A stretch of 64,000 nt of DNA from Citrifermentans bemidjiense Bem (lineage in GTDB: Bacteria; Desulfobacterota; Desulfuromonadia; Geobacterales; Geobacteraceae). The first letter of the stretch is position 1. Every line of letters begins with the position of its first letter. Under the pieces are notes generated by a model that saw only the letters and a program-made list of their open reading frames with translations, searched no databases and had not been told where the DNA came from. Both the position numbers and the translations under genes were made by a program. Shown here piece after piece: positions 1 to 64,000 of the stretch. The stretch lies in the NCBI RefSeq assembly GCF_000020725.1, contig NC_011146.1:1797501-1861500 (forward strand), in the 5' to 3' direction.

Positions 1-636
1 GGGCTTAGCTACCGCGACGGCTCCGCTTCGGTTGCTGGCATCAACTCGGTAGACACCGGTTTCGGCGGAGTTGTTTCAGCGGCCGGGCCGGGCTCCTCTG
101 GTGCAGGCGGACTCGGGCTCGGCATGTCCTTTGGCAAGCTGACCAGCAACATCAAACTCGACATGAGGCTTGCCGCGGCCGCGACCATCGGGCAGGTGAA
201 GATCATCTCCACCCCGAAAGTCGTCACTCTGAACAACAAGGCCGCGAAGATCTCACAGGGGCAGTCCATACCATACCAGACCACCTCAGCCGAAGGAACC
301 AAGACCGAATTCGTCGAAGCCGCCCTGACCCTCGAGGTAACCCCGCACATTACCGCGGACGGCTCGGTCAGCATGAAGATCAAGGCTAGCAACAACTCGC
401 CCGGCACCGGGTCGCCCCCTCCCATCAACAAGAAGGAGGCGACCACCGAACTGGTGGTGTCCAACGGCGACACCACGGTCATCGGTGGCATCTATGTCGA
501 CAGCGACACCGAGTCCGATACCGGGGTCCCGTTTCTTTCGGACATTCCGCTTTTGGGTTGGCTCTTTAAATCCAACTCCAAGCAGAAGACCAAGACCGAA
601 CTGCTGATTTTTATTACGCCTAAGATAGTTCTTTAA
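1..636 (+). CDS. pilQ: Type IV pilus secretin PilQ, C-terminal part (5' end outside window)
   Basis: The reading frame is open from the first base, so the gene begins upstream of the window. PilQ forms the outer-membrane ring through which type IV pili pass. The visible part is the secretin core: strands around a Gly/Ala-rich loop (residues about 20-45), the STPKVVTLNNK stretch followed by GQSIPYQT, then VTPHITADGSVSMKI, and the typical ending in which LGWLFKS is followed by ELLIFITPKIV. In many proteobacteria pilMNOPQ lies beside aro genes, and here aroC follows about 6 kb later. Family assignment is secure; PilQ rather than a type II secretin is inferred from that context and the compact ending. 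Confidence 0.85.
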   Translation, partial: GLSYRDGSASVAGINSVDTGFGGVVSAAGPGSSGAGGLGLGMSFGKLTSNIKLDMRLAAAATIGQVKIISTPKVVTLNNKAAKISQGQSIPYQTTSAEGTKTEFVEAALTLEVTPHITADGSVSMKIKASNNSPGTGSPPPINKKEATTELVVSNGDTTVIGGIYVDSDTESDTGVPFLSDIPLLGWLFKSNSKQKTKTELLIFITPKIVL

Positions 637-646
637 GGAGATTGTA

Positions 647-1216
647 ATGTTCAGAAAAATTGCACAGTTGTTTTGTCTGGCATCCGCCATTGTTGCCCTA
701 AGTTCATGCGGTGGTGGTGATCTCGGAGGCGGAATTGGCGAATTCGCTACTGTCAACGCAACGGCAGTTCCTAAGACTGCTAGGCTTGAATCTGACATTG
801 TCACCGGCAACGCCTGTACCACCGTATCCACTGGCGGCACGGTCAAGACTGATAATGTAGACGTGGATTTCACTTCAAAGCCACAATTCACTACTGGCGC
901 CCTTAACTTAGAGGTCACCAGAATAACCATACACTACATACCGGCCAACCCTGCTACACCAGCTATTCCCGATACATTTCTTAACACAAATCAGACCGTA
1001 GCTCCCGGTAGTACGTTCACGTTTACGGTTCCTGTCTTAACGGAAGCGCAGAAAACTGCGCTCCTGAATCGTACTACGTTACCAATGCCTCTATGCAGCT
1101 CCACTGTCTTCGAGTACTACGTGGACATTATTTTTGAAACCACCGAGCCAGGGGGGATTGGCAAAACGAGAAACATCACTGCCAAGATGAATCTGGCCGT
1201 GGCAGACAGAACTTAA
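647..1216 (+). CDS. Putative outer-membrane lipoprotein, unknown function
   Basis: A 189-residue protein starting 10 bases after pilQ with the ribosome site AAGGAG, so probably cotranscribed with it. The N-terminus is a lipoprotein signal: a basic start, a hydrophobic stretch and the lipobox LSSC at about residues 18-21, followed by GGGD. The mature part is Thr/Val/Pro-rich and looks beta-stranded, with three further cysteines (in NACTTV, PLCSS and the signal region). I recognise no domain. Its place suggests a surface or pilus-associated role, which is inference only. Confidence 0.7.
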   Translation: MFRKIAQLFCLASAIVALSSCGGGDLGGGIGEFATVNATAVPKTARLESDIVTGNACTTVSTGGTVKTDNVDVDFTSKPQFTTGALNLEVTRITIHYIPANPATPAIPDTFLNTNQTVAPGSTFTFTVPVLTEAQKTALLNRTTLPMPLCSSTVFEYYVDIIFETTEPGGIGKTRNITAKMNLAVADRT

Positions 1217-1427
1217 ATCTTTGCACGATGTCTCATATTAATGCTTCCAAAGTGCATGAAATGGCTTTCACGAGGTAAATGTGCCATTTACTCCGACTTC
1301 ATAGACGATAAGCAACGACCTACCGTTTCCGGCAGCTCATACTGTCGAACCCTGTGGCAGATGGCCTTTCCCAGTGTCTGTGTGATGGTCATCTTTGAAA
1401 GAGTTCCAATTCGAAGAGGTGTTTAAG
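1217..1427. other. Intergenic region without a supported gene
   Basis: A 211-base gap. A 61-codon frame at 1241-1426 has no ribosome site and no recognisable features, so I do not call it. I see no clear promoter or terminator. Confidence 0.5.
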
Positions 1428-4400
1428 ATGAATCTTAAAAGATATGCTCGCTGGATACTCCCCCTGATGATCTTTGCGGCGCTTATCGCATGCTCCGGTC
1501 AGGACGGCAAGCAGCAGGCTGGGGCAAAGAAGACCACAGGCAAGGTACTTGACGTCGACCAGCAGGTGACGACGGACTCGAACGACCAGGCCCAGCCGAG
1601 CGTGGCCTACGATAACGTCAACCATCAGTTCTTCTCGGTCTGGACCGACTCCAGGGTCGCCGGCGCCACCAGCATCTATGGCCGCTTCTCTTTCGGGCAG
1701 AGCCTGTACTCCGACGGCAAGCTCCGCTTCGATAACACCACGAGCCACGCGACCAAGACGGGGACCCCGCCGATGACGCTGGGGACTGAGATCAGGATCA
1801 CCGACTCGAGTTACGTGGCGCCGGCCGCACACCGGGATCAGCGGCAGCCCAAGGTCGCCTTCTACCCCGATCCTGACCCCGCAGGCCCCGACAACAGCAA
1901 ATTCCTCGTAGTCTGGACCGACTCCCGCAACGGCTACAGCCAGATCTTCGGCCAGTTCATCTCCGCCGCAGGCCAATACCTAAACCAGGCCGGCGCGGTG
2001 ACTGCCACCCCCTCAAACTTCGCCATCACCGAGCACGTCGGTACCTCCTTCAACGGCACCGTCGGCGTTACCGGTTCCAGCACCTTCCCGGTAAGCAACG
2101 GTACCGTCTCCATCGCTGTAGGCTCACCGACAGCAGTCGTCGGCGCAGGGACCACTTTCACCAGCATCACCCCGGGAGACGTGATCGTTATCCAGGGGGT
2201 ATCGTATTCGGTTGCGGCAGTCGCCGACAATACCCACCTCACCCTGACCACGCCTTACACCTTGTTCCCCGGCGGCATTTCGGTGAGCGGGCTCCATTAT
2301 TACTCCTTCCACGCTACTACGCCCACCGCCACCGTTACCGGCGCAATGACGCAATTCAATGCCGACCACATAACCCCGGGCGACAAGATTGCGGTGAACA
2401 ACGTCTGGTACGAGGTTTTGTCGGTTGACCCCGCTGTGGAGCAACTTACCCTTACCACCACTGCCGCCATGAGCTTCACCGGCGCTGGGCAGAGCTACCG
2501 GACCACGGCGCACCTGAACCAGGCCGACCCCGACATCATCTACAACACGGTGACCCGCGAATTCGTGGTCAGCTGGATGGACACCAGCAACCGTGATACC
2601 AACAACACCATGGAGATCACAGGGTCCGTCTGCAGCAACAGCACCCTGGTCAACTACCTCCCGTACCCCTTAGTCGACGACAACGTCATCAAGTACGTCA
2701 CCATCAACCCGGCCACGGGGTCGCTGGGTGCGAAACAGACCGTCTCGTCGCTGGTTAGCCAGGGCGAGTTGCAAGAATCAAGCAGCACCATCACCACCAG
2801 TTGGAGCGTGCAGCTTGCCGAGTCCAAGCCCAAGCTCGCTTTCAACCCCAGCTCAGGCGAAAACTACGTTGCCTGGAGCGGCATCAACGGCACCGTGACT
2901 ATGACGCTCAGGTACGAAGTGAGCTCAACAACTTCGACCTGCATCTACAAGGACGCCATTTTCGTGGCTTCTGACGTCGACGCCACGCCTAAGATAAAGA
3001 TCCGCCGCAACGCCGGACTGGGGCTGGTCAAGGATTACAGCTTCGGCACCGACGCGACGTCGCCGGCGCTGGCCCTTGACCCCAACACGAAGAGACTGCT
3101 GATCGCGTGGGAAGACAACGTCAATGCCGCCAATACAGGGAAGGACATCCTGGGGCAGATCATGGACGTCACCAGCTTCACCCCGTACCGGTCACCGGTC
3201 AACATCTCCAACGCGACTGGCGACCAGAGCTCTCCTACCGCCTCCTTCGACCCCGTCAACTCGAGGTTCTTCGTGGCGTGGGAGGACGCGCGCAATCAGA
3301 GCGCCAACATCTCCAACATCGATGTCTACGGCCAGTTCATCGACCCGCAGGGGAACCTGTCCGGCGGCAACACCATCATCACTGTGGCCCCCAGCAACCA
3401 GTTGGCTCCGGCCGTTGCTTTCGGAGATGTCTACTTCCGCAAGTTCATGGTGGTCTGGACCGACGGCAGGCTTAACAACAACTCCGACATCAGCACACAG
3501 CTTCTCGAGTATTCCACCCTGCCGCAACTCGTAGTAACCGACGCGCAGGGAATTCCCATTTACAGCGGCTCAATCGATTTCGGCAACGTGGACATCTCGA
3601 CTGCGACCCCCTACAAAGACATCTCGTTTAAGATTAGAAACGAAGGCAACTCACAGCTCACCATCAGCTTGATCTCGGACCCGGCGGCACCATTTTCCTT
3701 CATTACGCCGAAGCCGGCCACTGTCAGCCCCGGCACCAGCGCCGACATGACCATCCGCTTCCAACCCACTGGGGCTGGATCCTACGCAGGGAACAGCACC
3801 AACGGCTACAAGATGGCCTTCAACTCCGACGGCGGCGAGGCCGTGATCTACCTCTCCGGCGCCGGGGTCGGAACCCAGCCTCTCTCCATCGCGAGCACTG
3901 TCCTTCCCGATGGCACCGCCGGGGTCGCCTATCCGGCCACCACCCTCGGTGCCAACGGCGGCGTGATCCCCTATGGCAACTGGACCGTAACCTCCGGCAC
4001 GCTCCCCCCGGGGCTTTCGCTTAACAACAGTACCGGCGTGCTCAGCGGCACGATCAGCCCTACCGCTCTTCCGACCTACAGCTTCACCGTGTCGGTCACC
4101 GACCACGCCGCGGCGACCAGTACGAAGACGTTCACCATGAACGTGACCGCGATGTCCATCAGCAACACCTCGCTCCGCTCCTGGACCCAGCTAAACCCCG
4201 GCTACACCGACCAACTCACCGCTTCCATCGGCGGGGTGGCTATTGCCCCCACAAAGGTAACCTGGGCCGCAGTTGGGCCGGTGCCTCAAGGACTCGTGGT
4301 CAACAGTGACGGCACTGTGACTTCCACCGCAACCGGTCCTCTCATCGCTGGTGCCAATACCCTTACAGTTTCCGCCACCTATATCGATACTGGCGTGACG

Positions 4401-6062
4401 CCGAACGCAACCTATACCGCCACAAAGACGCTGAACCTGACCATAAACCCGGCTCTCTCCGTCACGACCACTAGCCTTCCAGCCGTAGTTGTCGGGGCTA
4501 ACTACTCGCAACCGCTCGTCAAGCTCGGCGGCACACCCTCATACACCTGGAGCCTAGCCAGCGGTTCTCTTCCTCCGGGTCTCCAGATGGACCTGAGCAC
4601 CGGGGCAATCACCGGCGTTCCTACCGGTACCGGCACTTTCCAGTTCTCGGTACTGCTGTCCGACGCCACCGGTGCGACCACACAGCGAGCGCTTAGCATC
4701 CAGGTAAACCCCACCCTGTCTCTGTCGACCACCGCTCTCGATCCGGTGATGTCAGGGGCGGCCTATCTGCAGAAGCTGACCGCCGTAGGCGGTACTAAGC
4801 CTTACCGTTGGACCAGTTCGGGCAACCTGCCCCCCGGCGTCGCGCTTGATGCTGCTACCGGCATTATCAGCGGTACGGTCACCGCGGGCGGCGAATACTA
4901 CTTCTACGTCCGGGTCACCGACTATGACGGCGCCACCGTAGAAAAGCTCTACACCGTGGTCGTCAACACCCCGGGTCTTCCCTCCAGCACCATCGTCTAT
5001 GTAGACGGCACTGGCAGCACGGTCAACGCCTACAGCTTCGGCAGCGTCATGACCGGGAGCCGCAAACCCAGCGCAAGCCTGAAGCTGAAAAACACTGGAT
5101 CCGTGCCTGTCATGCTGTCGTCCATCAGTGCCGATACTTCCGAAATCGTTCCCTACGTTCCAACCGGATACCAACTCGACCCTGGCATGTCGGTGCCTGT
5201 CGAGATCGGTTTCACCCCGACTGCAGTCAAACCCTACAGCGGCAAGGTGACCATCACCGACTCCTTTGGAACCACCTACCCGCTGACCGTGACCGGCAAC
5301 GGCGTGACGTCCACTGCCGCCATCGCCAGCGGCAGCGGCGGGATCACCGGCTCAACCGCCCTTGCCTATTTCACACCCCCTGCAAGCTTTGTCTCAGCGA
5401 ATAAGCCCAGCGACTTCACCATCAGCACGGTCATCGGGGTACGTCTCGACAACGTGGTGCCGAACGGCACTGTCAATGTCGACGTCACCTTCGGATCGCT
5501 CCCGGCAAATCCGGTCTTCTACAAAGTGACCAACGGCGTCTGGACCCCGGTGCCGAACCCTGTGGCGCGCAGCGGAAACGTCGTCACTTTCGCAGTTCAG
5601 GATAACAACCCGCTCCACGATTCCGACAACGCCCCCGGCTTCATCCAGGACCCCATCGTCGTCGGCAGCATCGGCGCCGCAACCGACCCCACCTCCGGCA
5701 CCGGCAACAACATCGCCCCTCCGAGCAGCGGCGGCAGCAGCGGCGGTGGTTGCTTCATCGCGACGGCGGCCTTCGGCAGCTACCTCGACCCGCAGGTCGT
5801 GGTGCTCCGGCACTTCCGCGACAACGTGCTCATGAAGAGCGCGCCGGGCAGGGCGTTCGTGAAGTTCTACTACACCTACAGCCCGCCGGTCGCCGACTTC
5901 ATCTACGAGCACGACCTCTTGAGGCTTTTGACCCGCTGGGCGCTCACCCCGCTGATCTTTGCCGTCAAGTACCCGCTGGCACTTCTGGCGCTGCCGGTCC
6001 TCTTCGCCTGGAGGCGGATGCGCGGCATTCAGGTGCCGGGCCGAGTGGAAGAGAAGGCATAA
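1428..6062 (+). CDS. Giant exported protein with Ig-like (He_PIG) and choice-of-anchor-D repeats and a CFI-box C-terminus
   Basis: A 1544-residue surface protein. I chose the ATG at 1428, preceded by GAAGAGG with 8-base spacing, over an in-frame TTG at 1395. The N-terminus carries a lipobox-like LIAC after a hydrophobic segment. Residues about 45-700 hold repeated blades of the form 'P-x-V-A-F-D...F-x-V-x-W-x-D-x-R' (VVWTDSR, VAWEDAR, VVWTDGR), suggesting a propeller-like module. Next come a choice-of-anchor-D (ASPM/SPD-2/Hydin-like) domain, several He_PIG Ig-like domains marked by LPPGLS/LPPGLQ and GTG or SGT turns, and a second anchor-D domain. After a GSSGGG spacer the CFIATAAFGS box begins a CFI-box-CTERM region, followed by a hydrophobic segment and basic tail. 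Families with this ending are thought to be processed and sorted at the cell surface. Ligand unknown. Confidence 0.8.
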   Translation: MNLKRYARWILPLMIFAALIACSGQDGKQQAGAKKTTGKVLDVDQQVTTDSNDQAQPSVAYDNVNHQFFSVWTDSRVAGATSIYGRFSFGQSLYSDGKLRFDNTTSHATKTGTPPMTLGTEIRITDSSYVAPAAHRDQRQPKVAFYPDPDPAGPDNSKFLVVWTDSRNGYSQIFGQFISAAGQYLNQAGAVTATPSNFAITEHVGTSFNGTVGVTGSSTFPVSNGTVSIAVGSPTAVVGAGTTFTSITPGDVIVIQGVSYSVAAVADNTHLTLTTPYTLFPGGISVSGLHYYSFHATTPTATVTGAMTQFNADHITPGDKIAVNNVWYEVLSVDPAVEQLTLTTTAAMSFTGAGQSYRTTAHLNQADPDIIYNTVTREFVVSWMDTSNRDTNNTMEITGSVCSNSTLVNYLPYPLVDDNVIKYVTINPATGSLGAKQTVSSLVSQGELQESSSTITTSWSVQLAESKPKLAFNPSSGENYVAWSGINGTVTMTLRYEVSSTTSTCIYKDAIFVASDVDATPKIKIRRNAGLGLVKDYSFGTDATSPALALDPNTKRLLIAWEDNVNAANTGKDILGQIMDVTSFTPYRSPVNISNATGDQSSPTASFDPVNSRFFVAWEDARNQSANISNIDVYGQFIDPQGNLSGGNTIITVAPSNQLAPAVAFGDVYFRKFMVVWTDGRLNNNSDISTQLLEYSTLPQLVVTDAQGIPIYSGSIDFGNVDISTATPYKDISFKIRNEGNSQLTISLISDPAAPFSFITPKPATVSPGTSADMTIRFQPTGAGSYAGNSTNGYKMAFNSDGGEAVIYLSGAGVGTQPLSIASTVLPDGTAGVAYPATTLGANGGVIPYGNWTVTSGTLPPGLSLNNSTGVLSGTISPTALPTYSFTVSVTDHAAATSTKTFTMNVTAMSISNTSLRSWTQLNPGYTDQLTASIGGVAIAPTKVTWAAVGPVPQGLVVNSDGTVTSTATGPLIAGANTLTVSATYIDTGVTPNATYTATKTLNLTINPALSVTTTSLPAVVVGANYSQPLVKLGGTPSYTWSLASGSLPPGLQMDLSTGAITGVPTGTGTFQFSVLLSDATGATTQRALSIQVNPTLSLSTTALDPVMSGAAYLQKLTAVGGTKPYRWTSSGNLPPGVALDAATGIISGTVTAGGEYYFYVRVTDYDGATVEKLYTVVVNTPGLPSSTIVYVDGTGSTVNAYSFGSVMTGSRKPSASLKLKNTGSVPVMLSSISADTSEIVPYVPTGYQLDPGMSVPVEIGFTPTAVKPYSGKVTITDSFGTTYPLTVTGNGVTSTAAIASGSGGITGSTALAYFTPPASFVSANKPSDFTISTVIGVRLDNVVPNGTVNVDVTFGSLPANPVFYKVTNGVWTPVPNPVARSGNVVTFAVQDNNPLHDSDNAPGFIQDPIVVGSIGAATDPTSGTGNNIAPPSSGGSSGGGCFIATAAFGSYLDPQVVVLRHFRDNVLMKSAPGRAFVKFYYTYSPPVADFIYEHDLLRLLTRWALTPLIFAVKYPLALLALPVLFAWRRMRGIQVPGRVEEKA

Positions 6063-6082
6063 CCTTATCCCCCTCACCCCCG

Positions 6083-6107
6083 TCCCCTCTCCCAGTGGGA
6101 GAGGGGA
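6083..6107. repeat. Perfect 11-bp inverted repeat (CCCTCTCCC/GGGAGAGGG type)
   Basis: The arms 6083-6093 and 6097-6107 are exact reverse complements around a 3-base loop. There is no T tract, so this is more likely a dispersed palindromic repeat than a strong terminator. Related GC-rich hairpins occur at 22895-22930 and about 34555-34595. Confidence 0.6.
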
Positions 6108-6145
6108 GCAAGGCTTGAGCTAAGCTTAGATTGAGGAGTGTTTTG

Positions 6146-6451
6146 ATGTTCAAGAATTTTCTGGTGCTTACCCTGATGGTGCTTTCCCTTGCTGCATGCT
6201 CGAAACCGCCTGCCAAGGAGCAGGTACAGGCGGCTATCAAGAAGTTCATCCCGGTGAACTTCGAGGTTCTGCAGCTTTCCGAACTCAAAGAGGTCCCGGG
6301 CCTGTACGAAGTCGTAGTCAGCGTCAATCAGCAGCCGGTGGTTTTTTATGTGGACAAGAAAGCGAAGCACGTCTTTTCCGGCAGTGTGCTGTCTGTAGAT
6401 ACCAAGGGCAACCTCACAGTGGAGACGCAGAAGAAATTCCAGAAGAAGTAG
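6146..6451 (+). CDS. Small lipoprotein with DsbC/DsbG N-terminal-like domain
   Basis: A 101-residue protein. The ATG at 6146 has GAGGAG seven bases upstream. The signal peptide ends in the lipobox LAAC at about residues 16-19. The remainder (AAIKKFIPVNFEVLQLSEL, EVVVSVNQQPVVFYVDKKAK, SGSVLSV) resembles the dimerisation domain at the N-terminus of DsbC-type disulfide isomerases, but the thioredoxin domain with its CxxC is missing and the mature part has no cysteine beyond the lipobox one. It may be a stand-alone adapter or periplasmic binding domain. The function is unknown. Confidence 0.65.
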   Translation: MFKNFLVLTLMVLSLAACSKPPAKEQVQAAIKKFIPVNFEVLQLSELKEVPGLYEVVVSVNQQPVVFYVDKKAKHVFSGSVLSVDTKGNLTVETQKKFQKK

Positions 6452-6476
6452 TCGGACGATATCGTAAGAGGTACAG

Positions 6477-6510
6477 CGAAAGCCAGGGAAATAGCCTGGC
6501 TTTCGTTTGT
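6477..6510 (+). terminator. Rho-independent terminator after the small lipoprotein gene
   Basis: An 11-bp perfect stem (6477-6487 with 6495-6505, CGAAAGCCAGG/CCTGGCTTTCG), a 7-base loop and a short T-rich tail. Confidence 0.75.
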
Positions 6511-6524
6511 CCGGTGATATTGTT

Positions 6525-6553
6525 TTGCCTGTGGCTGTATTTGTTGATATTAT
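6525..6553 (+). promoter_or_regulatory. Candidate sigma-70 promoter for aroC
   Basis: TTGCCT (6525-6530), 17-base spacer, TATTAT (6548-6553), placed between the preceding terminator and aroC. Found by eye. Confidence 0.4.
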
Positions 6554-6623
6554 CCGCGAAAATCGCCGAGAAAATTGCTTTGCCGCTTGAATCGGCATTT
6601 GAAAATCGATGTTAGGAGTATGC

Positions 6624-7805
6624 ATGTTCAGATATCTCACCGCGGGGGAATCGCACGGCCCGCAGTTGACCGCCATCGTGGAAGGGGTCCCTTCCGGCCT
6701 CAAGATCAGCGAAGCCGACATCAATGTCGATCTCGCGCGCAGGCAGGGAGGGTACGGCCGGGGCGGCCGCATGAAGATCGAGACGGACAAGGTGCAAATC
6801 CTATCCGGCGTGCGCTGGGGGGAGACCATGGGTTCTCCTATCACCCTGGTGGTGGAAAACTCCGACTGGGTTAACTGGGAAGAGCGCATGTCTCCCTACG
6901 CCGAACACCGTGACGACAGCATCAGGGTTACTCGCGCAAGACCCGGCCACGCCGACTTGCCGGGCGCCATGAAATACTGCCAAAGCGACGTGCGCAACAT
7001 CCTGGAGCGCTCCAGCGCCCGCGAGACCGCCGTCCGCGTGGCGGTAGGCGCCGTGGCCAAGGCGTATCTCGCCCGTTTCGGCATCGCCGTGACCGGCTGC
7101 GTTCTCGAGTTGGGCGGGGTGAAGGCCGAGCGTCCCGACCTAGGCGTTAAAGCGCTGCAGGAGAAGATAGCTGCCTCACCTGTCTACACCTACGACCCCA
7201 AGGCGGAACTGGAGATGATCGCCGCCATCGACCGCGCCAAGGACGCCGGTGACACTCTGGGTGGTGTTGTTGAGGTGAGGGTGACCGGCCTGCCGGTTGG
7301 GCTTGGGAGCCATGTGCAGTGGGACCGCAGACTGGACGCCCGGCTCGCCGCGGCGGTGATGAGCATCCAGGCATTCAAAGGGGTCGAGGTTGGGGCCGGT
7401 TTCGAAACGGCGCGCCTTCCCGGCTCGCAGGTACATGACGAAATCTTCTTCGACCAGCAGCGGGTGGCGCGCGGGGAGAAGACCGGATTCTACCGCAACA
7501 CCAACCGCGCCGGCGGGCTGGAAGGGGGGATCACCAACGGCGAGGAGATCGTGATCTGCGGCGCCATGAAGCCGATCCCGACCCTGTACCAGCCTCTGCA
7601 GTCCGTGGACATCCTGACCAAGGAGCCATTCGAGGCGACGGTGGAGCGCTCGGACTGCTGTGCCGTCCCGGCGGCGTCGGTCGTCGCCGAGGCGGTGGTC
7701 GCCATCGAGATAGCCTCGGCCTTCATGGACAAGTTCGGCGGCGACTCCGTTGCCGAGACGGCCAGGAACTACTCCTCGTACATCGAGTACCTTCGGGAAT
7801 TCTAG
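6624..7805 (+). CDS. aroC: Chorismate synthase
   Basis: A 393-residue enzyme that converts 5-enolpyruvylshikimate 3-phosphate to chorismate using reduced FMN, the last shikimate-pathway step. It starts [12 protein letters not shown], the conserved N-terminal signature. Further landmarks are [12 protein letters not shown], the SSARETA segment and GGITNGE, with R-x-D-x-C-A-V-type residues near the end. TAGGAG precedes the ATG at 6624, so I prefer this over the ATG at 6609. Length is normal. aroK and aroB follow. Chorismate also feeds MqnA, encoded at 15112. Confidence 0.96.
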
Positions 7806-7814
7806 GCTTAAGGC

Positions 7815-7950
7815 TCTCACCACTGAGGACACAGAGGTTCACAGAGGAACATCTGAGGAAACACAGATGAAAGGCCTGTAGATGTAACCTTTAACCAGTT
7901 TTTCCTTTGTGACCTCCGTGGACCTCAGTGACCTCTGTGTTCCGATTATG
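7815..7950. repeat. Short-unit repeat in inverted arrangement (CACAGAGG family)
   Basis: Units of the type CACAGAGG/CACTGAGG at 7817-7862 are followed by reverse-complement units (CCTCNGTG) at 7906-7945. The two halves could pair as a long imperfect hairpin in the aroC-aroK spacer. Confidence 0.6.
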
Positions 7951-7967
7951 GATTTTTTGGGGTTTCT

Positions 7968-8480
7968 TTGAAGAACAACATCTTTATCACCGGTTTCATG
8001 GGGTGCGGCAAGACCAGCGTCGGCCGCGTCCTCTCCCAAAGACTCGGCTGGACCTTCGTCGATCTGGATCAGGTGATCGTGGACCGGGCGGGTACCAGTA
8101 TCAAGGAAATCTTCGCTTCAAAGGGAGAGCCGGCTTTCAGGGCAGTTGAGACCGCCGCACTGGCGGAAGTTGCTTCCCGCCAGTCACAGGTTGTTTCCAC
8201 CGGCGGCGGGGCGGTGATCGCGCCACAGAACCGGGAGGCCATGCGAGGCTCGGGCCGCATCGTCAACCTCACCGCGAGCGTCGAGACCATCGCCGCGCGC
8301 GTAACCGGCGACAGCGAACGCCCTCTTCTCGCCGCTGACGCATCGGTGGAACGGATCAGTTCCATGCTGCAAGGGCGCGAAGAGTATTATGCCGACGCCG
8401 ACCTGCGCATCGACACCACGGGCAAGACCATAGAGGCGGTGGCCTCGGAAGTAATCGACTCTTTGAAGGGGTTTTTGTGA
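7968..8480 (+). CDS. aroK: Shikimate kinase
   Basis: A 170-residue kinase that phosphorylates shikimate at the 3-hydroxyl with ATP. The P-loop [11 protein letters not shown] lies at residues about 8-18, the shikimate-binding DLD near 33, and GGGAVI near 80. The RPLL lid segment follows. The start is TTG at 7968, which gives the family's usual N-terminus directly before the P-loop; the ribosome site is weak (GGGG). It overlaps aroB by 4 bases, so the two are translationally coupled. Confidence 0.94.
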
Positions 8481-9565
8481 TAGCTGAAAAGATCAGGGTC
8501 GCGCTTGACGAACGGAGTTACGACATCGAAATGGGCGCCGGCAATCTCGACAGAATCGGTTCCCTTTGCCGCGAAGTCGGCCTGTCCGGAACGGCGGCGG
8601 TGGTCAGCAACACCACCGTGGCCCCGCTCTATTACGAAACTGTCAGGCTCTCCATGGAGCGCGCAGGGTACCGGGTGGTGCCGGTAACTCTCCCGGACGG
8701 TGAGGGGTACAAGAACAGCGCTACGTTGAACCTGATCTACGACGGCCTGGTAGACGCCTCGCTCGACCGCGGCTCCTTCATCCTGGCCTTAGGCGGCGGG
8801 GTCATCGGCGACATGGCCGGGTTCGCCGCCGCAAGTTACCTGCGCGGCATCCCCTTCGTCCAAATTCCCACCACGCTTCTCTCCCAGGTCGACTCCAGTG
8901 TCGGCGGCAAGACCGGCATCAACCATCCCCGCGGCAAGAACCTGATCGGCGCCTTCTACCAGCCCAAAGCGGTCCTCATCGACGTCGCCACCCTCGATAC
9001 CCTCCCGAAAAGGGAGTTCCTGAGCGGTCTGGGAGAGATCGTCAAGTACGGTGCGGTGCTGGACGGCGGCTTTTTCGATTTCCTGGAAAAAAACGCGAAA
9101 CTGCTATTGGCCCGCGACAAGGAGGCCCTGATCCAGGCGGTCAGCCGCAGCTGCGCCATCAAGGCGAAGGTCGTGGCGGAGGACGAACGGGAAGGTGGGG
9201 TGCGCGCCGTGCTGAACTACGGGCACACCCTGGGGCACGCCGTGGAGACCCTCACCGGTTACACCCGCTACCTGCACGGGGAGGCGGTCGCTATCGGCAT
9301 GGTACAGGCTGCGCGGCTCTCCCAGCACTACGGCTTCTGCTCCCAGGCGGATCGGGAGCGCATCGAGGCCCTGGTCGTGGCGCTGGGGCTGCCGACAGAA
9401 CTTCCTTCCTTCCCGCCTCAGCAGTACAGGGAGGCGCTCTCGCACGACAAGAAGGTACGCGACAAGGGACTCTTGTTCATCTGCAACCAGGGGATTGGTG
9501 CCTACCGCATGGAAAGGCTCACCGACCTGGGGGCGCTTCTGGAGATCTGTGGCATAGGAGAATGA
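8477..9565 (+). CDS. aroB: 3-dehydroquinate synthase
   Basis: A 362-residue NAD- and metal-dependent enzyme forming 3-dehydroquinate from DAHP. Visible motifs: [16 protein letters not shown] (NAD binding and active site), the [19 protein letters not shown] block, the zinc-ligand segment [15 protein letters not shown] and a later [10 protein letters not shown]. It starts with GTG at 8477, within the end of aroK. Length matches the family. Confidence 0.96.
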
Positions 9566-9566
9566 C

Positions 9567-10739
9567 ATGGTAGAGGACGCTTTATCCTTCTGGACGGAGA
9601 TACAGCGCTACGAGGACATGCTGGCAACCGATGCCAAGAACTTGTGCTTCGCGCCCCTCTCGGAGCTGTACCGAAAGCTTGGCCTTCTGGACGATGCCAT
9701 CATGGTGGCTGAGAAAGGGTGCGCCGCACATCCCGACCTCCCTGCCGGTTTCCTGGCCCTTGGCACTGCCTGTTACGCGAAGGGGCTTACCGGCCAGGCG
9801 CGCAACGCCTTGGAGCGGGCGGTGGCGCTCGAGCCGAATCATCTTGAGGCCCTGAAACTACTGGGTCAGCTCTACGTGGAACAAAATGAGGTGGTCCTGG
9901 CGCGCAAGGTGCTGGAGCAGGTGCTGCAACAGGACCCGGACGACCTGGAGAGTTCGCTTTTGTTGAACTCGGTCGCCGTCACTCCCTCCCAGGAGGAACC
10001 CGAAGAAGTGCTGGAGAACATCGAGATCATAGAGGAACTGGAGGAGGTGGTGGAAGAGGATTTTGCCGCTCCCCTCCGTCCCGCGGTGGAACCGGCCCGC
10101 CCCCAGGCGCCGGCTGCCGCGGCACCCCTGGAAGACGACGACATCTGGGCCATCGAGGACCTGGAAGAGGTCGAGGTCGAGCCTCTCCCCCCGCAACGGA
10201 GCGACGCTGCCACCCCCGATCCGCTTACGACTGCGACCCTGGCGGAACTCTACGTCTCCCAGGGGTTCGTCGAGAAGGCGCTGGGGATCTACCGGGAGCT
10301 CATCACAGCGCACCCGTCCAACTCGCAGTACCGGCTGCGCTGCGCGGAACTTCAGGAAATGCTGGAATTGCAGCAGATGCCGGTCGAATCCGCAGGAGCG
10401 GCAAAGGGACCGGCTGCCGCGACGGCGCCCGCCGCGGAACTGCTGGAGGACACTGACGATTTTGAAGCCGGCTGGGATGTCCCGGTCGAGCCGGAAGGCA
10501 TGGCTGAAGCAGAGCGGAACTCCGAACTGGTGATACCTGCCGCCTTGGAGACGCCGGCTAAGCTGGAATTTCCTGCAACCGCCGAGGCGGCGTTTGCCAT
10601 CGAATCCCCGGCCGTAATGGAAGAGCCTGCCCTGGAGGTATTGGAGACGCGGAGCGCGCCGACCGGTGGCGCAGGCGAAGCCGAGGTCGAGCTGCAACGC
10701 TGGCTGGAAAACATAAGGAGAAGAAAAGATGGGGTTTAA
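9567..10739 (+). CDS. TPR-repeat protein with long acidic/Ala-rich linkers
   Basis: A 390-residue protein with TAGGAG upstream of its ATG. Tetratricopeptide repeats occupy about residues 20-140 (GLLDDAIMVAEKG, AKGLTGQARNALERAV, NEVVLARKVLEQVL). A Glu/Pro/Ala-rich stretch follows to about 210, then one more TPR-like pair (LYVSQGFVEKALGIYREL) and a second acidic, disordered tail. It overlaps the roadblock gene by 11 bases, so the two are probably made together and may interact. TPR modules are protein scaffolds; the partner is not known. It sits inside an otherwise shikimate-pathway cluster. Confidence 0.75.
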   Translation: MVEDALSFWTEIQRYEDMLATDAKNLCFAPLSELYRKLGLLDDAIMVAEKGCAAHPDLPAGFLALGTACYAKGLTGQARNALERAVALEPNHLEALKLLGQLYVEQNEVVLARKVLEQVLQQDPDDLESSLLLNSVAVTPSQEEPEEVLENIEIIEELEEVVEEDFAAPLRPAVEPARPQAPAAAAPLEDDDIWAIEDLEEVEVEPLPPQRSDAATPDPLTTATLAELYVSQGFVEKALGIYRELITAHPSNSQYRLRCAELQEMLELQQMPVESAGAAKGPAAATAPAAELLEDTDDFEAGWDVPVEPEGMAEAERNSELVIPAALETPAKLEFPATAEAAFAIESPAVMEEPALEVLETRSAPTGGAGEAEVELQRWLENIRRRKDGV

Positions 10740-11091
10740 GGCGATACTCAAGTCGATCGTTGAGGAAAGCGGCGGCGGCCTTGGCGGCGTCATCATGGGA
10801 TACGACGGCATCTCCATCGATGAATATGTGAAGCAATCGGCAGGGGTCGACGTGCAGACGATGACCGTCGAATACGCTTCGGTGCTCAAAGAAATCAAGA
10901 GGACGGTTGGGGTGTTGAAGACCGGCGAGCTGGAAGAGGTTTCCATCATCACCGGAGGATGCAGCATCGTCGTGCGCGGGATCAGCGACGACTTCTTCGT
11001 GGCGCTCATCATGACCGCCGACGGCAACTTCGGCAAGGGGCGCTACCTCTTGAAACGCGCCGCCCCCGGTTTTGCGGAGGCGCTGCAATGA
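10729..11091 (+). CDS. Roadblock/LC7 (MglB-like) domain protein
   Basis: A 120-residue single-domain protein. The pattern [18 protein letters not shown], a central helix ([13 protein letters not shown]) and the strand [15 protein letters not shown] followed by FFVALIM fit the roadblock/LC7 fold, which regulates small Ras-like GTPases such as MglA. No GTPase gene is present in the window. The start lies within the 3' end of the TPR gene and aroQ follows with a 4-base overlap, so all three belong to one transcript. Confidence 0.8.
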
Positions 11092-11537
11092 CAAAACCAG
11101 ACGTGAGGATATTGGTCCTTCACGGACCGAACCTGAACCTGCTCGGCACCCGCGAGCCGGGGGTCTACGGCACCACAACGCTAAAGGGGATCAACCAGTC
11201 GCTCATGGCGCTTGCCTCTGAGTTCTCGCTGGAGCTGCGCATCCTGCAGACCAATTCGGAAGGGGCCATGGTCGACGCCATCCAGGGAGCCATGGCGGAT
11301 TGCCAGGGAATCCTCATCAACCCTGCTGCCTACACCCATACCAGCGTCGCCATCCGCGACGCCATCGCCGCAGTGGCGCTCCCCGCTGTGGAAGTGCATC
11401 TCTCCAACGTCCACGCCAGGGAGCCCTTCAGAAGCCACAGTTACATAGCTCCGGTTGCAGTGGGTCAGATCTGCGGATTCGGCGCCATCAGCTACCTTTT
11501 AGGACTGCGTGCACTCGCGGAGCGGCTGGGAAAATAA
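11088..11537 (+). CDS. aroQ: 3-dehydroquinate dehydratase, type II
   Basis: A 149-residue type II dehydroquinase converting 3-dehydroquinate to 3-dehydroshikimate by trans elimination. Signatures: [13 protein letters not shown] with the catalytic Tyr27 in [12 protein letters not shown], and the [13 protein letters not shown] segment with its catalytic His. It follows aroC, aroK and aroB, giving a near-complete set of late shikimate genes here; aroA and aroE are not in the window. Confidence 0.95.
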
Positions 11538-11559
11538 GAATTGTCATACGGGCGGGTTT

Positions 11560-12630
11560 ATGGTAATAGACAGAATCTCTGCGGCCAGGGGGTGCCTCGA
11601 GCGGGTCGGAGGCGACCTGCTGCTGGTCACAAACCTCAGTAATATCAGATACCTTACCGGGTTCACCGGCAGCGAGGCGCTGCTGGTTCTCTCGCCAGAC
11701 GACGGATGGTTTCTGACCGATTCCCGTTACACCTCCCAGGCCGGCGCCGAAGTCACAGGCGCAAGAGTTGCCGAGTTCTCCAACAAGATGGAATCGCTGG
11801 TCGAGTTGCTGCAAAAGCTGCAGCCGTCCAAGGTAGCCTTCGAGGCGGCCCACACCATGGTTGCCGTCTACCTGGAGCTCTGCAGCAAAACGCCGCAGAT
11901 CGAATACCTTCCGGCGGACGCCGAGATGACGGCGCTGCGCAGCGTCAAGGACGCCGGCGAGCTGGAGATCCTGGAAAGGGTGGCCGCGATCGCGTCGGAG
12001 TCGCTTTTGGAGACGCTGGCGCGGGTGACCCCCGGCATGACCGAGGGCGAGGCCGCCTGGATGCTGGAGGTTGCCATGAGGGAGAGGGGGGCGGAGAACA
12101 AGTCCTTCGACTTCATCGTCGCCTCCGGCGAGCGGGGCGCGCTTCCCCACGGCAAGGCGTCCGGGAAGCGGCTCGCAAAAGGGGAACTGATCACCTTCGA
12201 CTACGGCGCCATCTACGGCGGTTACTGCTCCGATGAGACGGTGACCGTTTCATTGGGCGAGCCGGACAGCCGGCAGCGCGAGGTCTACGAGACCGTGCTG
12301 GGCGCCCAACGCGCCGCCATGAACGCCGTTCACCCGGGGCTGAGCTTCAGGGACCTTGACGCTGTGGCAAGGGATTACATCGCCTCGCGCGGCTTTGGCG
12401 AGTACTTCGGGCATGGGCTCGGGCACGGCGTGGGCATAGATATTCATGAACACCCGGCGGCATCGCCGCGCAGCAAGAACGTGATCCAGGAGGGTATGGT
12501 ATTCACCATCGAGCCCGGGATCTACATCTCGGGATGGGGCGGGGTAAGGATCGAGGACACCGTGGTCGCCGAGTCCCATGGTTGCCGCTGCATCACCAAG
12601 GTCCCCAAGGACCTGATCGTATTGCCGTGA
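11560..12630 (+). CDS. pepQ: M24-family aminopeptidase (Xaa-Pro peptidase)
   Basis: A 356-residue cytosolic metallopeptidase that removes residues ahead of proline. The pita-bread domain carries all five metal ligands: Asp in FDYGA, Asp in SDETVT, His in GHGLGHGVG, Glu in TIEPGIY and Glu in RIEDTV. The N-terminal creatinase-like domain includes [13 protein letters not shown] chose ATG 11560 over the in-frame GTG at 11509, which would overlap aroQ. In many bacteria such a peptidase lies between aroQ and efp or accB, and accB follows here. Confidence 0.9.
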
Positions 12631-12712
12631 CCGTTTTCAAGCAGACTGCACCCGATGCGCTCCGGGGCAGTCTTTTAATCATGCAGTTAGCGTAAATGCA
12701 AAGGAGATAGAT

Positions 12713-13183
12713 GTGGATATAAAAGACCTGAAGATGCTGATAAAGATGGTAACCGAGACCGACATCACCGAGTTCGAGCTGGAAAACGCAGAGGACAAGG
12801 TCGTCATCAAGAGGGGCTGCAGCTCCGCCGCTCCCCAGTTCCAGATGCAGGCCCCGGTGTACCAGTACGCTCCTACGGCTCCCGCCGCTCCTGCTGCAGC
12901 TGCAGCACCGGCCGCTACGCCGGCTGCCGCCGAAAAAGAGCAGGGTGACGTGATCACTTCCCCCATCGTCGGCACCTTCTACCGCTCACCGGCTCCGGAC
13001 GCGGCTCCCTACGTGGAGGTCGGCCAGATCGTCGAGAAAGGGCAGGTCCTCTGCATCGTCGAGGCTATGAAGCTCATGAACGAGATCGAGGCCGAGTTCA
13101 AGTGCAAGATCGTGAAGATCAGCAAAGAGAACGCTCAACCGGTCGAGTACGGCGACGCGCTTTTCGTCGTGGAAAAGCTGTAA
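12713..13183 (+). CDS. accB: Acetyl-CoA carboxylase biotin carboxyl carrier protein
   Basis: A 156-residue carrier for biotin in the first step of fatty acid synthesis. The C-terminal biotinyl domain has the motif EAMKLMN with the biotin-accepting Lys120. A long Ala/Pro-rich linker (about 50-75) separates it from the N-terminal domain. The start is GTG with AAGGAG upstream. accC follows after a repeat-bearing spacer. Confidence 0.95.
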
Positions 13184-13192
13184 CAACAGATT

Positions 13193-13293
13193 GGGAAAAA
13201 GATAAAGATCAGGACTAGATTCAGTTGATGTGGCTTCCTGATTTAGTCTTAGTCTAAAACTTAATCTTAGTCTTAATCTTAATCTGTTCTCTG
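13193..13293. repeat. 6-bp unit repeat array (CTTAAT/CTTAGT family)
   Basis: The accB-accC spacer contains tandem CTTAAT/CTTAGT units at 13245-13287. The preceding stretch (AAAGATAAAGATCAGGAC) is an imperfect reverse complement, so the array could fold back. Confidence 0.55.
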
Positions 13294-13302
13294 GAGATAT
13301 AA

Positions 13303-14643
13303 ATGTTTCATAAAATTCTTATCGCCAACAGGGGTGAGATCGCCCTCAGGATCATCAGAACCTGCAAGGAGATGGGGATCAAGACGGTCGCCGTCTACTC
13401 CACGGCCGACAGCGAGTCGCTCCACGTGAAGCTCGCCGACGAGAGCGTCTGCATCGGTCCGCCCCCCAGCCTCTCCAGCTACCTCAACATCAACGCCATC
13501 ATCTCCGCGGCGGAGCTCACCGACGCGGAAGCGATCCACCCGGGCTACGGGTTCCTCTCCGAAAACCCGATCTTCGCCGAGATCTGCGAGAAGTGCGGCA
13601 TAACCTTCATCGGACCTACCGCGGAAAGCATGCGCATCATGGGCGACAAGATCTCCGCCCGCCAGGCTGTCATCAAGGTCGGCGTCCCCATCCTGCCCGG
13701 TACCAAGGAAGGGGTGCATGACGTCAACGAAGCGATTCGCGTCGCCAAGGAGATCGGCTTCCCGGTCATCATCAAGGCTACGGCGGGGGGCGGCGGACGC
13801 GGCATGAAGATCGTCCATTCCCCGGCGGCGCTCCCGAACGCTTTCGCCACCGCTCGTGCCGAGGCGCAGTCCGGTTTCGGCAACCCCGAGGTTTACATCG
13901 AGCGCTACTGCGAGAGTCCGCGCCACGTCGAGATCCAGATCCTCGCCGACAAGCACGGTAACGTGGTGCACCTGGGTGAGCGCGACTGCTCGATCCAGCG
14001 TCGCCACCAGAAGGTGATCGAGGAAGCTCCCTCCACCGTCACCACTCCGGAACTCAGGAAAGCGATGGGCGAGGCCGCCGTCGCCGCGGCCAAGGCGGTC
14101 AACTACTGCAGCGTCGGCACCATGGAATTCCTCGTCGACAAGAACAACAACTTCTTCTTCATGGAGATGAACACCCGCGTGCAGGTGGAGCACCCGGTGA
14201 CCGAGATGGTGACCGGCGTGGACGTCGTGAAGGAGCAGATCCGCTCCGCATACGGCCTCAAACTGCGCTACACCCAGGACGACATCAAGATCAAGGGTCA
14301 CTCCATCGAGTGCCGCATCAACGCGGAGGACTCGGTGAAATTCACCCCCTGCCCGGGAAAGATCACTGATCACCACACCCCCGGCGGTCTCGGCGTCAGG
14401 GTAGACTCCTTCGTCTACACCAACTACTCGGTCCTGCCGCACTACGACTCCCTGATCGCCAAGCTGATCGTGCATGCCGACACCAGGGAAGAGGCGATCA
14501 AGAGGATGGCCCGCGCGCTGGACGAGTACATCGTGGAAGGGATCAAGACCACCATTCCGTTCCACAAGAGGATCATGGCCAACAAAGACTTCATCGAAGG
14601 GAACATAGACACCGGCTTCATCGAAAGGCTGGTACTGGAGTAA
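13303..14643 (+). CDS. accC: Acetyl-CoA carboxylase, biotin carboxylase subunit
   Basis: A 446-residue ATP-grasp enzyme that carboxylates the biotin on AccB. Landmarks: the start [27 protein letters not shown], the Gly-rich ATP loop [11 protein letters not shown], the [12 protein letters not shown] catalytic region and [15 protein letters not shown]. Full family length. GGAGA precedes the ATG. Confidence 0.97.
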
Positions 14644-14646
14644 ACT

Positions 14647-15036
14647 ATGGACTTTCCCGAAGAGCTTAAATACAGCAAGGAACACGTGTGGGTGCGCATC
14701 GAAGGCGAGCGCGCCGTAATCGGCATTACCGATTATGCCCAGACCGAATTGGGCAACATTACTTCCGTCGAGCTTCCCGAACCTGGCGACGAGTTGGAGC
14801 AGGACGATTCCTTCGGGTCCGTCGAGGCGAGGAAGACCGTTGCCGAGCTGTACGCCCCGCTTTCCGGCACCGTGCTGGAGGTAAACTCAGAACTGGGGAA
14901 CGCGCCGGAGTTCGTCAACGACGATCCCTACGACGCGGGGTGGCTGGTGGTCATCGAGGTGGCGGACTCCGAGGAATCCAATCTCCTCATGTCCGCCGAA
15001 CACTACGAGGATTACGTCGCCGTAGCGGAAGATTAA
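14647..15036 (+). CDS. gcvH: Glycine cleavage system H protein (lipoyl carrier)
   Basis: A 129-residue lipoyl-domain protein 3 bases after accC. H proteins shuttle the aminomethyl group in glycine cleavage. The lipoylation site is Lys63 in SVEARKTVAELYAPLSG, and the start (FPEELKYSKEHVWVR) is typical. No gcvT or gcvP is in the window, so it either works with distant genes or, as known for some H proteins, acts as a lipoate donor. Confidence 0.93.
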   Translation: MDFPEELKYSKEHVWVRIEGERAVIGITDYAQTELGNITSVELPEPGDELEQDDSFGSVEARKTVAELYAPLSGTVLEVNSELGNAPEFVNDDPYDAGWLVVIEVADSEESNLLMSAEHYEDYVAVAED

Positions 15037-15058
15037 GAATCAGATGCACATATACAAG

Positions 15059-15090
15059 AAAAGGCGAGAGCATCTCTCGCCTTTTCCTTT
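15059..15090 (+). terminator. Strong terminator after gcvH
   Basis: A perfect 12-bp stem (15059-15070 with 15074-15085; AAAAGGCGAGAG) with a 3-base loop and a CCTTTT tail. It lies only about 20 bases before the mqnA start. Confidence 0.85.
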
Positions 15091-15111
15091 TGCAGCCCCC
15101 GGAGTTCTTCA

Positions 15112-15933
15112 GTGACTATTGACATCGGACACATCAAGTACGCAAACTGCACCCCTATCTTCACCGCTCTCGCTTCGCACTTCGACTGCAGCGGCTATCG
15201 TTTCGTGGACGGAGTGCCGGCCGACTTGAACGCCATGCTCCGCTCGGGAGAGATCGATCTAAGCCCTTCCTCGTCGATCGAGTACGCTACCGCGCACGAG
15301 CAGTACTGCCTGCTTCCCAGCCTTTCCATCAGCTCCATCGGTGCGGTCAAGAGCGTTTTCCTCTTCTCCTCCGTCCCGGTTGAGGAGCTCGACGGCTGCC
15401 CCATCGGGTTGAGCGCCGAATCCGACACCTCGGTGAATCTGCTCAAGGTGCTGCTGGCACGGAAGTACGGTTTCAGCAACAGCTTCGAGAGGACCCGCGA
15501 GCCTCTTGCCGAGGCGCTCAAGCGCTTCCCGGGCCTGCTCCTCATAGGGGACGCAGCCCTCAAGGGTGCCGCCTCGGGAGTCGCCGCTTACTGTTACGAC
15601 TTGGGGCAACTCTGGTACGACTTCACCGGGCTCCCCTTTGTCTTTGCCTTGTGGATCGTGAGGCGCGATGCTGCCACCGCGAAGCATGCCGGGATGACCA
15701 TGCTGGCACGAGACCTGGTCGCGGCCAAGGAACTCGCCTATCGCAGCTACCCCGAGATCGCCGCATCCTGTCAGGAGCGGGAATGGATCGGGGAAAGCGA
15801 CCTGGTGGATTACTGGAACACCATCAACTACGAGCTGACCGAGGCGCACATAGAGGGGGCACGCCTGTTCTTCCGTCATGCCTTCGAACTGGGGCTCATC
15901 CCGACTTTGCCTCAGATACGGTTCTTCGAATGA
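15112..15933 (+). CDS. mqnA: Chorismate dehydratase of the futalosine menaquinone pathway
   Basis: A 273-residue protein. MqnA dehydrates chorismate to 3-[(1-carboxyvinyl)oxy]benzoate, the entry to futalosine-type menaquinone synthesis. It has the periplasmic-binding-like fold with the N-terminal IGHIKYANCTPIF, the conserved DLSPSSSIEYA and LLIGDAAL segments, and YDLGQLWYDFTGLPFVFALW. The start is GTG with GGAG at 15101. The preceding terminator suggests either its own promoter or read-through. Confidence 0.92.
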   Translation: MTIDIGHIKYANCTPIFTALASHFDCSGYRFVDGVPADLNAMLRSGEIDLSPSSSIEYATAHEQYCLLPSLSISSIGAVKSVFLFSSVPVEELDGCPIGLSAESDTSVNLLKVLLARKYGFSNSFERTREPLAEALKRFPGLLLIGDAALKGAASGVAAYCYDLGQLWYDFTGLPFVFALWIVRRDAATAKHAGMTMLARDLVAAKELAYRSYPEIAASCQEREWIGESDLVDYWNTINYELTEAHIEGARLFFRHAFELGLIPTLPQIRFFE

Positions 15934-15950
15934 GGGGAGAGGCGCGTGAA

Positions 15951-15985
15951 CCAATTGACAATTGACAATTGATAATTGACAACGA
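15951..15985. repeat. 7-bp unit repeat (ACAATTG family)
   Basis: Three to four copies of ACAATTG/ATAATTG in tandem after mqnA. The unit is partly self-complementary. The same family recurs at 45857-45892. Confidence 0.65.
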
Positions 15986-16043
15986 AAGGCAATCGTAAGT
16001 GGTACGCATGAAGCTGCGGCTGCATGTGAACGGACAATGGGGG

Positions 16044-16075
16044 AGGGGCGAGTGATCATCCCGCCCCTTTTTTTT
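16044..16075 (+). terminator. Terminator after mqnA
   Basis: Stem AGGGGCG/CGCCCCT (16044-16050 with 16062-16068), loop of 11 bases, followed by a run of eight T. Confidence 0.8.
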
Positions 16076-16094
16076 AGCTCTCGCTGAAGCGGTG

Positions 16095-16547
16095 CTAGAT
16101 GGTTCCCGCTTCTTTTCTTTGGCGGTAGTCGGAGAGGATCTTGCCGTGGTCGAAGCAAAGGGGCTGCGGCAGCTTGTCGATGGGAAACACCGCCAGGTTG
16201 GCGGCGTCGTCTCCTGCCTTCGGGGTGCCTGCGGCCGTGGCGACATACACTGTGGAGATATTATGACTGCGGGTGTCCCGCGAAGGATCGGAATAGCATC
16301 CCAAGAGCCTCAGGCCGGTAACCTCGAGCGAGGTCTCTTCCAGCATCTCCCGGGCCGCGGCGGCCTCAAGAGATTCGCCGTAATCGACGAAGCCGCCGGG
16401 TATCGCCCACCCAAAAGGTTCGTTGCGCCGCTCGATCAAAACGATCCCCTCCGGCAGCTCGATGATGACGTCTACCGTCGGGAGAGGGTTCTTGTACTGC
16501 TTGACCTTGGTGCCGCAGGCGGGGCAGGCCAGATAGTCAAAGGGCAT
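16095..16547 (-). CDS. Nudix hydrolase with N-terminal zinc-ribbon-like motif
   Basis: A 150-residue protein. The Nudix box is complete: GGFVDYGESLEAAAAREMLEET fits GX5EX7REUXEEXGU apart from the final Gly (ETSLEV). The N-terminus has CPACG and KYKQYKN-like residues, so a metal-binding ribbon is possible. Nudix enzymes hydrolyse nucleoside diphosphates linked to another moiety; the substrate cannot be read from the sequence. It is on the opposite strand to mqnA and converges with it. Confidence 0.88.
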   Translation of the reverse strand: MPFDYLACPACGTKVKQYKNPLPTVDVIIELPEGIVLIERRNEPFGWAIPGGFVDYGESLEAAAAREMLEETSLEVTGLRLLGCYSDPSRDTRSHNISTVYVATAAGTPKAGDDAANLAVFPIDKLPQPLCFDHGKILSDYRQRKEAGTI

Positions 16548-16574
16548 GGGTCACCTCCACGAGGGATTTCGAGC

Positions 16575-16611
16575 AAAAAAAGGGGAGGACATCGGTATCG
16601 GTCCTCCCCTT
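16575..16611 (-). terminator. Terminator of the PxxKW gene
   Basis: On the minus strand a perfect 11-bp stem (16580-16590 with 16601-16611; AAGGGGAGGAC) with a 10-base loop is followed by a run of T. Confidence 0.85.
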
Positions 16612-16636
16612 AAGGTACAGCGTGTTTCGGTGTGTG

Positions 16637-16930
16637 CTACTTCTTCTTCTTGGCGCCTGCTGCTTTCTTGGATGCTTTCAGCGGGTTGACTTTGGCGTCG
16701 TCGGTCTTGAGCTCAACCTTCACGTGGGTAGCGAAGTTGCAGATGCCTGCGGACCATTTCTTCTCGGGGGCGGGGTATGCGCTGCAAACCTTCCCGATGG
16801 TGCCGTCGACGACCCTGTCACAACCCTCGCAATTTTCCACTACCGGCTGGCAAGCGCCTTCAGTGAATACACAACCTTGTTTGCCCATGAAAGTGCACTC
16901 GGCACCAGGAAGTACGGTTTGACATTGCAT
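16637..16930 (-). CDS. PxxKW-family cysteine-rich protein
   Basis: A 97-residue protein with cysteines at spaced positions (CQTVLPGAEC, GCVFTEGAC, NCEGCDRVV, VCSAYP, ICNFA) and the PEKKW motif that names the PxxKW family, followed by a Lys-rich tail (KKAAGAKKKK). Such proteins are seen mainly in sulfate- and metal-reducing deltaproteobacteria; no function is established to my knowledge. The cysteines suggest metal or Fe-S binding. It has CAGGAGG upstream, its own promoter and its own terminator. Confidence 0.85.
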   Translation of the reverse strand: MQCQTVLPGAECTFMGKQGCVFTEGACQPVVENCEGCDRVVDGTIGKVCSAYPAPEKKWSAGICNFATHVKVELKTDDAKVNPLKASKKAAGAKKKK

Positions 16931-16973
16931 GTTTTAAGCCTCCTGAATTCCTTCGTAATCGTTGATAAAAGCT

Positions 16974-17003
16974 ACCATACCAATTTCGAAAGAAAAATGT
17001 CAA
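16974..17003 (-). promoter_or_regulatory. Candidate sigma-70 promoter for the PxxKW gene
   Basis: On the minus strand TTGACA (17003-16998), 18-base spacer, TATGGT (16979-16974), upstream of the CAGGAGG ribosome site. Confidence 0.55.
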
Positions 17004-17024
17004 CCCACTTTTTTCCGTAAAAAG

Positions 17025-17053
17025 TTGACTCTCCAAAAGCGATGCATTAATCT
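17025..17053 (+). promoter_or_regulatory. Candidate sigma-70 promoter for the phosphohexomutase gene
   Basis: TTGACT (17025-17030), 17-base spacer, TAATCT (17048-17053), divergent from the PxxKW promoter 20 bases away. Confidence 0.5.
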
Positions 17054-17164
17054 CTAGTAATTATTTTTCAGGTCGCTTGGTGCTGTGATTTCGCCCCCTT
17101 CCATCGGGGCGAGCGGGTGTTCGCCTCACCATCTGGTGCCTATTCAATTCTTTAGGAGGGATTT

Positions 17165-18589
17165 ATGCAGCGTATCACTTTCGGCACCTCTGGCTGGCGC
17201 GGCATCATGTGTGAAGATTTCATCTTTGAGAATGTGAAGGTAGTCACTCAGGCCATTGCGGACAACGTCAAGGCCTCCGGCGAGGCGCGCAAGGGAATCA
17301 TCGTAGGGTACGACTCCCGTTTCATGGGCGAATCCTTCGCCCGTGAGGCCGCCCGCGTGCTGACTGGAGCCGGCATCACCACCTATCTTTGCATCCGCGA
17401 CACCCCCACCCCTGTAATCGCTTTCGAGATCCTCAGGCGCGGCACGGCAGGCGCCATCAACTTCACCGCCAGCCACAATCCCCCCGAATATAACGGCATC
17501 AAGTTTTCCCCCTCCTGGGGGGGACCTGCCCTGCCGCAGACCACCACCGACATCGAAAACCGCGCCAACGAGATGGCGGGAGAGATCTGCTACACGGAGT
17601 GCTCCATCGACGAGGCGATGCAGAAGGGGCTCCTGGTGGAGATCGACCCGATGCAGGCTTACCTGGAGGATCTGGCAACCAAGGTCGATTTCGCCGCCAT
17701 CGCCAAGTTGGGGACCATCGCCGTAAATCCTCTCTACGGCACCGCCCGCGGCTACCTCGCCGAACCGCTCAAGGCCCACGGCGTCAAAGTGGTGCAGATG
17801 AACGCCAATCGAGACCCCTACTTCGGCGGATTCCCCCCCGAACCGTCCGAGAAATACATCCAGGACTTCATCCGGCTGGTGCAGCAGGACCCTTCCATCA
17901 GCCTGGGGATCGCCACCGACGGCGACGCGGACCGCTTCGGCATCGTGGATAGCGACGGCAGCTTCATTGAGCCCAACTACATCATCGCGCTGCTCCTCGA
18001 TTACCTGGTCCGGGTGAAGGGGATGACCGGCGGGGTAGGGCGCTCCGTCGCCACCTCGCATCTGGTGGACGCGGTGGCCAAGCTGCACGGGATCGAGGTC
18101 TTCGAGACGCCCGTAGGCTTCAAGTTCATCGGCGAGCTGATCAGCCAGGACAAGATCATCATCGGCGGCGAAGAGAGCGCCGGGCTCACCATCAAGGGGC
18201 ACGTCCCCGAAAAGGACGGCATCCTGGCCTGCCTGCTGGTGGCCGAGATGGTCGCGCGCGAAGGCAAGCCGGTGAGGGCTCTGCTGGAGCAGCTCTACGA
18301 GAAGGTGGGGCGCTATCTCACCAAGCGCGTCAACATCACGCTGTCGCCGGAACTGGAAGAAGTCTTCCCGGAACGCATCGCGGCCACCCCCGCAGGCTTC
18401 GCAGGAGTATCGGTAAAGCAGAAGGTGACGGTGGACGGCAACAAGTTCATCCTGGAGGACGGGAGCTGGCTCCTGTTCAGGAAGTCTGGGACCGAACCGG
18501 TGGTGCGGCTTTACGCCGAGGCCTCCAACGAGGCGCGCCTGCAGGCGCTTTTGGAAGCCGGCCGCGAATTCATCGTGGGCAAAGCGTAA
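17165..18589 (+). CDS. Phosphoglucomutase/phosphomannomutase family protein
   Basis: A 474-residue alpha-D-phosphohexomutase that interconverts 1- and 6-phosphates of hexoses. The catalytic serine loop is TASHNPPEYNGIK, the Mg loop is DGDADRFG, the sugar-specificity loop is GGEESAG and the phosphate loop is RKSGTEPVVRLY. TAGGAGG precedes the ATG. The sequence does not settle whether glucose, mannose or both are used. Confidence 0.92.
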   Translation: MQRITFGTSGWRGIMCEDFIFENVKVVTQAIADNVKASGEARKGIIVGYDSRFMGESFAREAARVLTGAGITTYLCIRDTPTPVIAFEILRRGTAGAINFTASHNPPEYNGIKFSPSWGGPALPQTTTDIENRANEMAGEICYTECSIDEAMQKGLLVEIDPMQAYLEDLATKVDFAAIAKLGTIAVNPLYGTARGYLAEPLKAHGVKVVQMNANRDPYFGGFPPEPSEKYIQDFIRLVQQDPSISLGIATDGDADRFGIVDSDGSFIEPNYIIALLLDYLVRVKGMTGGVGRSVATSHLVDAVAKLHGIEVFETPVGFKFIGELISQDKIIIGGEESAGLTIKGHVPEKDGILACLLVAEMVAREGKPVRALLEQLYEKVGRYLTKRVNITLSPELEEVFPERIAATPAGFAGVSVKQKVTVDGNKFILEDGSWLLFRKSGTEPVVRLYAEASNEARLQALLEAGREFIVGKA

Positions 18590-19070
18590 GCCGGAAGCGT
18601 TCCACAATCGACAGCGATGGCGTTTTTTCGCCCCAAGCGAGTCGGGGCGAGTTTAAAAAAAATAAAAATGGGACGCGGATGAATCTGAAACACCATGACA
18701 GGAGGGTGATCGGACCTTCTCTCATTGGATTATCGGATTGCAGCTCCGTGCCCCATTTTTTTGGAGCGCTATATCTTCATACTTGCTTATGCTGTTTTCT
18801 TACACAGATCGCGGGGGCGCCTTTACTTCATGTACCTCCGCCATACGTTGTGGGAAGAAATTTTTTCAACCAAATTGTCGATAGTTATGTCGGGCGAAGT
18901 CTTCGTCATCGGTCAATGGACGGGCGTGCGGAGCGGGAATTGCAGTTCCCCGCAGATGTTTACTCGGGGAGGTATACCTGACTGACGTGCTGTAGTTATA
19001 AGCGCGTTTTGGGGTTTTCTTTCTATCAGCTCTGCGCTATGATACCCGGACTAATTAGAAGGGAGGGTCT
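18590..19070. other. 480-base spacer upstream of nifU
   Basis: It holds a short stem TCGCCCC/GGGGCGA (18628-18634 with 18644-18650) just after the mutase gene without a good T tract, and an inverted repeat GCGGGAA/TTCCCCGC near 18933-18952. Two short frames at 18679-18985 have no ribosome site or recognisable domain and I do not call them. A candidate regulatory site before nifU is listed separately. Confidence 0.5.
19038..19066 (+). promoter_or_regulatory. Candidate -10 element and IscR-like operator before nifU
   Basis: TATGAT at 19038-19043 overlaps ATACCCGGACTAATTAG and a downstream GAAGGG, which resembles the partly palindromic type 1 IscR site (ATA-purine/pyrimidine-GACT-A/T-rich core). 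The right half is degenerate. It lies 5-30 bases before the nifU start, where an Fe-S sensing repressor would act. Found by eye. Confidence 0.35.
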
Positions 19071-19925
19071 ATGTGGGACTACACAGATAAAGTTAAAGAA
19101 CATTTCCTCAACCCCCGGAACGTGGGAGAGATTACCGATGCGGATGCGGTTGGCGAGGTGGGCAGCCTGGCCTGCGGCGACGCGCTTAAGCTGTTCATAA
19201 AGCTGGACGAGAAAAAAGAACGGATCGTCGATGCCAGGTTCCAGACCTTTGGTTGCGGCAGCGCCATCGCGTCTTCTTCCGCCCTCACCGAGATGGTGAA
19301 GGGGAAGACCCTGGACGAGGCGCTGCAGATCAGCAACCAGGAGATCGCCGATTTCCTTGGGGGGCTCCCCGAGGAGAAGATGCACTGCTCGGTCATGGGG
19401 CAGGAGGCGCTCGAGGTCGCCATCGCCAAATACCGCGGCGTCGAGGCGCCCAAGCACGGACACGACCACGTCGAGACCGAGGGTGAGATCGTCTGCAAGT
19501 GCTTCGGCCTGACAGATATCTTCCTCAAGAAGGTCATCTCCTCCAACAAACTGCACACCGCCGAACAGGTGACCCACTTCACCAAGGCGGGCGGCGCCTG
19601 CGGCGGCTGCATCCCGAAGATCAAGGAGCTGATCGCCGAGGTAATGGGCGAGGAGAAGAAGGCCGCGCCGGAGAGGCCGACGAAGCTCACCAACCTGAAG
19701 AAGATGCAGTTGATCCAGGAGACCCTGGAGAACGAGATCCGTCCCCAGCTTTGGGCCGACGGCGGCGACCTCGAACTGATCGACATCGACGGTGCCAACG
19801 TGCAGGTCGCCTTCCGCAAGGCATGCGCCGGCTGCGCCTCTTCCGGCAACACCGCGAAATTTGTCGAGCAGAAGCTGCGTGAGATGGTTTCTCCTGACAT
19901 CACCGTGCAGGAGGTTCAGGGATGA
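19071..19925 (+). CDS. nifU: Fe-S cluster scaffold NifU
   Basis: A 284-residue three-domain NifU. The IscU-type scaffold occupies about residues 1-125 with ligands Cys35, Cys62 and Cys106. A BFD-like [2Fe-2S] domain follows (Cys142, Cys144, Cys177, Cys180). The C-terminal NifU domain has the CAGC pair (Cys252, Cys255). It assembles Fe-S clusters from sulfur supplied by NifS, whose gene overlaps it by 4 bases. In Geobacter-like organisms this pair serves general Fe-S supply, consistent with the formate dehydrogenase genes nearby. Confidence 0.95.
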   Translation: MWDYTDKVKEHFLNPRNVGEITDADAVGEVGSLACGDALKLFIKLDEKKERIVDARFQTFGCGSAIASSSALTEMVKGKTLDEALQISNQEIADFLGGLPEEKMHCSVMGQEALEVAIAKYRGVEAPKHGHDHVETEGEIVCKCFGLTDIFLKKVISSNKLHTAEQVTHFTKAGGACGGCIPKIKELIAEVMGEEKKAAPERPTKLTNLKKMQLIQETLENEIRPQLWADGGDLELIDIDGANVQVAFRKACAGCASSGNTAKFVEQKLREMVSPDITVQEVQG

Positions 19926-21091
19926 AAGAGATCTATCTTGACAACAACGCCACCACCAGGGTGGACGAGCGGGTTTTCGAGGAGATGCGTCCCTATTTCT
20001 GCGAGCTGTACGGCAACCCGAGCTCAATGCACTTCTTCGGCGGTCAGGTGCAAAAGAAAGTGGACGAGGCACGCAGCCGCGTCGCCGCGCTTCTGGGTGC
20101 GCTCCCCGACGAGATCGTCTTCACCGCCTGCGGGACCGAGAGCGACAACGCCGCCATTCGTTCCGCGCTGGAGGTCTTCCCCGAGAAGCGCCACATCATA
20201 ACCAGCCGTGTCGAGCACCCCGCGGTGCTCACCCAGTGCCGCAACCTCACCAAGCGCGGTTACCGGGTCACCGAACTGAACGTGGACGGCAACGGGCAAC
20301 TCGACCTCAAGGAACTCGAGGCGGCGCTGGATGACGATACCGTCATCGTCTCCCTCATGTACGCCAACAACGAGACCGGCGTCATCTTCCCCATCGAGGA
20401 AGCCGCCAAGATGGTGAAGGCAAAGGGCGCGCTCTTCCACACCGACGCGGTTCAGGCCGTGGGCAAGATCCCGCTCAACATGGCTGAATCCGCCATCGAC
20501 CTGCTTTCCCTCTCCGGGCACAAGCTGCACGCCCCCAAAGGGGTAGGCGTTCTTTACGTGCGCCGCGGCACGCCGTTCCGTCCGCTTCTGGTCGGCGGGC
20601 ACCAGGAGCGCGGACGCAGGGCGGGGACCGAGAACACCGCCTCCATCATCGCCATGGGCAAGGCCTGCGAGCTTGCCCACCTGCACATGCCCGAGGAAGC
20701 GGGGCGCGTGCGCGAGATGCGCGACAGGCTGGAGCGCGAACTGACCGCGCTCATCCCCAACACCAGGATCAACGGCGGCGGCACCAACCGCCTCCCCAAC
20801 ACCCTTTCCATCGCCATGGAGTTCGTGGAAGGGGAGGGGATACTGCTGCTCCTCTCCGAGAAGGGAATCTGCGCCTCCTCCGGCAGTGCCTGCACCTCGG
20901 GCTCCCTCGAGCCGTCCCACGTGCTGCGCGCTATGGGCGTTCCCTTTACCTGCGCCCACGGCTCCATCCGCTTCTCGCTTTCCAGGTTTACCACCGACGC
21001 CGAGATCGATGCCGTGATCAAGGAACTCCCCCCGATCATCAGCCGCCTGCGCCAGATGTCGCCGTTTGGCAGGGAGTTCCTGAACAAGTAG
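19922..21091 (+). CDS. nifS: Cysteine desulfurase NifS
   Basis: A 389-residue PLP enzyme that takes sulfur from L-cysteine to give alanine and an enzyme persulfide. It opens with YLDNNATTRVDERV; PLP binds Lys201 in SGHKLHAPKG, and the persulfide Cys324 is in SSGSACTSG. It is coupled to nifU. A second homologous domain is fused to a molybdoenzyme at 38288-41707. Confidence 0.95.
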   Translation: MKEIYLDNNATTRVDERVFEEMRPYFCELYGNPSSMHFFGGQVQKKVDEARSRVAALLGALPDEIVFTACGTESDNAAIRSALEVFPEKRHIITSRVEHPAVLTQCRNLTKRGYRVTELNVDGNGQLDLKELEAALDDDTVIVSLMYANNETGVIFPIEEAAKMVKAKGALFHTDAVQAVGKIPLNMAESAIDLLSLSGHKLHAPKGVGVLYVRRGTPFRPLLVGGHQERGRRAGTENTASIIAMGKACELAHLHMPEEAGRVREMRDRLERELTALIPNTRINGGGTNRLPNTLSIAMEFVEGEGILLLLSEKGICASSGSACTSGSLEPSHVLRAMGVPFTCAHGSIRFSLSRFTTDAEIDAVIKELPPIISRLRQMSPFGREFLNK

Positions 21092-21118
21092 GACCCCGCT
21101 GTCAGATTCATAATGACC

Positions 21119-21151
21119 AAGGGGTGAGCGACTTTCGCTCACCCCTTTATT
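21119..21151 (+). terminator. Terminator after nifS
   Basis: A perfect 13-bp stem (21119-21131 with 21135-21147; AAGGGGTGAGCGA) with a CTT loop and T-rich tail. Confidence 0.88.
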
Positions 21152-21219
21152 TATGCTCTATTAGCGAACGGTGTTGGTACCACACTGGCCTTGCTGGAGA
21201 GAGAGGGTGCGCGGCAGAA

Positions 21220-21326
21220 GGGACTGGCTCCGTTAGGTGCCTGTCCCTCTAGTGGAACGCTCCTTTCAGCTCAGCCACCTTCCCCAAAGCTCTAAGGGGA
21301 CAGGCACCTGGCGGAGCCAGTCCCCT
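21220..21326. repeat. Inverted pair of REP-like elements
   Basis: The unit at 21220-21248 (GGGACTGGCTCCG...GGTGCCTGTCCC) recurs in reverse complement at 21295-21326 with about three mismatches. Each unit also holds an internal imperfect dyad. The rest of the 21092-21414 spacer contains only the nifS terminator and unremarkable sequence. Confidence 0.7.
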
Positions 21327-21414
21327 CCTTCGGGAAAGGGCTCTAAGGTGGGAAACACCTACCGACTAAGCATCAAGACGCCGCAAGTGCGGCGAATAAA
21401 TATCGGATGGAACA

Positions 21415-22872
21415 GTGAATATCGTTTTGCAGGACGCAGTAGCCAAGATACACAACGGGAAAAACCTGGAAGGGATCACCTTCAACATTGAAGCGGACGA
21501 GCAATGGGCCATCATCGGGGCCAACGGTTCGGGGAAATCGGCGCTGGGGAAACTCCTCTGCGGCGAACTGAAGGTCGCTTCCGGCATCTGCCGCATCCCG
21601 GCCAAAGCCGGGTACGTCTCCTTCGAGAAGATCGACGAGCTCCTGGAAACGGAACGCTACAACGACGACTCCGACTTTCTCGGTTACGTCACCCAAGGCA
21701 CACCGGTGGCCAAGTTCATCCTCTCCGGCTCCCAGGCCGACGAGGCGACGCTGCTCGAACTCGCCCAGGAGATGGAGTTCACCGGCATCCTGGAGCGGGG
21801 CATCAAGTTCCTCTCCACCGGAGAGATGCGCAAGGTCTTGATCTGCAAATCCCTGTTGCTGGAACCGGAGCTGCTTGTGCTGGACGAGCCGTTCGACGGG
21901 TTGGACCAGCATTCCTGCGAAGTGCTGCGCACCCTTATCAGCCGCTGCATCGGGCGCGGCATCCGGGTGATCCTGCTCCTGAACCGCTTCAGCGAGATCG
22001 TCCCCGAAATCACGCACGTGGCTTACCTGAAAGAGTGCCGCATCTTCATGAGCGGCACCAAGAACGGGATGCTCGATTCCGAGGCGCTGCGCCGGTTCCA
22101 CGCCTTTCATTACACCCTTCCCGATCGGTTACCGGAGATAGATTGCGCGCACCGCCCTGAGCCGCTTCCGGCTGGGGTGCCGCTAGTCGAGATGAAGGAC
22201 GTGAAAGTCTCTTACGGCGGGAAACCGATTCTGTCCGGGCTTTCCTGGACCGTATCGCCCGGGGAGCACTGGAAGATAACGGGGCCGAACGGCTCGGGGA
22301 AATCCACTTTGCTGAGCCTCGTCAGCGGGGACAACACCCAGGCCTACGCCAACGACATCGCTCTTTTCGGCAGGAAGCGGGGGACCGGCGAGACGGTCTG
22401 GGACATCAAGAAGCGGATCGGTTTGGTTTCCACTACGCTGCAGCAGGATTACCGGGTAGGTGGTTCCGCCAAGATGGTGGTTATCTCCGGATTCTTCGAC
22501 TCCATCGGCGTCTATTCAGACCCTTCCCCCAGGCAGCTCGAAATCGCCCAGGAATGGCTGGAACTGCTGCACATGAACCACCGCGCCGGCGACACCTTCC
22601 GCGAGCTCTCTTACGGCGAGCAGAGGCTGGTACTTTTGGCCCGGGCTATGGTGAAGCAGCCGGACCTGTTGATCCTGGATGAACCGTGCCAGGGACTGGA
22701 CGACGTGAACCGGGAGATGGTGCTGAAGCTGGTGGATCACCTGGGAAGGACGGGGGACACCCAGATCCTCTACGTGAACCATCACTCCGAGGACCGGATT
22801 CCCTGCATCGCCAACCACATGGAACTGGTCCCCGCCGCAGGCGGCGGCTACACCGGCAAGATCGTCCATTGA
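21415..22872 (+). CDS. ABC ATPase with two nucleotide-binding domains (ModF-like)
   Basis: A 485-residue protein without membrane segments. Two tandem ABC domains are present: Walker A GANGSGKSA at about residue 38, signature FLSTGEMRK and Walker B LLVLDEPFDG in the first; GPNGSGKSTL, LSYGEQRLVL and LLILDEPCQG in the second. The architecture matches ModF, a cytosolic molybdenum-linked ATPase, and mobA, fdhE and a formate dehydrogenase follow on the other strand. No transporter membrane gene is adjacent. The start is GTG. The ModF role is inferred from architecture and context. Confidence 0.8.
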   Translation: MNIVLQDAVAKIHNGKNLEGITFNIEADEQWAIIGANGSGKSALGKLLCGELKVASGICRIPAKAGYVSFEKIDELLETERYNDDSDFLGYVTQGTPVAKFILSGSQADEATLLELAQEMEFTGILERGIKFLSTGEMRKVLICKSLLLEPELLVLDEPFDGLDQHSCEVLRTLISRCIGRGIRVILLLNRFSEIVPEITHVAYLKECRIFMSGTKNGMLDSEALRRFHAFHYTLPDRLPEIDCAHRPEPLPAGVPLVEMKDVKVSYGGKPILSGLSWTVSPGEHWKITGPNGSGKSTLLSLVSGDNTQAYANDIALFGRKRGTGETVWDIKKRIGLVSTTLQQDYRVGGSAKMVVISGFFDSIGVYSDPSPRQLEIAQEWLELLHMNHRAGDTFRELSYGEQRLVLLARAMVKQPDLLILDEPCQGLDDVNREMVLKLVDHLGRTGDTQILYVNHHSEDRIPCIANHMELVPAAGGGYTGKIVH

Positions 22873-22892
22873 GATAGACGCGGTTCATTCCG

Positions 22893-22932
22893 TTTCCAGC
22901 TCTCCCCCTCCCTTGACGGGAGGGGGAGACAC
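22893..22932. terminator. GC-rich hairpin between convergent genes
   Basis: CTCCCCCTCCC pairs with GGGAGGGGGAG around a short loop at about 22903-22930. It lacks a T tract on either side; it may slow transcription from both directions or be a dispersed repeat. Confidence 0.4.
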
Positions 22933-22977
22933 TTCGTTCGAGCACCGGCCTCAAATGAAGCAACGGGTGAGAGATCC

Positions 22978-23652
22978 CTATCCTGCGACGGTCATAGCGC
23001 CGCTCGTCGGGGTGTAGAGCCGGCAAAACGCGCGCTCCTCTTCTCTAAGGGCGAAGTAGTCGTCAGGCGTGTTGATGTTCTTGAAGGAGTCGAAGCTGGG
23101 GTCGATGCGCGCTACCTCATCCGGCGTTACATCCCAGACCCGTACCTCCGGAAAGAACGAGACGATGCGCCGCCTCCCGGCGTCAAGCGAGCGTTCCATC
23201 GCCGGGAGACACCCTTTCCCGTACAGCGCGTGCAGCGGCTCCGCCCCCTTCTCTCCGTGCGGGATCACCACGTCCCCCCGGTCCCGGCACCCCGCCAGCA
23301 TGGCAATCAGCTCCGGGTTCAGGTACGGCATGTCGCACGCAACAGCAAAGATGTACGGGGTCCGGCTCTGCTGCAGCCCGGCGTGCAACCCCGCCAGGGT
23401 CCCCATCCCTGGGTAGAGGTCAGCTCCCTTCCTGCAGGGGAGAAAGTCGTACTGCTCCGGCGTGTTGGTGACCAGCAGCACGTCGTCGAAAAGCTCTCCG
23501 AGCAGGCGGTGGATCGACTCGATGAAGCGTCCGCCCCGGTAGGGGAGCAGGGCCTTGTTGCTCCCCATGCGGCTGGAGACCCCCCCCGCCAGGATGACCC
23601 CGGTGATACCGCCCGCGGCGACCTGCCGTCTTGTTGCTCCTGTCTTCTTCAT
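22978..23652 (-). CDS. mobA: Molybdenum cofactor guanylyltransferase
   Basis: A 224-residue enzyme that adds GMP to Mo-molybdopterin, forming the bis-guanine-dinucleotide cofactor of formate dehydrogenase. The nucleotide loop GVILAGGVSSRMGSNKALL (from about residue 18) and the metal-binding ACDMPYL are present. It is 12 bases downstream of fdhE on the same strand, at the end of the formate dehydrogenase operon. The fused molybdoenzyme at 38288 should need the same cofactor. Confidence 0.92.
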   Translation of the reverse strand: MKKTGATRRQVAAGGITGVILAGGVSSRMGSNKALLPYRGGRFIESIHRLLGELFDDVLLVTNTPEQYDFLPCRKGADLYPGMGTLAGLHAGLQQSRTPYIFAVACDMPYLNPELIAMLAGCRDRGDVVIPHGEKGAEPLHALYGKGCLPAMERSLDAGRRRIVSFFPEVRVWDVTPDEVARIDPSFDSFKNINTPDDYFALREEERAFCRLYTPTSGAMTVAG

Positions 23653-23664
23653 AAGATGTCCTTT

Positions 23665-24534
23665 CTACTTGCCCCGTACGAACCCTTCTCTGGACGCCAG
23701 CAGGTCCAGGTGGATGGTCAGCAGATCCTCCACCTCCAGCGGCACCTCGCTCCCACCCTTCCTTGTGTCGCGCGTCTTGATGTACCTGCTGCAAGCCCGG
23801 CAGGTATCGACCCGGGTCGCCCCCTCGCCTGCGGTGAAGTAGGAGAGCTGTTGCGGGTCTTCGCAGCCGCAGGACGGGCACTTGATCCTGCGGAAGGACC
23901 AGCTGTAGCTGCAGGTCGAGCAGCAGAGGCGGCGCTCCCCTTCGTCGCCTGAGAGCTCTGCCATGGCCGGACGCGCGCCGCAAACGGGGCAGATGCTTTC
24001 GTGCCACCCGGGGAAGGCCCCCGCGCCGAGCACGGCGGCGCAAGGTTCCAGCGCTGCCTTCAGCGGAATCTCCAGGATGTACTCAAGAAGCGCTCCCGGC
24101 ACACCAAGTGCCAGGGAAGCCTCGTCCAGCGGGGCGCGGCGCCGCTCCAATATGGCCGCCAGCATAGGCTCCGGGTCGAGCTTCCCGGATTGCAACGCCT
24201 CCCCGATATTCCGTAGCGCCGCCGCCCCCTCCGTGCTCTCCGCCTCCAGCACCGTCACCAAACCGGCCAGGAAGGTGACCAGCGTCAACCGGTCCACCCT
24301 CAGCTCCGAGGGGGAGATGAGCGGGAAGCCGTTCGAGCTTCTTTGCTCCTGATCCACTCCGGCCAGTTCGACCCCGATGCCGGTGCCTCCTTCGTGCTGC
24401 AACTGGTAGTGGTAGACCGCCGCGAAGAACGGCGCGATGGCCGCATATTCCGGCGCCCGGTGCACCGCGCTCTGCAGCGCCTCGATTTTCCTCTCCGTGC
24501 TGTACATTTCCGGCTCCTGTCTGTGTGGTCTCAA
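23665..24534 (-). CDS. fdhE: Formate dehydrogenase accessory protein FdhE
   Basis: A 289-residue protein. FdhE proteins are rubredoxin-like and needed for activity of respiratory formate dehydrogenases. Four CxxC pairs are visible in the C-terminal half: CPVCGARP, CCSTCSYSW, CPSCGCED and CRACSRYI. It lies 3 bases after the cytochrome b gene, within the fdn operon. Confidence 0.92.
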   Translation of the reverse strand: MRPHRQEPEMYSTERKIEALQSAVHRAPEYAAIAPFFAAVYHYQLQHEGGTGIGVELAGVDQEQRSSNGFPLISPSELRVDRLTLVTFLAGLVTVLEAESTEGAAALRNIGEALQSGKLDPEPMLAAILERRRAPLDEASLALGVPGALLEYILEIPLKAALEPCAAVLGAGAFPGWHESICPVCGARPAMAELSGDEGERRLCCSTCSYSWSFRRIKCPSCGCEDPQQLSYFTAGEGATRVDTCRACSRYIKTRDTRKGGSEVPLEVEDLLTIHLDLLASREGFVRGK

Positions 24535-24537
24535 GGT

Positions 24538-25152
24538 TTATTTCCCGCCGGTCCGCTCCCGGTACCATCTCGGATGGTGATGACGCGCCCAATCCTTGCG
24601 GACGTCTCCGTAGAGCATCCCCTGTACCGTCCCCGGGTTGCCGATGGTGGCCAGGTAGACGTGCAGCACCATGAACATGATGGAACCCACGAACATCAGC
24701 CCGTGCAGCATCAGCGAGATCTGCACGATCCAGCGCGGGAAAGCTGTGGGGACCCAGATGAAGAGGCCGGTGATCCCCAATACCAGGGTGGCTACCGCTA
24801 TGAACAGGGCGAACATCTTCTGCCCCGGGTTGTACCTGCCGATGTGGAAATGATGCGGCTCGCGTGAGAGGTAGCCCCCCGCCTTCCTGAACCACTCCAT
24901 GTCGTTGCTGTCGAAGCTGGAGATCTCCGCCCTGTGGTCCAGGTACATATAGGCCGAACTCAGGAAGAAGATGGGGCCGGCGATCTTGTGGATGAGGATC
25001 GCGTTCTGCCCACCGCCGAAGAAGTTGAAGTAGCCGTTGAACAGGCGCGAGAAGAGCCCCACCCCGGAGAGGACCAGGGTGAAGAAGCTCGCGGTCACGA
25101 TCCAATGCAGCACGCGCTGCCGCGTGCTGAAGCGCTCGATGTAGTTACTCAT
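24538..25152 (-). CDS. fdnI: Formate dehydrogenase, cytochrome b556 subunit
   Basis: A 204-residue integral membrane protein with four predicted helices (about 15-35, 52-70, 112-133, 148-168). Histidines in the helices (RVLHWIV, HKIAGP, LMLHGLMF, LHVYLA) fit the haem b ligands. It passes electrons from the beta subunit to the quinone pool. It overlaps the beta-subunit gene by 8 bases. Confidence 0.92.
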   Translation of the reverse strand: MSNYIERFSTRQRVLHWIVTASFFTLVLSGVGLFSRLFNGYFNFFGGGQNAILIHKIAGPIFFLSSAYMYLDHRAEISSFDSNDMEWFRKAGGYLSREPHHFHIGRYNPGQKMFALFIAVATLVLGITGLFIWVPTAFPRWIVQISLMLHGLMFVGSIMFMVLHVYLATIGNPGTVQGMLYGDVRKDWARHHHPRWYRERTGGK

Positions 25153-25933
25153 GACTTCCTCCCTTCTCTTCCGTCTCCTCGGTGCGCTGCGGGCCGACCG
25201 TCACGTAGTGCAGCAGCACCGCGCCGATGCTCCCCCAGAAACCGAGGATGCCCAGCGGTTTGATGACGTCCTTCCAGAGGAAGATCGAGGTGGGTATCTC
25301 CGGTTTCGCCGGCAAACCGTACTGCTCGGGCGGCCCTTCCAGCGCGTAGACCACCCCGAGCCCCAAGAGGTCATCCACCCCGTAGAGCTTTTTCTTGGCG
25401 GCCGTGGCCTTCTTGATCAGGTCGTTGCGGTTGCCGAACTGCAGCGCCTGGGTGGGACACGCCTTGGCGCAGGCGGGGGACATCCCGGCCGCGATCCGGT
25501 CATAGCAGAGATGGCACTTGGCGACCTTGTCGTTGCTGTCGTAGCGCGGGATGTTGAAGGGGCAGGCCGAGACGCAGTACTTGCAGGCGATGCATTTCTC
25601 CTTGTTGAAGACGACGCTCCCTTCCTTGGTCCGGTACAAGGCACCCGGGGAGGGGCAGACCTTGATGCACCCCGCGTCGCCGCAGTGCATGCAGCGCTGG
25701 TTCAAAAACTGCCATACCGTCTGGCCTGAACTCTCCTGCTCGATGAACCGGATGCGGTTGTAGAGCGCCGGGGTCAGGTCGCGCGGGTTCTCGGTGCTCC
25801 CCATGTTGGCGGTTTTGTCCGCCTCAAGTTTGTTCCACTGCTTGCACGCCACCTGGCAGGAGCGGCAGCCGATGCACTTGGAAGTATCGACAAGAAAGCC
25901 TTTACGGCCGCTTTGATTAATAGTGTCGGCCAT
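25145..25933 (-). CDS. fdnH: Formate dehydrogenase, iron-sulfur (beta) subunit
   Basis: A 262-residue protein with four ferredoxin-type cysteine clusters (CIGCRSCQVAC, CMHCGDAGCIKVC, CIACKYCVSAC, CHLC...CAKAC) that relay electrons from FdnG, and a single membrane helix near residues 222-243 that anchors it. The order alpha-beta-gamma-fdhE-mobA is one operon on the minus strand. Confidence 0.94.
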   Translation of the reverse strand: MADTINQSGRKGFLVDTSKCIGCRSCQVACKQWNKLEADKTANMGSTENPRDLTPALYNRIRFIEQESSGQTVWQFLNQRCMHCGDAGCIKVCPSPGALYRTKEGSVVFNKEKCIACKYCVSACPFNIPRYDSNDKVAKCHLCYDRIAAGMSPACAKACPTQALQFGNRNDLIKKATAAKKKLYGVDDLLGLGVVYALEGPPEQYGLPAKPEIPTSIFLWKDVIKPLGILGFWGSIGAVLLHYVTVGPQRTEETEEKGGSHE

Positions 25934-25936
25934 GGC

Positions 25937-28900
25937 TCACCCCTTTCTCGCGATCCCGGCCATGAACGCCTTGGTCTCGGGAATCATCGTATTGGCGTCC
26001 CCCGCGGTGGGGGTCAGCAGGTTGGCGGCGTCTCCCACGCCGGGGGTGTGCCAGCCAAAGCACCAGGGGAGGCCGATCTGGTGCACGACCTTGTCCCCTA
26101 TCTTCATCGGCTTCATGCGCACGGTCACCATGGCCACCGCCTCGACCTTGCCGCGGGCGGAGGCGACTTCGACCAGGTCGCCGTTGGCGATTCCCTTTTC
26201 CTTGGCGAGCTCCTGGCTGATCTCGCAGAACTGGCGCGGCTGCAGTTCCAATAGCCAAGGGGTGTTGCGGGTCATGACGCCGGTCTGCCAATGCTCGGTG
26301 ACGCGATAGGTGGTGGCGACCAGCGGGAAGCGCGGGTCGGCGTTGGCGAGGATGTCCTCCTTCACCGCGGGGTCCTTGAAGATCTTTACGGCCGGGTTGT
26401 TGAGCTGTTTGGAGAGAAGATTCTGGGCCAGAGGCGACTCCATCGGCTCGTAGTGCTCGGGGAAGGGGCCGTCCTTAAGCCCCGGACCGAAGATCGCGGC
26501 CACCCCGTCCGCCCTCATGATGAAGGGCTTTCTCCCCTCCGCTCCTGCGGCAAGAGGCGGCCAGGGGCCGTCGGGGACGTCGCCCACCCATGCCCCCATT
26601 TTGCCGTCCGGCAGCACCGCCAACGGGTTCCAGTAGACCACTGCCTTTTTCACGTTGAATGGCTTGCCGCTTGGGTCGCACGAGGCGCGGTTGTAGATGA
26701 TGCGGCGGTTCACCGGCCAGCACCAGCTCCATTCCGGGAACATCCCGAGGCCCGTGGGGTCCTTCTTGCCGCGCCGGGCCATCATGTTCCCTTTCTCGTT
26801 GTAGCTCTGGCAGAAGATCCACGAGCCGCAGGAGGTGCTCCCGTCGGCCTGGAGCTGGGCGAAACCTCCCACCAGTTCTCCCTTTTTGCCGAGAAGCTTC
26901 TTCGCTTCCCAGGGTTGGGGCGGTTTCGGGGGTGCCTCACCGGGTTTGAGCGGCTTGGCGGGCTCGGCGACGTCCTGGAGGAAGTAGCCGTTGATCTCCT
27001 TGGCCACCTGGTGGATGTCGATGGAGCGGATGCTGCCGTCGGCCCTTTTGAAGCCGTAGTTCCAGGTAAGTTTCAAAAGTTGATCGGGGAGCGCGCCCCC
27101 TTCTTTCGCGTAGAGAACCCTGATCGCCTGGTACAGGTCGTTCATGATCTCGGAGTCGGGCTTGCTCTGCCCGAGCGGCTTGACCGCCGCATAGCGCCAC
27201 TGGGCCCAGCGCCCGGAGTTGGTGATGGAGCCTTCCTTCTCGAAGGATGCCGCCGCGGGAAGGAAGAAGACCTCCGTCTTCACCTTGGCCGGGTCCATCC
27301 CCGGTCCCTTCCAGAAGGAGGCGGTCTCGTTGTCGAAGAGGTTGACCGCCACCATCCAGTCGAGCTTCCCAAGGGCGTTACGGACCTTGTTGGAGTTCGC
27401 CCCGGAACAGGCGGGGTTCTGCCCCCAGGCGTAGAACCCCTTGAATTTCCCCTTGAGCATGTTGTCGAAGATCATCAGCCAGGAGCCGTTCATGCCCGGG
27501 TCGAGCTTCGGGAGCCAGTTGTAGCCGAAGTCGTTTTCCTTGGTGGCGTTGTTGCCGTAGATCGCCTTCAGGTAGCTGACCAGGTACTTGTTGCGGTTAC
27601 CCCACCAGTTGGCGCTCTGCGGGTCCTTGCTCTTCGGGGTGTGCTTTTCGATGTAGGCAGCCGTGGTGGGAAGGTCGGCCGAGGGGACCGGCATGTAGCC
27701 CGGGAGGATGTGGAACAAAAGTCCCTGGTCAGTCGATCCCTGCACGTTCGATTCGCCGCGCAGCGCGTTCACCCCGCCTCCGGCGACGCCGATGTTCCCC
27801 AACAAGAGCTGGATGATGGACATGGTGCGGATGTTCTGGGTGCCGACCGTGTGCTGGGTCCACCCCATGGCGTAAAGCGAGGTGCCGGCGCGGTCGGGCC
27901 TGCCGGTGGAGGCGTAGAGCTGGTACACCTCCAGGAGCTTTTCCTTGGGCGTCCCCGTGGTCTTGGAGACCAGCTCCGGGGTGTAGCGGCTGTAGTGCTT
28001 CTTCAGGAGCTGGAACACGCAGTTCGGGTCCTGCAGGGTCGGGTCCTTCCTGATGCTGTCGTCGGCCTCCTTCTGGAAGGACCAGCTTTTAACGTCGTAG
28101 CTCCGCTTCTGCGGGTCGTACCCGGAGAAGAGGCCGTCCAGCTCTCCCGGGAGCTTGAAGTCGCCGCTCACCAGATAGGAGGCGTTGGTGTACTCGGCCA
28201 CGTACTGCTCGAAGTAGAGCTTGTTCTGCAGGATGTGGTTGATCATCCCGCCCAGGAAGGCGATGTCGGTTCCGGAGCGCAGCGGCGCGTACAGGTCCGA
28301 CTTTGCGGCGCTGCGGGTGAAGCGGGGATCGACGCAGATGACCTTCGCCCCCGACTCCTTCGCCTTCAGGATCCAGCGGAAGGCGACCGGGTGGTTCTCG
28401 GCGGGGTTCGCGCCCATGATGAGGATTACGTCGGCGTTCTTGAAATCTATCCAGTGGTTCGTCATCGCACCGCGTCCAAACGACTCTGCCAGAGCCGCTA
28501 CAGTGGCGCTGTGTCAAATGCGCGCCTGATGTTCGATGTACACCAGGCCCAACCCCCTTAAAAATTTTTGGTACAGGTAGCATTCCTCGTTGTCCAGCGC
28601 GGCGCTGCCGACCGAGGCGATACCCATGGTACGGTTCACCTCGGCCTCGATCTCTTTCTCGACCTCGACCCCGGCGACCTTCTCCTTGACCTTTATCTTA
28701 CTGGTGGGGACGAAGGAGGCGTCGCGGGTCGCCTTGGTCTTTCTGGCGATCTGGTCGAGCGCCCACTCCCAGGTCACCTCCTGCCAGGCTGCGGCGCCGG
28801 CGGCCCGGTACATCGGCTTGGTGATGCGCGCCTTGTTGTCGCGCAGCTGGTACACGGAAGAACCCTTGGGGCAGAGGGCCCCTTCGTTGATGGGGTGGTC

Positions 28901-29116
28901 CGGATCCCCTTCGACGTTGATGACGTTGTCGCCCTGGGTGTGCACGATCATGCCGCACCCGACGGAACAGTAGGGGCAGATGGTCGTGGTTTCCTTGGCG
29001 TGCTGGATGGCGAGTTCCTGGGCTTTCGCCTCGACGGGATCGAGGTTGAGCCCCAGTGTGGTCGCCGCCACGCCGACACCCGAGATCTTTAAAAAGTTCC
29101 TCCGTGACACTTCCAT
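25937..29116 (-). CDS. fdnG: Selenocysteine-containing formate dehydrogenase, catalytic alpha subunit
   Basis: A 1059-residue exported molybdopterin enzyme oxidising formate. The gene is read through an in-frame TGA at 28514-28516 (residue 201). The context is HQARI-U-HSATVAAL, the same position as selenocysteine in known FdnG proteins, and the frame continues GRGAMTNHWIDF with no other stop. The N-terminus has a twin-arginine signal (RRNFLK, then a hydrophobic run ending near residue 31). The [4Fe-4S] motif is CPYCSVGCG...ALCPKG. GGAGG precedes the ATG. A reader that treats TGA as stop would split it into 28514-29116 and 25937-28465. selA, selB and selC are not in the window but are required. 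Confidence 0.95.
28470..28516 (-). promoter_or_regulatory. UGA selenocysteine codon and expected SECIS region
   Basis: The TGA is complementary to 28514-28516. Bacterial SECIS hairpins sit in the roughly 40 bases that follow; the sequence there contains GCCA/TGGC and GCC/GGC complementary stretches that could form an apical stem. I could not compute the fold. The codon itself is supported by the protein context. Confidence 0.7.
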
Positions 29117-29361
29117 GGCTGCTTCCTCCGTTTTTTACTGTTGGAAAACCCACCTGTTCTGCGTCAATTTTAAAACGTCGTGTCTTCATTATAATGAAAA
29201 GCCAGGCGTTCTCATCTTATCCCTATACATTTGTAATTTCAACTTAAGATACAAAAAATTCTCTGGCGCGGTGTAGAGGATATGTTTAGGGGCGAGGGCA
29301 TGTGTGCGGATGTGGTAGAACCTTGTTACTTCGTTATGGGAGGTGGGGACTGCTTGGAGGA

Positions 29362-32300
29362 TCAGCTGTATTTTCGCCACAGCTCCAGGCCGCTGTAGGC
29401 CTGCTGGAACCCGAAGGAGAGCAGGGCGCCGGCGTAAGGAGAGGACGCGGCGGGCTCCCCGTTGATCCGCTCGACCTGGATTCTCTTCAGCGGGTTGAAG
29501 TCGCGGGAAAGGAGGGTGTGGAAAAAGCGCAGGTACTCCGGGAGCCTCTCGTCGTCCGGCTCCACCTTAATCTCAAGCTCCTTGCCGTAACGCCTCGATA
29601 CCAGCACCAGCTCTGCGCCCCGGTACACGAGGTGGGTCGAGGGGAGGCGGGCGGGGAGGCGATACGGCAACCCGTCAAGCCCGATGCCGCAAAGGGAGGC
29701 GGGGTCGGCGGCGTTGAGCCAGTAGACGGCGTCCGTCGGCATCCCGCGCTCAAGCTGCCGGTACGCCTCCGGGGAGATGAACTGCAGCCCCGGTATGCCC
29801 GTGAAGAAGCTCCCCGAAAGCACCTCCCCGGACATCTCCATGATGCGCAGCGTCCTGAACAGCCGGCTCCACTGCAGGGGAGGGAGCTCGCGCGCCAGAA
29901 GCTCCCTGAAGAGGATGCCGTAGCGCTCCAGCAGCACGCGCACCCGGTCCTTGTTCCTCTCCTCTATTTCCAGCGCGTCGGTCGCCCCTTCCTGCGCCGG
30001 GAGTAGATACCAATTGCCCGGGCCTTCCTGCACGCGGCTCCAGCGGTTTCCGGACGGGCGCCTTAGGTGCCGGCTGTGGCTCGCGGCGTGTTGCGGCAGC
30101 TCGAACCGGTTCAGAATCCCCATGCGCACCGCAGCGAAAGAGTCGTTGCCGAGCTCCCCGCTCCAGGCCTCTTGCCAGAGTTGCTTCGTCACCGTCGCCG
30201 GGGAGAGGCCCGACATGAGACAGATCGCGGTGAGGCTGTAGTGCCCCCGGGGATCGGGGATAAGAGGGGAGGGGGGCTTGGCCCCCGGCTCCAGAGGTGC
30301 ATTCTCCCTTTCCTGAATCTGAAACAGGTCCAAGTCCTCCGGAAAGGCGAAGGAGAGTCTCTTCGGGCCGCAGCCAAACCAAAGGAGGTCGCTGGACTGC
30401 ATGAGGCTATCCAGCCAGGCCCCGAAGTAGGGGGCAAGGCGGGCGGGCAAAACCTCTTCTTCCCAGAGGGGTGCCGAAAGCGGCGCGCCCAGCAGCTGCT
30501 CCAGCCTGTCCCTTAGGTCGTCCGCGGAACTCCCCGGAGCGGCAAGCCCCTGCACCGTCGCCAGGAACAGGGGGAGCCGGGAGAGATCCAGCGCCTCGAA
30601 GGCGGGCTTTCTCGATCTGCGCAGCATGCGCAGCAGCGCCTCAAGGTTGACTGCATCGCAGATCTGCGGCTCCGTTGCCGCCTCGGTGAACTGGTCGATC
30701 AGCATGGCGCCGGTCTCTTCCAGCGTCTGCAAGGTATCGCGCAGCAGCTGGTCGGAGAGCCCCAAAGTCAGTTGCAGCCTGGTTACCTCTATAGGACCGT
30801 AATAGCTCAGCCACCTTGCCACCGACCTTGCCGCGGCCGGTTCTTCTTCCTCAGCTCCCTCGTCTGTGGCAAGACTGTTACGCTCCCAGAGCCGGTCCAG
30901 CGACTCCTGCAAAAGTGCCGTCATACGCTCGTCGCCGGCGAGCGGCGACCAGGGCAGCTCCTCTTTCTCCAGCGCAAAAGCCCGGGCCAGCTCCGGGATC
31001 ATCTCGACGGCTGCCACCAGCGGGGCCTCAGTTTTCGGCAGCGTCAAAGCGACCAGCCGCCCGGCTATCTGCGGCAGCAGCTCCTCTTCCGCTAAGCCGC
31101 TGTCGCGCCTGACCGCTTCAAGGAGCAGCGGCCATTCCGAAAACGGGATCAGGAGCCTTTCCTTCGCCCAGTCGATCAGCTCCCTGGGGGAATCGGGGGC
31201 GTATCCCGCGGCCAGACGCTGCCGCTTCTGCTCGAAGAGCCGCACCAACTCGGCGGGGAGCCGCGGGCGCAGGTGCGCGGAGAGCGCCATTTCCTTGGGG
31301 AGGTCGCTTCCCAACGCCGATCGCCGCCCGCCCCCCAGGGTGTCGTCCTCGTAGACGTACTTGTTGGTCTGCTGCCAGATGAGCCCCTGGGCGAAGGGGG
31401 ATGCTTTCGTGGTGCGGACCCGGGTAAGATAGATGCTCCCATCCTGGATCTCCTCCAAAAGCCGCTTCAGGTTCACCAGGTCGAATTCATCCTTAAGGCA
31501 GGAGCGCCAGGTTTCCAAGAGCACAGGGAAGTCGCGGTACCTGAGCACGGAGGCGAGGAGCTTCTTGGAGCGGAGGCGATTCAGCCAAAGCGGCATCCTC
31601 CTTTTGAAGTTGCTTCGGGACAGCAGCAGCGCGCGCCCTGCGTTCTCCCTGAAGCGCGCGCCGAAGTAGCCGGTCCCCTCCATCGATTCCCTGAGCAGCG
31701 GCTCGATGTTCTCCGGCGTGACCAGTTCGAGGAGATGCTCCGGCTGCTCCAGGTCGTGGGGGAGCAATAGCGCGATCCCGTCGTTGTTGTAGAAGGCCTG
31801 CAGCGGGTAGCCGTAGCGCTTCTCCCAGGCTGCTGTGAGCGCGAAGGTGAACGGGCGGTTGACCGCGTTCCCCCAGAGGGTGTGCAGGATGATCTGCTCC
31901 GTTTCCGCCCCTGCGGCCGGGTCGCGGAACTGCTCGATCAGCAGATGGTGGCGGTGGGGAAGGGGGGCATTGGTCGATTCCTTTTGCAGTTTCAGGTAGC
32001 TCTCCAGCGCCCGAGCCGCGTCCCGGTCCATGAAATGCCGCTGCATCAGCTCCTCGATCAATTCCGGCTCCCCCAGCCGCTCGTCGCAGTGCTGCAGGAA
32101 CGAGGCGATCTTTTCGGAATAGAAGAAATCGCGGTCCAGCTCCTCCGCCCTCCAGAAGGGAATGATCTGCTGCGACTTCCTGGCCGGCACCACCAGGACC
32201 GTGCTGTGGGTCACCTCCGTTATCTGCCAGACCTGCGCCCCGAGCGCGAAGGTGTCCCCGATCCTCCGCTCCCAGACGAACTCCTCGTCCAGCTCCCCTA

Positions 32301-33849
32301 TCTTGGCGCCGCTCTCCTTCAGGCGCAGCTCGAAGTACCCCCTCTCGGGAATAGTCCCTCCCTCCAGGTAGATGAGCATGGAAAGCGCGGGGCGGGTCGA
32401 GATGGTCTGCTCCAGCCGGTCCACCGTCGCCCTCGGGCGCAGCTCGGGGACGTGCGAGTCCGCGTATCTTCCCTCCAGCATGCCGATCACCAGGTCGAAC
32501 TGCTGCCGGGAAAGGTTCCGGTACGGGTAGCACCCCTTCAGGAAGTCGTAAAGGTCGTCCAACTGCCAGGTCTCGGCCAGTGCCATGGAGAGGACGATCT
32601 GGGCCAGCAGGTCGAGTGGGTTCTCCACCGGGCGGACCTCCTCGATCTCGCCGTCGGCGATGGCGCGGGCGATGACTGCCGCCGAGACGAAGTCCATGCC
32701 GTAGGTGGGAAAGAGCATCCCGGAGCTCACCTCTCCCACCCCGTGCCCCGAGCGGCCGATGCGCTGAATGGCGGAGGAGATGGAGCGGGGCGTCTGGATC
32801 AGCACCACGCTGTCCAGCCGACCGATGTCGATGCCTAATTCCAGCGAGTTGGTTGCCACTATCGCCTTCAGCTCGCCGCGCTTCAGCCGTTCCTCGACGG
32901 CCAGGCGGATCTCCCGCGACAGGGAGCCGTGATGGGAATAGGCGAGCTCCTCGCCCGAGAGCTCGTTGATCAGGCGGGTGACCTTTTCCGTGGTGCGCCT
33001 GCTGTTGGCGAAGAAGAGGGTGGAGCGGTGCCGCTCGATGATCTCCGCGAATCGGGCCGTGAGCGCTGGCCATAACTCGTCCGCAGCTCGTTTTTCCCCA
33101 GCCTCATCCGGAGCGCTGATAGTGAGGCTGAAGCTTTTCCCGCGGTCCCCGCGGACTATGGAGATGGGCCGGGGAACATGCTCTCTTCCGACTTGTCGGA
33201 GCCCCCCCACGAAATCCGCCACCGTTTCCAGCGGCCGCACCGTGGCCGACAGCGCGATGCGCTGGAATTCACCGCTCAAGAGCACCAGCCGCTCCACCGC
33301 CGTGATCAGGTGCGTCCCCCGCTTCCCCCCGGCGACCGCATGGATCTCGTCCAGGATTACGGTGGCGACGCCGTTGAGCGTCGCCCTGCTTCCCTTTGAA
33401 GTAAGGAGGATGTTGAGACTCTCGGGTGTGGTGATCAGGATCTCCGGGGGATGGCGCAGCATCCTTCGGCGCTCGTCGCCTGGTGTGTCGCCGCTGCGGG
33501 TCATTACCCCGATATCGGGGAAGGGAACCCGGTGCTTCGCGAAGTGCTGGCGCAATTCGAAAAGCGGCGCGGTCAGGTTGCGGCGCACGTCGTTATTCAG
33601 CGCCTTAAGCGGGGAGACGTAGAGCACTCTCGTTTCCCCGCAGGGCCAGGCGCCGGTCACCAACTGGTTGATAGCCCACAAGAAAGCGGCCAGCGTCTTC
33701 CCGCTTCCGGTCGGGGCAGTCACCAGCACGTGCCGCTCTTGCATCACCTCGCTCCAGGCGCGCGACTGTACCAGTGTCGGTTCTCCCAGGGTTTCCCTGA
33801 ACCAGTCGGCTATCAGCGGGTGGAAATATTTCAGGACGTTTTCCGGCAT
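29362..33849 (-). CDS. lhr: Large DEAD/DEAH-box helicase, Lhr family
   Basis: A 1495-residue superfamily 2 helicase of the Lhr type, involved in DNA repair. Helicase motifs lie in the first 400 residues: Walker A APTGSGKT near 45, DEIH in ILDEIHAVAGGKRG, SATV in LSATVRP, then the ATNSLELGIDIG and QRIGRSGHG segments. A winged-helix and Lhr-core region follows, then a long C-terminal extension, as in full-length E. coli Lhr (1538 residues). Monocistronic by appearance. Confidence 0.92.
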   Translation of the reverse strand: MPENVLKYFHPLIADWFRETLGEPTLVQSRAWSEVMQERHVLVTAPTGSGKTLAAFLWAINQLVTGAWPCGETRVLYVSPLKALNNDVRRNLTAPLFELRQHFAKHRVPFPDIGVMTRSGDTPGDERRRMLRHPPEILITTPESLNILLTSKGSRATLNGVATVILDEIHAVAGGKRGTHLITAVERLVLLSGEFQRIALSATVRPLETVADFVGGLRQVGREHVPRPISIVRGDRGKSFSLTISAPDEAGEKRAADELWPALTARFAEIIERHRSTLFFANSRRTTEKVTRLINELSGEELAYSHHGSLSREIRLAVEERLKRGELKAIVATNSLELGIDIGRLDSVVLIQTPRSISSAIQRIGRSGHGVGEVSSGMLFPTYGMDFVSAAVIARAIADGEIEEVRPVENPLDLLAQIVLSMALAETWQLDDLYDFLKGCYPYRNLSRQQFDLVIGMLEGRYADSHVPELRPRATVDRLEQTISTRPALSMLIYLEGGTIPERGYFELRLKESGAKIGELDEEFVWERRIGDTFALGAQVWQITEVTHSTVLVVPARKSQQIIPFWRAEELDRDFFYSEKIASFLQHCDERLGEPELIEELMQRHFMDRDAARALESYLKLQKESTNAPLPHRHHLLIEQFRDPAAGAETEQIILHTLWGNAVNRPFTFALTAAWEKRYGYPLQAFYNNDGIALLLPHDLEQPEHLLELVTPENIEPLLRESMEGTGYFGARFRENAGRALLLSRSNFKRRMPLWLNRLRSKKLLASVLRYRDFPVLLETWRSCLKDEFDLVNLKRLLEEIQDGSIYLTRVRTTKASPFAQGLIWQQTNKYVYEDDTLGGGRRSALGSDLPKEMALSAHLRPRLPAELVRLFEQKRQRLAAGYAPDSPRELIDWAKERLLIPFSEWPLLLEAVRRDSGLAEEELLPQIAGRLVALTLPKTEAPLVAAVEMIPELARAFALEKEELPWSPLAGDERMTALLQESLDRLWERNSLATDEGAEEEEPAAARSVARWLSYYGPIEVTRLQLTLGLSDQLLRDTLQTLEETGAMLIDQFTEAATEPQICDAVNLEALLRMLRRSRKPAFEALDLSRLPLFLATVQGLAAPGSSADDLRDRLEQLLGAPLSAPLWEEEVLPARLAPYFGAWLDSLMQSSDLLWFGCGPKRLSFAFPEDLDLFQIQERENAPLEPGAKPPSPLIPDPRGHYSLTAICLMSGLSPATVTKQLWQEAWSGELGNDSFAAVRMGILNRFELPQHAASHSRHLRRPSGNRWSRVQEGPGNWYLLPAQEGATDALEIEERNKDRVRVLLERYGILFRELLARELPPLQWSRLFRTLRIMEMSGEVLSGSFFTGIPGLQFISPEAYRQLERGMPTDAVYWLNAADPASLCGIGLDGLPYRLPARLPSTHLVYRGAELVLVSRRYGKELEIKVEPDDERLPEYLRFFHTLLSRDFNPLKRIQVERINGEPAASSPYAGALLSFGFQQAYSGLELWRKYS

Positions 33850-34196
33850 AGCTATGACTTTAGGTCAAGAGGGAAGTTAATCAAGTTTTCTCGCAGTCAT
33901 CTTTCGATTCTGCTTGAGCCGCGTTGACTCCAGCCGATAGGAACTAGAGAGGCTGACGCAGCACGCGACGTCACGATACAAAGCAGCGGGAAAGGCATAG
34001 CAAACGGATGTGACATTGCCCTTATCGTTCCTCAACGACAAAAGCGGCGATTTCACGATTTCGATGAGACAAAATAGTTGTCTTCAAAGAGTACCAAGTG
34101 ATATTTACACTGCGGCAACCTACGTTGAGTTCAAGGCGAAGGTCGTCCTTGATGCCCGCGGCATCAAGAACCCGCCGGAATCAAAAGGAGATATAG
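33850..34196. other. Divergent spacer between lhr and a small lipoprotein gene
   Basis: A 347-base gap that must hold promoters for both divergent genes. I see a weak TTGTCT-N18-TATTTA candidate near 34078-34107 toward the lipoprotein. A frame overlapping the lipoprotein gene from 34010 looks like a shadow. Nothing else stands out. Confidence 0.45.
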
Positions 34197-34412
34197 ATGA
34201 AGAAATCCGTACTGTTGATGATGCTGGTGCTTGCGTTGACGGGTGCGTGCAACTCGGACAAGGGCAAGGAGCTTTTCGACACCGCGCAGTTCGAGGAAAA
34301 GCAGAACAACAGGGAACACGCAAAGCAGCTCTACCAGGAGATCGTGAACAAATATCCCGATAGCCCGGTTGCGAAACAGGCGCAGGAAAGACTGGCGGTA
34401 TTGCCGAAATAG
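34197..34412 (+). CDS. Small lipoprotein with a TPR-like helical pair
   Basis: A 71-residue protein. The signal peptide ends in the lipobox LTGAC (about residues 14-18). The mature part (AKQLYQEIVNKYPDSPVAKQAQERL) is the kind of helical repeat seen in YbgF- or BamD-type proteins ('Y..I...YP.S..A..A...L'), but only one repeat fits. AAAGGAG is upstream. It may be a small envelope adapter. Confidence 0.75.
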   Translation: MKKSVLLMMLVLALTGACNSDKGKELFDTAQFEEKQNNREHAKQLYQEIVNKYPDSPVAKQAQERLAVLPK

Positions 34413-34416
34413 CCGA

Positions 34417-34510
34417 CCTTCGCCCTTTGGGCTACGGTGGGCAGGCTCCGCCTTCGCCCTTTGGGCTACGGTGGGCAGGCTCCGCCTTCGCGCTGCACGC
34501 TGCCGTGGGC
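34417..34510. repeat. 34-bp tandem repeat, two exact copies plus a diverged third
   Basis: Copies at 34417-34450 and 34451-34484 are identical (beginning CCTTCGCCCTTTGGGCTACG). The following stretch from 34485 keeps the beginning and GTGGGCAGG but has changed in between. GC-rich hairpin sequence follows up to the next gene. Confidence 0.8.
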
Positions 34511-34601
34511 AGGTACTCGTTTTTGGGGGGTAATTCTCGATCCCGGAGCGAAGCGGAGTCCCCGCCCCCGGAGGGGGAGGGTTAGGGAGGGGAGGAAATC
34601 T

Positions 34602-35360
34602 GTGAGATTACGCGTACTAGGTTGTTCAGGTGCCGAATTCCCCGGACACAGTCCATCGGCTTTTCTGATCGACGACTCTTTGCTCCTGGACGCCGGGACC
34701 GTGGGTGCCGTGCTCAGCGAGGACGAGCAGTGGCGCATCGACGACATCCTGGTGACCCATTCGCACCTGGACCATATCCGCGGCATCCCGCTTCTGGCCG
34801 ATAACATCGTCGTCTCCCGACTTTCCCGGACCGTCCAGGTCCGCGGCACGACTGAAGTCCTCGCGGCTCTCGGCACCCACCTGATGAACGGCGTCATCTG
34901 GCCCGATTTCACCCGCATCCCCACGCCCGAGGCCCCGGTGCTGCGCTACCAGCCGATCCCGGTAGATAAGTCCTTCGCGGTCGGCGATTACGAGGTGCTG
35001 GCCTCCCCCGTGAACCATCCCGTCCCTGCGGTCGGCTATCGGGTGAGCAGGGGGGGGACTTCGCTGCTCTACACAGGCGACACCGGCCCCACCGAGCGCA
35101 TCTGGGAGTTGGCCGGGGAGTTGGCGGCGCTGATCGTCGAGGTTTCCTTCCCGAGCGACATGGCGGAGATAGCGCTTCTCACCGGTCACCTGACGCCCAT
35201 GCTCCTGGGGAAGGAGCTGGCGAAACTGCCGAAACTCCCCCCGCGCATCCTGATTACCCATCTGAAACCGCAGTATTACGACCGGATCGAGGCGGAGCTT
35301 GCGGCCCTGCGTCTTCCGGGGGTCGAGCTTTTGCGCGGCGGAAACGTCTATGACCTGTGA
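34602..35360 (+). CDS. Metallo-beta-lactamase-fold hydrolase, class II cyclic-nucleotide phosphodiesterase-like
   Basis: A 252-residue protein. I chose GTG at 34602 because GGGAGGGGAGG lies just upstream and the protein then starts MRLRVLGCSGAEFPGHSPSAF, a usual beginning for this fold. The metal motif HxHxDH appears as THSHLDHI, followed by GDTGPTERIW and a late ILITHLKPQY. Similar sequences are annotated as class II 3',5'-cyclic-nucleotide phosphodiesterases, but the substrate here is not proven; tRNase Z-like activity is an alternative. Confidence 0.75.
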   Translation: MRLRVLGCSGAEFPGHSPSAFLIDDSLLLDAGTVGAVLSEDEQWRIDDILVTHSHLDHIRGIPLLADNIVVSRLSRTVQVRGTTEVLAALGTHLMNGVIWPDFTRIPTPEAPVLRYQPIPVDKSFAVGDYEVLASPVNHPVPAVGYRVSRGGTSLLYTGDTGPTERIWELAGELAALIVEVSFPSDMAEIALLTGHLTPMLLGKELAKLPKLPPRILITHLKPQYYDRIEAELAALRLPGVELLRGGNVYDL

Positions 35361-35372
35361 ATGCGCCAATGC

Positions 35373-36551
35373 CTAACCCGCCTGCAAAAACTCCTCGGGG
35401 GCGAGGCTTGTCGCCAGCATCACCATGTTGATGTCCCGGTGCTCCTTCCAATGCTCGGTCCCCTTGTTCCGCTCCTCCCGCCAGAACCGCTCTATCTTCG
35501 GCACCATCGCCAGGTGTGGCGTAAGCGCCTCGATGCGTGGGGTGAGCTCGAAGAGCAGATCGGGGTCGTGATCCTCCTGGAACTCGACCACGAGCCTCGC
35601 CAGGTTCGCTACCCCCCTAAGCCCGATCGACAATCCCAGTTCGCGGAACGCCAGCCGGTAGCGCGCCGGAAGTTCCAGGAAACCGTCCCCCGCGCTCTCC
35701 AGGCTCGCCAGGCTGTCGTCCAGTACCTGCCGGAAGAGGCGCAGATGCTGAAAATCCCCTTTGATCACCAGCAGCTCCATCCAGTTGGCATCGCACAGTA
35801 ACCCCCCGATGCCTAAAGGGTCGTCGGTGGCCAAGCTCTTGCCGCGGCACATCGCCGCCAGTTCCCCGATCTCCTCTCCCAGGTCCGGCAGCCCGTCTAC
35901 GGCGAAGTCTCCCGCAAGCGACCGCAATTCGCTGTAGGTGACCAGGCCGTCCAGCGGGTCGTGCAGCCCGGCGGAACGGACCTGCGGGCGCTTCAGGTCG
36001 ATGCTCATCTTCCACTGCAGCGCAGGCGACCCCTCCGGCGTCGCGGCGTAGCGGAAAGCGCGGTGCGCGGTCCGGGCCAGTTCCATGCCCCACCTGAGGT
36101 AGGTGACGTCTCCGGCGACCCGGGTCATGCAGCTTAGCGCGTGCATCCACTTGGTCAGGTAGTGGTAATACTGCCCGTCGCGATCCCACTCCAGGCGCTC
36201 GTCTGCAGGCTCGTCCGGGGCGCGCTCGGGAAGCTTCTTCCCTATCCTCAGTCCCCCGATGGTTGGGTGTAGTTCTCCCTCCTGCTCGTCGAGACCGCTC
36301 AACCAGCCGCTCGCTTGGCCGTCGTCCCGGTGGCGCCCGAGGACGTGATGCACCTGGTCGACTAACTGCCGCGCCAGCTCCAGCCAGGTTTCGTCATGAG
36401 AGCGACGGTAAAGCTCCAGGAAGTTGCAGACGGCGAAGGCGTCGGTCCACAGGTAGCGCCGCGGCGCCCGGTCGGGGTCGGTAAGCCCGGTGCTCCCGGC
36501 GAAGTCGAGCATGATGTCGCCGACCAGCATGATGTTGTTCTCTTTGTCCAT
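35373..36551 (-). CDS. Hypothetical protein, possible alpha/alpha-toroid (six-hairpin) fold
   Basis: A 392-residue protein with no signal peptide or membrane segment. It is rich in aromatic-containing helices (RRYLWTDAFAVCNFLELYR, DGQYYHYLTKWMHALSCM, LRWGMELARTAHRAF), reminiscent of six-hairpin glycosidases or epimerases, but I cannot name the family. GGGAG precedes the ATG. It lies 15 bases downstream of the DinB-like gene on the same strand, so the two form an operon divergent from egtD. Confidence 0.65.
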   Translation of the reverse strand: MDKENNIMLVGDIMLDFAGSTGLTDPDRAPRRYLWTDAFAVCNFLELYRRSHDETWLELARQLVDQVHHVLGRHRDDGQASGWLSGLDEQEGELHPTIGGLRIGKKLPERAPDEPADERLEWDRDGQYYHYLTKWMHALSCMTRVAGDVTYLRWGMELARTAHRAFRYAATPEGSPALQWKMSIDLKRPQVRSAGLHDPLDGLVTYSELRSLAGDFAVDGLPDLGEEIGELAAMCRGKSLATDDPLGIGGLLCDANWMELLVIKGDFQHLRLFRQVLDDSLASLESAGDGFLELPARYRLAFRELGLSIGLRGVANLARLVVEFQEDHDPDLLFELTPRIEALTPHLAMVPKIERFWREERNKGTEHWKEHRDINMVMLATSLAPEEFLQAG

Positions 36552-36566
36552 GTCCGCTCCCTTCTC

Positions 36567-37067
36567 TCAGCCGGTCAGGTACCTGTTGTCCGCGGGCCAC
36601 AGCCCCAGTACCTGCCGGATAATAGCGATCTCGCCGATGTGATAGGCGTTGTGGTCGGCCGCCAGCACGACCTCTCTCAAGATGTTGTAAGAGGGGGAGT
36701 GCGGCAGCGGAGCCAGAAGGTCGTTCCGCTCGTCCCTGACCAGTTCCTTTAGCGCTTCGAGGTCCGCCAGGAACCCGGCACAGCTTCTTTCCCACCCGGC
36801 AACGTCGGTTCTCCAACCCGCGGCCGGGCGGTAACCGTAGGGGTAGTCCGGCGAGACGTGCGCCGGGTTCCGGATGAACTCCAGGATGTCCCATTGGGCG
36901 ATGCGCAGGTGCTCCACGAAATGCCAGAGCGAGTAGGGCGTGTTTGGGGGCTTCCGGTTGATCGAATCCGGCGGCAGCCCGGCGAGCACCTCCTCGAAGC
37001 TGAAATGGGCGTTGCCCCCTTCCAGCAGGTCGAGGAGTTCCTTTCTCAGCGAACGGTCCTCTTTCAT
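36567..37067 (-). CDS. DinB-fold (YfiT-like) putative metal-dependent protein
   Basis: A 166-residue four-helix protein. ATG 37067 follows AAGGAGG at good spacing, better than an earlier in-frame start. Histidines in LWHFVEHLRIAQWDIL and in DHNAYHIGEIAIIRQ match the DinB metal triad. The superfamily includes thiol S-transferases, and a DinB domain forms the N-terminal part of EgtB and OvoA in thiohistidine synthesis. It diverges from egtD across a 155-base spacer, so a thiol-related role is worth considering, as inference. Confidence 0.78.
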   Translation of the reverse strand: MKEDRSLRKELLDLLEGGNAHFSFEEVLAGLPPDSINRKPPNTPYSLWHFVEHLRIAQWDILEFIRNPAHVSPDYPYGYRPAAGWRTDVAGWERSCAGFLADLEALKELVRDERNDLLAPLPHSPSYNILREVVLAADHNAYHIGEIAIIRQVLGLWPADNRYLTG

Positions 37068-37133
37068 GTGACCCCTCCTTGCCGGCCTCTGATTTTTCAC
37101 ACCCTAACTCTACTGGCCCGGGTTCATAAATGC

Positions 37134-37152
37134 AAAGGCGAGCGTCGCCTTT
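37134..37152. promoter_or_regulatory. Perfect 8-3-8 inverted repeat, candidate operator
   Basis: AAAGGCGA-N3-TCGCCTTT in the divergent spacer between the DinB-fold gene and egtD, 10 bases before the egtD -35 element. No transcript ends here, so a terminator role is unlikely. Confidence 0.5.
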
Positions 37153-37162
37153 ATCATGAGCG

Positions 37163-37190
37163 TTGACGGTTATAATTAGCAGCTTATAAT
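37163..37190 (+). promoter_or_regulatory. Candidate sigma-70 promoter for egtD
   Basis: TTGACG (37163-37168), 16-base spacer, exact consensus TATAAT (37185-37190), with AAGGAGG between it and the ATG at 37223. Confidence 0.65.
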
Positions 37191-37222
37191 CTACTACTTC
37201 TGGGAACCCTCAAGGAGGAGCC

Positions 37223-38287
37223 ATGGATACCTTTTTCGCCTCGCCCGAACCCCAAATCTGCCGCCAACTCAGTGAAGCGAGCCGAGGCCGAGGCCCTAGA
37301 ATCGTGCGGCCGTCGGCCGCTGCGGACCCGGTGCAGGATTTCGCGCGCTCGGCCGCGGCAGGGCTCGCGTCTCCGCCGCGCCGCTTGGAGAGCAGGTTCC
37401 TGTACGATGCGCAGGGGAGCATCCTCTTCGACCAGATCACCGCGCAGCCGGAATACTACCTTACCCGTACCGAGGCCTCGATCCTCGCGGCCAACGCCGC
37501 CCGCATCAGGGCCCTCACCGGACCGACGAACATAATGGAGCTTGGGGCCGGCAGCGCGGCGAAGACGGATAATCTTTTGAGAGCCTGGCTGGAGCGCTCC
37601 AAGGCGGTCTGCTATTTTCCGGTGGATGTGAGCCTGACCGCGCTCCTGGGGGCCTGCAAAAGCATCTCGGCGAGGTTTCCTGCTGCCCGCGTCATCGCGG
37701 TGAACAGCGAGTACGCTGAAGCGTTCCCGCTTCTTTCGCAGCTCTCCCCTGTGCTGGTGACCTTCCTGGGGAGCAGCATCGGCAACTTCAGCCGGCTCGA
37801 GATGACTAGCTTCTGCCTCGCCCTGGCGGCGTCGATGCGACCGGGCGACTTCTTACTCCTGGGCCTGGACCTGGTGAAGAGAAGTTCGGTCTTGGAGGCG
37901 GCCTACAACGACAGGGCTGGAGTAACGGAGCGTTTTACCCGCAACATCTTCGCCCGGATGAACCGCGAACTTGGCAGTGCCATAGACCTCGAGTCCATCG
38001 AGCATTCGGCGCGTTACCAGGCGGAGCTGGAGCAGATCGAGATCGACGCCTGTTTCACGAAGCGGCAGGCTTTCCTCCTTCAACCCCCGGGGAGGGCCAT
38101 TACCATAGCCGAAGGGGAATCGGTGCGGACCGAAATCTCCCGGAAGTTCCGGCTGGAGCAGGTGATCCCGGAGCTGAACCGCTGCGGCTTCGGCACCGAG
38201 CAGGTCTTCAGCGACGAGCGGCGCTGGTTTGCGCTCTTGTTGCTGCGCCGCTTGCCAAGGTATAGCGGCCAATCGGGGAGGTCATAG
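37223..38287 (+). CDS. egtD: L-histidine N-alpha-methyltransferase EgtD
   Basis: A 354-residue SAM-dependent enzyme predicted to trimethylate histidine to hercynine, the precursor of ergothioneine. Family signatures: LTRTEASIL at about 81-89, the SAM loop MELGAGSAAKT at 105-115, the PVDVS segment at 133-137 and FLGSSIGNF at 181-189. The stop codon directly abuts the ATG of the Mo/desulfurase fusion gene. No EgtB, EgtE or rhodanese-type EanB gene is visible nearby, so sulfur insertion must use something else. Confidence 0.9.
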   Translation: MDTFFASPEPQICRQLSEASRGRGPRIVRPSAAADPVQDFARSAAAGLASPPRRLESRFLYDAQGSILFDQITAQPEYYLTRTEASILAANAARIRALTGPTNIMELGAGSAAKTDNLLRAWLERSKAVCYFPVDVSLTALLGACKSISARFPAARVIAVNSEYAEAFPLLSQLSPVLVTFLGSSIGNFSRLEMTSFCLALAASMRPGDFLLLGLDLVKRSSVLEAAYNDRAGVTERFTRNIFARMNRELGSAIDLESIEHSARYQAELEQIEIDACFTKRQAFLLQPPGRAITIAEGESVRTEISRKFRLEQVIPELNRCGFGTEQVFSDERRWFALLLLRRLPRYSGQSGRS

Positions 38288-41200
38288 ATGTCGGAGCATA
38301 GCCGCGAGACCCGTAACGGCATGTGCGGCATCTGCCCGGCAGGCTGCCTGGTCACCGTGACCCTTGAACAGGGGAGGCTGGTGGCGGTGGAGCCCCAGGC
38401 TGGAAGCCCGATGGGTATCCTCTGCCGTATCGGGCGCCACTCCCCGCAGATCGTGCACGACCCGGACCGGCTCCTTTATCCGCTCAAGCGCATAGGCCCC
38501 AAGGGGGGGTACGACTTCGAGCGCATCACCTGGGACGAGGCCTTCGAGACCATCGTGACGCGGTTGAACGAGGTGAAGGCGCGCTACGGGGCGGAGGGGG
38601 CGGCGATCTACACCGGGCGCGGCAGCTTCGACATGGCCCTTTGCGACCTGTTCCAGCCGGCGGACGCCGCGGTTTCCTCAGCCTCCAACGTTCTCTTTCC
38701 CTTTGGGTCCCCAAACACGCTTGGTGTGGGCGCCCTCTGCTACGTTTCCTTCGCCATGATCGCCCCTCACGTCACCATGGGAGAGATGCTGATCACCATG
38801 GAGACCGACCTCGAACAGTCGGAACTGATCGTGATCTGGGGCGCCAACCCGGCTACCGATTCGCCTCCCCTGGCGCACCGCCAGATCCTGGCGGCAAGGG
38901 CGCGAGGGGCGCAGGTGGTCGCGATAGATCCGCGGCTTGGGGAGACCGCGCGGGAGGCGGGTGCTCAGTGGATCCCGATTCGTCCCGGAACCGACGGGGC
39001 GCTGGCGCTGGCCCTGATCGGCGTCCTGGTGGAAGAGGAGCTTTACGACGAGGCTTTTGCCCGCGACTGGACCGTCGGCTTCCCCGAACTCCGTACGCTG
39101 GTGCAGCACTTCCGTCCCGAAGCGGTGCAAGAGATTTCGGGAGTCCCGGCGGATAACATCAGGAACCTGGCGCGCCGCATCGCCTCGGTCCGGGGCGCGG
39201 CACCGGTCATGTACACGGGGCTTGAGTACTCCGATAGCGGGGTGCAGGCGATTCGCGCCGTCTTCACGCTCTTCGCGCTGGCCGGGCAGCTCGACGTCCC
39301 CGGGGGAGTGCTGTTCCGGATGAAAGAGAATATCTTCCCCCAGAACCGTTCCCGCCTGATTCGAAACCCGGATCTGAAGAAGGCGCTTGGGCGCGACCGT
39401 TTCCCGATCTACAGCGCCTACCGGGGCGAATCCCATGCCGCCGTGCTCCCGGAGGCCGTGCTGGAAGGAAAGCCTTATCCGGTGCGGGCGCTACTGGTGC
39501 TGGGAGGCTCCATCATCACCGCCTGGCCGGATCCGGATCTGTGGCGCCGGACCTTGTCCTCCCTCGACTTCATGGTCTCCATCAACCGCTACCACACGGC
39601 CGATTCGGCCTATGCCGACATCGTCCTCCCCGCCGCTACCTATTACGAGATCACCTCCTACATGAGGTACGGCCCGCTCTTCAAGATAAGGGAGCGGCTG
39701 GTCCTCCCTCAGGGGGAGGCGCGTAGCGACTTCCTGATCCTGGCGGAGTTGGCCCGGCGCCTGGGGTACGGCGAGCTGTACCCGCAAAGCGAGGAGGAGA
39801 TGCTCCGTTTCGCCCTTGAGGGGAGCGGCTTTTCCTTGGAAGAGGTGCGGGCGCAGGGGGGGGAAGCGCGGGTTGCTGCCGTGATGATGCAGTACAAGAA
39901 ATGGGAAAAGGGGCTGTTGCGTCCCGACGGGAAACCCGGTTTCAACACCCCCAGCGGCAAGTTCGAGATCGCCTCCTCCATCCTCGCGGAAAACGGCTAC
40001 GCGCCGCTGCCGGTCTACACCGAGCCTGGGGAGGGGCCGCTTGCCGACCCGCAGCTGGCACGTGAATACCCGCTGGTATTCAACTCCGGCGCGCGTACGA
40101 TGCACGATTTTCGCAGCCAGCACCACGGCGTGCGCGACCTGTCCGACCCGCTTCCCGAGCCGCCGGTCACCTTGAACCGGGAAGATGCGGCAGAGCTCGG
40201 GGTCGGGGAGGGGGAGCGGGTCTGGGTCGAGACCCCGAGGGGGCAGGCACTTTTTACAGCAAGGCTAACCAGCGGCATCGTGCGCGGGAGCATCGACGCC
40301 GCCATGGGAGGGGGAGGGCCGTTGGGTTCCGAGGCCTGGCAAAAGTGCAACGTGAACCAACTCACCGACCCCGGCCGCTACGATCCCATCTCCGGCTTCC
40401 CCGTCTACAAGACCCTTCTCTGTCGAGTGCGCAAGGCAGAGACTTTCGTTGCCGACTCCGCCAGTTCCAAGTCGTCCACCGGGTCCATTGAGTCCATCGG
40501 GTCCACCTTCACCGAAGGGCTAACCCCGGCCGTCGTTGCTTTGCGCCAGGTCTACCTGGACCACAACGCCACCACAGAGGTTCGCCCGGAGGTGCGGGAG
40601 GCGATGCTCCCTTACCTTGGCGGCGACTGGGGGAACCCTTCCAGCATCCACGGCAAGGGGAGCCGCGCCCGCTTTGCGCTGGAGGATGCCCGGCGCCAGG
40701 TCGCTCAAGCGCTCAACTGCACCGCCCGGCGCATCGTCTTCACCGGAGGGGGGTCCGAGGCGGACAACCTCGCCCTGCGCGGAGCGGCGCTGGCTGCAGA
40801 CGGCTCCAGGCGCCACCTGGTGACCAGCAGCATCGAGCACCCCGCCGTACTCGCCACCTGCCGCGCCCTCTCCCGCCAGGGGTACGAACTGAGCGTGTTG
40901 GACGTGGACCGGGAGGGGGTGGTGCAGCCGGAACAGCTGGAGCGGGTGATCCGCCGGGACACCCTGCTGGTCTCGGTGATGCTCGCCAACAACGAGACGG
41001 GGGCGCTTCAGCCCGTGCCCGAACTGGCGCGGATTGCACATCGGATGGGGGCGCTCTTTCACTGCGACGCGGTGCAGGCGCTGGGCAAGATGGAACTGGA
41101 CCTGGAGCAGTTGGGGGCGGATCTGGTCAGCCTCTCCTCCCACAAGGTCCACGGTCCCAAAGGGGTGGGTGCACTCTATATCGGTCGGGAGGTAAAACTG

Positions 41201-41707
41201 GAGCCGATCATCACCGGCGGAGGGCAGGAGCACGGGCTTCGGGCCGGGACCGAAAACGTTCCCGGGATCGTCGGTTTCGCCAAGGCAGTGGAGCTTTCGC
41301 AGGCGGGGCTCTTCGCCGGCGAGCCGGAGCGGCTGGCGCGGCTTCGCGACCGGCTGGAGCAGGGAATTCTCGGCATAGTACCCGGCGCGAGTAAAAACGG
41401 CCCGGAAAAGCGGCGCCTTTGCAACACGCTCAACATGCAGCTGCCGGGGATCCGCGGCGAGTCGCTGGTGTTGCTGTTAGATCGCCACGGGGTGGCGCTA
41501 TCGTCCGGCTCCGCCTGCAAGTCCGGAAACCCGGACCCTTCCCACGCGTTGCTTGCCATGGGGCTCACGCCGCAGCAGGCACACTGCTCCGTCCGTTTTT
41601 CCCTGGGACGGGCAAACGACGACGGGGAGATAGAGTACGTGCTGGATCGTCTGCGGGAGCTGTTGCGGGATACCGGCCAGGCGGTGCGTTTCGTAGCCTG
41701 CCGCTGA
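38288..41707 (+). CDS. Fusion of a cytoplasmic molybdopterin oxidoreductase and a NifS-like cysteine desulfurase
   Basis: A single 1139-residue frame. Residues 1 to about 715 form a DMSO-reductase-family domain: [4Fe-4S] ligands Cys13, Cys16, Cys20 and Cys46; a candidate Mo ligand Cys151 in SPNTLGVGALCYVS; cofactor segments VIWGANPATDSP and IDPRLGETA; and a C-terminal barrel (LVFNSGARTMHDFRSQHHG, VTLNREDAAELGV). There is no twin-arginine or Sec signal, so it is cytoplasmic. Residues about 729-741 are a Ser/Gly linker. From about 754 a full desulfurase follows (YLDHNATTEVRPEV), with PLP Lys953 in SSHKVHGPKG and persulfide Cys1077 in SSGSACKSG. Directly after egtD with zero spacing, it most likely inserts sulfur into hercynine anaerobically. 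I vaguely recall reports of Mo-dependent ergothioneine synthesis but cannot confirm. A polysulfide-type reductase is the alternative. Confidence 0.85.
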   Translation: MSEHSRETRNGMCGICPAGCLVTVTLEQGRLVAVEPQAGSPMGILCRIGRHSPQIVHDPDRLLYPLKRIGPKGGYDFERITWDEAFETIVTRLNEVKARYGAEGAAIYTGRGSFDMALCDLFQPADAAVSSASNVLFPFGSPNTLGVGALCYVSFAMIAPHVTMGEMLITMETDLEQSELIVIWGANPATDSPPLAHRQILAARARGAQVVAIDPRLGETAREAGAQWIPIRPGTDGALALALIGVLVEEELYDEAFARDWTVGFPELRTLVQHFRPEAVQEISGVPADNIRNLARRIASVRGAAPVMYTGLEYSDSGVQAIRAVFTLFALAGQLDVPGGVLFRMKENIFPQNRSRLIRNPDLKKALGRDRFPIYSAYRGESHAAVLPEAVLEGKPYPVRALLVLGGSIITAWPDPDLWRRTLSSLDFMVSINRYHTADSAYADIVLPAATYYEITSYMRYGPLFKIRERLVLPQGEARSDFLILAELARRLGYGELYPQSEEEMLRFALEGSGFSLEEVRAQGGEARVAAVMMQYKKWEKGLLRPDGKPGFNTPSGKFEIASSILAENGYAPLPVYTEPGEGPLADPQLAREYPLVFNSGARTMHDFRSQHHGVRDLSDPLPEPPVTLNREDAAELGVGEGERVWVETPRGQALFTARLTSGIVRGSIDAAMGGGGPLGSEAWQKCNVNQLTDPGRYDPISGFPVYKTLLCRVRKAETFVADSASSKSSTGSIESIGSTFTEGLTPAVVALRQVYLDHNATTEVRPEVREAMLPYLGGDWGNPSSIHGKGSRARFALEDARRQVAQALNCTARRIVFTGGGSEADNLALRGAALAADGSRRHLVTSSIEHPAVLATCRALSRQGYELSVLDVDREGVVQPEQLERVIRRDTLLVSVMLANNETGALQPVPELARIAHRMGALFHCDAVQALGKMELDLEQLGADLVSLSSHKVHGPKGVGALYIGREVKLEPIITGGGQEHGLRAGTENVPGIVGFAKAVELSQAGLFAGEPERLARLRDRLEQGILGIVPGASKNGPEKRRLCNTLNMQLPGIRGESLVLLLDRHGVALSSGSACKSGNPDPSHALLAMGLTPQQAHCSVRFSLGRANDDGEIEYVLDRLRELLRDTGQAVRFVACR
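40474..40509 (+). repeat. Four in-frame copies of the 9-bp GTCCAT-type repeat encoding the interdomain linker
   Basis: Units GTCCACCGG, GTCCATTGA, GTCCATCGG and GTCCACCTT run without a break. Each encodes about (G/E)-S-(I/T). The same 9-bp pattern is intergenic at 43152-43180 and 47046-47085. Confidence 0.85.
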
Positions 41708-41720
41708 GACGAGGGGAGCT

Positions 41721-42020
41721 TTAGCTGATGGAGGAAGTGCCGCGGGAGGCCAGGCGGTTGGAGGCGGCGATGAAGAATACGGCCCCGGAGCCGGCCATGT
41801 TGCCGAGGCTGATCGCGGTGAAGATCTGGTCCCGCACCAGAAAAGAGGCGTAGAGCGCGGTGATCAGCGAGCCTAGGCTCCAGCCGCCGAAGGTGACCAG
41901 GGAGAGCGACAGGGCGTGGCTTCTGTCCTTCCAGGCTTTCGCGATCTGCGGCAGGTACAGGAGCACGGCGATGACGCCGTTCAGCGCGTAGAGGGATTTG
42001 AGGGCGAACAGGCAGTTCAT
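41721..42020 (-). CDS. SemiSWEET-type PQ-loop small transporter
   Basis: A 99-residue protein with three predicted membrane helices (about 8-26, 40-58, 66-88) and the PQ-loop motif YLPQIAKAWKDRSHALSLSL. This is the size and layout of bacterial SemiSWEET sugar transporters, which work as dimers. The substrate is unknown. It is convergent with the egtD operon, 13 bases from its end. Confidence 0.82.
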   Translation of the reverse strand: MNCLFALKSLYALNGVIAVLLYLPQIAKAWKDRSHALSLSLVTFGGWSLGSLITALYASFLVRDQIFTAISLGNMAGSGAVFFIAASNRLASRGTSSIS

Positions 42021-42094
42021 GTGTGAAAGGTACTACCGATGCGCTGAAAGCGCAGTGAAGTGGGTCACAAAACTGCATGGGGGCGGAGATACGA

Positions 42095-42122
42095 AGAGGG
42101 GGCGGAATTTTCCGCCCCCTCT
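42095..42122 (-). terminator. Hairpin downstream of the cytochrome c gene
   Basis: A perfect 12-bp stem (42095-42106 with 42111-42122; AGAGGGGGCGGA) with a 4-base loop. The T tract is weak on both strands, so termination may be partial. Confidence 0.5.
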
Positions 42123-42147
42123 CTGTATGCAATAGGGTGGTTCCGGA

Positions 42148-42552
42148 TCAGGGGAAAGTCGCCAGGATGTAGTCGCCGATCTTCTTGGCGTCGTCCTTCG
42201 GGATCATCCCCTCGTCGAACTTGTTCATGCCGGGGCCTGGGTTGCGCATGATCTTCACGATGTCGTCCGTGCTCTTGATGTTCCGGTCGGCCATCGCTTT
42301 CTTGCTGAGAGTCTTAGCCGGGGTGATGGTATTGCCGCCGTTTGGGTGGCAGGCTGCGCAGTGCAGTTTGAAGAGCTGCTCCCCAGTGGTCGCGGTTGCA
42401 GAAGCTGCCGGTTGTGGTGTTGCAGGTGCAGCGGGAGCCGCGGTGGTGCTCTGTGGAGGTTGAGCTTGCTCTTCGCTCTTCTTCTTGCATCCTGTGACAC
42501 AGGTTGCGACGAGTGCCAGAATTGCCAAAGTTACGACCAAACGCCTCTGCAT
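42148..42552 (-). CDS. Lipoprotein monohaem cytochrome c
   Basis: A 134-residue protein. The signal peptide ends at lipobox VTGC (about 19-22), followed by a Gln/Pro/Ala/Thr-rich spacer. The haem-binding motif is CAACH in FKLHCAACHPNGG, and the distal Met ligand is probably Met in PGMNKF or GMIPKDD. It resembles cytochrome c5/c6-type domains and is probably an outer- or inner-membrane-tethered electron carrier. AGGAGGTG precedes the ATG. Confidence 0.88.
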   Translation of the reverse strand: MQRRLVVTLAILALVATCVTGCKKKSEEQAQPPQSTTAAPAAPATPQPAASATATTGEQLFKLHCAACHPNGGNTITPAKTLSKKAMADRNIKSTDDIVKIMRNPGPGMNKFDEGMIPKDDAKKIGDYILATFP

Positions 42553-42640
42553 GTGACACCTCCTGTTAGGGTTTATTCATCCGGGGAGTATACCAAAGAA
42601 AGTGGCTGCCGCTTCCGGTGCTGTCGACAATTCACTGCAA

Positions 42641-42668
42641 TTGACTTTTTATTGGCTGATGTTAATTT
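42641..42668 (+). promoter_or_regulatory. Candidate promoter for the Cys-rich exported protein gene
   Basis: TTGACT (42641-42646), 16-base spacer, TAATTT (42663-42668). Confidence 0.4.
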
Positions 42669-42705
42669 TTTACGTCCCGCCTACTGAGAAAGGGAGGAAA
42701 GAGAG

Positions 42706-43029
42706 ATGATGACAAAGACGATCATGGTGGCGCTGGTTCTCCTGCTACAGGTTTCAACCGCACGCGCAGAGGGTGGGGAAGAGAAATACGAATCAAGCGG
42801 CGTGGTCGGCACCGATATCGAGGATATGCAGGACAAAAAACAGGAACGAGCTTGCGATTGTTGCCAAAAGTGCAAGGCCGCCCGTGCGCCGGTGCAGCCC
42901 GGGCAGCAGCAACAAAGCCCTCTAAAGAAAAACGGCTGCGAGGATTGCTGCAAACAGTGCGGCAGGCCCTTGCTCCCCGACCCCGAAGACATCCCCCCGG
43001 AGATAGCTCCCAAGCCAAGGGCTCGATGA
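42706..43029 (+). CDS. Small exported Cys-rich protein, unknown function
   Basis: A 107-residue protein with a cleavable signal peptide (hydrophobic run 5-16, cut after ARA near residue 21). The mature part holds two similar cysteine clusters, CDCCQKCKAAR and CEDCCKQCGRPL, separated by a Gln-rich spacer, i.e. a duplicated C-x(1,2)-C-C-x2-C motif, and a Pro-rich tail. Such clusters usually bind zinc or another soft metal. GGGAGG precedes the start. I recognise no family. Confidence 0.7.
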   Translation: MMTKTIMVALVLLLQVSTARAEGGEEKYESSGVVGTDIEDMQDKKQERACDCCQKCKAARAPVQPGQQQQSPLKKNGCEDCCKQCGRPLLPDPEDIPPEIAPKPRAR

Positions 43030-43074
43030 CGGCAGGTAGAACCGCCCAAGAGACCGCACGGCAGTAAAAACCAG

Positions 43075-43110
43075 CAGGCTGCTTACCGCGTGGTTAGCAG
43101 CCTGTTCTTC
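43075..43110 (+). terminator. Terminator-like hairpin after the Cys-rich gene
   Basis: Arms 43075-43087 and 43092-43104 (CAGGCTGCT...AGCAGCCTG) pair with a single mismatch; the tail TTCTTC is modest. Confidence 0.6.
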
Positions 43111-43151
43111 GTCCTGCCAGTGCTATAAGAGTTTCCGCACTCCTCCCATCC

Positions 43152-43180
43152 CCATTCTGTCCATTCTGTCCATTCTGTCC
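43152..43180. repeat. 9-bp tandem repeat (GTCCATTCT family)
   Basis: About three copies of CCATTCTGT in tandem directly upstream of the fur promoter. Confidence 0.8.
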
Positions 43181-43200
43181 GCAGTGCTTCAAAATAATCA

Positions 43201-43229
43201 TTGACAGTGACGGGCGCCGCCGTTACTAT
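43201..43229 (+). promoter_or_regulatory. Promoter of fur, with a possible overlapping Fur site
   Basis: Consensus TTGACA (43201-43206), 17-base spacer, TACTAT (43224-43229). The adjoining ATAATCATT (43193-43201) matches half of a Fur box, so self-regulation is possible. Confidence 0.55.
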
Positions 43230-43255
43230 GACATCCACTTTCAATTGGGGTTCAC

Positions 43256-43687
43256 ATGAAACGAGCCAAGAAAAAAATCTTCGCGGACTTCATCGCTCAG
43301 CGCGGACTCAAGACGACCAAGCAGCGGGACATCATCCTCGACAGCTTCCTGTCCAGCGACAGGCACCTGAGCATCGAGGACTTGTATCTGAAGCTCAGAG
43401 CCAAGCACCCGAACATCGGCTACGCCACGGTGTACCGGACTCTGAAGCTCTTCGCCGAGGCAGGTCTCGCCCGCGAGATGCAGTTCGGCGACGGCCAGAC
43501 CCGCTACGAGCACGTGGGGGAGGGCGAGCACCACGATCACTTGGTCTGCACCCGGTGCGGCCACATCGAGGAGTTCGAGAACGAGACCATCGAGAAACTG
43601 CAGGACGAGGTGGCCAACAGCCGGGGCTTCCTGATCGAGCGCCACCGCCTCGAACTCTACGGCCTTTGCTCCGGCTGTAGAAAGTAA
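43256..43687 (+). CDS. fur: Fur-family metal-dependent repressor
   Basis: A 143-residue regulator with an N-terminal winged helix (LKTTKQRDIILDSFL, ATVYRTLKLFAEAGLA) and a C-terminal metal-binding dimerisation domain with HHDHLVCTRCG and a second Cys pair CSGC near the end. The Cys pairs form the structural zinc site. Fur-family members respond to Fe, Zn, Mn or peroxide. The adjoining feo genes point to iron, though they have their own spacer. Confidence 0.9.
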   Translation: MKRAKKKIFADFIAQRGLKTTKQRDIILDSFLSSDRHLSIEDLYLKLRAKHPNIGYATVYRTLKLFAEAGLAREMQFGDGQTRYEHVGEGEHHDHLVCTRCGHIEEFENETIEKLQDEVANSRGFLIERHRLELYGLCSGCRK

Positions 43688-43775
43688 AGGGCTGGCGGGT
43701 TCCTCATTGGTTTAGGCTGCCCACCGGTTCTCTGCGGTCCCGCACCAAAAGCTATAAAAAATTTTTCCCGCCATC

Positions 43776-43792
43776 ATGAAAGTGATATTCAT
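43776..43792 (+). promoter_or_regulatory. Candidate Fur operator before feoB
   Basis: The inverted repeat ATGAA-N7-TTCAT with the AT-rich core AGTGATA lies 38 bases before the feoB start and resembles Fur-type sites of Geobacter-like genomes. Judged by eye. Confidence 0.4.
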
Positions 43793-43829
43793 CGACTTTT
43801 AATTGGCATTCAAACGTTAAAGAGGGGTA

Positions 43830-45830
43830 GTGGAAAACATGTCATTTTTCAAGAAGAAGGGTTCCTGCCACGAAGCCGCAACCGTTGCCGCCAGCGGCGC
43901 CAAGAAGGTGGCGCTGGTGGGGAATCCCAACGTCGGAAAGAGCGTTCTCTTCAATGCCCTCACGGGCGCCTACGTCACCGTATCCAACTATCCCGGCACC
44001 TCGGTTGAGGTTTCCCGCGGCAGCACGGCGATCAATGGGGAAGAATTCGAGATCATCGACACACCAGGCATGTACTCCATACTCCCGATCACAGAGGAGG
44101 AGCGGGTGGCCCGCGAGATCCTCTTGACCGAGCGCCCGCACCTCGTGCTCCACGTCCTTGACGCCCGCAACCTGGAGCGGATGCTCCCGATGACGCTGCA
44201 GCTCATCGAGGCGGAGCTTCCCGTGGTGCTGGTGGTGAACATCATGGACGAGGCCGCGCGCATGGGGCTGGAGATCGACATCCCGCTTTTGTCCCAGCGG
44301 CTCGGCATCCCGGTCATCGGCGCCGCTACCGCTAAGAAGATCGGTGTTCCCGAGATCAAATCCGCCATTGCCGGCAGCTCCTCCGGCGCCGTCCCCCCCT
44401 TCACCTACTCGCGTCTGATGGAGGGTGACATCGCCGAGATCTGCCAGAGCCTCAGGGGCGAGTACATCCTCTCCAAGAAGGCGATCGCGCTTCTGCTTTT
44501 GCAGGACGACACCGAGGTAGCCGAATTGGTACGGGAAACCGAGGGCGTATGGTTTCCTGCCCTCCAGACGGTGGTTCGTGACAAGCGCTTCGAGCGCCGC
44601 GAGTCGTTCCATCTCGACCTCTCCATGGAGCGCAAGGCGATAGTGAAGAAGATCCTGGACGGCGCCTTCAAGATCCCGGAGAAGCGCGTGGTCACGCTCG
44701 CCGAGCGATTCTCACGCTGGACTGTGCGCCCGACTACCGGCATCCCGCTGCTGCTCATCGTGCTTTACTTCGGCCTCTACCAGTTCGTCGGCGTCTTCGG
44801 CGCCGGGACGCTGGTCGATTTCCTCGAAGGGAAGGGATTCGAGCAGTACTTCAACCCCTGGATCACCGAGGTCGTTAAACTCAACGTCCCGTGGGAGATG
44901 ATCCAGGAACTCCTGGTGGGCGAGTACGGCATCATCACCCTGGGCTTCCGCTACGCCGTCGGCATCATCCTCCCCATCGTCGCCACCTTCTTCCTCTTCT
45001 TCTCCGTGCTCGAGGACAGCGGCTATTTTCCGCGGCTTGCGCTCCTGGTGGACCGGGTGTTCAAGACCATGGGACTCACCGGCCGGGCGGTGATACCGAT
45101 GGTGTTAGGCTTTGGCTGCGACACCATGGCGACCATGGTGACGAGGACCCTGGAGACGGTTCGCGAGCGGGTCATCGCCACGGTGCTCTTGGCGCTCGCC
45201 ATACCCTGTTCGGCGCAGTTGGGGGTCATCATGTCGCTTCTCTCCCAGACTCCCGGAGCGCTTTTGGCCTGGGGCGTCTGCCTGACCCTGATATTCCTGC
45301 TGGTCGGCCTTCTGGCCGCCAAGGTGCTCCCGGGGGAGACACCGATGTTCTACATGGAGATCCCCCCGATGCGGTTGCCGCAGTTCGGCAACGTGCTGAC
45401 CAAGACCTACACCAGGATGCAGTGGTACTTCATGGAGATCCTGCCGCTGTTCATCCTCGCCTCCGTGCTTTTGTGGCTCGGTAAGATCACCCATTTCTTC
45501 GAGAAGATGATCGAGGCGATGACACCGGTCATGGCCGCCTTGGGGCTCCCCAAGGAGTCGGCCGTCGCTTTCATCTTCGGGTTCTTCCGGCGCGATTACG
45601 GCGCGGCAGGGCTTTACGACCTGCAGGCCAAGGGGCTTTTGAACCCCCGGCAACTCACCGTGGCGGCGGTTACCCTCACCCTGTTCATCCCCTGCGTGGC
45701 GCAGTTTCTGATCATGAAGAAGGAGCGCGGCTGGAATGTGGCCATCGCCATCGGGCTCTTCGTCTCCGTCTTCGCCTTCGGCAGCGGGTGGCTCTTGAAC
45801 CGTTTCCTGCTTGCCACGCAATTGCTGTAA
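43830..45830 (+). CDS. feoB: Ferrous iron transporter FeoB
   Basis: A 666-residue inner-membrane Fe(II) importer. The G domain has G1 GNPNVGKS (31-38), G3 DTPG and a G4-like NIMD. A helical spacer domain follows. The membrane part contains the two Gate regions, including IPMVLGFGCDT and the later LPLFILASVL. GTG at 43830 has GAGG five bases upstream. Genes for a small zinc ribbon and a FeoA-DtxR fusion follow in the same direction. Confidence 0.93.
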   Translation: MENMSFFKKKGSCHEAATVAASGAKKVALVGNPNVGKSVLFNALTGAYVTVSNYPGTSVEVSRGSTAINGEEFEIIDTPGMYSILPITEEERVAREILLTERPHLVLHVLDARNLERMLPMTLQLIEAELPVVLVVNIMDEAARMGLEIDIPLLSQRLGIPVIGAATAKKIGVPEIKSAIAGSSSGAVPPFTYSRLMEGDIAEICQSLRGEYILSKKAIALLLLQDDTEVAELVRETEGVWFPALQTVVRDKRFERRESFHLDLSMERKAIVKKILDGAFKIPEKRVVTLAERFSRWTVRPTTGIPLLLIVLYFGLYQFVGVFGAGTLVDFLEGKGFEQYFNPWITEVVKLNVPWEMIQELLVGEYGIITLGFRYAVGIILPIVATFFLFFSVLEDSGYFPRLALLVDRVFKTMGLTGRAVIPMVLGFGCDTMATMVTRTLETVRERVIATVLLALAIPCSAQLGVIMSLLSQTPGALLAWGVCLTLIFLLVGLLAAKVLPGETPMFYMEIPPMRLPQFGNVLTKTYTRMQWYFMEILPLFILASVLLWLGKITHFFEKMIEAMTPVMAALGLPKESAVAFIFGFFRRDYGAAGLYDLQAKGLLNPRQLTVAAVTLTLFIPCVAQFLIMKKERGWNVAIAIGLFVSVFAFGSGWLLNRFLLATQLL

Positions 45831-45856
45831 ACCAGTTGACGACGAAAACCTTTGTG

Positions 45857-45892
45857 AACCAATTGACAATGGACAATTGACAATTGACAACT
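45857..45892. repeat. 7-bp unit repeat (ACAATTG family)
   Basis: Tandem ACAATTG-type units between feoB and the small zinc-ribbon gene, the same family as 15951-15985. Confidence 0.65.
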
Positions 45893-45961
45893 AAAATCCA
45901 ATGACTGACTCAAATGCACCCTAAAGTGCGCTGTGACAGCTACCAAAGAGAGTCCGAATTT

Positions 45962-46147
45962 ATGCGGTGCGGGTTTTGCGGGTACGAGTTCGAGGAGAAT
46001 GAGGGCAACGTCGGATGCAAGAACTGCCCTATGTCAAGCGGCTGCAAGATGGTGAAGTGCCCCAGGTGCAACTATGAGAATCCCCCGGAGCCAGCGCTGG
46101 TCAAGACACTCAAGAAGGTATTCTCCAAAAAGAAAACAACAAAATGA
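45962..46147 (+). CDS. Small zinc-ribbon/Cys-rich protein of the feo operon
   Basis: A 61-residue protein starting MRCGFCGYEF. Cysteine pairs CGFC, CKNC, GCKMVKCPRC form two ribbon-like knuckles, followed by a basic tail (KKVFSKKKTTK). An upstream in-frame ATG at 45914 would add 16 unconserved-looking residues; I prefer 45962, which has AGAGAG upstream. Small Cys-rich proteins beside feoB (FeoC and similar) are known; this could be such a regulator or metal-handling partner. Confidence 0.75.
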   Translation: MRCGFCGYEFEENEGNVGCKNCPMSSGCKMVKCPRCNYENPPEPALVKTLKKVFSKKKTTK

Positions 46148-46179
46148 CTGAGAGTTTATATTCGATAAAGGAGCGGTTT

Positions 46180-46824
46180 ATGAAGCTGACTGACAAGGCT
46201 GAAGAGATACTGGAGGCGTTGTGGATCGAGTCGGAGGAAAAAGGAACCGGCTACGCAGAACTGGACCGAATGGAAATAGACGCCTCGGATCCCGCCTATC
46301 AAGAACTTGCCTCGCAGGCCCTGGTGGAGATCAAGGGAGGACGCATCTACTTCCGCCCCGAAGGGCGGGATGAGGGGCGCAACACAATCCGGCGCCACCG
46401 CCTCGCCGAAAGGCTGATGATGGACGTGCTCAACATCCGCGGCGAGAGCGGGGACATGAAGGCGTGCCAGTTCGAGCACCTTTTGAACGAGGGGGTGGAC
46501 ACCAAGGTCTGCACCATGCTGAACCACCCGGTGACCTGCCCGCACGGCAAGCCGATACCTCCCGGGGAGTGCTGCGAGGAGGCGCGTAAGACCGGTGATC
46601 TCGGCGTGGTGCCGCTCACCGAGCTCAAACCCGGCGACGAGGGGGACATAGCCTACATCCAGACCGAGGACAGCAAGAAGATGCAGAAACTGATGGCCAT
46701 GGGGGTGCTCCCCGGAAACCGCATCTCGCTTTTACAGGCTTTCCCGTCCTACATCTTCAGGGTCGGTTTTTCCGAATTCGCCATCGACTCGGCCATGGCC
46801 CGCGAAATTTTCGTCAGACGATAA
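46180..46824 (+). CDS. DtxR-like regulator fused to a FeoA domain
   Basis: A 214-residue protein; ATG 46180 has AAGGAG at ideal spacing. Residues about 60-140 match the DtxR/MntR metal-binding and dimerisation region (RRHRLAERLMMDVL, the CXXH-like CQFEHLL, HPVTCPHGKPIP). Residues about 145-214 are a FeoA/SH3-like domain (LTELKPGDEGDI, MGVLPGNRISLL). The N-terminal part (1-55) is a divergent helix-turn-helix. It probably senses iron and controls or assists FeoB. Confidence 0.85.
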   Translation: MKLTDKAEEILEALWIESEEKGTGYAELDRMEIDASDPAYQELASQALVEIKGGRIYFRPEGRDEGRNTIRRHRLAERLMMDVLNIRGESGDMKACQFEHLLNEGVDTKVCTMLNHPVTCPHGKPIPPGECCEEARKTGDLGVVPLTELKPGDEGDIAYIQTEDSKKMQKLMAMGVLPGNRISLLQAFPSYIFRVGFSEFAIDSAMAREIFVRR

Positions 46825-47110
46825 AACAGGGGCTAGGGGCTAGGGGCTGGGGACTGGAAAAAACCCGTCCGAAGCTCCAGCTTCCCAGGATGCAAAGCTG
46901 GAGCTTTGCCGTCGCATTGGGTTCCCAAGCTGGAGCTTGGGAACCAGGGGATAGCCCCCAGCCCCTAGCCCCCGACCCCTAGCCCCCGATCCCTAACCCC
47001 TGCCTTTCAGCCCCCAGCCCCCAGCCCCTAGCCCCTAGCCCCATTTAGTCCATTACGTCCATTACGTCCATTACGTCCATTACGGGAGGATGGTCGAAGC
47101 ATCATTAAAT
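46825..47110. repeat. Repeat-rich spacer (GGGGCTA 7-mers, their inverse, and GTCCATTAC 9-mers)
   Basis: GGGGCTA-type units at 46830-46860 are followed by an inverse GGTTCCCAAGCTGG-type dyad (46872-46945) and a long block of CCCCTAGCC-type units (46949-47040). Four GTCCATTAC copies lie at 47046-47085. No gene is present between 46825 and 47254. The two 7-mer blocks could pair as a long hairpin. Confidence 0.8.
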
Positions 47111-47254
47111 CATACGAATTTTCAGTTACATGAGAAAAAAGGCTTCAAGATCTGACAATGCCTGACGATAAATTAAAAAGCCGGGCCCGTGACGATGAAA
47201 AACGCCCCGGCCGCAATATTTAACGAAGCCATTTGCTCGATAAAGAAGGTACTT

Positions 47255-49066
47255 ATGATGCCAGCAGGCAAGGATAGCGTGACGCAGGATGCGGAGTTGA
47301 AGAGGCTGTCGGAAGATTGGTCGGCGGTGCTGGCCGAGCAGGCCGCTCAACTGGCTGCCGTTTCCGGGACCACCGAGCAGGAGTTTCTCGATATCGGCGG
47401 CAGGCTCCAGGATTTCTACCAGCGGGGCCTCGGGATCTCCGGGCTTGCCTCCGAGATGGTGGGGGAAGTCGCGGGGGACCACGTCATCGGGGCCATGCGC
47501 GGGCTGGGGGAGATGCTCGACGACATGGGGCGCTACGTGAATCGGGCCCAGAACGAGATCGAGGTGAGCGCGGACACGCTGCGCGAGATCCTGGTACTGC
47601 TCGCCAAGGTAAGCGACCCGCTGTCGGGATTCAAGAAGGTGAACAAGGTGCTTAGGATGCTCGGCATCTCCACCAAGATAGAGAGCGCGCGCCTGGGGCA
47701 GAGTGCGGCCGGCTTCGACACGCTGGCAAGCGACGTAGGGGAGCTGTCGGTGCAGGTCAACGACAAGGCCGCCGTAATCCTGAAGCGCAAGGAGGAGCTG
47801 GCCCGGACCATTGAACAGACCCTGGCCGGGGTTTTGAACAGCGGCGCGCAGCAGCATGACCAGGTCATGGCCATCCTTGCCCGGACCCGGGGGAGCATGC
47901 AGGCCTTGACCGAGATCAACGCGCGCTGCTCCAGTTCCGTAGCCACGATCTCGGCGGTCTCCGACGAGGTGTACCGCTCCATCGGCGACGTGGTGATGTC
48001 CATGCAGGCCCACGACATCGTAAGGCAGCAGATCGAGCACGTCGACGAGGCGCTGACCGACCTCAAGCACGGGTTGTCCGCCGGGACGGCCGGAGCCGAT
48101 ACCGCGGCTGCGGTCTGCGAACTGCAGATAGCCCAGTTGCGCCATGCCGAGGCGGAACTGGACGATGCGGTCACCACCATCATCGACGGCCTGAGGGAGA
48201 TCGCGCGCAAGCAGTCGGGGCTCTCGGCGCAGACCTCCAGCATGGCGGGAATGGCGGACCAGACCGGAGGGAGCTTTTTCTCCGAGATGGAGAAAGATAT
48301 CTCGGTGGTGAGCGACGCACTTTTGGACAGCTCCAAGGTGAACCAGGCGCTCTGCGTGGCCATGGCAACCGTGGCGCAGACCGTGGGGGAGATCGCCACC
48401 TTCGTGGGCGACATCGAAAAGATCGGCGAGGAGATCAAGCTGATCGCGCTGAATGCGCAGATAAAGTCAGCCTACACCGGCGACGAGGGTGCCGCCCTGG
48501 GCGTTCTCGCCGAGGCCATCCAGCGCCTCTCCATCGACGCCATCGACCACACCGGCGCCGTCTCCGGGACCTTGCAGGGGATCATCGCGGTGACCGACCG
48601 CCTCAACGAGGGGGTGGGGGCCGAGGCCTCGGGGCTGGAAAGCGAGGTGCACGGCATGGTGCAGACCCTTTCCGGGCTTTTGCAGACGCTAAGGCAGGTG
48701 CACGACACCCTGCTGCACTCGCTACGCAACATGGACGACTCGGTCACCCGGCTCTCCGGCGACATCGAACAGGTGGTGGCGGGGATCACGGTGCACCGCA
48801 AGGTGAGCCAGGTGCTGGAGACGGCGGTGGGGGAAATAGCGGGGGTCGTGGCGCAGGCCAGAAAGATTGCTCCCGCCTCGCCGGGAGCCGGGAACCTGGA
48901 GCAGCTCACCCAGCGCTACACCATGCAAAGCGAACGCAGGATTCACGAATCGCTCAGCGGGGCTCACGCCGGGCGCGACGCTTCTGCGCGACCGCTCACC
49001 GTTGCCGCCGCGCCGCCGCCGGCTGCCACCGAGGACGATCTGGGCGGCAATGTGGAACTTTTCTAG
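47255..49066 (+). CDS. Cytoplasmic MCP-like coiled-coil signalling protein
   Basis: A 603-residue protein with no membrane helix or signal peptide, mostly long coiled coil with repeated segments resembling chemoreceptor signalling domains (SISTKIESARLGQ-type and IALNAQIKSAYTGDEG). ATG 47255 follows GAAGGT; starts at 47189 and 47195 lack a ribosome site. The C-terminus DDLGGNVELF looks like a short terminal tag seen in soluble receptors. It heads a chemotaxis operon and is its probable input. Confidence 0.8.
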   Translation: MMPAGKDSVTQDAELKRLSEDWSAVLAEQAAQLAAVSGTTEQEFLDIGGRLQDFYQRGLGISGLASEMVGEVAGDHVIGAMRGLGEMLDDMGRYVNRAQNEIEVSADTLREILVLLAKVSDPLSGFKKVNKVLRMLGISTKIESARLGQSAAGFDTLASDVGELSVQVNDKAAVILKRKEELARTIEQTLAGVLNSGAQQHDQVMAILARTRGSMQALTEINARCSSSVATISAVSDEVYRSIGDVVMSMQAHDIVRQQIEHVDEALTDLKHGLSAGTAGADTAAAVCELQIAQLRHAEAELDDAVTTIIDGLREIARKQSGLSAQTSSMAGMADQTGGSFFSEMEKDISVVSDALLDSSKVNQALCVAMATVAQTVGEIATFVGDIEKIGEEIKLIALNAQIKSAYTGDEGAALGVLAEAIQRLSIDAIDHTGAVSGTLQGIIAVTDRLNEGVGAEASGLESEVHGMVQTLSGLLQTLRQVHDTLLHSLRNMDDSVTRLSGDIEQVVAGITVHRKVSQVLETAVGEIAGVVAQARKIAPASPGAGNLEQLTQRYTMQSERRIHESLSGAHAGRDASARPLTVAAAPPPAATEDDLGGNVELF

Positions 49067-49093
49067 CAACTTTTCCAGCATAAAGGACGGTTT

Positions 49094-49456
49094 ATGGACG
49101 AATTCAAGTTGGAGTGCAGGCAAGACCCAGAGTCGCGGGGAAAACAGATACTGAAAATCTCGGGAGGGGTGACCATCGGCGACGCCGGCGGTTTCCGTCA
49201 GGCGCTATTGGCGGCGCTTGAGGCGGCGAGCGAGCTGCAGGTGGATCTCTCCGAGATGACCGGGATAGACCTGACCGGGCTGCAGCTTCTCTGCGCGGCG
49301 CACCAAAGCGCCGTCCGGGGGGGGAAGTGGCTCTACATCACGGACGGAGGAAACCTGACCTTTCGCGAAATGGCAGCCGGAGCCGGTTTCCGCAGGCATA
49401 CCGGGTGTGCGAGGGACACTTCTTATAGCTGCATCTGGGTAGGAGGAGAGAAATAA
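49094..49456 (+). CDS. STAS-domain protein (anti-anti-sigma-like)
   Basis: A 120-residue protein with a STAS fold: ISGGVTIGDAGGFRQALLAAL followed by LQVDLSEMTGIDLTGLQLLCAA. The usual phosphorylatable Ser of SpoIIAA is replaced around MTGIDLTG. Such domains dock signalling proteins. It is 27 bases after the receptor gene and overlaps cheY by 1 base. Confidence 0.8.
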   Translation: MDEFKLECRQDPESRGKQILKISGGVTIGDAGGFRQALLAALEAASELQVDLSEMTGIDLTGLQLLCAAHQSAVRGGKWLYITDGGNLTFREMAAGAGFRRHTGCARDTSYSCIWVGGEK

Positions 49457-49821
49457 TGGCCAAGGTAATAATGACGGCGGACGATTCCGCCAGCGTCAGG
49501 CAGATGGTGACCTTCACCCTGAAGCAGGGGGGATATGACGTGGTCGAGGCGGTGGACGGCAAGGACGCGCTGCAAAAGCTCTCCTCCACCAAGGTGGACA
49601 TGCTGATCACGGACCTCAACATGCCCAACCTGGACGGGATCGGGCTCATCAAGGGGGCCCGCGCCCTTCCCAGCTGCAAGTTCATACCGATCGTGATGCT
49701 GACCACGGAGTCGCAGGACTCCAAGAAGCAGGAAGGAAAGGCGGCCGGCGCCACGGGATGGATCGTGAAACCCTTTAAGCCGGAACAGTTGATGGCGGTG
49801 GTGAAGAAGGTGCTCGGATGA
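49456..49821 (+). CDS. cheY: Chemotaxis response regulator CheY
   Basis: A 121-residue single receiver domain. The acidic pair is ADD (8-10), the phosphoacceptor Asp53 is in ITDLNMP, with a following VMLTTES and the conserved Lys in VKPFKPE. GGAGG precedes it. It overlaps cheA by 4 bases. Confidence 0.92.
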   Translation: MAKVIMTADDSASVRQMVTFTLKQGGYDVVEAVDGKDALQKLSSTKVDMLITDLNMPNLDGIGLIKGARALPSCKFIPIVMLTTESQDSKKQEGKAAGATGWIVKPFKPEQLMAVVKKVLG

Positions 49822-51908
49822 TAGACCAGCACCGGCAGGCATTCAAGGAAGAGGCGTACGAGCTCCTGGCTGAACTGGAGACCTCGCTTTTGGAGCTTGA
49901 GGAGCAGCCGGACGATGTCGACGTCATCGGCAGGGTTTTCCGCGCCATGCACACCATCAAGGGCTCGGGATCGATGTTCGGCTTTGACGACATCGCCGCT
50001 TTCACCCATGAGGTGGAGACCATCTTCGACATGGTCCGCAACGGCAAGCTGAAGGTGACCGGCCGCCTGGTCAACCTGACGCTCGCGGCGCGGGACCAGA
50101 TCCGCGCCATGCTGGACGGGGCCGACGACGGGGGGGGAGGGGTGGACCTCAAGGCCAGCGGGGAAATCATCATGGGACTGCGCGAGCTGGCCGGCTTCCA
50201 GCCGGCCGCAGCAGAGCCCCCCGAGGCTGCCGCGGCCGCCCAAAAGCCGGTCAATCTGGCCACCTATCGGATCCGCTTCGCACCGTCCCGGGACATCTTC
50301 ATCACCGGGACCAATCCGCTTACGCTGCTGCAGGAGCTAAAGGAGCTGGGGACCTGCTCGGTGGTGGCGCAGACCGGCGATTTCCCCTGCCTCGAGGAGA
50401 TCGACCCCGAGGCCTGCTACGTTTATTGGGACCTGATACTGACCACCGACCAGGGCGACAACGCGATCAGGGACGTCTTCATCTTCGTCGAGGACGACTG
50501 CGAGTTGAGGATAGAGCAGGTGGCGGAGCATACCCAGTTCGACGAGCCGCAGGACTACAAGAAGCTCGGGATGATCCTCTTGGAGCGTGGGGACATCACT
50601 ACCGAAGAGATGGAGGAGATACTCGCCCAGCAGCATAAGTTCGGCGAACTGGCCGTGTCGAACGGTATCCTGGACCAGGGTAAGGTGCAGTCCGCCCTCG
50701 TGGAGCAGCGGCACGTCAAGGAGGTGCGCCAGGAGAAGCAGGCGACCGAAGCCGCCTCCAGCATCCGGGTCCCCGCCGAGCGCCTCGACCTTTTGGTAAA
50801 CCTGGTCGGGGAGATGGTCACCGTGCAGGCGCGCCTCTCCCAGACGGCGGCGCAGCGGGAGGACGCGGAGCTTGTGGCCATTGCCGAGGAGGTGGAGCGC
50901 CTCACCGCGGAACTCAGGGACAGCGCGCTCAACATCCGGATGCTTCCCATCGGCAGTACCTTCAGCAAGTTCAAGCGCCTGGTGCGCGATCTCTCGGTCG
51001 AACTCGGCAAGCAGATCGAGATTACCACCGAGGGGGCCGAGACCGAGCTGGACAAGACGGTGATCGAGAAGCTGAACGACCCGCTGGTGCACCTGATCCG
51101 CAACAGCATCGACCACGGCATCGAACTCCCCGAGGCCCGGGTGGAGGCAGGCAAGCCCGCCCACGGCACCGTGCACCTTGCCGCGGTTCATTCCGGCGAC
51201 AGCGTCGTCATCACCATAGACGACGACGGCGCCGGGCTCGACAAGGAGGCCATCAGGGCCAAGGCGATCGAGAAGGGGATCATCGCCGCCACGGCGGAGT
51301 TGAGCGACAAGGAACTCTTCTCGCTCATCTTCGCGCCTGGCTTCTCCACGGCGAAAAAGATCTCCTCCGTCTCCGGGCGCGGGGTGGGGATGGACGTGGT
51401 GAAGCGGGCCATTGAGCTCTTACGGGGGAGCATCGACATCTCCAGCGTGCAAGGAAAGGGGACCCGCATCGCGGTGAAGATCCCTCTTACCCTGGCCATC
51501 ATCGAGAGCCTCAGGGTGCAGATCGGGGAGGACTCCTTCATGCTGCCGCTTTCCCTGGTGGACGAGTGCGTGGAACTGACCCGCGAGGACGTGGAGCGTT
51601 CCCACGGCCGCAACCTGGCCCACGTGAGGGCGCAGTTGATTCCGTACATCCCGCTCAGGGAACACTTCCGGATCCAGGGAACCCCTCCGGAGATCCAGCA
51701 GATCGTCATCACCCAGATGAACGGCAGCCGGGTCGGCTTCGTGGTGGATCAGGTGATCGGGGAGCACCAGACGGTGATCAAGTCGCTGGGGCGCGCCTAC
51801 AGGGATGTGGACGGCATTTCCGGCGCCACCATCCTAGGCGACGGATCCGTAGCGCTGATCCTGGACGTGCCGCAACTATTGCAGGCGGTGGAAGCCGGGC
51901 AGGCTTAA
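49818..51908 (+). CDS. cheA: Chemotaxis histidine kinase CheA with an inserted MshEN-like region
   Basis: A 696-residue kinase. The Hpt domain has phospho-His45 in AMHTIKGSG. A region from about 155-235 (FITGTNPLTLLQELKELG) is a P2-like domain. At about 245-305 the pattern LGMILLERGDITTEEMEEIL then FGELAVSNGILDQGKVQSAL matches the tandem helix pair of MshEN/GspE-N domains, which bind cyclic di-GMP in some ATPases. The dimerisation, ATPase (LIRNSIDHGIE, DDDGAGLD, GRGVGMDVV) and CheW domains complete it. cheR, cheD and cheB follow; no separate cheW is present. Confidence 0.9.
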   Translation: MIDQHRQAFKEEAYELLAELETSLLELEEQPDDVDVIGRVFRAMHTIKGSGSMFGFDDIAAFTHEVETIFDMVRNGKLKVTGRLVNLTLAARDQIRAMLDGADDGGGGVDLKASGEIIMGLRELAGFQPAAAEPPEAAAAAQKPVNLATYRIRFAPSRDIFITGTNPLTLLQELKELGTCSVVAQTGDFPCLEEIDPEACYVYWDLILTTDQGDNAIRDVFIFVEDDCELRIEQVAEHTQFDEPQDYKKLGMILLERGDITTEEMEEILAQQHKFGELAVSNGILDQGKVQSALVEQRHVKEVRQEKQATEAASSIRVPAERLDLLVNLVGEMVTVQARLSQTAAQREDAELVAIAEEVERLTAELRDSALNIRMLPIGSTFSKFKRLVRDLSVELGKQIEITTEGAETELDKTVIEKLNDPLVHLIRNSIDHGIELPEARVEAGKPAHGTVHLAAVHSGDSVVITIDDDGAGLDKEAIRAKAIEKGIIAATAELSDKELFSLIFAPGFSTAKKISSVSGRGVGMDVVKRAIELLRGSIDISSVQGKGTRIAVKIPLTLAIIESLRVQIGEDSFMLPLSLVDECVELTREDVERSHGRNLAHVRAQLIPYIPLREHFRIQGTPPEIQQIVITQMNGSRVGFVVDQVIGEHQTVIKSLGRAYRDVDGISGATILGDGSVALILDVPQLLQAVEAGQA

Positions 51909-51930
51909 CTGCGGTTCTACTTCTAACTGC

Positions 51931-51990
51931 AGAACGTAGAACAGACTTTGACTTTCACGTAGAACATAGAACGTTGGACGTTGAACAGCC
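51931..51990. repeat. AGAACGT/GTTGAAC short repeat
   Basis: Degenerate tandem AGAAC(G/A)T and GTTGAAC units in the spacer between cheA and cheR. Related units lie at 54448-54470 and 56679-56815. Confidence 0.55.
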
Positions 51991-52006
51991 TTTGAGGGAG
52001 TGATGA

Positions 52007-52885
52007 ATGTTCGCATCGGGAGCGCTACGCATGGAAGAACCCGGCCGCATCGACCACACCGCCGTCCTGTCGGCGCGTGATTTCGGCAGACTTAGCCGTT
52101 TCATCTACGACACCTGCGGCATCAAGATGCCCGACGTGAAGAAGACCATGCTGGAAGCGCGCCTGCAAAAAAGGCTGAGGGCGCTCGGCATTCACAGCTT
52201 CACCGATTACTGCGACTACCTCTTCTCCAACGAGGGGCTGGAGAAGGAGTTGGTGCAGATGCTCGACATGGTCACCACCAACAAGACGGACTTCTTCCGC
52301 GAGCCCGACCACTTCAATTACCTCTCCCATACGGTCTTGCCTGATTGGGTGAGAAAACATCCCGGCGCCACCCTGGCCATCTGGAGCGCCGGCTGCTCCT
52401 CTGGGGAGGAGCCCTATACGCTCGCCATGGTTCTCTCCGAGTTCGCCCTCAATAACCCCGGGTTCGACTTCAGGATCCTCGCCACCGACATCTCCACGCG
52501 GGTCCTGGAGAAGGCGAAAAACGCCATCTACCAGGAGAGCCAGGTGGAGCCGGTCCCCTTCGAGCTCAAGAAGAAGTACCTGTTGAGGAGCAAGGACAGG
52601 AGCTCCGGCATGGTCCGGATCGTGCCGGAGCTGCGCGAGAAGGTGCGTTTTCGCAGGCTCAACTTCATGGACGAAGATTTCGGCATGCGGGAGCATTTGG
52701 ACATCATCTTCTGCCGCAACGTCATCATCTATTTCGACCGCCCCACCCAGGAGAAGCTCTTGCAGCGCTTTCACCGGAACATGAAACCTGGGGCGTTCAT
52801 TTTCATGGGGCACTCAGAGACGCTGAGCGGCTTGGACGTGCCTCTGGTGAGCGTGTATCCGACCGTGTACCGAAGGCAGAAATGA
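52007..52885 (+). CDS. cheR: Chemoreceptor glutamate methyltransferase CheR
   Basis: A 292-residue SAM-dependent methyltransferase. The N-terminal helical domain is followed by the SAM site WSAGCSSGEEPYTLAM and a downstream DIIFCRNVIIYFD. It methylates receptor glutamates. GAGGGAG precedes the ATG, and the gene overlaps cheD by 4 bases. Confidence 0.94.
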   Translation: MFASGALRMEEPGRIDHTAVLSARDFGRLSRFIYDTCGIKMPDVKKTMLEARLQKRLRALGIHSFTDYCDYLFSNEGLEKELVQMLDMVTTNKTDFFREPDHFNYLSHTVLPDWVRKHPGATLAIWSAGCSSGEEPYTLAMVLSEFALNNPGFDFRILATDISTRVLEKAKNAIYQESQVEPVPFELKKKYLLRSKDRSSGMVRIVPELREKVRFRRLNFMDEDFGMREHLDIIFCRNVIIYFDRPTQEKLLQRFHRNMKPGAFIFMGHSETLSGLDVPLVSVYPTVYRRQK

Positions 52886-53379
52886 GCCAGCAGGTTCAGA
52901 GCCTACTTTTCCTCAAACCGGGGCAGATGATGGTAAGCTCTGTACCGACTTTGGTCACCACGCTGCTCGGGTCCTGCATCGCGGTGACGCTTTTTTGCCC
53001 CAGGACCCGCTTCGGCGCCATCTGTCACGCGCAACTCCCCAGTTGCGGCAGTCCGGCCGGCTGCAGCCACGAGGATCCCTCCCATGCGAAGTACGTCGAT
53101 TGTGCCGTCATGATGATGCTGAAGCGGCTGCGCGCGCACGGCGTCGCCGACAAGGAACTGCAGGCCAAGGTATTCGGGGGCGCCGACATGTTCGAGGGGA
53201 GCGTGAAACATCCGGGTGTGGGAAGCCAGAACGCGGAGATGGCGCTCCAGGTGCTGAATCGGGAGGCGATCAGGGTGGTGCGCCAGGACCTGGGGGGAGA
53301 GCGGGGAAGAAAGATCATCTTTCATACCGATACGGGAGAGGTGCTTTTACAACGGCTCGGTAAATCGGGGGTTTCATAG
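52882..53379 (+). CDS. cheD: Chemoreceptor glutamine deamidase CheD
   Basis: A 165-residue protein. The catalytic Cys and His are in LLGSCIAVTLF and GAICHAQLP, and the conserved KVFGGADMF is present. CheD deamidates receptor glutamines and often interacts with CheC. Ends one base before cheB. Confidence 0.92.
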   Translation: MSQQVQSLLFLKPGQMMVSSVPTLVTTLLGSCIAVTLFCPRTRFGAICHAQLPSCGSPAGCSHEDPSHAKYVDCAVMMMLKRLRAHGVADKELQAKVFGGADMFEGSVKHPGVGSQNAEMALQVLNREAIRVVRQDLGGERGRKIIFHTDTGEVLLQRLGKSGVS

Positions 53380-54450
53380 ATGGTGAAGAAGAAGATAAAA
53401 GTGCTTATAGTGGACGATTCGGCGGTGGTGCGTCAGACCCTGTCGGAGATCCTCTCCTCCGATCCCCAGATCGAGGTGATGTCGACGGCCGGCGATCCCT
53501 TCATCGCGGCGGAGCGCATCAGGCACGAGGTCCCCGATGTCATCACCCTCGACGTCGAGATGCCGCGCATGGACGGCATCACTTTCCTGCACAAGATCAT
53601 GAGCCAGCATCCTATCCCGGTGGTGATGTGCTCAAGCCTCACCGAGATGGGGTCGGAGACCGCGTTAAAGGCGCTTGAGTACGGGGCGGTGGAGATCATC
53701 CAGAAGCCGCGCCTTGGGACCAAGACCTTCCTCGAGGAGTCCAGGGTGAGGATCTGCGACGTGGTGAAGGCGGCGAGCCAGGCGAGGGTCAGGAAGGTGT
53801 CGGCGGCCCCGCACCAGGTAGCCCCGAAGCTTTCCGCCGACGTCATCATGGAGAAGCCCAAGAGCCAGGCTATGATGCAGACCACGGAAAAAGTGGTCGT
53901 AATAGGCGCCTCCACCGGCGGCACCGAGGCGCTGCGCACCTTCCTGGAGTCGCTGCCGGCCGACTCTCCCGGCATCGTCATCGTGCAGCACATGCCGGAA
54001 GGTTTCACCCGCGCCTTTTCGCAGCGGCTGGACGGGCTTTGCCGGATCACGGTCAAGGAGGCGGAGAACAACGACACCGTGGTGCGAGGCCGGGCGCTGA
54101 TCGCTGCCGGGAACCACCATCTCCTTTTGAAAAGAAGCGGCGCCCGCTACTACGTCGAGATCAAGGACGGGCCGCTGGTCTCGCGGCACCGCCCCTCCGT
54201 GGACGTGCTTTTCAGGTCCGCCGCGCGTTACGCCGGCAAGAACGCCGTCGGCGTCATCATGACGGGGATGGGGGACGACGGCGCGCACGGCATGCTGGAG
54301 ATGAAGCAGGCCGGTGCCGTGAACATCGCCCAGGACGAGGCGAGCTGCATCGTCTTCGGCATGCCCAACGAGGCGATCAAGCTGGGGGGGGTCGACCTGG
54401 TGCGTCCCCTCGACGCCATCAGCCGCGAAGTCCTGAGGCTTTGCGCGTGA
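53380..54450 (+). CDS. cheB: Chemotaxis methylesterase CheB
   Basis: A 356-residue protein with a receiver domain (phospho-Asp58 in [11 protein letters not shown]) and a C-terminal methylesterase: catalytic Ser in [11 protein letters not shown], His in VQHMPEGF and Asp in [11 protein letters not shown]. The two are joined by a linker at about 130-170. Confidence 0.95.
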
Positions 54451-54485
54451 ACGTTGAACGTTGAACAGCTTTTTCGGGGATATCC

Positions 54486-55721
54486 ATGAGCGAAGAAAAA
54501 TTCTTTCTCGGACGACAGCCGATACTCGACCGGACCCAGAAGATAGTCGGCTTCGAGCTCTTGTTCCGTTCCGCGGAGAGCTTGCAGTCGGCGAACTTTC
54601 TCGACGTCCAGGTGGCGAGCGCCAGCGTCATCGTGGGAGCCCTGGCCGAGTTTGGCATCGAGGACGTCCTGGGGAGGCATCGCGGCTTTTTCAACGTCAC
54701 CCGCGAGATGCTGATGAGCGACGCGGTGGAACTTTTGCCCAAGGACCGCGTGGTGATCGAACTTCTGGAAACCATCGTGGTGGACCGGGACGTGGTGGAA
54801 CGCTGCCGCACCCTCAAGTCGCTGGGCTTCACCCTGGCCCTCGACGACCATGTCTACTCCGCCGACTTCCACGAGATCTACGAGGCGATCGACATCGTCA
54901 AGGTCGACGTGCTGGAGACGCCGGCCGCCGCTCTTCCCGAGATGCTGGAGCGGCTCAATCCCTGGCCCTTCACCCTTTTGGCCGAGAAGGTGGAGACCGC
55001 TGAGCAGTACCGCTTCTGCTCGCAGCTGGGCTTCCATCTCTTCCAGGGGTACTACTTCGCCCGTCCCGTGGTGCTGCGGCAGAACAAGATCGACATCGCG
55101 AAGATCGCCATGCTGCGGCTGATGCAGCAGGTCATGGCCGACACGGAGCTGGAGGAGATCGAGGAGACCTTCAAGCAGAACCCCGGGCTCACCTATAACC
55201 TGCTAAGGCTGGTGAATTCGGTTGCCATCGGCCTCAGGGTGCGCATCAAGACCCTGCGCCACGCCCTCATGGTGCTGGGGATGGAGCAGTTGAAGCGCTG
55301 GATCACCCTGGCCCTTTACGCCAGCAACGACAGCAACGGCGTGCACAGCCCGCTTCTGGAGATGGCCGCGACGCGCGGCAAACTGATGGAGCTGCTGGTG
55401 CTGGCCCTCAAGGGGCGCGCCGGGAGGGAGCTTGCCGACCAGGCCTTCATGGTCGGGATCCTCTCGCTCATCGACGTACTCTTCGACGACTCCATGAACG
55501 AGCTGGTGGGGAAACTGAATCTAGTGGAGAACGTAAAGTCGGCCCTCCTATCATGCGAAGGCGAACTGGGGGGACTACTGTTACTGGCCCAGAGGCTGGA
55601 AGAGGCTGACTTCGAAGGGGTGAACGAACAACTGGAAGAAAGCGGCCTCGATCTGGATCAGCTTCTTTCCTGCCAGTTAGAGACCATCGCCTGGTCCGAC
55701 AGCCTCTCCGCATCTCTCTAA
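54486..55721 (+). CDS. EAL-HDOD protein with a degenerate EAL domain
   Basis: A 411-residue YuxH-like protein. The EAL motif is replaced by ELL (residue 24, GFELLFR), the DDFG loop by DDHV and the usual catalytic Lys context by VKVD, so phosphodiesterase activity is doubtful. An HDOD domain follows from about 200 (NPGLTYNLLRLVNS). Such proteins act as signalling adapters. It lies 36 bases after cheB, across a GAACGTT repeat. Confidence 0.85.
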   Translation: MSEEKFFLGRQPILDRTQKIVGFELLFRSAESLQSANFLDVQVASASVIVGALAEFGIEDVLGRHRGFFNVTREMLMSDAVELLPKDRVVIELLETIVVDRDVVERCRTLKSLGFTLALDDHVYSADFHEIYEAIDIVKVDVLETPAAALPEMLERLNPWPFTLLAEKVETAEQYRFCSQLGFHLFQGYYFARPVVLRQNKIDIAKIAMLRLMQQVMADTELEEIEETFKQNPGLTYNLLRLVNSVAIGLRVRIKTLRHALMVLGMEQLKRWITLALYASNDSNGVHSPLLEMAATRGKLMELLVLALKGRAGRELADQAFMVGILSLIDVLFDDSMNELVGKLNLVENVKSALLSCEGELGGLLLLAQRLEEADFEGVNEQLEESGLDLDQLLSCQLETIAWSDSLSASL

Positions 55722-55730
55722 TTTCACACC

Positions 55731-55758
55731 TTGACACAACCCTTTCTTTTGATGTAAC
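55731..55758 (+). promoter_or_regulatory. Candidate promoter for kdsB
   Basis: TTGACA (55731-55736), 16-base spacer, TGTAAC (55753-55758). The -10 is weak. Confidence 0.35.
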
Positions 55759-55906
55759 TTGTTTCGTCCCGCCAGACAAGGGACGGAGCCGGCAGTTCAG
55801 GCTGCGCTCCGCCGGCTAAAGCCGCAGCAAAAAGCCAGCCATACCAATTCACCAAACCACAACCGCAACCAGGACTTCACGCCGGCAGTTCCGGACGGAG
55901 TCCTTA

Positions 55907-56674
55907 TTGAGACGCCAAATGAAAATAACCGCGGTAATACCCGCCAGGTATGCTTCTACGCGTTTTGAGGGGAAGGCCTTGGCGGACATCATGGGGCGCC
56001 CCATGGTGCAGCATGTTTACGAGCGCGCAGCGAAGGCGACCCTCGTGTCCGAGGTGATAGTGGCGACCGACGACGAGCGCATAGCCGCCGCCGTGCGCGC
56101 CTTCGGCGGCAGGGTCGAGATGACCTCGCCGACCCACGAGACCGGTACCGACCGCCTGGCCGAGGTGGCCGCCAGGATCGATGCGGACATCATCGTGAAC
56201 GTCCAAGGGGACGAGCCGCTGATCGATCCCGCCATGATCGACGAGGCGATCCGGCCGCTTTTGGACGATCCGTCCATCCCGATGGCCACCTTGAAGTGCA
56301 GGATCAAGACGCTGCACGACTTTCTTTCCCCGAACGTGGTGAAGGTCGTTTCCGACCCCACGGGGAACGTGCTCTACTTCTCGCGTTCGCCGCTCCCCTT
56401 TTTCAGGGACAAGTGGAACGATTTGAAAGACGACGCCTTCGTCTCCGGGAAGCTTCTCTGCTACAAGCACGTAGGTCTCTACGTCTACCGCAGGGAGTTC
56501 CTCCCCGTGTTCGCGGGATTGCAGCCGACCTACCTCGAGCTCGCCGAGAAGCTCGAGCAGTTGCGGGTTCTGGAAAACGGCTACCGCATCAAGATCGTCG
56601 AGACCGAGTTCGAGTCCATAGGCGTAGACACCCCGGCGGACCTGGATAAGGTGCTGGAAAGGCTGAAAGGCTAA
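55907..56674 (+). CDS. kdsB: 3-deoxy-manno-octulosonate cytidylyltransferase
   Basis: A 255-residue enzyme making CMP-Kdo for lipopolysaccharide. N-terminal [16 protein letters not shown] and the [10 protein letters not shown] loop are typical. TTG at 55907 has GGAG six bases upstream; an ATG four codons later (55919) is possible and would give the more usual [10 protein letters not shown] start. pyrG, which provides CTP, follows. Confidence 0.93.
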
Positions 56675-56678
56675 AACC

Positions 56679-56815
56679 GGTTCAACGTTCAACGTTCAAC
56701 GTTTTAAAGCAGATGCAAGGTTCCATATCAGGTTCTTCGCTTCAGGTTCACGTCACGCTGCCGCTGGAGTTTTCAGTAGTTTTCGTTGAACGTTGAACCT
56801 TGAACGTTGAACTGT
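56679..56815. repeat. 7-bp GTTCAAC array with its inverse
   Basis: Tandem GTTCAAC (56681-56702) is followed about 80 bases later by GTTGAAC-type units (56779-56812), the exact reverse complement, in the kdsB-pyrG spacer. Confidence 0.75.
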
Positions 56816-56839
56816 TTCTACGTTTCGGAGGTTTTTTAA

Positions 56840-58441
<1,602 letters not shown>

Positions 58442-58823
58442 CCCAGGGTCACGCAAAGCCGCAACCTGAAGCGACCCGTGTCACGCAAAGCCGCAAAGAC
58501 GCAAAGAAAGGCAAAAGCAAAAACGTTTAACAGGGATAAATGGGATACAAGGGATAACTGCAGAACCTAAAAAAGGCTTTGGAGTTTAACCTCAAGTTTT
58601 TGGTCTTATCCCATTCATCCCCTTCATCCCTGTAAATGGATTAAAGTTTTCTCTGCGGTCTTGGCGTCCTTGCGTGAGGCCCAAAAGCATTTAACAGGGA
58701 TACAAGGGATACAGGGGATAACGGCAAAGGCTTAACAAGAGGTTTTCTTCTTGGCTCAGCCTTTATCCTGTTCATCCCCTTTATCCCTGTAGAAAGCCTT
58801 TAGTTTTTTGATAAGGAGAGATC
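58442..58823. repeat. Spacer of CGCAAAG and GGGATA repeats with inverted partners
   Basis: CGCAAAGN 8-mers (58452-58512) and GGGATANNN 9-mers (58526-58556), then their reverse complements (58606-58640 and 58651-58680), then a second GGGATA direct/inverse pair (58691-58722, 58763-58795). No gene in these 382 bases. Confidence 0.8.
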
Positions 58824-59645
58824 ATGACGAGGGAAATCACCGTAGGTGGAGTGAAGATTGGCGGGGGAAGGCCGCTGGCGCTGGTAGCCGGGCCTTGCGT
58901 GATAGAAAACGAAACCGCCACGCTGCGCTGCGCCGAGAGGCTGATGAGCATCTGCAACGGCGTGGGGATCTCGCTGATCTTCAAGGCCTCCTACGACAAG
59001 GCCAACCGTACTTCGGTCACCGCATTCCGCGGCCCCGGGATGAAGGAGGGGCTCAGGATCCTCGCCAAGGTGAAAGAGGCGCTCGGCGTCCCGGTCCTTT
59101 CCGACATCCACTCCATCGAGCAGGTCGAGCCCGCGGCCGAAGTCCTGGACGTGCTGCAGATCCCTGCCTTTCTCTGCCGCCAGACCGACCTCCTGGTCGC
59201 AGCCGGCAACACCGGGAAGGTGATCAACGTCAAGAAGGGGCAGTTCCTGGCCCCCTGGGACATGAAGAACGTGGTCGGCAAGATCAGCTCCTGCGACAAC
59301 GATAACATCATCCTCACCGAGCGCGGCGCGAGCTTCGGTTACAACAACCTCGTCGTCGACATGAGGAGCTTCCCGATCATGCGCTCCACCGGTTATCCGG
59401 TCATCTTCGATGCCACCCACAGCGTGCAGCTCCCGGGAGGGGAGGGGACCTCTTCCGGCGGACAGCGCGAGTACGTCGAGTTCCTCTCCCGCGCGGCTGT
59501 AGCGGCCGGGGTGGACGGCATCTTCATGGAAGTGCACGAGGAGCCGGAGCAGGCCCTTTGCGACGGGCCTAACTCGGTGCGCCTGGACGACATGCCGGCG
59601 CTTTTGAAGAAGCTCAAAGCAATCGACGCTATCGTAAACCAGTAA
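58824..59645 (+). CDS. kdsA: 3-deoxy-8-phosphooctulonate synthase
   Basis: A 273-residue enzyme condensing phosphoenolpyruvate with arabinose 5-phosphate to Kdo 8-phosphate. Motifs: [22 protein letters not shown], the [15 protein letters not shown] segment and [21 protein letters not shown] precedes the ATG. Its substrate comes from KdsD and its product goes to KdsC, both encoded next. Confidence 0.96.
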
Positions 59646-59913
59646 CCAAAGCATCTCACGCAAAGACGCAAAGGCGCAAAGAAAGGCAAAACAGAGGCTT
59701 AGGGGTAACCTGACCTTTTGTTTTGCCTTTTGGGTCAAAGGCGCAAAGCGAACCCGTGTCACGCCAAGCCGCAAAGACGCAAAGAAAGGCTAAAACGTAT
59801 CCCTGTAAATAGGTTTAAAGATTTTCTTTGCGGTCTTAGCGTCTTTGCGTGAGGCAGAATCTGAAAAGCTTTAAAGATTTTCTCTGCGGTCTTTGCGGCG
59901 TGAGACCGCCTTT
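59646..59913. repeat. CGCAAAG 8-mer arrays with inverted partners
   Basis: Direct CGCAAAGN units at 59660-59690 and 59760-59788, inverse units (CTTTGCG) at 59826-59855 and 59880-59900, filling most of the kdsA-kdsD spacer. Confidence 0.75.
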
Positions 59914-59925
59914 AAGGAGTTGAAA

Positions 59926-60894
59926 TTGATAATAGAAGAAGCGAAGAGGGTGATACGGGTCGAGGCTGAGGCTCTTTTGAACCTTGAGGCGTCGATCAAC
60001 GGAGCGTTCGAACAAGCGGTGCAGATGATCCTGAACAGCGAGACCGGCCGCGTCGTGGTGACCGGCATGGGCAAGTCCGGCCTCATCGGCCAGAAGATCG
60101 CCTCCACCATGGCTTCGACGGGGACTCCCGCGTTTTTCCTGCACCCGGCGGAAGGGATCCACGGCGACCTCGGCATGATCATGAAGGGCGACGTCGTCAT
60201 CGCCATCTCCAACTCCGGCGAGACCGACGAGGTGGTGAAAATCCTCCCCATCATCAAGCGGCTGGGCGCATCGCTCATCGCCATGGCCGGCAACCCCACC
60301 TCCACCCTCGCCAAGAGCGGCGACATCTTTCTCGACATATCGGTAAAGGAAGAGGCGTGCCCGCTCGGGCTTGCCCCCACGGCATCGACGACCGTCACCC
60401 TCGCCATGGGGGATGCCATCGCGGTGGCGCTTCTGGTCAGCCGCGGCTTCAAGGCCGAAGACTTCGCCATGTTCCACCCCGGCGGCGCGCTGGGGCGCAG
60501 GCTCCTATTGAGGGTCCAGGACATCATGCATTCCGGTGAGGCGCTCCCCCTGGTCAACGAAAAGACCCTGATGCGGGAGGCGCTTTTCACCATCACCTCC
60601 AAAGGTCTCGGCATCACCGGCGTCACCTCCGACGACGGCGCCCTCATAGGCGTCATCACCGACGGCGATCTGCGGCGTGCGCTCGGCAAGGGGCTCGACA
60701 TCATCAACCTCCCTGCCGCGGAGCTGATGAAAGCCGGCGCCAAGCGGATTAATCGCGAGGAGCTTGCGGCGCGGGCCCTGCAGCAGATGGAGCAATACTC
60801 CATCACCTCGCTCTTTGTCTTCGACGATGATAAGGCCAAGGCCCCGGTAGGTATCGTCCATCTGCACGACCTCCTGAAGGCCGGCATAGCATAA
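59926..60894 (+). CDS. kdsD: Arabinose-5-phosphate isomerase
   Basis: A 322-residue KpsF/GutQ-type enzyme turning ribulose 5-phosphate into arabinose 5-phosphate. A SIS domain (VVVTGMGKSGLIGQK, AISNSGETDE) is followed by tandem CBS domains (about 200-320). The TTG at 59926 has AAGGAG six bases upstream, preferred over a TTG at 59893. Confidence 0.94.
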   Translation: MIIEEAKRVIRVEAEALLNLEASINGAFEQAVQMILNSETGRVVVTGMGKSGLIGQKIASTMASTGTPAFFLHPAEGIHGDLGMIMKGDVVIAISNSGETDEVVKILPIIKRLGASLIAMAGNPTSTLAKSGDIFLDISVKEEACPLGLAPTASTTVTLAMGDAIAVALLVSRGFKAEDFAMFHPGGALGRRLLLRVQDIMHSGEALPLVNEKTLMREALFTITSKGLGITGVTSDDGALIGVITDGDLRRALGKGLDIINLPAAELMKAGAKRINREELAARALQQMEQYSITSLFVFDDDKAKAPVGIVHLHDLLKAGIA

Positions 60895-61005
60895 CCCGGT
60901 CACGCAAAGCCGCAAAGACGCAAAGAAAGGCTGAAGCGCCAAGCAGAAAGCGTTTAAAGGTTTTCTTTGCGGTCTTGGCGTCTTTGCGTGAGACCGGGGT
61001 GGGGT
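60895..61005. repeat. CGCAAAG 8-mer array with inverted partner
   Basis: Direct units at 60901-60927 and inverse units at 60962-60993 in the kdsD-kdsC spacer. Confidence 0.75.
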
Positions 61006-61022
61006 TTCTTAGTGAGGTGTTT

Positions 61023-61538
61023 ATGGAAGAAAGACTGAAAAAGATCAAGCTCCTGATTCTCGACGTCGACGGCGTGATGACCGACGGCCGCATCATCTTC
61101 GATTCCAACGGGGTGGAGAGCAAGTTCTTCAACGTGAAGGACGGCCACGGCATCAAGATGCTGCAGCGCTCCGGCATCGAGGTGGGGATCATCTCCGGCC
61201 GCGAATCCCAGGTGGTCTACAACCGTGCCGTAGAGCTCGGCATCGGGCAGGTCTACCAGAAGTCGCTCGACAAACTGGTCCCTTACCGCCAGATGCTGGA
61301 GGCGACGGGGCTTACCGACGAACAGGTCGCCTTCATGGGGGACGACGTCATCGACATCCCGCTGTTGAAAAGGGTGGGATTTGCCGCCGCCCCTGCGGAC
61401 GCCGTCTGCGAGGTCTACGAGTTCGCGCAGTTCGTCGCCAAGAACAGGGGTGGGTGGGGAGCCGTGCGCGAAGTCTGCGACCTCATCCTCAAGGCCCAGG
61501 GGAATTGGGAGACCGTCACGTCCAGGTACTACGTGTAG
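61023..61538 (+). CDS. kdsC: 3-deoxy-8-phosphooctulonate phosphatase (HAD family)
   Basis: A 171-residue phosphatase giving free Kdo. HAD motifs: LLILDVDGVMTDG near the start, the GIISGRES segment and MGDDVIDIPLL, with a small cap-less C1 layout typical of KdsC. GAGG precedes ATG 61023; an earlier start at 60975 lies in repeat DNA. The lpt genes that often follow kdsC are not seen here. Confidence 0.94.
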   Translation: MEERLKKIKLLILDVDGVMTDGRIIFDSNGVESKFFNVKDGHGIKMLQRSGIEVGIISGRESQVVYNRAVELGIGQVYQKSLDKLVPYRQMLEATGLTDEQVAFMGDDVIDIPLLKRVGFAAAPADAVCEVYEFAQFVAKNRGGWGAVREVCDLILKAQGNWETVTSRYYV

Positions 61539-62121
61539 AAGCCGCAAAGCAAACCGTGTCACGCAAAGCCGCAAAGACGCAAAGAAAGGCTAAAGCTCCA
61601 TCCCTATAAATCGGTTCTAGAGGTTTTCTCCGCGGTCTTTGCGTCTTTGCGTGAGACAGAATCTGAAAGACTTTAAAGGTCCATGTGAGTAAAAGGTTTG
61701 AGGGTGTTCTTTGCGTTCTCTGCGTCTTTGCGTGAGGCGCTTTGTTTTTCTCAATGTCAAAATTCAGTCTTCACTGTCTTTTTGACACTGTCACATGCCA
61801 ATAAATACAGTAATTCTCTCCGCAATAGTTCTTAATACCGAACTGCGTCTGTACAGACGAAACCCGCCTTAATTAGTTCTCCCCCCGCGCTGTAATCACT
61901 AAGTCTTTGCCTATGAAAAGGAATTGAGCTCCGTCTCGCCCAGGCCCTGCGGCTGCCGGCGCTTTATCCGCTGCACGCCCCAGAAGTGGCACGAAATCTG
62001 CTTTGAATCGTTTAACAGGCGCGGACGACGCGGCTGTGTCAATTGTGTGAAAACCCGCCAGCAGCGGCTCTCTACGGCGTCCTTTTTTCAGTTTACTTCA
62101 TACGGCATAAGTGCTATAGAC

Positions 62122-62152
62122 TAAAGCCCTGATAATTAACTCGGGCTTTTAA
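62122..62152 (+). terminator. Possible hairpin or attenuator before the export gene
   Basis: AAAGCCC (62122-62128) pairs with GGGCTTT (62142-62148), loop 13 bases, followed by TTAAAT. Weak as a terminator. Confidence 0.4.
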
Positions 62153-62249
62153 ATAGCTCTGCAGTTACAGCTATTTTTCAAGACTGCACGGCTTGAGCAG
62201 ACCGCACTGCACTCTGTTCGGAAAAGCGTTAGGATACGTGCACATTTCA

Positions 62250-62278
62250 TTTACATTAGAAGTTTAACGTGATATATC
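62250..62278 (+). promoter_or_regulatory. Candidate promoter for the polysaccharide export gene
   Basis: TTTACA (62250-62255), 17-base spacer, TATATC (62273-62278), about 65 bases before the ATG. Confidence 0.4.
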
Positions 62279-62342
62279 CGTGCTGCGAAAAGCCTGTCAA
62301 TGAACGTCTGAGTCATCTCATGAAGTAGGGGTACGCATAAGC

Positions 62343-64000
62343 ATGAAGAAAATCCTGCTGTTCGCTGTTTTGCTCGCCTTCCTTTCCAACGCCATAGCCT
62401 TCCCCGCCTCACAACCCGAGGCTCAATATTCATCATCTGGAACTTCTGCCAACGCCGGCATGAAAGAGAACGGCTCCATCTTCGGCGCCTCGGACTATTT
62501 CAAGCTGCCGGACCCCGAAGATGAGGCTGACACCATCTCCAAACCCCAGATGGACAAGGGGGAGAGGGATTCGCGGCGCCAGCGCGCCCGCGGTGAGGAT
62601 GTCGATACCTCACGATACGATGATCGCCAGGAACAAAGTGCGGATGAGATCTCCAGCGACGACACCTACGACAATTCCTACGATAACTCTTTTGACAACT
62701 CCTATGACAGCTCCTATGACAACTCCTCTGACAGCTCCTCTGACAGGTCATACGATAGCTCTTACGAGAAACGCTATGAAAAGCCGTACAACGTCAATGA
62801 CGGTGAGGCGCTCAAGGAAGACAAGGAGCCTAAGAAGGACAAGGACGGCAAGGAACTAAACGAAGAGAAGAAGCGTTCCGATATTAAGACCGGCAAGGAG
62901 CGTGTGAAACGGAGCAAGGTCGCCAGAAAGACCCGCCCGGGGCAGCGCAAGGCGAAGGAGTTGTCCACCCTTGAACGCGCCATGAGCGAAAACCCGGTGA
63001 CGGCTGACAAGGCGAAGCCTGAGCCCTATGGCAATAAACAGCTGATCCAGTTCGGCTACAACTTCTTCAAGTCCAAGGAAGATCCCTTCGCTTCACAGAC
63101 AGACGTTCCGGTCGGCCCCGACTACATCATCGGTGCGGGCGACCGTCTGATCCTGACCGTATGGGGAAGCCTCAACGGCACCTACAAGCTCGACGTTAGC
63201 CGCAGCGGAGATATCGTCATCCCCAAAGTGGGCGCTGTCAAAGTCGGCGGACAGAGCTACGGACAGCTTCCTGCGCTGCTCAAAAACCACATCGCTCGCA
63301 TCTACAAAGACTTCGAATTGAACGTCAACATGGGGCAGCTCAGGCTGGTCAAGGTTTACGTGGTGGGCGAAGTTGCCTCTCCCGGCGACTACAACATAAG
63401 CTCCCTTTCCACCCTCATCGGTGCCCTTTCCGAGGCCGGCGGCCCCACCAAGAACGGCAGTCTCAGGAACATCCAGATCAACAGGAACGGCAAGCTCCTC
63501 GAAACGGTGGACCTCTACGATTTCTTCCTCAAAGGGGACAAAGGGAAAGACATCCGGCTGCAGCCGGGCGACACCGTGCTTGTCCCTGTGATAGGGAAGG
63601 TAGCGGGGGTCGCGGGCAACGTGCGCCGCCCGGGCATCTACGAGTTGAAGGGACAAACGACGCTGAAGGATCTGCTGGCGCTCGCCGGGGGGATCAACTC
63701 CATAGGCTACCTGCAGCGGGTCCAGTTGTACCGGGTCCAGGCGCACGACAAGAAGGTCGTCACCGACGTCAACCTCGATGTAATCGGCAAGACTTCCGAA
63801 GATATCACCGCTGCAGTCCCGGTCCAGGACCTCGACTTGGTCAAAGTACTCTCCATCGACCGGGTGCTGCGTGGCTACGTGCGCCTGGAAGGGCACGTGG
63901 TCCGGCCTGGCGATTACGCGCTGAAGCCGGGTATGAAGATCAGCTCCCTGGTGCAGAAAGATAGCCTGCTCCCCGAGTACCACGCGGCCACTGGCCAGAT
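62343..64000 (+). CDS. Polysaccharide export (Wza-like) SLBB-domain protein, 3' end outside window
   Basis: The frame is open from ATG 62343 to the window end (552 residues seen). A Sec signal peptide (MKKILLFAVLLAFLSNAIA) is followed by a low-complexity region at about 105-140, nine or so copies of (Y/F/S)D(N/S)S, and a Lys/Glu-rich stretch (about 155-215). From about 258 the polysaccharide export domain begins (GPDYIIGAGDRLILTVWG, RSGDIVIPKVGAVKVGG), then SLBB domains with VVGEVASPGDYNISSLST and VAGNVRRPGIYELKG. This family forms outer-membrane export pores. It probably begins an exopolysaccharide cluster. Confidence 0.88.
   Translation, partial: MKKILLFAVLLAFLSNAIAFPASQPEAQYSSSGTSANAGMKENGSIFGASDYFKLPDPEDEADTISKPQMDKGERDSRRQRARGEDVDTSRYDDRQEQSADEISSDDTYDNSYDNSFDNSYDSSYDNSSDSSSDRSYDSSYEKRYEKPYNVNDGEALKEDKEPKKDKDGKELNEEKKRSDIKTGKERVKRSKVARKTRPGQRKAKELSTLERAMSENPVTADKAKPEPYGNKQLIQFGYNFFKSKEDPFASQTDVPVGPDYIIGAGDRLILTVWGSLNGTYKLDVSRSGDIVIPKVGAVKVGGQSYGQLPALLKNHIARIYKDFELNVNMGQLRLVKVYVVGEVASPGDYNISSLSTLIGALSEAGGPTKNGSLRNIQINRNGKLLETVDLYDFFLKGDKGKDIRLQPGDTVLVPVIGKVAGVAGNVRRPGIYELKGQTTLKDLLALAGGINSIGYLQRVQLYRVQAHDKKVVTDVNLDVIGKTSEDITAAVPVQDLDLVKVLSIDRVLRGYVRLEGHVVRPGDYALKPGMKISSLVQKDSLLPEYHAATGQ

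Follow-up and report, generated by a model that had tools for sequence, protein, structure and literature searches.

In 2022, experiments by Beliaeva and Seebeck established the metallopterin-dependent ergothioneine synthase (MES; PMC9516567). There, MES is described as an N-terminal acetylene hydratase-related module joined to a C-terminal cysteine desulfurase, and a histidine methyltransferase is co-encoded with it in 55 genomes. Four MES homologues made ergothioneine in Escherichia coli. Mutating C153, K952, C1074 or C1135 nearly abolished production, and mutating C1097 halved it. Two other enzymes, the O2-dependent EgtB and the rhodanese EanB, share their substrate and net product with MES (PMC9516567). 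The main text of the paper contains neither the word Geobacter nor the word DinB.

We analyzed a 64,000-nucleotide stretch of the genome of Citrifermentans bemidjiense Bem, referred to here as the window. The original prediction for this DNA was an egtD gene followed without a gap by an unbroken two-domain frame of 1139 residues. Coordinates and profile matches bear this out: the TAG stop codon of egtD directly abuts the ATG of the long frame, with a gap of zero. The features of the locus are collected in the table, together with an ovothiol synthase encoded elsewhere in the genome.

Features of the egtD-MES locus and related genes. Positions are those of the window unless a locus or contig is given.
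Feature	Position	Strand	Remarks
NifS-type cysteine desulfurase, separate	19919-21040	+	above its cut-off
392-aa protein	35373-36551	-	beside the DinB gene
DinB_2 protein	36567..37100	-	divergent from egtD, 122 bases away; PF12867 3.9e-08
Promoter-like site TTGACG-16-TATAAT	37163..37190	+	32 bases 5' of egtD start; consensus scan, 11/12 matches
egtD, histidine N-alpha-methyltransferase	37223..38287	+	354 aa, ATG start; PF10017, TIGR03438, 4uy7
Fusion protein, single open frame	38288-41707	+	1139 residues; DMSO-reductase-family Mo/W domain and NifS-type cysteine desulfurase
MES N-terminal module, residues ~1-718	38288..40441	+	Fe-S cysteines 13/16/20/46, candidate metal ligand Cys151, bis-MGD fold
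Probable linker, residues 719-750	40442..40537	+	predicted pLDDT <50
MES C-terminal NifS-type cysteine desulfurase, residues 751-1139	40538..41707	+	PF00266; PLP Lys953, Cys1077, Cys1100, tail Cys1138
Iron block	43256-46824	+	Fur-type regulator, FeoB, iron-dependent repressor and FeoA domain protein
OvoA (ovothiol synthase)	L067:913-3030; own genome ~C1:66.3-68.4 kb

The egtD product matched PF10017 at 6e-91 in a Pfam profile search, far above the cut-off, and the solved EgtD chain 4uy7 at 1.5e-58 in a structure-sequence search. Against the NCBIfam model TIGR03438, it scored 289.6 bits (2.5e-86), 1.3 bits short of the cut-off of 290.9. The protein was the sole PF10017 match in the genome (1 contig, 4,615,150 bases). 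Residues Y79, N188 and E304, which we take to align with substrate-binding residues of M. smegmatis EgtD, are conserved in 95% or more of 40 aligned rows. S306, presumably the counterpart of a substrate-binding serine in the same enzyme, was absent from the list of residues kept at 95% in these rows. The promoter-like site upstream was the one site returned by a consensus scan over 5.3 kb, for which 0.5 was expected in shuffled sequences; alone it is no proof of function.

The fusion protein matched PF00384 at 6.3e-39, PF01568 at 9e-17 and PF00266 at 1.9e-77, E-values that exclude chance. The best solved Mo/W relative of the N-terminal module was acetylene hydratase 2e7z (9.3e-71, residues 11-657), and the closest solved relatives of the C-terminal half were cysteine desulfurases. 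The desulfurase domain scored 469.5 bits against TIGR03402, for which the cut-off is 530.75. Among the best 25 of the 50 NCBIfam models matching the fusion, none was a model for MES. The nearest named relative, from Citrifermentans bremense, was 97% identical. The same genome also encodes a separate NifS-type cysteine desulfurase, which lies in the window.

The residues singled out in the published enzyme have counterparts in the window protein. Specifically, C14/17/21/48, C153, K952, C1074, C1097 and C1135 correspond here to C13/16/20/46, C151, K953, C1077, C1100 and C1138, a mapping based on the numbers printed in PMC9516567 and not on an alignment to the Caldithrix protein. The numbering is offset by -1 or -2 N-terminally, by +1 at the lysine and by +3 at the end. 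No protein numbered like the Caldithrix enzyme was found: none of those longer than 1100 aa from the protein searches had at least 8 of the 9 residues, and in alignment A2, which has 44 rows, the best row reached 6 of 9. The original prediction had placed C13, C16, C20, C46, C151, K953 and C1077 exactly where we found them; it did not name C1100 and C1138.

To describe the conservation of these residues, we used an alignment of fusion homologues with 60 rows; these represent 58 loci, as two of the loci are split into two frames each. Cysteine occupied positions 13/16/20/46 in 55 of the 60 rows and position 151 in 56, the remaining rows lacking that stretch or being misaligned there. Lys953 was lysine in 54 rows, and cysteine was found in 53 rows at each of positions 1077 and 1138. 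Two misaligned fragment cells, L060 at C151 and L066 at C1077, were removed from these counts. The essential residues were substituted in 0 of the 60 rows, missing cells being gaps in cut or split frames. C1100, the residue whose published counterpart could be mutated with half the production retained, was replaced in 2 of 60.

An EgtD frame lay on the fetched stretch in 40 of the 58 MES loci from named genomes. The paired egtD was within ~0.3 kb of MES in 39 of these; in L055 it was 1.2 kb off and on the opposite strand. Some of the 18 loci with no egtD on the stretch end at a contig border, and 12 of these 18 genomes have PF10017 elsewhere, one only as a 51-residue piece. A PF10017 protein was not found in 6 of the 58 genomes, all six of whose records are titled MAG. 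Within the window's family, MES was found at an E-value of 1e-200 or better in 14 of 48 genomes. Among 13 further family loci, egtD was on the stretch in 12; the other, L101, is a shorter stretch. The original prediction had proposed such a count and had named homologues lying mostly away from egtD as an outcome that would speak against it; with pairing at these frequencies, that objection does not refute it. One MES, 75% identical to that of the window, occurred in a MAG labelled Polaromonas (L011), an aerobic genus, and may reflect a binning error.

Based on these comparisons, egtD and the fusion very probably constitute an operon of two genes through which ergothioneine is made anaerobically, the fusion being an MES. 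Features by which an MES is recognized are present here: a single two-module chain, Fe-S and metal-ligand cysteines, a PLP lysine, a persulfide cysteine, a C-terminal cysteine and an adjacent egtD. We infer that both genes are carried on a single transcript, that the window copy is active and that its product is ergothioneine. The oxygen-independent transfer of sulfur from cysteine to hercynine by a fusion of a Mo/Fe-S module and a desulfurase, as originally proposed for this locus, agrees with what PMC9516567 shows for MES homologues in E. coli. The same source bears out a remark, offered with the proposal, on the existence of Mo-dependent ergothioneine enzymes; the pathway is thus not novel. 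Pathway, fusion and mechanism are already known and, being in print, are known as a kind.

In the proposed mechanism, EgtD would methylate histidine three times to yield hercynine (trimethylhistidine). The PLP-dependent desulfurase domain would convert cysteine to alanine and store its sulfur on Cys1077 in persulfide form, and Cys1138 in the tail would hand this sulfur to the Mo or W centre, whose ligands would be Cys151 and two pyranopterins. The imidazole of hercynine would then attack the terminal sulfido ligand, releasing ergothioneine, and the metal would be restored by the next persulfide with no involvement of O2. This order of chemical steps is that of the published proposal, where every turnover includes re-oxidation of the metal by a protein persulfide, which would make an external electron acceptor unnecessary (PMC9516567). 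In the predicted model of the fusion, the Cys1077 loop and the tail at residues 1131-1139, which includes Cys1138, had pLDDT <50. The linker at residues 719-750, predicted to be disordered, together with this loop and tail, would suit a mobile sulfur carrier; low pLDDT is no proof of motion. The metal-site loop at residues 149-151 was likewise of low confidence in the model, which is free of cofactors.

A different role for the fusion would be the reduction of polysulfide or thiosulfate, or the formation of another thio-product, fed by the desulfurase and only incidentally adjacent to egtD. Indeed, the N-terminal module matched the solved thiosulfate reductase 2vpw at 1.9e-60 and the thiosulfate reductase PhsA model with 250.5 bits, the latter far below the cut-off of 694. 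We nevertheless consider such a role very improbable: among solved structures acetylene hydratase is closer, as it is for the published enzyme, and four homologues of like build yield ergothioneine in E. coli (PMC9516567). Moreover, the pairing of egtD with the fusion recurs in records titled as many phyla.

The genome was also inspected for other enzymes that could thiolate hercynine. EgtB, originally predicted to be missing, was not found in the whole genome, the sole PF03781 match being an OvoA. This OvoA is complete, scoring 707.5 bits against TIGR04344 and 347.3 bits against TIGR04345, above both OvoA cut-offs. It scored 173 bits against the EgtB model, for which the cut-off is 360, and was also far under the SenA cut-off. 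OvoA is an oxygen-dependent enzyme. It was found above the cut-off in 26 of the 48 family genomes. Of the 14 that hold MES, 9 have such an OvoA and 5 do not, and MES therefore occurs without it. Judging from these gene contents, the oxygen-independent ergothioneine route would often coexist with OvoA in these bacteria. No EanB candidate was seen among the frames of L070, L071 and L075, part of the ten rhodanese places in the genome. The 230-aa rhodanese protein of L070 matched other rhodanese proteins among solved structures; the L071 frame resembles an exported sulfurtransferase, and the L075 frame a protein of the MnmH type.

The full OvoA raises the alternative that hercynine is thiolated by this oxygen-dependent enzyme and that MES is a relic or serves another purpose. 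Consistent with this, one same-genus genome with OvoA keeps egtD intact and has a broken MES. Nonetheless, the alternative appears highly unlikely: the MES frame of the window is open with all named residues present, MES genomes devoid of OvoA above the cut-off exist within the family, and the score of OvoA falls far under the EgtB cut-off. With MES as the preferred assignment, the published pathway is now located in a complete Geobacter-group genome alongside the oxygen-dependent ovothiol enzyme. The presence of both in one such genome provides a place to ask what role ergothioneine has without oxygen.

It is scarcely credible that the desulfurase domain also takes selenocysteine, making the natural product partly or wholly selenoneine: selenocysteine lyase models matched the domain weakly (SclA, 84.9 bits with a cut-off of 525) and the solved selenocysteine lyase 3gzc did so at 1.4e-55, but cysteine desulfurases were its strongest matches, and the published MES yields ergothioneine and requires its cysteine desulfurase (PMC9516567).

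Taking egtD and MES as an ergothioneine operon, its divergent neighbour may be of functional interest. The encoded protein combines a DinB_2 profile with a four-helix fold and conserved histidines of the DinB/S-transferase-like superfamily; in close homologues the start codon lies 11 codons further in, giving 166 aa. Assignment to this superfamily is suggested by Pfam, by Foldseek probabilities near 1 and by a second alignment. Foldseek returned no match at an E-value of 0.001 or better, and a sequence search of solved structures yielded a single match, alanine racemase, at 0.24. Homologues of the DinB protein number 1664 in a large protein collection, far beyond those tied to MES. Its gene lies next to one for a 392-aa protein, also found near this place in several same-genus genomes, that matched neither a Pfam nor an NCBIfam model at an E-value of 0.001.

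Within the family, 12 of the 14 MES genomes gave a DinB match spanning most of the protein, G030 and G038 being the two without one; the 34 remaining genomes gave none, three of them holding short remnants. All 12 matches were on the MES contig, within ~3 kb of MES. In G050, the DinB match is split into two frames, and MES is split there too. In G024, the match contains one stop; in L056, taken as the same locus, this stop lies upstream of the likely start. Across the 58 loci, tblastn found DinB in only 7, six from the Geobacter group and one titled Desulfomonile (L033). By tblastn there was no DinB match at two loci where the flanks of MES are complete, those of Pelotalea (L012) and Geomonas anaerohicana (L041). 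When flanking genes were clustered out to 5 kb from MES, no neighbour was common to more than 6 of the 58 loci; this result is weak because in GC-rich sequence the gene caller favours frames that are long but spurious, and its clusters do not contain the DinB gene detected by tblastn.

In G040 (L104:5276-6907), a family genome of the same genus, egtD is intact with 353 residues, MES ends after ~105 residues with its frame shifted, and a DinB remnant of ~37 residues is left; two separate breaks thus flank a preserved egtD. In G029 and G046, there is no match to egtD or MES, and just the 3' end of DinB remains. Joint loss of DinB and MES by one deletion fits the latter two genomes and not G040. 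The damage to both genes beside an intact egtD is as expected if the DinB protein is useless without ergothioneine. Two genomes that lack egtD and MES at this locus retain the iron block found downstream of MES in the window.

Related DinB proteins include the bacillithiol and mycothiol S-transferases (PMC10950700). By analogy, the DinB protein could tentatively be viewed as an ergothioneine-dependent S-transferase or isomerase, which would make ergothioneine a working co-substrate and not only an antioxidant. Linkage and shared ancestry could account for much of the DinB-MES association, and we therefore regard this reading as possible but doubtful. The link between DinB and MES may be new. 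In PMC9874932, the single passage on ergothioneine refers to it just as a common thiol. The neighbour is a concrete candidate for an ergothioneine-using protein.

Among the known systems, EgtB and EanB are proteins unrelated to MES. NifS and IscS desulfurases have the PLP lysine and persulfide cysteine in common with the C-terminal domain of the fusion; unlike them, this domain is fused to a Mo/W module and falls under the NifS equivalog cut-off. The tungsten enzyme acetylene hydratase (2e7z) is akin to residues 11-657 of the N-terminal module, whereas it has no desulfurase domain and catalyzes another reaction. The MES of Caldithrix abyssi resembles the window protein in domain order, 4Fe-4S cysteines, cysteine metal ligand, PLP lysine, desulfurase cysteine, C-terminal cysteine and co-encoded histidine methyltransferase. 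The window protein differs in its length of 1139 residues, in a residue numbering shifted by -2 to +3, and in that its genome also encodes OvoA.
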